From a virus, in the IMG/VR virus record IMGVR_UViG_3300033183_000149, positions 1 to 27,686 of that record: a DNA stretch of 27,686 nt; one strand, given 5' to 3'. This document shows positions 1 through 27,686 of the stretch, one piece after another. The position numbers and the translations under genes were made by a program. Numbering within the stretch: position 1 is the first letter of the stretch; the number at the start of each line of letters is the position of its first letter. The notes under the pieces were generated by a model. That model was not told the DNA's origin and did not search any database. It saw only the letters and a list, made by a program, of their open reading frames with translations.

Positions 1-141
1 TAGAAAATAGCCAAGACTTTTATACTACGCTAACCGCTACAAAAATAGACTAATGAACGCTAAGATAAACCCACAGGACCTGGCTATACTAGACAAAAAG
101 CTAAAGCAGCTTAAAAGGTTTTCGCGCCAGGAACTTAGCAA
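1..141. repeat. Direct terminal repeat, left copy (circular-closure overlap)
   Basis: This segment is identical to 27546-27686 over 141 bases. It carries the last codons of the head-closure gene and the start of the gp10-like gene, so joining the ends restores both genes cleanly. An overlap of 141 equals the default largest k-mer of the MEGAHIT assembler, so it most likely marks closure of a circular assembly graph rather than a biological terminal repeat. Bases 1-53 are the 3' end of the gene annotated at 27272-27598. Confidence 0.95.
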
Positions 142-508
142 CGAAGTGGGTAAAACGGCTACCGATATAGTACGGCGCAGTACTAAACGAGTACCTGTAA
201 ACAAAGCTAAAGGACAGCGCGGCGGCGACCTAAAACAGTCTGTATATACAGCTAAAAAAGGTAACACCGCAGAAGTAGGCTATAACAAAAAGTACGCGCC
301 TTACCAAGAGTTTGGAACTGGGCGCTATATAGATACTAAAGAAGCCGAAGCGTTAGGCTTTAGTGCTAGCGAAATTAAAGCGCTATTCAAAGGAGAAGGT
401 AAGCGCCAGGTAAACATACCGCCGCAGCCGTTCTTTTTTCCTAGTGTACGCGAAGCCTTAAAAGCGCTAATGGGTAGACTAGACGACAAACTAAAAAAAT
501 ATATATGA
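53..508 (+). CDS. HK97 gp10-like head-tail/tail completion protein
   Basis: The 151-aa product resembles the HK97 gp10 family, which sits at the head-tail junction and helps finish the tail in siphoviruses. Visible family traits are a basic, helical N-terminus (residues 1-45), the segment around VPVNKAKGQRGGDLKQS (about 49-65) that matches the family pattern of a short basic loop followed by 'G.L..S', and the motif YAPYQEFGTGRY (about 81-92), typical of this family. The ATG overlaps the preceding head-closure stop as TAATG, and the stop overlaps the next ATG as ATGA, so translation is probably coupled through connector, closure, gp10-like and terminator genes. The first 89 bases recur at the right end of the window. 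Family assignment is from motif and position; I am fairly sure. Confidence 0.82.
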   Translation: MNAKINPQDLAILDKKLKQLKRFSRQELSNEVGKTATDIVRRSTKRVPVNKAKGQRGGDLKQSVYTAKKGNTAEVGYNKKYAPYQEFGTGRYIDTKEAEALGFSASEIKALFKGEGKRQVNIPPQPFFFPSVREALKALMGRLDDKLKKYI

Positions 509-990
509 AAGAAGTAATACACCGTATAAGGAAAGCACTACTAGATAAACTAGCTGGTAACATAGTACTACGCGGCGCTACTGTACCTATTTATAATAGA
601 ATACCTAGCGACGCTAGCTACCCTTTTATACGTATTTACAGCGTTTCTAACGACGAAATAAACCAAAACCAGACTAGCTACCTAACAGAAACTATAACGC
701 GCTTAGAAGTTATTACACGCTTTTCTGGCGATAACGGCGGCGAACTAGACAGCAACCTAATAACCGACCAGGTACTACAGCTAGTACGCACCAGAAGCGC
801 CGACTATATAGACCTAGACGAGCAAGGCTTTAACGTATTTAGTAGTACTGTAGCTGGTATAAACTACCTAACCGAAGACGGCGAAGACTACACGTACTTT
901 AGGACTATAATAGAACTTAGCAATAAGGTACAACAAATAGAACCTACAGCTGGGTTACAAGCTGAACTACAAAGCGAACTACAAACTTAA
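505..990 (+). CDS. Putative tail terminator / tail completion protein
   Basis: A 161-aa protein directly after the gp10-like gene, with a 4-base ATGA overlap. In HK97-type phages this position is taken by the tail terminator or tail-tube completion protein that caps the tail shaft under the head. The sequence fits: an N-terminal helix, then YNRIPSDASYPFIRIYS (about 30-46), like the 'P...YPFI.I' strand of the DUF3168/gp17-type fold, then alternating strands to about residue 140. The last 20 residues repeat short Gln/Leu/Glu units (LQAELQSELQ) and look like a flexible tail. Assignment rests mainly on synteny and that motif; no catalytic signature is expected. Confidence 0.65.
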   Translation: MKEVIHRIRKALLDKLAGNIVLRGATVPIYNRIPSDASYPFIRIYSVSNDEINQNQTSYLTETITRLEVITRFSGDNGGELDSNLITDQVLQLVRTRSADYIDLDEQGFNVFSSTVAGINYLTEDGEDYTYFRTIIELSNKVQQIEPTAGLQAELQSELQT

Positions 991-1000
991 ATAAAAAGGT

Positions 1001-1594
1001 ATGGCTAAAATTACATATACAGACAAAGTAGACAATACGACTAACGCGCTACCAGATATTAACAAAGTAAAAGCTGCGGACTTAAACGAAATAAAAACTA
1101 GTGTAAACGCGCTATACGATACCCTAGGCGGTTTCGCTTTATATGAAGATACCGCTACTAGTTTAACCCCAATAAACCTAACTCAAAACACTTGGACCGA
1201 CCTAACAAATAACAAGGAAGGTACAACAACAGAAACTTCTTACAAGCCAACTTATATTACAGGGGACCTTTGGGATAGCGCAACCAACACAATAGATTTA
1301 TCTGAGGTGCCTATTGGTAAGGTGGTTTTGGTGCGTAATGACTATGACGTAACCGCTGGTTCATCAAATACACGTATGGATAGCCGTTTATATTTTCCAG
1401 ACACTACTAAAAGTGTTGAGTTTGCACACGATTTCTTATTTAATGCTGGAGATGAAGTAAGATACTCTAGGACAACTCAATTCTTTGTTACTAGCGCAAT
1501 CAAAACAAGCGGCGTTAAAATACAGGTTAAAGTAAACAAGTCTGGCGCTACGGCAACTGTAGAAGACTTTCAAATAACTGTTTTAAGTTTCTAG
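1001..1594 (+). CDS. Putative tail or head fibre protein (mosaic)
   Basis: A 197-aa protein. The N-terminal 45 residues (MAKITYTDKVDNTTNALPDI, then KVKAADLNEIKTSVNAL) look like the attachment segment of short phage fibres: a beta strand followed by a helix. The rest is Thr/Asn/Ser-rich beta sequence ending in FQITVLSF, consistent with a trimeric fibre or decoration head. Codon usage changes within the gene: up to about base 1150 it uses the phage-typical CTA, GTA, ATA and GGC, while 1220-1550 uses GTG, TTG, GGT, TCA, ATT and AAT much more. This suggests the distal domain came from elsewhere. The role in host recognition is inferred from composition and mosaicism; no family is certain. Confidence 0.5.
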   Translation: MAKITYTDKVDNTTNALPDINKVKAADLNEIKTSVNALYDTLGGFALYEDTATSLTPINLTQNTWTDLTNNKEGTTTETSYKPTYITGDLWDSATNTIDLSEVPIGKVVLVRNDYDVTAGSSNTRMDSRLYFPDTTKSVEFAHDFLFNAGDEVRYSRTTQFFVTSAIKTSGVKIQVKVNKSGATATVEDFQITVLSF

Positions 1595-1596
1595 TA

Positions 1597-1728
1597 ATGG
1601 GTTTAAAACAAAAACTACAGCCAGTATGTAATAAAGTAAAGGGTTTTTTAAAAGCCGTTTGTAACAAAGTAAAGGCGTTTTTTAAGGCTATCTTTAGATG
1701 TATATGCGAATTTAACGACTGTTGGTAA
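1597..1728 (+). CDS. 43-aa cationic Cys-rich peptide with 11-residue repeats
   Basis: A small gene, too short for a usual ORF list, fitted between the fibre gene (stop at 1592-1594) and the next ATG (TAATG overlap at 1726-1730). Its product has 8 Lys, 1 Arg and only 2 acidic residues (net about +7), 5 Cys and a C-terminal Trp. Residues 10-20 (VCNKVKGFLKA) and 21-31 (VCNKVKAFFKA) are near-perfect 11-mers. Residues 32-42 (IFRCICEFNDC) may be a decayed third copy. The DNA repeats with the same 33-base period. An 11-residue period with alternating Lys and hydrophobic residues is typical of a surface-lying amphipathic helix. It leads directly into the lysis and membrane genes, so a membrane-active or lysis-helper role is plausible. 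I recognise no family. Confidence 0.75.
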   Translation: MGLKQKLQPVCNKVKGFLKAVCNKVKAFFKAIFRCICEFNDCW

Positions 1729-2099
1729 TGAAAGGTTATAAAAGATTTTTACAGCTATTCTGGTTTTCGGATAGCGAACCTAACGAAGTGCTTATAGCCC
1801 TTTGCCATATTGTTTGCCTACCAGCTGCGCTATTTGTTGAATTTGAAAACCCTAGCCTATTGTTTGTTCTAGGTGCAGTAGCCGCTGGCAGCTTCCAGCT
1901 ATGGGCTGTTTTATGGAATGGGACTTTACGTATGCGCCTGTTAGCCGTACAGATAGCGGCGCTAATTGCTGTTATGACTGTATTAAATTTATATATGGAA
2001 GGGCTACTAGTAGGCAGCAGAACTGGCTGGGTAATTATCGGTATATTTGCACTATGGAACGCTGTAAGAGTTTTTAAAGAAAAAATAGAACGTAGTTAA
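1728..2099 (+). CDS. Multi-pass membrane protein of the lysis block
   Basis: A 123-aa integral membrane protein. The ATG at 1728 is preferred over a TTG six bases upstream because it forms a TAATG junction with the preceding gene. About four hydrophobic segments are visible, near residues 20-36, 42-62, 70-88 and 97-113. The first ten residues are basic and the C-terminus ends in a Lys/Arg/Glu-rich helix, which suggests both termini are cytoplasmic. It starts a tight run of membrane genes (1728, 2101, 2772) around an endolysin, so a part in lysis or superinfection control is possible. I do not recognise a named family; this could be a second holin or antiholin. Confidence 0.7.
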   Translation: MKGYKRFLQLFWFSDSEPNEVLIALCHIVCLPAALFVEFENPSLLFVLGAVAAGSFQLWAVLWNGTLRMRLLAVQIAALIAVMTVLNLYMEGLLVGSRTGWVIIGIFALWNAVRVFKEKIERS

Positions 2100-2100
2100 T

Positions 2101-2412
2101 ATGGAAGGCTGGACCCAAATTGTAATAACTATAGTAGGCGTTTTAGGTAGTGCTAGTATATGGAAGTATTTAGAAGCTAGACTAAAAACTAAAACCGAAC
2201 TAAAAAAAGACGAACTGCAAAACAGCGACGGTGTGCAATATAGGGACGACTTAAAAGCTAGAGTAAGAAACCTAGAAACTTTACTAAGCAGCGCCAGCGA
2301 CGAAAAAGATGAACTACGTAACCAAATACTAGACCTTACAGCGGAAGTAAACGCGCTACGCGTTAAGGTGGAATTTTTGGCAAAAGAAAACGAACGGCTT
2401 AAAAATAAGTAG
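2101..2412 (+). CDS. N-terminal TM plus coiled-coil protein, i-spanin-like topology
   Basis: A 103-aa protein with one N-terminal hydrophobic segment (residues 5-23, TQIVITIVGVLGSASIWKY) followed by about 75 charged residues with strong heptad character (LKARVRNLETLLSS, then LDLTAEVNALRVKVEFL). This is the topology of inner-membrane spanin subunits and also of many small phage accessory proteins. It lies one base after the multi-TM gene and 6 bases before the endolysin, as expected for a lysis gene. No lipoprotein signal (o-spanin lipobox) is seen overlapping or downstream, so a complete two-component spanin cannot be claimed. Function is inferred from topology and position only. Confidence 0.6.
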   Translation: MEGWTQIVITIVGVLGSASIWKYLEARLKTKTELKKDELQNSDGVQYRDDLKARVRNLETLLSSASDEKDELRNQILDLTAEVNALRVKVEFLAKENERLKNK

Positions 2413-2418
2413 TAGTAT

Positions 2419-2772
2419 ATGAAGTATTTTTCTATAGCAGAATTTGACAGCCCAGATGCGCCGTATAGTGGTACAAATATGAACCAGGAACTACTAGAAC
2501 TACTAGACGAAATGCGCGAAATTTACGGCAAGCCTATAGTAATTACAAGCGGCTACAGGACTAAAGAACATAACAAAGAAGTAGGCGGCAAAGAAAACAG
2601 CAGCCACCTAAAGGGGCTAGCGGTAGATATAGGAATAGAAAACAGTAACCAGCGCTACGAAATAATACGTATAGCTATGCTGTTAGGAATTAAGCGTATA
2701 GGAACTGGCAAAGGTTTTGTACATATTGATATAGATGCTAGCAAACCGCAAAACGTAAACTGGGTATACTAA
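2419..2772 (+). CDS. Peptidase M15-family endolysin
   Basis: A 117-aa zinc peptidase expected to cut peptidoglycan stem peptides at lysis. The M15_3 pattern is complete: ITSGYRT (42-48), SSHLKGLAVDI (61-71), which supplies zinc ligands His63 and Asp70 in the S.H..G.A.D motif, and FVHIDID (100-106) with the third ligand His102. Length is normal for the single-domain M15_3 type, and there is no cell-wall-binding domain. There is no signal peptide, so export should need the holin encoded just downstream (TAATG overlap at 2770-2774). Whether it is a DD-carboxypeptidase-like or an L-alanyl-D-glutamate type cannot be told from sequence alone. Confidence 0.88.
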   Translation: MKYFSIAEFDSPDAPYSGTNMNQELLELLDEMREIYGKPIVITSGYRTKEHNKEVGGKENSSHLKGLAVDIGIENSNQRYEIIRIAMLLGIKRIGTGKGFVHIDIDASKPQNVNWVY

Positions 2773-3158
2773 TGAAACAACTACTAGCTAAACTTTTAGG
2801 ACTTAATAGCAGCGGCGAAAGCAGCTTAGGCAGTTTCGCTAAAGACCTACGCGAAGCTATAAAGGGCAAAGAAATAGACCCAGAAAAAGCCCTAGAACTA
2901 ATAAGAGTACAGAACGAAGTAAACAAAATAGAAGCTCAGCACCGTAGTATATTTGTGGCTGGCTGGCGTCCCTTTATTGGCTGGGTATGCGGTGTAGCAC
3001 TTTTGTACAACTTTATACTGCGCGATATTATAGCCTGGGCTAGCCCTAATATAATGCCGCCAGCTTTACAAATGGAACACCTACTAACTGTACTTATGGG
3101 TATGCTAGGGCTAGGTGGACTTCGCACCTACGAAAAACTAAAAGACAAAACTAAGTAA
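2772..3158 (+). CDS. Holin, 3-TM type (GTA_holin_3TM-like)
   Basis: A 128-aa protein. Residues 1-55 are soluble and charged (FAKDLREAIKGKEIDPEKA). The segment FVAGWRPFIGWVCGVALLYN (56-75) carries the 'WRPFIGW' signature seen in 3-TM holins of the gene-transfer-agent type. Further hydrophobic stretches lie at about 67-85 and 101-118, and the end is basic (YEKLKDKTK). It follows the endolysin with TAATG overlap and should make the inner-membrane lesion that releases it. The unusually long soluble N-terminus is common in this family. Its stop overlaps the next ATG, so five genes from 1597 to 3289 look co-translated. Confidence 0.8.
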   Translation: MKQLLAKLLGLNSSGESSLGSFAKDLREAIKGKEIDPEKALELIRVQNEVNKIEAQHRSIFVAGWRPFIGWVCGVALLYNFILRDIIAWASPNIMPPALQMEHLLTVLMGMLGLGGLRTYEKLKDKTK

Positions 3159-3289
3159 TGGCTAAACTACCGCAGTTTGTATTTAGGGCTAACGCTAAGA
3201 CTAAACGCCCAGGTAAACATAGTAAGAACGCAAGCCCAGGACAAAAGGGCTATAAGAAGCCTAGACGCGGACAGGGTAAACGCCGTTAG
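3158..3289 (+). CDS. 43-aa highly basic small protein
   Basis: Starts inside the holin stop (TAATG). The product is extremely basic: about 16 Lys/Arg and no acidic residue in 43 positions, with Gly/Pro-rich turns (KRPGKHSKNASPGQK, then KKPRRGQGKRR at the end). It has no hydrophobic core and is probably disordered or nucleic-acid binding. Comparable 'KRPG.HSK...GYKKP.RGQGK' peptides occur in other Bacteroidota phage genomes next to structural genes, from general familiarity rather than a search. It could be a DNA- or RNA-binding virion peptide, or a cationic lysis helper. No function is assigned. Confidence 0.65.
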   Translation: MAKLPQFVFRANAKTKRPGKHSKNASPGQKGYKKPRRGQGKRR

Positions 3290-3297
3290 TATTTTTT

Positions 3298-3314
3298 GTA
3301 AATTTGTAAAAATT
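3298..3314 (+). promoter_or_regulatory. Late-type promoter motif with palindrome, upstream of the LamG-like gene
   Basis: GTAAATTTGTA at 3298-3308 matches the Bacteroidota -7 box TANNTTTG, with the ATG 14 bases further on. It lies inside AATTTGTAAAAATT (3301-3314), a near-palindrome repeated before the portal (19940) and the protease (23763). No TTG-type -33 box stands at a normal distance. The stretch from 3294 on matches the sequence before the portal gene nearly base for base. Confidence 0.6.
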
Positions 3315-3322
3315 TACTATAA

Positions 3323-4570
3323 ATGGGCGTAAAAGATACTGCGAACCTGGCGCTAATACCAGCAGCATATAAAGCTAGTAAAGTATACAGCGCTATACCT
3401 ACAGACGGCGACGGCGACTTTACCTTTACTAGAACTGGTAGCGGCACTAGAATAAATAAAGCTGGGCTTATAGAAACCGTAGGCAGTAATGTACCTAGAC
3501 TAAACTATAGGCTAGATGCAGACGGCAACCCTAGCAGCTGCCCAGAACTATTACTAGAACCACAGCGTACTAATACCCATACTTATAGCGAAAGCGCAAG
3601 CGGCAAAACTACCAATAATGTTACATTGACGAATAATCAAGCTATTTCGCCAATGGGGACAAACACCGCAATAAAAGTAACCGAAGACACTACCTTTAAT
3701 AGACACCGTTTTTATGCTGATAATAATAGCGTAACGTCTGGAACTACTTATACTATAAGTTTTTTCGTTAAAAAAAATAGCGATAACAGATACGTATATT
3801 TAAACGCTGGCGCCTTATTGGGTGCAAGTGGTTCTTTTGATTTAGATACAGGAAGTGTAACTGGTAATATGCAAGTATTTGAAGTTTACCCTAATGGCTG
3901 GTATAGAATAGGAATAACTAAAACCGCAACAAGCAGCACTACAAATATATATTTTGTGCAAATGCAACAGGGGACTACAGACGTTTCGTATACAGGGGAC
4001 GGTTCTAGCTTTTATTTTTGGGGGCAACAGTTTGAAGTAGGTAGTAACCCTAGTAGCTATATACCTGTACCTAGTACTGGAAATGTTACACGAAACAAAG
4101 ACCAGGCGTATAAAGCTAATTTCGCAGACCTAGCTAGCGATTACCCTATAACGGTTTACTGGAAGGGTAGAATAACGGACCATAGTACAGGGCAGTACAT
4201 TTTTAGTATAATAAACGACGGTAGCGCCGTAGAATATCTAGGTATTGAAATAGCAAATACAGGCTATATTTATTTACAAAGACGTAGTAGTAATAACGAT
4301 GCCGACCAAATTACGTATAGCACCCAGGTAGGCGACGTAAAAAAAATAGCCGTAAAATTTACTAGCAGTACTACAGCTGTAGTTTATATAGACGGTGTAG
4401 AAGTATATAATTTAAGTAGCGGCGCTGTGGTAGCCTGGTCTTTTGACAGCGTACTAGTAGGGCAGCATAGGATAGTAGTAGACCAAAACGACCGCAACCC
4501 AGCCGACGAATTTTTTATATGGAATAAAGCGCTAACAGACGAAGAAATGATAGAAATAACAACGCCATAA
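3323..4570 (+). CDS. LamG/concanavalin-like phage fibre or receptor-binding protein
   Basis: A 415-aa protein, probably virion-exposed and sugar-binding. Residues 1-45 include DGDGDFTFTRTGSGTRIN, and about 70-92 read CPELLLEPQRTNTHTYSES. This 'LLLEP.RTN...YSE' junction is typical of phage fibre proteins that carry a jelly-roll/LamG-like domain next. Two beta-rich sections follow: roughly 95-250 (GTTYTISFFVKKNSDNRYVY) and 265-410 (PITVYWKGRITDHSTGQYIF, ending FFIWNKALTDEEM), the latter matching the end of a concanavalin-like fold. Codon usage in about 3610-4030 is less phage-typical than in the flanks, suggesting domain exchange. It has its own late-type promoter. Function is inferred. Confidence 0.7.
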   Translation: MGVKDTANLALIPAAYKASKVYSAIPTDGDGDFTFTRTGSGTRINKAGLIETVGSNVPRLNYRLDADGNPSSCPELLLEPQRTNTHTYSESASGKTTNNVTLTNNQAISPMGTNTAIKVTEDTTFNRHRFYADNNSVTSGTTYTISFFVKKNSDNRYVYLNAGALLGASGSFDLDTGSVTGNMQVFEVYPNGWYRIGITKTATSSTTNIYFVQMQQGTTDVSYTGDGSSFYFWGQQFEVGSNPSSYIPVPSTGNVTRNKDQAYKANFADLASDYPITVYWKGRITDHSTGQYIFSIINDGSAVEYLGIEIANTGYIYLQRRSSNNDADQITYSTQVGDVKKIAVKFTSSTTAVVYIDGVEVYNLSSGAVVAWSFDSVLVGQHRIVVDQNDRNPADEFFIWNKALTDEEMIEITTP

Positions 4571-4582
4571 TATAAAAACAAA

Positions 4583-4915
4583 ATGGACTATATATTTAAA
4601 AAGTACGAATTTACAGACGAAGCCGCAGCAGACGCGCTAATAAATACGCTACCCACAGCGGAAGTAGACGACGAAACATACCCAGACCATAAACACGTAA
4701 TAGTAAAACTAGGACACATAACAGTAACGCCAGGCGAATACGAAGAAGGCGAAGACGGCGAACTAGTAGAAACTACAGCGCCAGTATTAGCAGATAACTA
4801 CAGCATAGATGTACTTTGGCAAGGTATAGAAGAACAGCCAGACGACTGGGCGGCTTACGAAATTACACTAGAAGACAACGGCGTACATACGTTTTTTGGT
4901 CTTAATTATGTATAA
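4583..4915 (+). CDS. Acidic 110-aa protein of the tail cluster, unknown function
   Basis: A soluble, strongly acidic protein with no Cys and no membrane segment, rich in Asp/Glu patches (EEGEDGELVE near the middle). It begins 12 bases after the LamG-like gene and ends just before the promoter of the major tail protein, so it probably shares a transcript with the LamG-like gene. Alternating hydrophobic residues (HVIVKLGHITVTPGEY, then YSIDVLWQGI) suggest a small beta fold ending in FFGLNYV. It could be a fibre chaperone or a minor tail protein. I recognise no family. Confidence 0.55.
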   Translation: MDYIFKKYEFTDEAAADALINTLPTAEVDDETYPDHKHVIVKLGHITVTPGEYEEGEDGELVETTAPVLADNYSIDVLWQGIEEQPDDWAAYEITLEDNGVHTFFGLNYV

Positions 4916-4924
4916 AAAAACTTA

Positions 4925-4936
4925 CGTATATTTGTA
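4925..4936 (+). promoter_or_regulatory. Late-type promoter motif upstream of the major tail protein
   Basis: CGTATATTTGTA fits the shared late-type motif and contains a perfect TANNTTTG box (4927-4934). It lies 16 bases before the ATG at 4953, directly after the stop of the preceding gene and an A-rich run. No -33 TTG is found within 17-23 bases upstream. Confidence 0.55.
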
Positions 4937-4952
4937 GAAAATAAAACGACTT

Positions 4953-5375
4953 ATGGCTAGTACAGTATTTAATGGCACAGACTTACTTTTAAAAGTGTCT
5001 GACACCGACGGAAGCGAAGCGAATATAGGACATACTACAAGCTGTACTATTTCGCTAAGTGCAGATTTACCAGAAGCAACCACCAAAGACAGCGCAGGCT
5101 ACCAGGAAGTAATTGCTGGACTACGTAGCGGCGAAATTAGTTTCGAAGGTCTAGTAGACTACACCGACAGCCAAAACGCTGCGGAACTAGCAGACTTTTT
5201 GCTAAACCGTACAAAATTGTATTTTGAGTTTGGTACTGCCGTAACTGGCGACCAACTTTTCGAAGGTGCTGGTTTTCTTAACAGCTTAGAAGTAAGCGCA
5301 GAAATGGAAAGCCCAGTATCGTATAGCGGTAGTATTACTATTACTGGTGCTATTACAACTTCTACAAACGCATAA
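4953..5375 (+). CDS. Major tail tube protein
   Basis: A 140-aa beta-rich protein of the TP901-1/HK97-like tail tube type, polymerising around the tape measure to make the tail shaft. Visible traits: an N-terminal strand MASTVFNGTDLLLKVSD, a CTISLSADLPEATTKDSAGYQE segment typical of this family (residues 27-48), SGEISFEGLVDYTD (59-72), and a C-terminal VSYSGSITITGAI hairpin. It precedes the frameshifting chaperone gene and the tape measure, the canonical order. Codon use includes more GGT, ATT and TCT than in neighbours, as expected for a highly expressed gene. It has its own promoter and terminator. Confidence 0.83.
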   Translation: MASTVFNGTDLLLKVSDTDGSEANIGHTTSCTISLSADLPEATTKDSAGYQEVIAGLRSGEISFEGLVDYTDSQNAAELADFLLNRTKLYFEFGTAVTGDQLFEGAGFLNSLEVSAEMESPVSYSGSITITGAITTSTNA

Positions 5376-5382
5376 AACTAAC

Positions 5383-5416
5383 AGCCCTAGTTAAAGGGAC
5401 TAGGGCTATTTTTTTA
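5383..5416 (+). terminator. Intrinsic terminator after the major tail protein
   Basis: AGCCCTAGT (5383-5391) and ACTAGGGCT (5399-5407) form a perfect 9-bp stem with a 7-nt loop, followed by ATTTTTTTATTTT. It lies between the tail tube gene and the tail assembly chaperone, with no promoter after it, so the chaperone is probably made by read-through at a lower level. Confidence 0.9.
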
Positions 5417-5423
5417 TTTTATT

Positions 5424-5816
5424 ATGGCAAACAGAAAAAGGGGGTACTACACTCTAAAACTAGGCGGTAAAAACCGCACACTTCATTTTAGTATGAACTT
5501 CTGGGCTAACTTTACGGAAGCCCTAAATATACCACTAGACGCTATAGGCGATGTTTTCGCTAACGGTTTAAGCCTAGGCGCTATTCGCGATTTAATCTAC
5601 AGCGGACTACTAGCTAACGACCAAGAACAGGGTAACGAAGTAGACTATAATAAATTTACTGTAGGCGCCTGGCTAGACGATTTAGAAAGCGAACAGCTTA
5701 ACGATATAGTAGCTGCCCTAATGGAAACTAAACTACTAGGAAACCAGCTTAATATGGGTGTAGAACGCAACCCAAAACCAGCGGAAGGCGAACAGCAAAA
5801 AAAAACAAACCCCTAA
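5424..5816 (+). CDS. Tail assembly chaperone, short form (gpG-like)
   Basis: A 130-aa zero-frame product. It starts with ANRKRGYYTLKLGGKNRTLHF, the N-terminal hairpin common in gpG-type chaperones, then helices (NFWANFTEALNIPLDAIGDV and NDIVAALMETKLLGNQ). Chaperones of this type bind the tape measure and recruit tube subunits, and are absent from the virion. The location between tail tube and tape measure is diagnostic. The gene ends shortly after a run of nine A, where a -1 shift would extend translation to 6166. Confidence 0.82.
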   Translation: MANRKRGYYTLKLGGKNRTLHFSMNFWANFTEALNIPLDAIGDVFANGLSLGAIRDLIYSGLLANDQEQGNEVDYNKFTVGAWLDDLESEQLNDIVAALMETKLLGNQLNMGVERNPKPAEGEQQKKTNP

Positions 5817-6166
5817 CCTGGCACGACCTACTAGACTACTACATAGGGCAAATAGGAATAAACCCTAACGACTTCTGGGCTAATACCTGGAACGAAAACC
5901 AGCTACTAGGCGAAGCGCACAATATACAGAACTACGTAAACTGGGAACAAACGCGCTATATAGCTACTATGCTGTATAACGTGAACTGTACTAAACGCAG
6001 CCAAATGGTTAAGCCAGAACAGCTAATGCCGCTACCACAGGACGTATATAACAAAAAGGCTACAGCGCCTAAGAGTACTAAAGAACAGTACGAAAGGTTT
6101 TTAGAACGGTCCGCTAAGGCTAAAGCAAAAGGCAGTAGAACTGTAGCGGATTTCAAAAAATACTAA
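5424..6166 (+). CDS. Tail assembly chaperone, -1 frameshift fusion (gpGT-like)
   Basis: Slippage back by one base at the A-run puts ribosomes in the frame that runs open from the slip site to the TAA at 6164-6166, adding about 120 residues for a total near 247. The extension reads LTWHDLLDYYIGQIGINPND, then FWANTWNENQ, and ends ADFKKY. It has no good start codon of its own near its beginning (the first in-frame ATG is at 5969, well inside). Without a shift the 390 bases between 5816 and the tape measure would be untranslated. This matches the lambda G/GT arrangement: frame offset -1, the slip site near the end of the first frame, tape measure next. Confidence 0.8.
5798..5804 (+). promoter_or_regulatory. 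-1 programmed frameshift slippery heptamer
   Basis: Zero-frame codons are CAA (5796), AAA (5799), AAA (5802), ACA (5805), within nine consecutive A (5797-5805). A AAA AAA at 5798-5804 satisfies X XXY YYZ, letting both tRNAs re-pair one base back. The zero-frame stop TAA is only 10 bases later (5814-5816). No stem-loop just downstream is obvious by eye. Confidence 0.75.
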
Positions 6167-6179
6167 CGGCTAAAAATTT

Positions 6180-6205
6180 CGTAATTTTACGGCTATAATT
6201 TTGCA
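6180..6205 (+). promoter_or_regulatory. Tandem late-type promoter motifs upstream of the tape measure
   Basis: CGTAATTTTACG (6180-6191) resembles the late motif and lies 16 bases before the ATG. A second candidate, TATAATTTTGCA (6194-6205), contains a perfect TANNTTTG box (6196-6203) only 4 bases before the ATG, which would give an almost leaderless mRNA. Which one is used cannot be decided from sequence. Confidence 0.5.
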
Positions 6206-6207
6206 CT

Positions 6208-8487
6208 ATGTCAGACCAAAAACTTAGGGTAATACTAGAAGCCAAAGCCGACAAGTTAATTAAATCGCTGGACAAGTCTAGCGCCAAGTTACAACAGTTT
6301 GGCGACGATGCTAACAGAATAGGTAAAAGGCTAACAGTAGGACTAAGCGCACCTATAGCTTTAGCTGGGGTTAAGGCTATTTCTAGCGCCGCTAAATTTG
6401 AAAAACTACAGACGCAGTTAAATGTACTTACAGGTAGTGCAGACAAAGGCGCAGAAGCCTTTAAAAAGCTAGTAGATTTTAGTGCTGGCACACCTTTCCA
6501 ACTAGACGAACTAGTACAGGCAAATAACACCCTTATGGGTTTTGGCGTAAGTGCTGGCGATGCGTTTAAACACTTACAAAGTATAGGCGACATAGCCGCT
6601 GTTTCTGGTGGCGACTTGCAAGGTATTTCTGTAGCTTTTGGACAGGTAGCGGCGTCTGGGCGTTTAATGGGGCAAGACTTACTACAGCTAATAAACAACG
6701 GCGTACCTATTATAGATATGCTTAGCCAAAGTATGGGCGTAGCAAAGTCTGAAGTAAAGGATATGGTAAGCGAAGGCGCCGTAACTTTTCCTGTACTTAT
6801 AAAAGCCTTTCAAGACGCTACAAGCGAAGGCGGCAAATTTGCTGGCGGTATGGCACTACTAAGCGGCACGCTAGGCGGTGTATTTAGTACTTTAAAAGAT
6901 AATATAAACATAGCCTTTGCCGAAGTAGGTAAAAGTATAGTAGAAAGTTTTAACCTTATAGAAGTAACTAAAGGGATTATAAGTAAAATTCAAAGCTGGA
7001 CTGCGGCTTTTAAAGAATTTAGCCCAACAGCTAAAAAAGTAGTTTTAGTAGTGGCTGGTCTAGCGGCTGCGATAGGTCCGCTTTTAATAGGTCTTAGCGC
7101 CTTACCTAAAATACTAACCGCTGTTAGTACAGGTATAAAAGTAATTAAGGTAGCTATGTTAGCTTTAAGCAGCCCTGTAGGTCTTATAATAGCTGGGCTA
7201 ACCGCTATAGGTGTACTTATTTATAAAAACTGGGACAAAATAGAACCTGTTTTAGTAAACATATATAACAAGTTTGTAGACCTTTATAACAGTAGCACAG
7301 TTTTGCGCGGTGTTATTGGTGGGCTAAAGGGCGTTTTTAAAGCAGTATTTACGGCTGTAAAAGGCTATATAAGTATAGCTGTAAATGTTTTTAAAAGTAT
7401 GGGTAAGCTAATTAAAGCTATAGTTACTGGCGACTTTAAAAACATAGGCGGTATAATAAAAGAAGCTGTACAGTCTACTAAAGACAAGTATATAGATACT
7501 GGCAAAGAAATGGCTACAAATGTAGTAGACGGTATAAAGTCTGGTATAGATAGCCAACTAGAGTATAAGACCGTAGGAAGCGTAAAAGAAGGTCTACAAA
7601 AAGCTGTAGACAAAGCAGCAGAACAGGTAACTATACCAGCTTTAGGCGGTGGCGGTAGACAAAAAGCTACTACAGTAAGCGCACTAGGCGCTACAGCTGG
7701 CACAGCTATAGGAACTACCCAGCAGTTAAATACTGACGCTAGCAGTAGTTTACTAGGCGAAATGCAAACAGTAACTACAGACCCTGTAGCGATGTTAGCG
7801 GCTAGTGTTTCTAACAGTACTACGCTACTAAACGGCGAACTACAAAAAGCTAACGAAGTAGTAAGGGCTAGGGGTATAGAACAGCAAACTATAGCCCAGG
7901 AACTTACCGCTGGTATGAACGGAATAATAAATAGCGGCGTACAGGGTATAGTTTCTGGTCTAGCCGAAGCTGTAGTAGCTGGCGGTAATGTAGCTGGCGC
8001 TATGGCTAAAGTATTACTAGAAGGTTTAGGCAATATGGCTATACAGCTAGGACAGTTAGCCCTTTCGTCTGGTATAGCTATTGAAGCTATAAAAAAGGCT
8101 TTAACTAGTTTAGCTGGTCCTGTAGCTATTGCGGCTGGTATAGCGTTAATAGCGCTGGGTAGTTTTGTAAAAGGCGCAGCTGGTAGGATAGCTGGCGGTA
8201 AAGGTAAAGGCGGCGGCAATAAAGCCGAAGTAAAAGGACCACGCAGCGGCGCTGTAGCGGCGTTTGCAAATGGCGGTATAGTTAGCGGTCCAACACTAGG
8301 GCTTATGGGTGAATATGCTGGCGCTAGAAGTAACCCAGAAGTAATAGCGCCACTAGACAGGCTTAAAAATATAATAGGCGACAGACAAGCGCAGCAAGTG
8401 AATGTAGGCGGCGAATTTAGGCTGCAAGGTCAAGACCTAGTAGTAGCACTACAGCGCGCCGAAAAACAACGCGGTAGAATTAAATAA
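6208..8487 (+). CDS. Tape measure protein
   Basis: A 759-aa protein that sets tail length and is threaded through the tail tube. The N-terminal 50 residues are helical and charged. Residues 70-240 contain the conserved tape-measure region (FEKLQTQLNVLTGSADKGAE, LVDFSAGTPFQLDELVQANN, GVPIIDMLSQSMGVAKSEV). Hydrophobic stretches lie near 275-340 (VVLVVAGLAAAIGPLLIGLS) and 570-660, followed by a Gly/Lys-rich linker (about 660-680). At roughly 0.15 nm per residue the length predicts a tail of about 110 nm; that is an inference from the general rule. It follows the frameshifting chaperone and precedes the tail-tip gene, as usual. A long antisense open frame under it is a codon-bias shadow. Confidence 0.9.
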   Translation: MSDQKLRVILEAKADKLIKSLDKSSAKLQQFGDDANRIGKRLTVGLSAPIALAGVKAISSAAKFEKLQTQLNVLTGSADKGAEAFKKLVDFSAGTPFQLDELVQANNTLMGFGVSAGDAFKHLQSIGDIAAVSGGDLQGISVAFGQVAASGRLMGQDLLQLINNGVPIIDMLSQSMGVAKSEVKDMVSEGAVTFPVLIKAFQDATSEGGKFAGGMALLSGTLGGVFSTLKDNINIAFAEVGKSIVESFNLIEVTKGIISKIQSWTAAFKEFSPTAKKVVLVVAGLAAAIGPLLIGLSALPKILTAVSTGIKVIKVAMLALSSPVGLIIAGLTAIGVLIYKNWDKIEPVLVNIYNKFVDLYNSSTVLRGVIGGLKGVFKAVFTAVKGYISIAVNVFKSMGKLIKAIVTGDFKNIGGIIKEAVQSTKDKYIDTGKEMATNVVDGIKSGIDSQLEYKTVGSVKEGLQKAVDKAAEQVTIPALGGGGRQKATTVSALGATAGTAIGTTQQLNTDASSSLLGEMQTVTTDPVAMLAASVSNSTTLLNGELQKANEVVRARGIEQQTIAQELTAGMNGIINSGVQGIVSGLAEAVVAGGNVAGAMAKVLLEGLGNMAIQLGQLALSSGIAIEAIKKALTSLAGPVAIAAGIALIALGSFVKGAAGRIAGGKGKGGGNKAEVKGPRSGAVAAFANGGIVSGPTLGLMGEYAGARSNPEVIAPLDRLKNIIGDRQAQQVNVGGEFRLQGQDLVVALQRAEKQRGRIK

Positions 8488-8493
8488 AAGAAT

Positions 8494-10632
8494 ATGGCGT
8501 ACGGCGTAAAATTTAGGCTAGACTTCGAAGACCACGAAGGCAACGGCAAAAGACTAGATATACTAAAGGACGGATATACTGGCGAAATACTACCGCTTAT
8601 AGGTGGCGCAGACCCAGTTAAAATAAAGTGGGACGGCGACGACGACTTTTATAGTCCTATTATTGGTAGCACTTGTAATATAAGCCTATACGCTACAGAC
8701 CAAACAAACTACGACGACTTTTTTAACGAACCAGAACGCGAATACAAAGTAAACGTATATACAGCCCAGACTACTACAGATGCGTTTAAAAATAGAAGCC
8801 AAGACGACGGCGCTATAGTAGAAGGCGCAGACTGTTTAGTAGACGAATTTATAGGCTACCTAGATACAGAAACAGCGTTAAACGAAAGGGTACTAGACGA
8901 CGGCGGTACGGTAGAAGGTAACGGCTGTATAGCTAAACAGCTGACTGTAGAAACCGACGACAACTATACGCTATTCTGGACTGGCTGGCTACTTAGCGAC
9001 CAATTCGCGGAAGTAATGGCGCCAAACCCACAGCCTGTAAACCTAACCGCTATAGACGGACTAGGCGAACTAGATAACTATAACCTAGATAACAGCTATT
9101 ATACTATTTCGTTTGGCGATTTAAACTTTACGCTAGCTAGTATAATATGCAAAGCGCTAGACAATATAGGGCTGGATATTGATGTACTTTTAAATAATGA
9201 TATAGATGTTGTAGATTTTTTTGGTAATACCTACAACCTATATACACAAGATTTTACAGGTAACGAACAAATTTTTTTAAGCGACGACTACGAATTTTTT
9301 AACGTAAAAGAATTTTTAGAAACCCTACTAAAAAATATAAATGCTAGAATTTTCCAGGCAAATGGGCGCTGGGTAGTACTTAATAACAGTACTTATAGCG
9401 AAGAAGCTATAATAGACTACGTTAAACAATACAAAGAAGATAACGACGCGCTACCAGCTGGAATAGGAACTATGCGCCAGGAATACTTAAAAGGCGATAT
9501 AGAACGCCTGTACTTTAAGCGTTTTAATAGTAGCGGCACATACCAAAAAGACTACAACCACCAGGGCTTACGAACTGTAAGAACCGACCTACAGCCGCTA
9601 GACCAGAACCTAACGCGCGAAGCTGAACGCGGCTATAAAGCTGTACGGTTCGAAATACCGCCAGTAAAAAGTATTATAGATTATGGCGACGACGTAGGCT
9701 TCGAATACCAAAATACTACACACTGGACTATAAGTAACGGTAGCTTTACTACTGACGAAATAGCTTTAAATGGAAACCGTAGCTTTAAAACAACAGCTAC
9801 AAACAGCGGAAGTACACCTAGTACTATAGCTATTACAGGACAGTACAGCGGTAACCGAGATGTAGCTATGAAGCTAAAACTAAACTATTACTACGACACT
9901 AATAACGCTACACAAAGTACGGCGCTGTATAATAGGTTCTGGTGCCAGATTTATTTTCCAGCTGGTTCTACTTATTACTACGATGTAGAAAACCAAAACT
10001 GGACTACTACAGTAAAATACTTCTTTTTTGAAAACGACAAAGAAGTAGCCGACCAATGGGTAAGCCAGTCTTTAGATATTGCAAAACTACCAGCTGCGGC
10101 TGGGCAAACCCAAACTGTATACTTACGTATATACGGACCTAGAAACTATTTAACTAACTACCAGGGCGTTTATATAGACAATACAGTAGTATTTAAAGAC
10201 CAAGAAAAAACAGTTATAAACGAACGACTACTAACACAAGACAGCAGTACAAATGTTTTAATAAACGACACCGAAATAGACCGCGAACTAACTAACTTTA
10301 CGCTAGGCTATACAGACGTTTACGATAGTAGCGACTTGTCTAGTTTAAGAAGACCCTACCAGGCTACAGCTAAACAACAACTTAACGACTTTAGGAATAC
10401 AGTACTACGCTACGAAGGCACGCTATACAATAACCAAACGGCGCCACTAACGCCTATGGACAAAATACGTATAAACTTTAGCAACTTTAGCGAAGACGCT
10501 AGCTTAATTATAGACGGCTTAACGTACAGCTTAAAAACCAATAAGTACGACGTAATAGCCCACAAGCCAAACCAGGACGGCGATACTGCGGCTACAGAAA
10601 CAACTAAAACCGAAGTATATAAATACAGCTAA
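8494..10632 (+). CDS. Large tail-tip/baseplate protein (distal tail or tail-associated role)
   Basis: A 712-aa protein right after the tape measure, the position of distal tail and tail-lysin/hub genes. It starts with AYGVKFRLDFEDHEGNGKRL and then DDDFYSPIIGSTCNISLYAT (about 50-69), typical of Bacteroidota phage tail-tip proteins. The middle (about 400-570) is Thr/Asn/Tyr-rich beta sequence that could be a carbohydrate-binding module (TALYNRFWCQIYFPAGSTYY). The end returns to hub-like sequence (PLTPMDKIRINFSNFSEDAS). Two copies of an R-x-x-DDG-x-x-VEG-x-x-C module (residues 101-114 and 132-145) seem inserted into the N-terminal domain. It is the last gene of the late tail unit, followed by a terminator. 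The exact hub or Dit role is inferred. Confidence 0.72.
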   Translation: MAYGVKFRLDFEDHEGNGKRLDILKDGYTGEILPLIGGADPVKIKWDGDDDFYSPIIGSTCNISLYATDQTNYDDFFNEPEREYKVNVYTAQTTTDAFKNRSQDDGAIVEGADCLVDEFIGYLDTETALNERVLDDGGTVEGNGCIAKQLTVETDDNYTLFWTGWLLSDQFAEVMAPNPQPVNLTAIDGLGELDNYNLDNSYYTISFGDLNFTLASIICKALDNIGLDIDVLLNNDIDVVDFFGNTYNLYTQDFTGNEQIFLSDDYEFFNVKEFLETLLKNINARIFQANGRWVVLNNSTYSEEAIIDYVKQYKEDNDALPAGIGTMRQEYLKGDIERLYFKRFNSSGTYQKDYNHQGLRTVRTDLQPLDQNLTREAERGYKAVRFEIPPVKSIIDYGDDVGFEYQNTTHWTISNGSFTTDEIALNGNRSFKTTATNSGSTPSTIAITGQYSGNRDVAMKLKLNYYYDTNNATQSTALYNRFWCQIYFPAGSTYYYDVENQNWTTTVKYFFFENDKEVADQWVSQSLDIAKLPAAAGQTQTVYLRIYGPRNYLTNYQGVYIDNTVVFKDQEKTVINERLLTQDSSTNVLINDTEIDRELTNFTLGYTDVYDSSDLSSLRRPYQATAKQQLNDFRNTVLRYEGTLYNNQTAPLTPMDKIRINFSNFSEDASLIIDGLTYSLKTNKYDVIAHKPNQDGDTAATETTKTEVYKYS
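8794..8928 (+). repeat. Two diverged copies of a short protein module inside the tail-tip gene
   Basis: The encoded segments RSQDDGAIVEGADC and RVLDDGGTVEGNGC begin 31 residues apart. They share R, DDG, VEG and C at the same spacing and are each followed by a hydrophobic segment. The flanking sequence (KVNVYTA before, DDNYTLFWTGWLL after) would make a continuous beta domain without them, so they look like inserted modules. Confidence 0.6.
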
Positions 10633-10661
10633 CCAGAATTAACAGCCCTTTGTTTGCTGCG

Positions 10662-10700
10662 AAAACCTACCTGTATGCCTAGCGCTGGGTAGGTTTTTTT
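10662..10700 (+). terminator. Intrinsic terminator ending the tail transcript
   Basis: AAAACCTACC (10662-10671) pairs with GGTAGGTTTT (10688-10697), a 10-bp stem with a 16-nt loop, ending in a run of seven T. It separates the late tail genes from the early promoter at 10711. Confidence 0.88.
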
Positions 10701-10710
10701 AGCTTAATAC

Positions 10711-10753
10711 TTTAAAATAAATTTGCATAGTTTAATATCTATTTGTAATTTAG
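10711..10753 (+). promoter_or_regulatory. Early-type promoter for the recombination/replication genes
   Basis: TTTAAAATAAATTTG (10711-10725) supplies the TTTG -33 element. 20 bases on, TAATTTAG (10746-10753) serves as the -7 element, and the ATG follows 16 bases later. The same box pair occurs at 17591 and 25732. TATAC and GTATA arms (10762-10766, 10772-10776) flank the ATG and could be an operator for the HTH product. Confidence 0.65.
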
Positions 10754-10769
10754 CGGTAAAATATACAGT

Positions 10770-10970
10770 ATGTATAAAGATTTATTCACAGCTGAAATGC
10801 GTAAGCTAGGCTTAACTTTAAAAGATGTATGCGAACTAATAGGCGCTAAATACCCTACGGTATATACGCGGCTAGATAGCCCAGAAACTTTTAGAGTAGC
10901 TGAACTTCGCGCACTACACGCAGCTGGTTTTAGTTTAGATATAACTTTTAATTTAATTGTAACAAAGTGA
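10770..10970 (+). CDS. Small helix-turn-helix regulator
   Basis: A 66-aa protein with an XRE-like helix-turn-helix. Residues 12-36 (KLGLTLKDVCELIGAKYPTV, then YTRLD) read as helix 2, turn and recognition helix. The rest is short helices (RVAELRALHAAGF). It is the first gene of the early unit, so it probably controls this or the late promoters. An inverted repeat over its start codon is a possible self-binding site. It is too small for a CI-type repressor with a cleavage domain, and there is no integrase, so I do not take it as evidence of lysogeny. The stop overlaps a GTG start downstream. Confidence 0.68.
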   Translation: MYKDLFTAEMRKLGLTLKDVCELIGAKYPTVYTRLDSPETFRVAELRALHAAGFSLDITFNLIVTK

Positions 10971-11446
10971 AAACAGTAAACATAAAAGGTAAGGAATATA
11001 TAACCGTAAACGAACGGCTTATACATTTTAGAACCGACGCCGCCTATAATGGCTGGCGAATAGTCGAAGACCTAATAAGTTTAGACGACAAAGAAGGCGT
11101 TTTTAAAGCTACTATTTTAGACCCAGACGGCAACGAAATGGTAAGCGCACACGCCCAGGAATACCGCGACAGCACCTATATAAATAAAACGTCTTTTTTA
11201 GAAAACGGCTTTACTAGCGCTTTAGGGCGCGCTTTAGGCTATCTAGGTATAGGAATAGACACTAGCATAGCTAGCGCTAACGAAGTGCAGACGGCAGTAG
11301 CTAACCAGGATAGTAAACCCTGGCTAACTGAAAGCCAGCTACACGCTACCCTAAAGGGTACAGACGTCCAGGCTAAAAAAGTCCTGGCTACCTATAAAAT
11401 GAAAAAAGAGTACAAACAGCAGATAACTGCAAAATTTAATATATAA
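10967..11446 (+). CDS. Rad52/ERF-like single-strand annealing protein candidate
   Basis: A 159-aa protein starting at GTG (GTGA overlap with the HTH gene). The central part has TDAAYNGWRIVEDLISLDDKE, an AHAQEYRDS strand, and NGFTSALGRALGYLGIGIDT (about 80-99) followed by SIASANEV. This 'SA.GRALG.LGIGID.SIASA.EV' block is typical of the phage Rad52/ERF/DdrA-like group that anneals DNA strands in recombination. The C-terminal third is helical and basic (LATYKMKKEYKQQI). The SSB-like and RecE-like genes downstream complete a Redbeta/Redalpha-style module, supporting the call. I did not run a profile search, so the exact family remains open. Confidence 0.6.
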   Translation: MKTVNIKGKEYITVNERLIHFRTDAAYNGWRIVEDLISLDDKEGVFKATILDPDGNEMVSAHAQEYRDSTYINKTSFLENGFTSALGRALGYLGIGIDTSIASANEVQTAVANQDSKPWLTESQLHATLKGTDVQAKKVLATYKMKKEYKQQITAKFNI

Positions 11447-11733
11447 TGAGTAACACCAAAACCAAGTACGTAAACGGCGTACGACTATTTAACCCTGGCG
11501 ACAACGCGCCACAGAACCTTTTAGCGAATGTTTTAATAACGCCAAGGCTATTAGTAGAATGTTTAAAACAGGACGATGTACAAGACGCCAAAAGCGAATA
11601 CAAAGGCGACACGCAATATAAAGCGAACCTTTGGAAAAACGACGACGGCAGTTTAAGTATGTCTTTTAATACATATAAACCAGAACAAAAAGAAACGAAA
11701 GTAGCACAAGGGGCTAACGACCTACCCTGGTAG
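11446..11733 (+). CDS. SSB-like protein with a C-terminal DLPW tip
   Basis: A 95-aa protein whose ATG overlaps the preceding stop by one base. Residues 5-45 (TKYVNGVRLFNPGDNAPQNL, then ITPRLLVECLKQ) resemble small phage proteins thought to bind single-stranded DNA. SLSMSFNTYKPEQ follows, and the protein ends NDLPW. Bacterial SSBs end in an acidic-hydrophobic tip such as DDDIPF, which recruits repair and replication enzymes. This ending and the place between annealing protein and exonuclease support an SSB or SSB-tip mimic. There is no clear OB-fold signature by eye, so the DNA-binding part is inferred. Confidence 0.55.
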   Translation: MSNTKTKYVNGVRLFNPGDNAPQNLLANVLITPRLLVECLKQDDVQDAKSEYKGDTQYKANLWKNDDGSLSMSFNTYKPEQKETKVAQGANDLPW

Positions 11734-11741
11734 GTAAACAC

Positions 11742-11806
11742 AAAAGCCCGAAAGCAGCTTAAAAAGTGTGGGGATACTTATTGCAACCTGTTAGTAGGGC
11801 TTTTTT
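11742..11806 (+). ncRNA. Hairpin with a structured long loop (terminator or small RNA)
   Basis: AAAAGCCC (11742-11749) pairs with GGGCTTTT (11797-11804) and is followed by more T. The 47-nt loop is too long for an ordinary terminator. It holds a possible inner hairpin AAGT (11764-11767) / ACTT (11776-11779) closing a GTGGGGAT loop. It lies between the SSB-like gene and the next ORF. It may act as an attenuator or give a short RNA. Confidence 0.5.
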
Positions 11807-11819
11807 AAAATAGCAAAAA

Positions 11820-12014
11820 ATGGAAACACCTTTTCAAAAATACCAATACGAAAGCATAAGAATTAAAAAATATATTTTAGAATTTTACGAATTAGTAGAA
11901 AAATTAGATATAGACGCAAAAACAGAAGACAAGCTAATACAACTTTTTACCTGGTATGGTAATGCGCGCGCTATAAAGTCTAAGGCTTACCAAGAAATGA
12001 AAACAGCAAAATAG
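11820..12014 (+). CDS. 64-aa helical protein, unknown function
   Basis: A small charged protein, almost entirely helix-forming (QKYQYESIRIKKYILEFYEL, then DAKTEDKLIQLFTWYGNARA). It has no Cys, no membrane segment and no known motif. It begins 15 bases after the hairpin and 6 bases before the RecE-like gene, in AAAAATGG context like its neighbours. It probably works with the recombination genes around it, but nothing specific can be said. Confidence 0.55.
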   Translation: METPFQKYQYESIRIKKYILEFYELVEKLDIDAKTEDKLIQLFTWYGNARAIKSKAYQEMKTAK

Positions 12015-12020
12015 TAAAAA

Positions 12021-12779
12021 ATGAAAATAGTAAAAGACACTAATAAAGAATATCACAGCAAAAAGGAATATATAAGCGCCAGCGGTCTAAAAATGATAGC
12101 TAAAAAAAGCGTACACCACTACCTAAATGCTGACTTTAAAAGCACCCCTAGTATGGCTTTTGGCACAGCTGTACATACGGCTATTTATGAACCTAACGAA
12201 TTTTATAAAGACTACCACATAGTACCCAAAATAGACAAGCGTACTAAAGCTGGTAAAGAATTATACGCCCAGCACACTAAACAAGCGGAAGGCAAAGAAC
12301 TACTAGATGAAGTAGACCACCAGCGTATATTAACTATACTAGAAAACCTTAGCAAAAACCAACAAGCTAAAGACTTCGTACAGGGCGAAATGGAACTAAG
12401 CCACTACCTAGAGTATAACGAAGTTAAAGTACGCGTACGCCCAGACTGTATAAATAAAGTAGCTGGTTTTATAAGCGACGTTAAAACGTGCCAGGACAAC
12501 AGCCCTAGGGCGTTTTTAAACGATGTATATAAATATAAGTACCACGTACAGGCGGCGTTTTATATGGATATGCTAGGCGTAAATAAATTTGTATTTATAG
12601 CTATTGAAACTAACGCGCCTTATAGTGTAGAAGTTTACGTACTGGACGACGAACTAATAGAAAAAGGACGAAACGAATACAAAAAAGCTATAGCAGACTG
12701 GCAGTACTATATAGAAACTGGCGTAGCTTTAGGGTACGACGGTAATAGAAACGACGACGGTATAATAGTGCTGGGTTAA
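12021..12779 (+). CDS. RecE/exonuclease VIII-like PD-(D/E)XK nuclease
   Basis: A 252-aa nuclease of the exodeoxyribonuclease VIII (DUF3799/PDDEXK) group, expected to resect dsDNA ends for the annealing protein. Motifs in order: ISASGLKMIAKKSVHHYLN (18-36), FGTAVHTAIYEP (47-58) with conserved His52, VRPDC (139-143) with Asp142, ISDVKTCQ (151-158) with catalytic Asp153 and Lys155, and HVQAAFYMDML (175-185) with Gln177. Length matches the catalytic core of this family rather than the long RecE of Rac. Together with 10967 and 11446 it forms a complete strand-annealing recombination set, which may also serve replication or mosaic exchange. Confidence 0.85.
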   Translation: MKIVKDTNKEYHSKKEYISASGLKMIAKKSVHHYLNADFKSTPSMAFGTAVHTAIYEPNEFYKDYHIVPKIDKRTKAGKELYAQHTKQAEGKELLDEVDHQRILTILENLSKNQQAKDFVQGEMELSHYLEYNEVKVRVRPDCINKVAGFISDVKTCQDNSPRAFLNDVYKYKYHVQAAFYMDMLGVNKFVFIAIETNAPYSVEVYVLDDELIEKGRNEYKKAIADWQYYIETGVALGYDGNRNDDGIIVLG

Positions 12780-12817
12780 ATTATTTAATAGTACTAGGTT
12801 AAATAATAATATACTAG
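12780..12817. repeat. AT-rich inverted and direct repeats, candidate origin or operator
   Basis: ATTATTTAA (12780-12788) and TTAAATAAT (12799-12807) are a perfect 9-bp inverted repeat around the palindrome-containing spacer TAGTACTAGG. The unit GGTTAAAT...ACTAG also occurs twice in the same direction (from 12774 and 12797). AATAATATACTAG (12805-12817) recurs inverted at 15417-15429 with one mismatch. The region is directly upstream of the DnaA-like gene. Confidence 0.6.
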
Positions 12818-12845
12818 AATAACAACAGAAAAAACTACTAATATA

Positions 12846-13226
12846 ATGGAAAAATTTAAAGAACTTATCGAAAACTACTACGGTTTAACGCTGGACTACC
12901 CTTGTAGAAAACGCGTTTATATAGAAGCTAGGTATATTTATTTTTATTTATGTAGAAATTTTACTAATTTTTCACTAGCAAAAATAGGCGAAAGCGTAGG
13001 CAAAGACCACGCTACGGTTTTGAACGGTCTAAATAAGCTAGACGGTTTACGCCAGGGTTATGGTTCTGTAAACGATAACTTTTACGAACTTTACAGCCTA
13101 GCTAAAGAGATGCACAAAGAAGCAGAAGCAGTACCTACTTTAGAACAATTAGTAAAGAAATATAACAAGCTACTAATAGACCACGAAATACTAAAGCAAA
13201 GGCTAGCTAAATATGAAGAAGACTAA
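12846..13226 (+). CDS. DnaA domain IV-like DNA-binding protein
   Basis: A 126-aa protein whose residues 20-70 match the C-terminal DNA-binding domain of DnaA: an ARYIYFYLCR helix (28-37), then TNFSLAKIGESVGKDHATVL (40-59). In DnaA the 'G.DHTTV' motif contacts the DnaA box. No AAA+ ATPase is present. Residues 95-126 form a coiled coil (TLEQLVKKYNKLLIDHEILK), probably for dimerisation or partner contact. It could recognise the phage origin, decoy or sequester host DnaA boxes, or regulate early genes. It sits after AT-rich repeats and before replication genes. The stop overlaps the VRR-NUC start by 14 bases. Confidence 0.8.
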   Translation: MEKFKELIENYYGLTLDYPCRKRVYIEARYIYFYLCRNFTNFSLAKIGESVGKDHATVLNGLNKLDGLRQGYGSVNDNFYELYSLAKEMHKEAEAVPTLEQLVKKYNKLLIDHEILKQRLAKYEED

Positions 13227-13596
13227 AAATAACGGTTTCGCTAAATACTTAGGACCAGAAGACAAGCTACAGAACGCTGTAATGCAGTATATAGCTGCAC
13301 AATATCCAGACGCACTAGTAGCGCATATACCAAACGAAGGTAAACGCACGCCTTTTGAACGGTACAAGTTTAAGTATTTAGGTGGCAAAGCTGGTATACC
13401 AGACGTTATGGTATTTTGTCCTAATGAAACATTTTGCGGTTTAGCTATAGAACTAAAAGCTGGTAAAAACAAACCAACGCCAGCACAGGTAGAATGGCTG
13501 GAAAAACTAAATAACTGCGGCTGGGCTGCATACTGTTTGAATGATTTTGAAAAATGTAAAGAAATACTAGACAACTACTTTTTAAATAAATTATAG
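13213..13596 (+). CDS. VRR-NUC family nuclease
   Basis: A 127-aa single-domain nuclease of the VRR-NUC (PD-(D/E)XK) family, often acting on branched DNA such as Holliday or flap structures. The order of motifs is complete: HIPNEGKRT (38-46), GGKAGIPDVMVFCP (57-70) with catalytic Asp64, LAIELKAG (77-84) with Glu80 and Lys82, and PTPAQVEWLEKLNNCG (88-103) with conserved Gln92. It probably resolves replication or recombination branches before packaging. It overlaps the end of the DnaA-like gene, so the two are co-expressed. Confidence 0.87.
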   Translation: MKKTKNNGFAKYLGPEDKLQNAVMQYIAAQYPDALVAHIPNEGKRTPFERYKFKYLGGKAGIPDVMVFCPNETFCGLAIELKAGKNKPTPAQVEWLEKLNNCGWAAYCLNDFEKCKEILDNYFLNKL

Positions 13597-13600
13597 TAAA

Positions 13601-13843
13601 ATGGTATACAAAAAAGTTTATTTCGATGAAGAAAACCAGCGCGTACGGTTTACACAAACGGCGCCAGAAAACCTAAACGTAACCTACGAATATGTAGGTA
13701 AAATGACTAGGGTAGAATTTGACCTATTAATAGAGGTACTTTGGGAACTATACGAAGACAATAGTATAGAATTTAAGGACTTTAGTAGACGTTTCGGCGA
13801 TATTCGTACCTTTTGCGACCACATAAAAGAACTTTTACAATGA
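13601..13843 (+). CDS. 80-aa protein, unknown function
   Basis: A soluble, acidic protein. The N-terminal half has strand-like KVYFDEENQRVRFTQTAPEN and then VTYEYVGKMTRVEFDLLIEV. The C-terminal half is helical (VLWELYEDNSIEFKDFSRRF). No cysteine cluster, HTH or membrane segment is apparent, apart from one Cys near the end. It starts 4 bases after the VRR-NUC stop and its stop overlaps the next ATG (ATGA). I recognise no family; it travels with replication genes. Confidence 0.6.
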   Translation: MVYKKVYFDEENQRVRFTQTAPENLNVTYEYVGKMTRVEFDLLIEVLWELYEDNSIEFKDFSRRFGDIRTFCDHIKELLQ

Positions 13844-13947
13844 AAAAAGACTACACAAAAGCTGCCGTATGGTCTGTACTGGCGCTTATTACAGCTGGGC
13901 TATGGTTTAAAATGGTAAGCTTTTTTATATTTTTATATCGCCTATAA
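13840..13947 (+). CDS. 35-aa single-pass membrane peptide
   Basis: Starts in the stop of the preceding gene (ATGA). It begins with the charged KKDYTK, followed by AAVWSVLALITAGLWF (8-23) and MVSFFIFLYRL at the end, so one or two short hydrophobic spans. Translational overlap and standard codon use (GCT, GTA, ATA, CTA) support a real gene, but there is no homology evidence. Confidence 0.5.
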   Translation: MKKDYTKAAVWSVLALITAGLWFKMVSFFIFLYRL

Positions 13948-13950
13948 GAC

Positions 13951-13974
13951 AACAGAATAACAGAATAACAGAAT
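13951..13974 (+). repeat. Three tandem AACAGAAT units before the initiator gene
   Basis: AACAGAAT is repeated perfectly three times (13951-13958, 13959-13966, 13967-13974), and the ATG at 13975 follows at once. Similar A-rich, CAGAA-containing leaders precede other early genes. It may replace a Shine-Dalgarno site as an unstructured ribosome-loading leader, or be a protein-binding iteron. Confidence 0.75.
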
Positions 13975-14841
13975 ATGCAACTAAACAGAATAAAAAAGCC
14001 GTCGAAATTCGACCACTTTACAATAGTGCCAAACGCTATTTTTAGGCACGAAGGTATAAGCCAACAGGCTACTGGGCTGTATTGCTATTTATTTAGCCAT
14101 AAAAGCGACCAGGATATTACTATAAATTTTATTACAAACCACTTTAAAAACGGTAGGGACGCGGTCCGCAGCGCTTTAAAAGAACTAGAAGACTTAGGAT
14201 ACCTAGTAAGAGAACAGGAACGCCGTAACGGTAAAATAGTAGCATACAACTACATACTAAAAGACGCACCGCAGACTGAAAAACCGTCGCCTGGAAAACC
14301 GTCGCCTGAAAATCCGATACAAAGTAATACTAGTATATATAGAAATAAAGATATTTCTACATATACAAAAAGAAATACTAGTACGAAGTCTGAAAATGTC
14401 GAAAAAGCCTACCCACACTTCGTACAACTTTTTCCTGAAAGGTATAGACCTAAAGCGCCTAGTACTGTAGAAAAATGGAAGCTATGTCTAGACCGTATAG
14501 AACGTATAGACGGCTACCAGCTTAAAGATGTTTACGAAGTTTGTAGACAGCTTAGACAGGACAGTTTCTGGTCTGAAAACTTTTTAAGCGTTTTAAAGCT
14601 ACGTAATAGCGATAAAAACGGCGTTAAGTATATTGACCGCTTTATGGAACGAAACGCGCTTAAACGGCGTCCTAGTGCCTTTAAACGGCTTAATGGGGTT
14701 AAAGATTACGTAGGCTATACAGAAAATGGCGCTAAAATGGTAAAGGCTATTACTACAAACGGCGTAGTACAGGACTTAAACTTACGTATGGCACTAACCC
14801 CAGCGGAATACAAAGAAATACTAGAGTATGCACACCAGTAG
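13975..14841 (+). CDS. Winged-helix replication initiator / replisome organiser-like protein
   Basis: A 288-aa protein. Residues 12-90 form a winged helix of the type found in phage replication initiators: FDHFTIVPNAIFRHEGISQQ, then ATGLYCYLFSHKSD, NHFKNGRDAVRSALKELEDL and GYLVREQERRNGKI. A low-complexity linker follows (residues about 95-145, Ser/Thr/Pro/Asn-rich). The C-terminal part (145-235) has helices (STVEKWKLCLDRIERIDGYQ, DSFWSENFLSVLKLRN) like the helicase-loader half of DnaD-type proteins. With primase-helicase downstream and no polymerase, it probably opens the origin and loads the helicase. Naming of a DnaD-like C-terminus is tentative. Confidence 0.68.
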   Translation: MQLNRIKKPSKFDHFTIVPNAIFRHEGISQQATGLYCYLFSHKSDQDITINFITNHFKNGRDAVRSALKELEDLGYLVREQERRNGKIVAYNYILKDAPQTEKPSPGKPSPENPIQSNTSIYRNKDISTYTKRNTSTKSENVEKAYPHFVQLFPERYRPKAPSTVEKWKLCLDRIERIDGYQLKDVYEVCRQLRQDSFWSENFLSVLKLRNSDKNGVKYIDRFMERNALKRRPSAFKRLNGVKDYVGYTENGAKMVKAITTNGVVQDLNLRMALTPAEYKEILEYAHQ

Positions 14842-15256
14842 CACAGGAATAGAAGAAATAAACGAACTAGAAAAACAGCTGGTATTTTTGCTGAACCTGG
14901 ACGGCTGGCGTTTAGAATGGTCTGGCGCAGACTTTAACCACTTCGACGCTAAGGGTATAGACCTAAACGGCAGCAGCTGTATTATAGAGTTTAAGTTTAG
15001 AAACGAAGCGTATATAGATAAAATGCTAGAAGTATATAAATACCAGGCGCTACTAGCTGTAGATGTACCGAAACGGTACTACGCTGTAATAGATTTTAAG
15101 GGCGTCTGGGTTTTTGACTTAGACAGCATAGAATACGACGAAAGGACAATACAAAGCCCTAAACAGTCTATTTTTCGCGATACAGGACTAATAGAAAAAA
15201 AAGTAATGATGTTAGAAAAAAGCAGCGCAATACAGCGCTACTTATATAATTTTTAA
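14828..15256 (+). CDS. PD-(D/E)XK-like small nuclease
   Basis: A 142-aa protein overlapping the initiator by 14 bases. After a helix (EINELEKQLVFLLNLDGWRL, 10-29) comes FDAKGIDLNGSSCIIEFKFR (39-58), whose Asp40 and Glu54-x-Lys56 fit the PD-(D/E)XK catalytic hairpin. A helix with KYQALL follows (71-76), then strands RYYAVIDFKGVWVFDL. Restriction, HJ-resolvase and DNA-repair nucleases share this core, so the specific substrate is unknown. The placement between initiator and primase suggests a role in replication or host DNA degradation. Confidence 0.65.
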   Translation: MHTSSTGIEEINELEKQLVFLLNLDGWRLEWSGADFNHFDAKGIDLNGSSCIIEFKFRNEAYIDKMLEVYKYQALLAVDVPKRYYAVIDFKGVWVFDLDSIEYDERTIQSPKQSIFRDTGLIEKKVMMLEKSSAIQRYLYNF

Positions 15257-15279
15257 ATAACAAAACTAAATTTTAAAAA

Positions 15280-15414
15280 ATGAAACTACCAAAAATTAAG
15301 TATTTACAATTAAACAGAAACCAAAAATTTTTACTAAAAGCTACAGCGTTTTTTATAATTACGTACGCTATAACAGTAGAATTTTTAATACTGGCGCTAG
15401 TTTATTTTATGTAA
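15280..15414 (+). CDS. 44-aa single-pass membrane peptide
   Basis: A basic N-terminus (KLPKIKYLQLNRNQKF) is followed by LLKATAFFIITYAITVEFLI and then LALVYFM at the C-terminus, giving one long membrane span with N-in orientation by the positive-inside rule. The leader AAATTTTAAAAA before ATG is like that of neighbours. It lies in a 227-base gap between the nuclease-like and primase genes. Function unknown; small membrane peptides in early regions are often inhibitors of host defence or of superinfection, but that is only an analogy. Confidence 0.5.
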   Translation: MKLPKIKYLQLNRNQKFLLKATAFFIITYAITVEFLILALVYFM

Positions 15415-15416
15415 TA

Positions 15417-15452
15417 CTAGCATATTATTTTATGTAGTATAAATAAATACTA
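15417..15452. promoter_or_regulatory. Inverted repeats upstream of the primase-helicase, candidate operator
   Basis: CTAGCATATTATT (15417-15429) is an inverted copy, 12 of 13 bases, of the motif at 12805-12817. TAGTAT (15435-15440) and ATACTA (15447-15452) form a 6-bp inverted repeat with a 6-nt spacer. The same half-sites recur at 25663-25682. The primase ATG is 32 bases downstream. Confidence 0.45.
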
Positions 15453-15483
15453 TAAATTAGCCCACAGAATAACAGCAAACAAA

Positions 15484-17169
15484 ATGGAATACAAACAAAA
15501 ACTACAGGATTTAGGTATAAACCTAACGGCTAACGGTGGCGAAACTAAAACAACCTGTCCAAAATGTAGCCACACCAGAAAAAACAAAAGCGACAAATGC
15601 CTAAGCGTAAATATAGACGAAGGCGTATACAACTGCCATAACTGCGGCTGGTCTGGTAACGTGAAATTTACGCCTAAAAAGGAATATGTAAAACCACCAA
15701 AAGTAAACGCCGAACTTAACAGCCGTATAGTAGAATGGTTTAAAGGTAGGGCTATTACTGAACCTACGCTGGTAAATTGGAAAATAGGCGAAAGCCTAGA
15801 ATATATACCACAGGTACAGAAAAAACGCCGTACTATTAACTTTAACTATTTTAGAAACGGCGAACTAATAAACGTAAAATATAGGGACGCGGAAAAAAAC
15901 TTTAAAATGGTTTCTGGCGCTGAACTTATTTTTTATGGTATAGACAACTTAAAAGATAAAAAGCGATGCTATATAGTAGAAGGCGAAATGGACGCGCTAA
16001 GTTTACACGAAGCTGGACTATACAGCGTTTGCAGCGTACCTAACGGCGCAAGTAAGGGAACCCAGAAGCTAGACTACCTAGATAATTGCTACCAGTATTT
16101 CGAAGACAAAGACGAAATAATACTTTGCACAGACAACGACCAGCCTGGTCTACAGCTGCGCAACGAACTGGCTAGGCGTCTAGGTACATACCGCTGTAAA
16201 TACGTAGAATTTGGCGACTATAAAGACGCTAACGAAGTTTTAATACAAAAAGGTTCAGAAACCCTACGACAGCTTATAAATGAAGCTAAAAACTTCCCAC
16301 TAGAAGGCGTACTAAATATATCTAACATTTGGGAAAACGTACTAAACTATAACGAAAATGGTATAAAGAACTACAGTATAAACCTAGGCGACAGCGACAA
16401 CTATTTTAACCTAGCTTTCGGCGAGTGGACTGTAGTAACTGGTATACCCAATAGCGGTAAGTCTGACTTTATAGACCAGGTTCTAGTAAACCTTACAACA
16501 AAGTACAATTTTCGTACAGCGATGTTTAGCCCTGAAAGCTACCCATACGAAGGTCATATAAAACGCATAGCAGACAAGCTAAACGGCAAAGCCTGTAATA
16601 GCGACGACCTAAATAACACTAAAGATTTTATAGAAGAACATTTTTACTGGGTTAAAATTGACCTAGAGAACCTAACGCTAAAAGGTATTTTAGACGCCTT
16701 TAGGCAGCTGGTTTTTCAAAAGGGCGTAAACGTGCTGGTAATTGACCCCTGGAATATGCTAGACCACAGCGCCCAGCGCGATTTTACGTACATAGGTAAG
16801 CTACTAAGTGAAATTACTCAGTTTTGCCAGCAAACGAATACACACCTGTTTTTAGTGGCGCACCCTAGAAAAATTGAAAGCGATAATGGCGTATTTAAAA
16901 AGCCTAATTTATACGATATTAGCGGCAGCGCAGACTTCTATAACAAAGCCTATAACGGTCTAGTGTGCTTTAGGTCTGTAGGGCAAAAGACCCAGTACGG
17001 TAGCGATATGGTAACTATATACGTAGAAAAAATAAAACGTAAGGAAAACGGACAGCTGGGGCAGTTTGACCTAGCGCCAGACTTCCATAACGGCGGTGTA
17101 TATAAACCGCTGGGCAAAGAAAACCGCGCCTTTGAAGTAATTAAAGATACTAACGTACCCTGGGACTAG
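15484..17169 (+). CDS. Bifunctional primase-helicase (T7 gp4-like)
   Basis: A 561-aa replication enzyme that makes RNA primers and unwinds DNA. Domains in order: a Cys4 zinc ribbon (Cys25, Cys28, Cys51, Cys54) for template recognition; a TOPRIM primase core with YIVEGEMDALSLHE (163-175) and ILCTDNDQPGLQL (213-225), the metal-binding Glu and DxD; a RecA-type DnaB-family helicase with Walker A TGIPNSGKS (319-327), FSPES (348-352), Walker B VLVIDPWN (417-424) and the sensor His in VAHPRK (458-463). Length and order match T7 gp4. With the initiator (13975) it forms the phage's own replication start; polymerase must come from the host. A three-gene string of orphans follows. Confidence 0.92.
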   Translation: MEYKQKLQDLGINLTANGGETKTTCPKCSHTRKNKSDKCLSVNIDEGVYNCHNCGWSGNVKFTPKKEYVKPPKVNAELNSRIVEWFKGRAITEPTLVNWKIGESLEYIPQVQKKRRTINFNYFRNGELINVKYRDAEKNFKMVSGAELIFYGIDNLKDKKRCYIVEGEMDALSLHEAGLYSVCSVPNGASKGTQKLDYLDNCYQYFEDKDEIILCTDNDQPGLQLRNELARRLGTYRCKYVEFGDYKDANEVLIQKGSETLRQLINEAKNFPLEGVLNISNIWENVLNYNENGIKNYSINLGDSDNYFNLAFGEWTVVTGIPNSGKSDFIDQVLVNLTTKYNFRTAMFSPESYPYEGHIKRIADKLNGKACNSDDLNNTKDFIEEHFYWVKIDLENLTLKGILDAFRQLVFQKGVNVLVIDPWNMLDHSAQRDFTYIGKLLSEITQFCQQTNTHLFLVAHPRKIESDNGVFKKPNLYDISGSADFYNKAYNGLVCFRSVGQKTQYGSDMVTIYVEKIKRKENGQLGQFDLAPDFHNGGVYKPLGKENRAFEVIKDTNVPWD

Positions 17170-17195
17170 AATATAACATAAACTAATATAAAAAG

Positions 17196-17399
17196 ATGAA
17201 CGAAAAAGCACATAAGGCTATGTCCTGGGCGCTAAAAAACGGTATAAAAATATACGTAGTAGCAACTAAAAAAGGGCTGGGTATAGTTATCGAAGACAAC
17301 GGTAAAAAGGTCCGCAGCCCACACTTATACCAGACTAATAAAGAAGCCAGTAAAAAAATATGGGAACTTTATACCTATCTTTACGAAAAACACAACTAG
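17196..17399 (+). CDS. 67-aa basic protein, unknown function
   Basis: A small soluble alpha/beta protein: a helix (EKAHKAMSWALKNGIKIYVV), a hairpin (GLGIVIEDNGKKVRS), then a helix (NKEASKKIWELYTYLYEKHN). Net positive. It begins 26 bases after the primase stop with a leader AAAAAG before ATG, so it shares the primase transcript. No recognised family. Confidence 0.55.
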   Translation: MNEKAHKAMSWALKNGIKIYVVATKKGLGIVIEDNGKKVRSPHLYQTNKEASKKIWELYTYLYEKHN

Positions 17400-17400
17400 T

Positions 17401-17556
17401 ATGTATATTACATTTTTTCCTATTTACGGTTTTGTGCTAGGTATAAATTATACAGACAGCCCTACACGCGGCGACCAAAACAGCCACTACAACGAACACC
17501 AGCTACAGTTTTTATGCTTACTTTTTGGTATCACTATAGGCTGGTATACTGACTAA
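17401..17556 (+). CDS. 51-aa small conserved-type protein with two hydrophobic ends
   Basis: Begins one base after the previous stop. The N-terminus MYITFFPIYGFVLGINYTDS and C-terminus FLCLLFGITIGWYTD are hydrophobic, with a polar middle (PTRGDQNSHYNEH). Small proteins of the pattern 'GF.LG.NY....H..Q..L..F...W' are familiar from other Bacteroidota phage early regions, though I cannot confirm by search. It could be membrane-associated. Function unknown. Confidence 0.6.
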   Translation: MYITFFPIYGFVLGINYTDSPTRGDQNSHYNEHQLQFLCLLFGITIGWYTD

Positions 17557-17590
17557 ACAGACACTACGGTAACCTGTAAAACCTAAAAAG

Positions 17591-17634
17591 TTTAAAATTA
17601 ATTTGCAACTATAGTATTTTTGTTTATATATTTG
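17591..17634 (+). promoter_or_regulatory. Early-type promoter for the small-gene cluster
   Basis: TTTAAAATTAATTTG (17591-17605) gives the TTTG -33 box. TATATTTG (17627-17634), a perfect TANNTTTG, lies 21 bases downstream. From the -7 box on, 17 of 20 bases are shared with the promoter at 25766-25785. The first ATG is at 17663. Confidence 0.75.
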
Positions 17635-17643
17635 CTAAACAAA

Positions 17644-17665
17644 TAACACTAAAAACAGAAATATG
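17644..17665 (+). promoter_or_regulatory. Repeated 5' leader, copy 1
   Basis: TAACACTAAAAACAGAAAT followed by ATG. Almost the same leader precedes the next two genes (17850-17871 with one change, 18136-18158). It has no Shine-Dalgarno sequence and is A-rich, fitting Bacteroidota initiation. Confidence 0.7.
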
Positions 17666-17815
17666 CTTTATTCAAAAACGCAAATTATTCAACAGGTAAG
17701 AGAATTACTACCTAATACACAATTTTTTATAACTAAAGACGGTAACTTAACGATGTCTTTTGAAGGTCAATTTATAGACCACGAATGGCAAAAAGGCACT
17801 TTTATAAATAAATAG
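17663..17815 (+). CDS. 50-aa protein, unknown function
   Basis: A small soluble protein: helix (KTQIIQQVRELL), then strands (TQFFITKDGNLTMSFEGQFI). It ends HEWQKGTFINK. It is the first gene behind the early-type promoter and is followed by a hairpin, so it is probably the most strongly made of the cluster. No family recognised. Confidence 0.55.
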   Translation: MLYSKTQIIQQVRELLPNTQFFITKDGNLTMSFEGQFIDHEWQKGTFINK

Positions 17816-17824
17816 AAACAACCA

Positions 17825-17846
17825 GGGGGCGTAAAAACCCCCTTTT
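17825..17846 (+). terminator. Short GGGGG/CCCCC hairpin, probable attenuator
   Basis: GGGGG (17825-17829) pairs with CCCCC (17838-17842) around an 8-nt loop and is followed by only four T. It would be a weak terminator that reduces expression of the genes behind it. Confidence 0.6.
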
Positions 17847-17849
17847 GAA

Positions 17850-17871
17850 TAACACTAAAATCAGAAATATG
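17850..17871 (+). promoter_or_regulatory. Repeated 5' leader, copy 2
   Basis: TAACACTAAAATCAGAAAT then ATG (17869), matching copy 1 except for one base. It fixes the start of the next gene at 17869 rather than an upstream TTG at 17845. Confidence 0.7.
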
Positions 17872-18138
17872 ATACTTAAATTCGGAAAATTTAAAGGCGA
17901 TAGACTACAAGACACACCACAATGGTACCAGAACTGGTTATACCAACAGGACTGGTTTAACAAACCAAAGGCGCAGAAACCACTACACAAGCAGCTAAAC
18001 GGCTGGGACGGCTACAGTAGAAAAGGACAAGCTGTATACGATGCTATCTTTGAAAAGGAAAAAGCGCAAGCCGCTAAAGAAGACTGTAGACAAGGTATTT
18101 GTAGCTGTTGCGAAGACAGTAAATACTACGGACTTTAA
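17869..18138 (+). CDS. Stand-alone ExoX C-terminal-like small protein
   Basis: An 89-aa product from the ATG following the repeated leader. Residues 1-30 (MILKFGKFKGDRLQDTPQWY, then QNWLYQQDWF) match the C-terminal domain seen after the exonuclease X catalytic domain: 'L.FGK.KG....D.P..YL.WL..QD.F'. The exonuclease part is absent; this motif often occurs alone in phages. A cysteine-rich end (DCRQGICSCCEDSK, about 71-84) could bind a metal. Role may be DNA- or nuclease-binding, by analogy only. Confidence 0.65.
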   Translation: MILKFGKFKGDRLQDTPQWYQNWLYQQDWFNKPKAQKPLHKQLNGWDGYSRKGQAVYDAIFEKEKAQAAKEDCRQGICSCCEDSKYYGL

Positions 18139-18158
18139 CACTAAAAACAGACACTATG
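18136..18158 (+). promoter_or_regulatory. Repeated 5' leader, copy 3
   Basis: TAACACTAAAAACAGACACT then ATG (18156). The TAA is also the stop of the preceding gene. It differs from copies 1 and 2 only in the last bases. Confidence 0.65.
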
Positions 18159-18350
18159 CAAAACATAAATTTTCCAGCGCTTAAATACATACAAAGCCGC
18201 AAAACAAAGCTAGAACAAGCCGAAGCCAGAGTAGCCCAGCTAAGGCTGTCTATTAAGCAAAAAGACGACGAAATAGACAAGCTAAACGACGAACTAATAC
18301 GGCAGCGGAATATAATAACACAAGCCCAGCAGCTGTTAGATATGATTTAA
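18156..18350 (+). CDS. 64-aa coiled-coil protein
   Basis: Almost entirely a coiled coil from residue 14 on (RKTKLEQAEARVAQLRLSIK, then KDDEIDKLNDELIRQRNIIT) with regular Leu/Ile heptads and alternating charges. It ends QLLDMI. It is the last gene of the early small-gene cluster, closed by a strong terminator. It may bridge or inhibit another protein; no family recognised. Confidence 0.6.
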   Translation: MQNINFPALKYIQSRKTKLEQAEARVAQLRLSIKQKDDEIDKLNDELIRQRNIITQAQQLLDMI

Positions 18351-18357
18351 AATAAAG

Positions 18358-18380
18358 CCCACCAATTAGGTGGGTTTTTT
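18358..18380 (+). terminator. Intrinsic terminator closing the early region
   Basis: CCCACC (18358-18363) and GGTGGG (18369-18374) form a perfect stem with loop AATTA, then six T. It separates early genes from packaging genes. An ATG inside it at 18370 is in frame with the small terminase but is part of the terminator. Confidence 0.92.
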
Positions 18381-18406
18381 GTTTTTATGCTTTACGGCGT
18401 TTTTTA

Positions 18407-18418
18407 CGTACTTTTGCA
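18407..18418 (+). promoter_or_regulatory. Late-type promoter motif upstream of the small terminase
   Basis: CGTACTTTTGCA, with a perfect TANNTTTG box (18409-18416), ends two bases before the ATG at 18421. If used, transcription would start at or next to the start codon. Confidence 0.55.
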
Positions 18419-18420
18419 GT

Positions 18421-18774
18421 ATGGCTATACAAAATACACAACAGAAAAAAGCAGCGATGCTAGAAGCCCTAGAAAAAAGCCTAGGCGTTGTTTCTACTGC
18501 CTGTAAGCAAGTAGGAATAGCTAGAAAAACCTACTACTTATGGCTGGAAAAAGACAAAGACTTTAAAGCCGCTGTAGACGATATTAGCAACGTAGCCCTG
18601 GACTTTGCCGAAAGTAAGCTGCATAAACTTATACGCGACGAAAACCCTACAGCTATTATTTTCTACTTAAAAACAAAAGGTAAGAAACGCGGCTATATAG
18701 AACGCCAAGAAATAGCACACGACGGCGCTATTGAAAGCAAGCTAATAGAATGGAAGCCAGCAAACAAAAAGTAA
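18421..18774 (+). CDS. Terminase small subunit
   Basis: The 117-aa product starts at 18421, not at the in-frame ATG at 18370, which lies within the terminator hairpin and would add a hydrophobic stretch. An N-terminal HTH (KAAMLEALEKSLGVVSTACK, then QVGIARKTYYLWLEKDKDFK) binds the packaging site. A helical part follows (NVALDFAESKLHKLIRDENP), with TAIIFYLKTKGKKRGYIERQ, typical of this family. It recognises concatemeric DNA and hands it to the large subunit, whose gene overlaps its end by 25 bases. Confidence 0.87.
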   Translation: MAIQNTQQKKAAMLEALEKSLGVVSTACKQVGIARKTYYLWLEKDKDFKAAVDDISNVALDFAESKLHKLIRDENPTAIIFYLKTKGKKRGYIERQEIAHDGAIESKLIEWKPANKK

Positions 18775-19931
18775 CCGAAAGCTGTAACATACAATTTTAC
18801 CAAACCCTAAACAGCAGCGCTAGAATAAAGATACACCAGGGCGGTACTAGAAGCGGTAAGACGTACGCTATTTGCCAGTACCTAGTGTACAGAATAACCA
18901 CAGCAAAAGAACCGCTAACTATTGATATAGTACGTAAAACGCTGCCAGCTATTAAAGGTTCTGTACAGCGCGACCTAATAGGAATACTACAGCGCCTAGG
19001 GGTTTACTATAAGGGTGTACACAATAAAAGCGAAAACACGTTTACTTATAACGGCTGTACTGTTTCGTTTCTGTCTGTAGATGAACCACAGAAAATACGC
19101 GGTAGGAAGCGCGATATATGCTTTATAAATGAAGCTAACGAACTACACTTTGAAGACTTTAGACAGCTGAATATGCGTACTACTGAACAGGTTATAATAG
19201 ACTTTAATCCCAGCGACCCTATACACTGGCTATATACAGAACTAATAGATGTAGACCGCGACGACGTTGAAACCTGGATAACAACCTACCAGGACAACCA
19301 CTTCCTACCAGCTGAACTAGTACGCGAAATAGAACTACTTAAAGACCGCGACCCAGACTACTGGCGCGTATTTGGCGAAGGGCAGCGCGCAGTATTTAGC
19401 AGCCGCCAAATTTTCCAGAACTGGACCTATATACCATACGCAGACTTCCCAGACTTAGACTACCACCTAGGGCTAGACTTTGGCTTTACTAATGACCCTA
19501 CAGCTATACTAAAAGTAGCTAAGAAGGGTAACAAGCTGTACGTACACGAACTGTTATATAAGACAGGGCTAACTAACCGCGATATTAGCGACTTCCTAAA
19601 GGCGCAAGGGTTAAACCATACGCTAATGTTTTGCGATAGCGCCGAACCTAAAAGTATTGTAGAATTAAAGCAAATGGACTGCCTAGCTAAGCCAGCTATA
19701 AAAGGCGCTGGGTCTATAACAGCTGGTATAAGCTTGTTAAAAGAATTCGACGTAATAGTAAGCCAGGAAAGCACCAACCTAATTAAAGAACAACAGAACT
19801 ACTACTGGCAGCAGCTAAAGGACGGTACGGTAATAAATACACCAATAGATAAGCATAACCACCTGTGCGATGCGCTGCGCTATAGTACCTACAGCCTATA
19901 TAAAAATAGAAACGACTTTTTTGTCATATAA
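18750..19931 (+). CDS. Terminase large subunit
   Basis: A 393-aa packaging motor. The ATPase half has HQGGTRSGKTYA (29-40, Walker A), ICFINEANEL (123-132, Walker B with catalytic Glu128) and VIIDFNPSDPIHW (148-160). The RNase H-like nuclease half has LGLDFGFTNDPTAIL (240-254, Asp243), LMFCDSAEP (292-300, Asp296) and HLCDALRYSTYS (371-382, Asp374). The set matches the PBSX/Terminase_3 group. No other motor gene is present. Its start overlaps the small-subunit gene, and a late-type promoter to the portal follows at once. Confidence 0.95.
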   Translation: MEASKQKVTESCNIQFYQTLNSSARIKIHQGGTRSGKTYAICQYLVYRITTAKEPLTIDIVRKTLPAIKGSVQRDLIGILQRLGVYYKGVHNKSENTFTYNGCTVSFLSVDEPQKIRGRKRDICFINEANELHFEDFRQLNMRTTEQVIIDFNPSDPIHWLYTELIDVDRDDVETWITTYQDNHFLPAELVREIELLKDRDPDYWRVFGEGQRAVFSSRQIFQNWTYIPYADFPDLDYHLGLDFGFTNDPTAILKVAKKGNKLYVHELLYKTGLTNRDISDFLKAQGLNHTLMFCDSAEPKSIVELKQMDCLAKPAIKGAGSITAGISLLKEFDVIVSQESTNLIKEQQNYYWQQLKDGTVINTPIDKHNHLCDALRYSTYSLYKNRNDFFVI

Positions 19932-19936
19932 CTTTT

Positions 19937-19953
19937 GTAAATTTGTAAAAATT
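19937..19953 (+). promoter_or_regulatory. Late-type promoter motif with palindrome, upstream of the portal
   Basis: GTAAATTTGTA (19937-19947) contains TAAATTTG. AATTTGTAAAAATT spans 19940-19953, 5 bases before the ATG at 19959. It shares 20 or more bases with the site before the LamG-like gene. A TTG stands 14 bases upstream of the -7 box, closer than usual. Confidence 0.6.
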
Positions 19954-19958
19954 TAAGT

Positions 19959-21755
19959 ATGGCTAGCCTATTAGAACGTCTTAGTAAATTCATAACAAAG
20001 AACGCCCAACAAACAGCCGCAGAATATAACCGCGCTATATACCAGTATTTAGGCGAAAGTATTTTATGGAACCCAGAAAACGACCGCAGCTACATAGACG
20101 AAGGCTACCGTAAGAACGCTACAGTATACAGCTTAATAAACATAATTACCAAGGCGGCTACTACTATACCTTTCCAGGTGTACGAAAAACGAAGCGACAA
20201 CGACCTAAAGCGCTATAAGGCGCTAACGTCTGGCGTTATGGATAGCAGCACGATGTACCGCGCTAAGATGCTACAGAAAAACGCGCTAGTAGAAGTACAG
20301 GACACGCCACTACACCAACTACTAGACAGACCTAATGCGGCGCAGTCTTATAACAGCTGGCTAACAGAACTTATAGCTTTTGGTAAACTAACTGGTAACC
20401 GTTACATATACGGTATAGGACCAGACAGCGGACCAAACGAAGGTAAGTACAGCGAACTATATGTACTGCCCAGCCAGGTAGTAGAAATAGTTAGTAACGG
20501 TATTATGCAGCCAGTAAAAGAATACCGTATAGAATATAACGGCACTTATAGTATGCCAGCGGACTGCATACTACATATAAAAGACTTTAACCCATACTAC
20601 GACGGCACAGGTACACACCTATACGGACAAAGCCCACTACGCGCTGGTTTACGTAGTTTAACTACTAACAACGAAGCGGTAACTACTGGGGTTAAGTATC
20701 TACAGAACCAAACGGCTAGGGGTGTATTGATGTCCGAAGAAGGCGACCTAAACGAAGTACAGGCGCAACAGTTAAAGGACAAGTTTAGACAGCAATACCA
20801 GGGCGCTAATAATGGCGGCGACGTTATTATAACGCCAAAGAAATTAAGCTGGGTAAACTTTGGGTTAAACGCTGCGGACGTTTCGCTAATAGAACAATAT
20901 AACGCGTCTATTAAAGATATTTGTAACATATTTAACGTGCCAGTACAGCTGTTAAATAATACAGACGCCAGCACCTATAACAATATGAAGGAAGCCAAAA
21001 AGGCTTTATACCAGAACGCTGTAATACCAGAACTGGTAAAACTACGCGACGAACTGAACCGCTGGCTAGTACCTAAGTATGGCGACAACCTATACCTAGA
21101 CTTTGACTTTACAGCTATACCAGAACTACAGGAAGAAAACGACAAAGTAGTACAACAGTTAAGCGCCGCCTGGTGGATTACACCAAACGAAAAACGCGCT
21201 GTAATGAATTACGGAAAAGACGAAGACACCCCAGCTATGGACGACTACTATATACCTAGTAACCTACTGCCAGTAAGTAACCAGGATATAGAAATACCAG
21301 AACCAGCGCCTATGGCTGTAGATATTGAAGCTGAAAAACAACTAATAAAAGAAGCGCTTAAAGATATTGTAGTAAACGCCGAAATTATAGAAGCTAAAGC
21401 GGACGACCTAGACACTAAAGCCGAAAGCTACGACGACTACCCACAGGCGGCTAGTAACAACGCTAAACGTATGCTAGACTGGATAGAAAAATACGGTAGG
21501 GACGTAGTAACCGCTGGCACTAACGTAGGGCTAGCTAGGGCGCAGCAATTAAGCAAGCGCGAACCAATTAGCCTAGAAGTTTTAAAGCGCACTAAAAGCT
21601 ATTTAGAACGCGCCCAGGAATACAGTAAAGTAGACCCAAAGTACAAAGACGAACCCTGGCTAGATAACGGTTTCGTAGCTTACAATTTATGGGGCGGCGA
21701 AGCTATGCGTAAGTACGCAAACAAAAAGCTAGCCGAACTAGAAGACAATGCCTAA
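19959..21755 (+). CDS. Portal protein (HK97 type)
   Basis: A 598-aa protein forming the dodecameric vertex ring through which DNA enters. HK97-type portal sequence appears in order: NATVYSLINIITKAATTIPF (about 53-72), DTPLHQLLDRPNAAQSYNSW (114-133), LIAFGKLTGNRYIYGIGPDS (137-156), GQSPLRAGLRSLTTNNEAVT (223-242), NIFNVPVQLLNNTDASTYNN (about 325-344). The C-terminal 150 residues are charged and helical (DIEAEKQLIKEALKDIVVNA), longer than the minimal family, and end WLDNGFVAYNLWGGEAMRKY. The stop overlaps the MuF start by 8 bases. Confidence 0.92.
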   Translation: MASLLERLSKFITKNAQQTAAEYNRAIYQYLGESILWNPENDRSYIDEGYRKNATVYSLINIITKAATTIPFQVYEKRSDNDLKRYKALTSGVMDSSTMYRAKMLQKNALVEVQDTPLHQLLDRPNAAQSYNSWLTELIAFGKLTGNRYIYGIGPDSGPNEGKYSELYVLPSQVVEIVSNGIMQPVKEYRIEYNGTYSMPADCILHIKDFNPYYDGTGTHLYGQSPLRAGLRSLTTNNEAVTTGVKYLQNQTARGVLMSEEGDLNEVQAQQLKDKFRQQYQGANNGGDVIITPKKLSWVNFGLNAADVSLIEQYNASIKDICNIFNVPVQLLNNTDASTYNNMKEAKKALYQNAVIPELVKLRDELNRWLVPKYGDNLYLDFDFTAIPELQEENDKVVQQLSAAWWITPNEKRAVMNYGKDEDTPAMDDYYIPSNLLPVSNQDIEIPEPAPMAVDIEAEKQLIKEALKDIVVNAEIIEAKADDLDTKAESYDDYPQAASNNAKRMLDWIEKYGRDVVTAGTNVGLARAQQLSKREPISLEVLKRTKSYLERAQEYSKVDPKYKDEPWLDNGFVAYNLWGGEAMRKYANKKLAELEDNA

Positions 21756-23553
21756 ACCAAGACCAGGCGAAGACCGCAGTAGGTTTATTACTAGATGCGT
21801 AAGCGACGCCGAAAGCATAGCGGACTTTCCTAATACGCAGCAACGCGTAGCCTTTTGCTATAGCCAGTACGAACGCTATAGTAAGCCAGCTATAAGTAAG
21901 CAATTTAAACAAGTCTGGCAAACGTCTGTAGAACGCGAACGCGGTAAAATGGAACGCCAGTATATAGCTAAGCTACGTAAGTGGTATAACGCCGAATACG
22001 CTAAAGGGGTCCAGCAATTTGTAGACGAAGGGCGTATAATAGTACAGGGTCTTTTTCCTATTACGTTTTTGTCTTTTTTCTACGAAGAATACTACGAAGA
22101 AACAGGGCTACACTTTGCGAACTGGTATTTTAAAAACTATAAAAAGTTTATAAAGAAACAAAGCGCAGACCAATACCAGAACCAATGGCGCGCTAGTTTT
22201 GCTAGTTATGGCGCTAGCGTAGCGAAAACAAACGTAACACTAATACAGGGTACAGCGTTAAAGACGCTAATACAGCTAACAACCAAACTAAGCCGCGACC
22301 CAGAATTTCAAGCGCTAGGTACAGCTGAACAGGCGCGTATATTACGCCGACAATTTGACGGCTATAGTAAATACCAGGCTGAACGGTTTATAAAAACAGA
22401 AACCACAGCTATAAGCAATAGGGCTATACTAGAAAGCGCTACTACTATTTTTCCAGCAGACCAGCTGTATAAGGAATGGTCTACAGCGCTAGACGGACGA
22501 GAACGCGCAAGCCATAGGGCAGCAGACGGACAAAGCGTACCCTACGACCAGCCCTTTATAGTGCAAGGCGAAGAACTAATGGAACCAGGCGACAGACGCG
22601 GTAGCGCCAGTAACGTAATAAACTGTAGATGCGCCGCTATACCAGTACCTATAGAAGACGCTGTAGCCGTAGAAGGTTTAGAAAATATAGGCGTACAAAT
22701 GGCTGGCGAAAACCTAACAAGCGGACTAACCGCCGCAGACGTAGCTAGTATAGCCGCAACTGTAGGCGCGCCAAAACCAAAACCAAAGCCAAGGTACAGC
22801 GGACCAGACCAAGGCAAAGGCGAACCACTAGGCGACTACTTCGAAAGGGTAAACCACCCAGCACTAGACCAGTATAACGAAATAAAAAAGCTACAAGCCC
22901 AAGGCTTTATAGTAGGCGACAACGAACTACAAATACTAAAAGAAGTAAAGCAAAGCGTACCTATTACTTTGAAAGTAGGCGAAGATACAGCTATGCGCTA
23001 CCAGTTTGTAAGTGGGCGCGGGGCTTTTGATATTCAAATACTAGATATAAATATAGACCCTAAGCTATACCCTAAAAATAGTAGAAGGTTTACAGAAGCG
23101 TTAGTACACGAAATAGGACACCAGCTACACTACCAGCGAAACTGGCTAGGGCGTAAAGGCGTAGGTAATGCTACAGTAAATAGGATATTTAAGAAATACC
23201 AGCGCGAAGTAGGTTATAGCCCTAACTACGATACAGCAAAGCTAGACCGTATAGAAGGTATTTTATATACTATGCGTATGGAAAGCGCCGAAATAATGAA
23301 AAAATACAATTTAACAGAAGAAGAATTTATGCAGTATAGGGCTAGCGTAGCCGACTTTTTTGGCTGCCTTACTAAAGAAGCTGTAGGTTTCGGACACGGT
23401 AGGGACTACTATACCAGCCCAGCTAAAATGCGCGCCGAATTTATAGCGCACCTAGCCGAAAACTTCTACCACGGTAACCCAGTATTTAAGCACTACTTCC
23501 CTAAAGCCTACGAAGACACTAAAAAGATGTGGCTAGAACTTTTAAAAAGCTAA
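21748..23553 (+). CDS. MuF minor head protein fused to a zincin-like metallopeptidase domain
   Basis: A 601-aa multi-domain protein. Residues 1-43 have the phage motif 'PKP.PGE.R..F..RC...' with Cys17 and Cys37. Residues 45-300 are the MuF (SPP1 gp7/Mu F) head-morphogenesis region: a helical part, then RFIKTETTAISNRAILESAT (213-232), EWSTALDGRERASHRAADGQ (243-262) and the typical end ASNVINCRCAAIPV (287-300). A Pro/Lys linker (PKPKPKPR, 342-349) leads to a 250-residue domain with VHEIGHQL (453-460): an HExxH zinc site (His454, Glu455, His458). Possible third ligand: Glu564 in MRAEFIAHLAENF. MuF proteins are carried in heads and can be injected, so this may be a delivered peptidase. A 68-aa gene follows after 3 bases. 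Confidence 0.85.
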   Translation: MPKPRPGEDRSRFITRCVSDAESIADFPNTQQRVAFCYSQYERYSKPAISKQFKQVWQTSVERERGKMERQYIAKLRKWYNAEYAKGVQQFVDEGRIIVQGLFPITFLSFFYEEYYEETGLHFANWYFKNYKKFIKKQSADQYQNQWRASFASYGASVAKTNVTLIQGTALKTLIQLTTKLSRDPEFQALGTAEQARILRRQFDGYSKYQAERFIKTETTAISNRAILESATTIFPADQLYKEWSTALDGRERASHRAADGQSVPYDQPFIVQGEELMEPGDRRGSASNVINCRCAAIPVPIEDAVAVEGLENIGVQMAGENLTSGLTAADVASIAATVGAPKPKPKPRYSGPDQGKGEPLGDYFERVNHPALDQYNEIKKLQAQGFIVGDNELQILKEVKQSVPITLKVGEDTAMRYQFVSGRGAFDIQILDINIDPKLYPKNSRRFTEALVHEIGHQLHYQRNWLGRKGVGNATVNRIFKKYQREVGYSPNYDTAKLDRIEGILYTMRMESAEIMKKYNLTEEEFMQYRASVADFFGCLTKEAVGFGHGRDYYTSPAKMRAEFIAHLAENFYHGNPVFKHYFPKAYEDTKKMWLELLKS

Positions 23554-23556
23554 CAA

Positions 23557-23763
23557 ATGGACGAATACTTTAGACTAATAGACAGATATATAAAAGCAAA
23601 CCCAGACCAACAAAACCCAGAAACGTACTACAGGTATTTAGGTTTAGATAGGTCTATAGAATTACTTAAAAAGGCGCTAAAAGAAAACCTAGTATTTACT
23701 TATATAGATGCTGGCGAAAACGTGCTAGACGGTGGCGAAGTAACACTAATAAAAAAACCGTAA
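23557..23763 (+). CDS. 68-aa orphan directly behind the MuF-zincin gene
   Basis: A small acidic-neutral protein. The N-terminal half is helical (MDEYFRLIDRYIKANPDQQN, then ETYYRYLGLDRSIELLKKAL). The C-terminal half is strand-like (NLVFTYIDAGENVLDGGEVT) and ends LIKKP. It is translated 3 bases after the MuF gene and ends inside the next promoter (CGTAAATTTGTA overlaps the stop). MuF-linked toxins of other phages are often followed by an immunity gene, so an inhibitor of the zincin domain is one possibility. A small head protein or scaffold is another. No family recognised. Confidence 0.55.
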   Translation: MDEYFRLIDRYIKANPDQQNPETYYRYLGLDRSIELLKKALKENLVFTYIDAGENVLDGGEVTLIKKP

Positions 23764-23776
23764 ATTTGTACAAATT
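23759..23776 (+). promoter_or_regulatory. Late-type promoter motif with perfect palindrome, upstream of the prohead protease
   Basis: CGTAAATTTGTA (23759-23770) with TAAATTTG (23761-23768). AATTTGTACAAATT (23763-23776) is a perfect 14-base palindrome, 8 bases before the ATG. It partly overlaps the stop of the 68-aa gene. Confidence 0.6.
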
Positions 23777-23784
23777 ATTCTAAT

Positions 23785-24456
23785 ATGAGTATTTTATTTA
23801 AAAGCGCGCCACTAGGCGAATTAGTAGACGCAGACGAAAAAAAAGGTATAGTAAAAGGGTACGCTAGCTACTTTAATAATAAAGACAGCGACAGCGATAT
23901 TATACGCCCTGGTGCATACGCGAAGACTATTAAAGAAAATGGACACCGCGTAAAATACTTATACCAGCACAATATGGCGCAGCCTTTAGGTAAAATGGTA
24001 GAACTAGTAGAAGACGACAAAGGCTTAATGTTTACAGCTGAAATAGCAAAGACTACACTAGGTAACGACGTTATAGAACTTATGAAAGCTGGCGTAATTA
24101 CTGAAAACAGCGTAGGTATTCTACCAATACAAAAAGAACATAAAGGCGACTACCGCGAAATAACAGAAGTAAAGCTATACGAAGTAAGCGCCGTAACACT
24201 AGCGGCTAACGACCAGGCTAAAATACTAGACGTTAAAGGCGAAAAAGCCCAGGAAAACATTTTAAAAAGATACGATGCACTAGCCAAACTTGTACGCAAA
24301 GGCGAACTAAGCGACGAAATGGGCTACGCCATCGAAGCCGAACTACTAAAACTTAAAGGTTTATTCGCGACAGCTACTGCGCCGTCTAAGGACACGCAGC
24401 CAGTAGACGACAGCCAGGCGGTTTTTGAGTACTTACTAAATAAATTAAATCACTAA
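23785..24456 (+). CDS. Prohead protease (HK97 gp4 / S78 family)
   Basis: A 223-aa serine protease that matures the capsid. Visible: VKGYASYFNNKDSDSDIIRP (23-42), VKYLYQHNMAQPLGKM (56-71) with catalytic His62, VITENSVGILP (104-114) with catalytic Ser109, and YREITEVKLYEVSAVTLAAN (123-142), the strand holding the third active-site residue. Residues after about 150 (GEKAQENILKRYDALAKLVR and a Thr/Gln/Asp-rich linker) may act as scaffold until self-cleavage. It precedes the capsid gene by 21 bases, as in HK97-like phages. Confidence 0.92.
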   Translation: MSILFKSAPLGELVDADEKKGIVKGYASYFNNKDSDSDIIRPGAYAKTIKENGHRVKYLYQHNMAQPLGKMVELVEDDKGLMFTAEIAKTTLGNDVIELMKAGVITENSVGILPIQKEHKGDYREITEVKLYEVSAVTLAANDQAKILDVKGEKAQENILKRYDALAKLVRKGELSDEMGYAIEAELLKLKGLFATATAPSKDTQPVDDSQAVFEYLLNKLNH

Positions 24457-24477
24457 CAACCTTTATTTTTTTCACTA

Positions 24478-25662
24478 ATGACTGAAAATACAAAACAACA
24501 CCTAGACCAGTTAGGCGATATTATCGACGCTAAATTGGAAAAGGCGTACGGACAGGCGATTGAAAGCGCCAACGGAAAAGCAGACGAAATGTTAAAGTCT
24601 GAAATTTCTAACTTAACTAACCAATTTAACGAACGTTTTGACGCGTTAGAAGTAGCTAATAAAAAGCAATTTGAAGCTGGTAAAAAAGTTTCTTTTAAAG
24701 GTGCTTTAAACGAAGCTATTAACGAAGGCGCTATTGACGGATTACGTAACGGTACTACTAAAGCTGCACGTTTCGAAGTGAAGGCGGATATGACTACAGC
24801 CGACAACTATACTGGCGAAGTTATCCCAGCTGACCGCGTACCTGGTTATAAATTTGACCCTACTCGTTTGGTACATATGCGCCAGCTTATCCCACAAGGT
24901 TCTACTGCGTCTGACGTAGTACGCTATGTTAAGGAAAGCGCGTATACTAACGGTGTAGCACCTAAAGCAGAAGGTACAGCTGTAGCACAGTCTGACTTTG
25001 ACTTTACAGCTACTGACGCTAACGTACAGAAAATTGGTACTTACTTTAGACTTTCAGAAGAAATGCTAAACGACACACCACAGCTTACTAGCTACCTTTC
25101 AGCACGCGCGCCAGAAAAACTACTAGAAGTAGAAGACACGCAAATTTTGAACGGTAACGGTACTGCACCTAATTTGTCTGGTATTATTACAGATGCTGCG
25201 GACTTTGCCGCTGGTGGTTTTGCTAACGCTATTGAAAGCGCTAACGAATTTGACGTACTTACTGTAGCGTTGAACCAATTAGCACTAGCTAACTACGCCG
25301 CTGACTACATTATGATTAACCCTACTGACTTCCACAAAATTCTTTTGTTAAAGTCTTCGCAAAACGAATACTTAGTAAAAGATTGGAACCAAGGCTTACA
25401 GCCACGTATTAACGGCGTACCTGTAGTACTATCTACAGCAGTTACTTCTGACAAATACGTACTAGGTAACTTTGGAATGGGTACTCAGTTATGGATACGC
25501 GACAACGTAGGTGTAGAATTCTCTAGAGAAGACTCTACTAACTTCCGCGACGGTTTCGTAACTGTAAGAGTACAGGAACGCGTAGCGCTTACTAACTACC
25601 TACCTAACGCCTTTGTAAACGGCGACTTTAGCGTAGACAAAGCAGCCCTAGAAACTGCCTAG
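24478..25662 (+). CDS. Major capsid protein (HK97 fold)
   Basis: A 394-aa shell subunit. Residues 1-75 form a coiled-coil delta domain (LDQLGDIIDAKLEKAYGQAI, then EISNLTNQFNERFDALEVAN) that should be removed by the prohead protease. The mature HK97 core follows with VIPADRVPGYKFDPTRLVHM (about 116-135), QKIGTYFRLSEEMLNDTPQL (181-200), LEVEDTQILNGNGTAPNLSG (216-235) and YIMINPTDFHKILLLKSS (277-294), ending VALTNYLPNAFVNGDFSV. Codons shift from the phage norm: GGT, CGT, ATT/ATC and TCT replace GGC, CGC, ATA and AGC, as for a translation-optimised gene. A terminator follows. Confidence 0.95.
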   Translation: MTENTKQHLDQLGDIIDAKLEKAYGQAIESANGKADEMLKSEISNLTNQFNERFDALEVANKKQFEAGKKVSFKGALNEAINEGAIDGLRNGTTKAARFEVKADMTTADNYTGEVIPADRVPGYKFDPTRLVHMRQLIPQGSTASDVVRYVKESAYTNGVAPKAEGTAVAQSDFDFTATDANVQKIGTYFRLSEEMLNDTPQLTSYLSARAPEKLLEVEDTQILNGNGTAPNLSGIITDAADFAAGGFANAIESANEFDVLTVALNQLALANYAADYIMINPTDFHKILLLKSSQNEYLVKDWNQGLQPRINGVPVVLSTAVTSDKYVLGNFGMGTQLWIRDNVGVEFSREDSTNFRDGFVTVRVQERVALTNYLPNAFVNGDFSVDKAALETA

Positions 25663-25682
25663 TAGTATAACGCTATATACTA
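25663..25682. repeat. Inverted repeat at the capsid gene end
   Basis: TAGTATA (25663-25669) and TATACTA (25676-25682) form a 7-bp inverted repeat with a 6-nt spacer right after the stop. The same half-sites occur at 15435-15452 before the primase gene. It may be a protein site or simply an RNA hairpin. Confidence 0.45.
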
Positions 25683-25685
25683 AAC

Positions 25686-25715
25686 AAAACCCTGGCTAAC
25701 CGCTGGGGTTTTTTT
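25686..25715 (+). terminator. Intrinsic terminator after the major capsid gene
   Basis: AAAACCC (25686-25692) pairs with GGGTTTT (25706-25712) around a 13-nt loop, followed by further T. It stops capsid transcription before the early-type promoter at 25732. Confidence 0.85.
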
Positions 25716-25731
25716 ATACCCTGTAAAAAAG

Positions 25732-25773
25732 TTTAAGATTTATTTGTAGGTTTAAGATTAGTTTGTATATTAG
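25732..25773 (+). promoter_or_regulatory. Early-type promoter inside the head gene cluster
   Basis: TTTAAGATTTATTTG (25732-25746) gives a TTTG -33 box. TATATTAG (25766-25773) lies 19 bases on, with a second near-copy TTTAAGATTAGTTTG between (25751-25765). From the -7 box the next 20 bases share 17 with the promoter at 17627, including AAACAAAT. The first ATG is at 25793. Confidence 0.7.
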
Positions 25774-25792
25774 CCAAACAAATTATAACAAT

Positions 25793-25909
25793 ATGAAACG
25801 TAAGATAGAAAACTTTATTTTTGACTGTATTATATACTTTGCCGCTTTTGGCTTAATTACTGGTTTTGTGTATTTATGCGCCTTAGCAGACAAATGGGTA
25901 GGGCTATGA
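25793..25909 (+). CDS. 38-aa single-pass membrane peptide
   Basis: First gene behind the early-type promoter. A basic start (MKRKIENFIF) precedes a membrane span (about 9-31, DCIIYFAAFGLITGFVYLCA) with two Cys, then ADKWVGL. The stop overlaps the next ATG (ATGA). Expected in the inner membrane with N-in orientation. Function unknown; accessory gene by position. Confidence 0.6.
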   Translation: MKRKIENFIFDCIIYFAAFGLITGFVYLCALADKWVGL

Positions 25910-26046
25910 AATATACAAAGCATATACTAGGCTGGGGTTTATTAGCGCTGGGACTGCGCGACCTAGCTATATACGACGACTTTATAGGTCTTATTTTTAT
26001 GTTTATTTTAGGTTTAAGCGTTTTAGGATATGAGCAGCAACAGTAA
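25906..26046 (+). CDS. 46-aa two-span membrane peptide
   Basis: Overlaps the previous gene by 4 bases. A KYTKH start is followed by hydrophobic segments at 7-18 (ILGWGLLALGLR) and 27-43 (IGLIFMFILGLSVLGY) separated by DLAIYDD, then the polar QQQ. A short hairpin membrane protein is likely. Its 3' end overlaps the next gene by 17 bases in another frame. No family recognised. Confidence 0.6.
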   Translation: MKYTKHILGWGLLALGLRDLAIYDDFIGLIFMFILGLSVLGYEQQQ

Positions 26047-26200
26047 CACTACCAGGCGTAGTAAAACAATACTAGAAGACTTTAAAAGTCTAGTAGACCA
26101 GGAAAGGTTTAACAGCCTACCGATTACCCAGCAAATACTAGTTTTGCAGAAACTAACACAAGCTGGCGACATAATGCGCCGCTATACTGGCGTTAAATAA
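26030..26200 (+). CDS. 56-aa soluble helical protein
   Basis: A polar start (SSNSNTTRRSK) then two helices (TILEDFKSLVDQERFNSLPI and QQILVLQKLTQAGDIMRRYT). It has no Cys or membrane segment. It is the last of three overlapping genes transcribed from the early-type promoter and ends 36 bases before a strong terminator, so the three probably act together. No family recognised. Confidence 0.55.
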   Translation: MSSNSNTTRRSKTILEDFKSLVDQERFNSLPITQQILVLQKLTQAGDIMRRYTGVK

Positions 26201-26236
26201 GTATAGATTTATTTTTCTTTTGATTTTTTTGATGCA

Positions 26237-26268
26237 AAAAGCCGTCTAGTTTTAGACGGTTTTTTTTT
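26237..26268 (+). terminator. Intrinsic terminator after the three small genes
   Basis: CCGTCTA (26242-26248) and TAGACGG (26253-26259) pair with a GTTT loop. They are flanked by A upstream and nine T downstream, giving a strong bidirectional-looking terminator. Confidence 0.92.
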
Positions 26269-26276
26269 GTAGTTTA

Positions 26277-26669
26277 GTGCAAACAACTTTAAACAAAGTG
26301 GACCGTAACCAGCTGGGCTGTCTAGCAGAATATAAATTCAGCGTTAAAGCTATACAGGAAGGGTTTAACGTATCTATGCCACTACTAGATAGTAGCCCCT
26401 ACGACTGTATAATAGAACGCGACCTACAGCTATTTAAAATACAGGTAAAAAATATAAGTATAGAACGTAAGTTAAACCGCAACAGTATACACGTAGTACT
26501 ACGGCGCAGTACCGACTTCTACACAAAAGCCGAAGTAGATTTTTTTGCTATCTACTTTACGGTATATGAAGGCTTTTTTATTATACCTAATTATGAACAA
26601 AAGGCTTTAAGGTTATCAATAGACGGCAAGTACAAAGACAATTTTAATAACTTTGCACTTATAAAGTAG
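26277..26669 (+). CDS. Free-standing PD-(D/E)XK endonuclease, homing-type candidate
   Basis: A 130-aa nuclease starting at GTG (26277; a second GTG at 26298 is possible). The motif order LAEYKFSVKAIQEGFNVSMP (residues 16-35, Glu18), YDCII (42-46, Asp43) and LFKIQVKNIS (52-61, Gln56-x-Lys58) matches the PF11645/PDDEXK_5 pattern, in which Q-x-K replaces the usual E-x-K as in the homing enzyme I-Ssp6803I. It has its own terminators on both sides and lies between capsid and connector genes, a place where intron-free homing genes often insert. No promoter of either class is seen just upstream. Defence or repair nuclease roles remain possible. Confidence 0.7.
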   Translation: MQTTLNKVDRNQLGCLAEYKFSVKAIQEGFNVSMPLLDSSPYDCIIERDLQLFKIQVKNISIERKLNRNSIHVVLRRSTDFYTKAEVDFFAIYFTVYEGFFIIPNYEQKALRLSIDGKYKDNFNNFALIK

Positions 26670-26701
26670 ATATTCTGTTTTTACATTTTTGTTATTCTTA
26701 C

Positions 26702-26734
26702 AAAAGCGCTGCAATTAAGTGGCGCTTTTTTTTT
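26702..26734 (+). terminator. Intrinsic terminator after the endonuclease gene
   Basis: AAAAGCGC (26702-26709) pairs with GCGCTTTT (26722-26729) around a 12-nt loop, followed by a T run. The late-type promoter of the connector operon starts immediately behind it. Confidence 0.9.
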
Positions 26735-26746
26735 CGTATTTTTACA
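26735..26746 (+). promoter_or_regulatory. Late-type promoter motif upstream of the connector operon
   Basis: CGTATTTTTACA resembles the late motif (one base off TANNTTTG) and lies 14 bases before the ATG at 26761. After the terminator this is the only visible way to start the connector genes. Confidence 0.45.
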
Positions 26747-26760
26747 AAAAATATAACTAG

Positions 26761-27270
26761 ATGCGCCAGATAAAAATAAACAGTACTACAGGTAACGAAA
26801 TACTTACCGTAAGCGACGTTAAAAACTACGTACGTATAGATACTAGCGCCGACGACGCCTTAATAAGTAGAATGATAACCGAAGCGCGTATATACTGCGA
26901 AAACTACATAAGCCGCGATATAGTGCCAAAAAATAGAACGTACTACCTTAGCGAAACTAGCGAACTAATAAACATACCCTTTGGTCCAGTTAGCGAAATA
27001 TCTAGCGTTACTAGTGAAGGTAACGACGCCGACTATACAGCAAAAGGGCTAGATAACGAACTAATAGAACTAGACGGCGGTAGGTCTAAAGATGTTAAAA
27101 TAACTTACGTTACAACTGGGTTAAGCGACGACCTTATAAAAAACGCTATGCTGCAATTTATTAGCACGCTGTACGATAACCGCGCAGACTTTAAAACTGG
27201 TACTATAGTAGCCGACGTACCCACAGAAACCAGGGCGCTACTAGGTAGCTACCGTAATATGTTTGTATAG
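26761..27270 (+). CDS. Head-tail connector protein (HK97 gp6-like)
   Basis: A 169-aa protein that docks under the portal. It has the family's N-terminal helices: LTVSDVKNYVRIDTSADDAL (15-34) followed by ISRMITEARIYCENYISRDI, then a beta part YYLSETSELINIPFGPVSEI and a C-terminal helix DDLIKNAMLQFISTLYDNRA. This is the Phage_connect_1/gp6-like pattern. It ends one base before the head-closure ATG, and the five genes to 990 are one translation-coupled string across the contig junction. Confidence 0.87.
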   Translation: MRQIKINSTTGNEILTVSDVKNYVRIDTSADDALISRMITEARIYCENYISRDIVPKNRTYYLSETSELINIPFGPVSEISSVTSEGNDADYTAKGLDNELIELDGGRSKDVKITYVTTGLSDDLIKNAMLQFISTLYDNRADFKTGTIVADVPTETRALLGSYRNMFV

Positions 27271-27271
27271 T

Positions 27272-27598
27272 ATGGACGCTGGGAAGTTTAACACGCAAAT
27301 AGACGTAATAAGGCTAACTAAAACAGCCGACCAGTTTGGGGGGTTTACTTCTACCGAAGCTGTGGTAGCTACTGTTTGGGCTGGACTAGAATATACTAAA
27401 GGCGAAATAAAAAGCGAAAACGGACAGCGCCAGCACTTTGTAGGTATTGAGTTAAAAATGCGTAAAAGAACAGCGGACACTATACAAGACCAGGACGTAC
27501 TACAGGTAGAAGGCGCAGGACCTAAGTACAGAATAAACAGTATAGTAGAAAATAGCCAAGACTTTTATACTACGCTAACCGCTACAAAAATAGACTAA
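27272..27598 (+). CDS. Head closure / head-tail adaptor protein (SPP1 gp16-like)
   Basis: The 108-aa product starts at the ATG at 27272; an in-frame TTG nine bases upstream overlaps the previous gene and is less likely. The family pattern is visible: DAGKFNTQIDVIRLTKTADQ, then FGGFTSTEAVVATVWAGLEY (23-42), KMRKRTADTIQDQDVLQVEG and YRINSIVENSQDFYTTLTAT near the end. It plugs the connector and joins the tail. TAATG overlap with the gp10-like gene. Its last 53 bases reappear at the window start. Confidence 0.85.
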   Translation: MDAGKFNTQIDVIRLTKTADQFGGFTSTEAVVATVWAGLEYTKGEIKSENGQRQHFVGIELKMRKRTADTIQDQDVLQVEGAGPKYRINSIVENSQDFYTTLTATKID

Positions 27599-27686
27599 TG
27601 AACGCTAAGATAAACCCACAGGACCTGGCTATACTAGACAAAAAGCTAAAGCAGCTTAAAAGGTTTTCGCGCCAGGAACTTAGCAA
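27546..27686. repeat. Direct terminal repeat, right copy
   Basis: Identical to 1-141. It repeats the head-closure gene end and the first 89 bases (from 27598) of the gp10-like gene, which is complete at 53-508. Confidence 0.95.
27598..27686 (+). CDS. Partial duplicate of the gp10-like gene (contig overlap)
   Basis: The first 29 codons of the gene at 53-508, cut by the end of the sequence. Not a second gene. Confidence 0.9.
   Translation, partial: MNAKINPQDLAILDKKLKQLKRFSRQELS

Follow-up and report, generated by a model that had tools for sequence, protein, structure and literature searches.

The 43-aa peptide encoded at positions 1597-1728 of the window, which spans all 27,686 nt of the virus record analysed, is by the comparison of its homologues a genuine conserved coding gene. 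On the evidence of a natural exchange between two close relatives, its gene also comes first in a transferable cassette of three genes, peptide–p5–p6, that is exchanged as one block. The peptide probably acts on a cell membrane during infection, because it travels with two membrane-protein genes and occupies with them the slot of a small holin-like protein. About an even chance is given to the more specific reading that it represents a new small family, in which a single cationic amphipathic helix would lie on the inner-membrane surface and serve the p5–p6 cassette.

Perfect 141-nt direct terminal repeats (1-141 and 27546-27686) suggest that the record is a complete genome, circular or circularly permuted, of 27,545 nt. 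The recognisable genes were all located on one strand. The phage probably infects Bacteroidota, since the large terminase was closest to those of Phocaeicola vulgatus phages (41%). The gene order was gene 1001-1594, peptide, p5, p6, M15 endolysin, 3-TM holin and a small basic gene, and both of the lysis genes that the original prediction had placed beside the peptide were thus present (Table 1). The last gene in this series is a second tiny basic gene (3158-3289; 43 aa, +15, KHSKNASPGQKGYKKPRRGQGKRR), which close relatives conserve downstream of the holin and which immediately precedes the peptide gene in L116 and L118.

Table 1. Positions of the peptide gene, its parts and the neighbouring genes in the window.
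Feature	Position	Strand	Basis and remarks
43-aa cationic amphipathic peptide gene, cassette gene 1	1597..1728	+	ORF; six-member family; dN < dS; AF2 single helix
11-residue repeat copy 1, VCNKVKGFLKA	1624..1656	+	Self-match shuffles; K[IVL]K spacing
11-residue repeat copy 2, VCNKVKAFFKA	1657..1689	+	Self-match shuffles; K[IVL]K spacing; differs from copy 1 mainly synonymously
C-terminal cap IFRCICEFNDCW, ends in family motif E-(F/L)-N-D-(C/S)-W	1690..1725	+	Alignment A3
p5, 4-TM membrane protein with N-terminal amphipathic helix	1728..2099	+	ATG overlaps peptide stop (TAATG); 70 distinct loci; unannotated family
p6, N-terminal TM and coiled coil	2101..2412	+	After p5 or p5 paralogue in 67/70 loci
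M15 peptidase endolysin	2419..2772	+	Pfam PF08291, phrog_894; swap boundary; cassette flank, outside swapped unit
3-TM holin (GTA_holin_3TM)	2772..3158	+	PF11351, phrog_3427; outside swapped unit

The peptide gene and its family

The ORF was present as originally predicted, with an ATG start, a 43-aa product (MGLKQKLQPVCNKVKGFLKAVCNKVKAFFKAIFRCICEFNDCW), five Cys residues and a net charge of +7. The two near-identical 11-mers were also real (p = 0.0005 for the best self-match, relative to composition-shuffled sequences). The DNA of the two copies differed by five synonymous and two nonsynonymous changes over 6.5 and 26.5 sites, respectively, and by this measure the duplicated repeat is retained as protein after duplication. 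The segment that follows had been described as a decayed third copy. A third copy at 1690-1725 was rejected on the corresponding test (p = 0.14) and on the homologues, in which this segment is conserved as a C-terminal cap.

Six distinct, unannotated members of the family were found, namely, the window peptide and those in L082 (36 aa), L087 (30 aa), L116 (49 aa), L117/L118 (42 aa) and L147 (46 aa). The five further members were obtained by scanning IMG/VR with the p5 family and inspecting the upstream region; hence, the search itself accounts in part for their position next to p5. Peptide-only pattern scans, which were independent of p5, returned no family member without p5. The peptides of L116 and L117/L118 were assigned a GTG start by our own reading because no in-frame ATG was present there. 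The homologue search provided the family with a kept reading frame that the prediction called for. The indels among members were in-frame, and the substitutions were biased towards synonymous sites (dN 0.28 and dS 1.19 for window versus L082; dN 0.16 and dS 0.93 for L116 versus L117). The stop codon of the peptide overlapped the p5 start as TAATG in the window, L082, L087 and L116, and in L117 and L147 it lay no more than 2 nt from that start. The coding status of the gene is supported by these three features, the last of which holds for 6/6 members. Single-sequence searches of annotated phage genomes with the peptide gave chance matches only, no match above cut-off was obtained in Pfam, NCBIfam or PADLOC (the best PHROG match had an E of 0.04), and the plasmid search gave no match. 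The family shows that genes of 30-49 aa can be conserved, modular and easily overlooked by annotation; some of its genes are apparently GTG-started and overlap the preceding gene.

According to alignment A3, the repeat has the form [VIL]-C-x-K-[IV]-K and is followed by a cap ending in EFND[CS]W, with the variants ELNDCW in L116 and EFTETMY in L147. K[IVL]K occurred at residues 13 and 24 in the window peptide, 8, 19 and 30 in L116, 8 and 19 in L117, and 4, 15 and 26 in L147. The spacing was always 11 in the four of six members with recurrence, and the shuffle probabilities were 0.0009 (window), 3e-5 (L116), 2.5e-3 (L117) and 3e-5 (L147). Thus, of the features expected to be conserved, the 11-residue repeat was upheld with a varying repeat number, and the Cys residues were not. 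The members contained 5, 2, 3, 8, 3 and 4 Cys residues, and the six-member alignment had no invariant Cys column. Cys was replaced by Ser or Phe, and the terminal Cys alternated with Ser. The earlier suggestion that Cys pairing acts as a redox switch was rejected on these grounds, and with two to eight Cys and no invariant column the family lacks the Cys framework of saposin-like proteins and NK-lysin. The possibility that the peptide is a truncated copy of the p5 N-terminus was also discarded, because only one member reached p = 0.014 and the others gave 0.07-0.48.

The net charge ranged from +4 to +10 and muH18 from 0.57 to 0.70 across the six members. The amphipathicity was significant in all six (18- and 22-residue windows), and the moment peaked at 96-100 degrees in each. 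In charge and moment jointly, the window peptide (muH 0.64) was in the top 0.5% of 1,690 small ORFs from these phages. AF2 modelled it as one helix over residues 3-42 with a pLDDT of 82, which is a weak test for such a sequence. These values agree with the proposal that an amphipathic cationic 11-residue repeat suits a helix lying on a membrane. Scans for TM-grade segments and lipoboxes found neither a TM segment nor a lipoprotein signal in the peptide. Moreover, 11 residues correspond to about three helical turns; therefore, on physical grounds, the gain or loss of a unit would lengthen or shorten the helix while the same face is kept.

The peptide–p5–p6 cassette

Close relatives for the comparison of this region were located via the holin gene. 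Up to the stop of gene 1001-1594, L082 and L002 shared 99.1% identity across 2,421 nt; from the final bases of p6 onward, the identity was 95% across 1,169 nt. Between these points, L082 carried exactly peptide–p5–p6, whereas L002 carried a single 54-aa hydrophobic protein, and it is this exchange that makes the peptide part of a three-gene cassette. The 54-aa protein had a weak holin-family match (phrog_920, E 0.009). Its relatives of 51-52 aa occupied the slot in L003, L009, L010 and L011, and the L004/L005 slot held a relative together with 85- and 110-aa proteins. In 13 relatives with a slot protein of the 54-aa type, several of which are short fragments, no p5 was found, and the 52-aa slot protein was absent from the tested peptide-bearing records. 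The cassette and the small slot protein are therefore mutually exclusive in the tested records. The slot before the endolysin in L004 (4864-5604; G034) encodes 52-, 85- and 110-aa membrane-type proteins.

The location of the cassette was not constant. In G003 and G004, which are syntenic relatives of the window (terL 72-73%, MCP 74%), it was positioned between portal and MuF, with the endolysin and holin some 8 kb away, and the M15 gene of G004 directly followed gene 1001, so that the slot between the two was empty. The lysis genes adjoined the peptide in the window, L082 and L147 but not in G003 and G004. Taken with the L082/L002 swap, this placement indicates co-inheritance of the peptide with p5 and p6 rather than with the endolysin and holin.

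The p5–p6 pair (1728-2412) was unannotated in Pfam and NCBIfam, and neither protein matched annotated phage genomes (INPHARED). The search of bacterial genomes detected p5 in one Pseudomonadales MAG only. The AF2 model of p5 was a four-helix membrane protein with an additional N-terminal helix (pLDDT 81; 3-4 TM). The fold search with p5 returned generic helical bundles only (highest Z 8.9), its viral matches all had an E of at least 0.19, and p5 matched no holin or spanin family. Among the 70 distinct p5 loci, p6 was next or next-but-one in 67, with a p5 paralogue intervening in 24, and p5 often adjoined M15 or amidase genes in other phages. The peptide was absent from about 64 of these loci, and p5 is thus independent of it; all six peptide genes were directly upstream of p5. 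The peptide evolves much faster than its partner (window versus L082, pN 0.23 for the peptide and 0.019 for p5), which fits a loosely constrained membrane activity and a specific partner equally.

The charge flanking the TM segment of p6 was -1.1 before and +2.6 after it and was more positive after it in 67/67 cases. This distribution suggests an N-out/C-in topology, opposite to that of an i-spanin, although a TM segment and a coiled coil are common to both. The weak matches of p6 were LysB TIGR03495 (E 0.004, far below its cut-off) and phrog_13 (E 0.007).

Proposed function at the inner membrane

In the favoured reading, the peptide would be made in the cytosol and would coat the inner face of the cytoplasmic membrane via its hydrophobic face (Val/Ile/Leu/Phe/Cys), with the Lys face directed to the lipid head groups. 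The family design consists of one to three 11-residue repeats and the conserved EFND(C/S)W cap, and a change in repeat number would alter the length of the helix and not its face. The membrane-bound peptide may then assist or tune p5, with its four TM segments, and p6, with its TM segment and probably cytosolic coiled coil. The cassette may supply a holin-like or lysis-timing membrane function, for which relatives would use one membrane protein of 52-54 aa instead. We infer the binding to the inner leaflet, the assistance to p5 and p6, and this role of the cassette, the last because of the natural swap with the weakly holin-like 54-aa protein.

Several observations count against this view of the cassette. 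A 3-TM holin is already present in the window, which leaves no obvious need for another holin-like function; the 54-aa protein matches the holin family only weakly, and the fold search with p5 was uninformative. Considered as a holin, the peptide itself lacks the TM helix of which a holin has at least one. It shares with the phrog_920-type small holin the same exchangeable slot, from gene 1001-1594 to the endolysin, but differs in having no TM segment, and the exchange is of one membrane protein for three genes. Furthermore, a lysis role is not secured for the cassette because of its position away from the endolysin and holin in G003 and G004. It is put forward only tentatively, as a possibility well short of even, that peptide–p5–p6 is a new type of lysis or lysis-timing cassette. 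It would comprise a 4-TM inner-membrane protein, a cytosol-facing coiled-coil anchor and a helix with a length determined by its 11-residue units, and it could take the place of a single small holin-like protein in phages that are otherwise nearly identical. If the cassette acts in lysis, the near-isogenic L082 and L002 offer a natural experiment at hand, as they differ over the compared stretch in almost nothing but the cassette.

Possible spanin replacement and other explanations

It is an open problem how the outer membrane is breached by phages that infect Gram-negative hosts and have no recognisable spanins. Such phages made up about 13% of the genomes surveyed in PMC6139136, among them Bacteroides phage B124-14 and Croceibacter phages P2559S and P2559Y; spanin-less phages of the Bacteroidota are on record in that survey. 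The original prediction was that the peptide may disrupt the outer membrane in place of spanins, in the manner of gp28 of Escherichia phage phiKT, the disruptin archetype (Holt et al., 2022, as summarised in PMC12819732). In such a reading, the cationic helix would be released after the action of holin and endolysin. This mechanism is possible, though rather unlikely, and is not favoured over an inner-membrane role with p5 and p6. The two peptides are alike as short cationic amphipathic helices; according to the charge and moment from PMC12819732 and the phiKT record, gp28 has +7 and a muH of 0.68, versus +7 and 0.64 for the window peptide. Like phiKT, the window has no recognisable spanin by the lipobox scan, and in the window an endolysin and a holin are close by, as lysis genes are in L082 and L147 but not in G003 and G004. 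The PDB profile search with the peptide gave eight matches only, including NK-lysin, CAP18 and amoebapore A, which have similar cationic amphipathic helical segments; these matches were not significant (E 0.2-0.34), and the peptide differs in lacking both a secretion signal and a conserved Cys framework. The likeness to gp28 does not extend to sequence, as the gp28 query matched nothing in the fetched loci. Unlike gp28, the peptide has 11-residue repeats, many Cys residues and the conserved EFND(C/S)W cap, and it is tied to the p5–p6 membrane cassette, sometimes away from lysis genes.

The absence of an o-spanin was confirmed insofar as the lipobox scan of the complete window genome detected no lipoprotein of spanin type on the coding strand. 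The peptide resembles two-component and unimolecular spanins in being encoded near lysis genes in a phage of a Gram-negative host, but it has neither lipobox nor TM segment, and no hydrophobic signal precedes any of its Cys residues, as the N-terminal signal and lipobox Cys of an o- or u-spanin would require. The step from a missing o-spanin to a spanin replacement was not supported. Most p5 loci without the peptide likewise had no spanin-like lipoprotein in the flank. The argument is weak because the complete relative G034, with terminal repeats of 127 nt and an nt identity of 85% over 23 kb, has neither peptide, p5 nor coding-strand lipoprotein and carries a different gene set in the slot. 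The placement between portal and MuF in G003 and G004 and the L087 member, with 30 aa and a charge of only +4, also speak against a disruptin. Lipoprotein candidates were nearby in about 9/64 distinct non-peptide p5 loci versus 0/6 peptide loci; spanin absence was discarded as a discriminator because these counts are too few and many flanks are short. Good spanin candidates that combine a lipobox with a TM segment at the C-terminus were found in the peptide-less p5 phages G012, G013 and G029-G031. Candidate unimolecular spanins of 138-157 aa with these two features were noted at L206 10940, L210 12845, L227 11442, L228 8569 and L229 3639, in p5-bearing phages that lack the peptide.

It is unlikely that peptide–p5–p6 forms an inner-membrane module with no part in lysis, for example, one for superinfection exclusion or host-envelope takeover, whose accessory nature would explain its variable position. 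The differing genome sites of the cassette, its replaceability and absence from G034, the coiled coil of p6 that is predicted from charge to be cytosolic, and the lack of a holin or spanin family for p5 are consistent with such a module. However, the small protein that occupies the slot instead, immediately upstream of the endolysin, is weakly holin-like, and the frequent M15 or amidase neighbours of p5 in other phages also count against such a module. A nucleic-acid-binding or virion-packaged basic peptide is very doubtful: basic proteins from several unrelated families do precede p5, but they are Lys/Arg/Gly-rich, whereas this peptide is hydrophobic-amphipathic, with many Cys and Phe residues. 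A functionless leader frame, the translation of which merely couples ribosomes to p5, would agree with the close stop/start junction but is most improbable given the amino-acid conservation (dN < dS), the conserved cap, the 11-residue periodicity and the amphipathicity.

With regard to the cassette, the slot upstream of p5 behaves as if it takes alternative small proteins. Another family of 36-38 aa (DTVEFK..LP..KRLW..) was located directly upstream of p5 in phages without this peptide (L084 5885-5995, L088 about 1170-1280 and L130 3882-3998).
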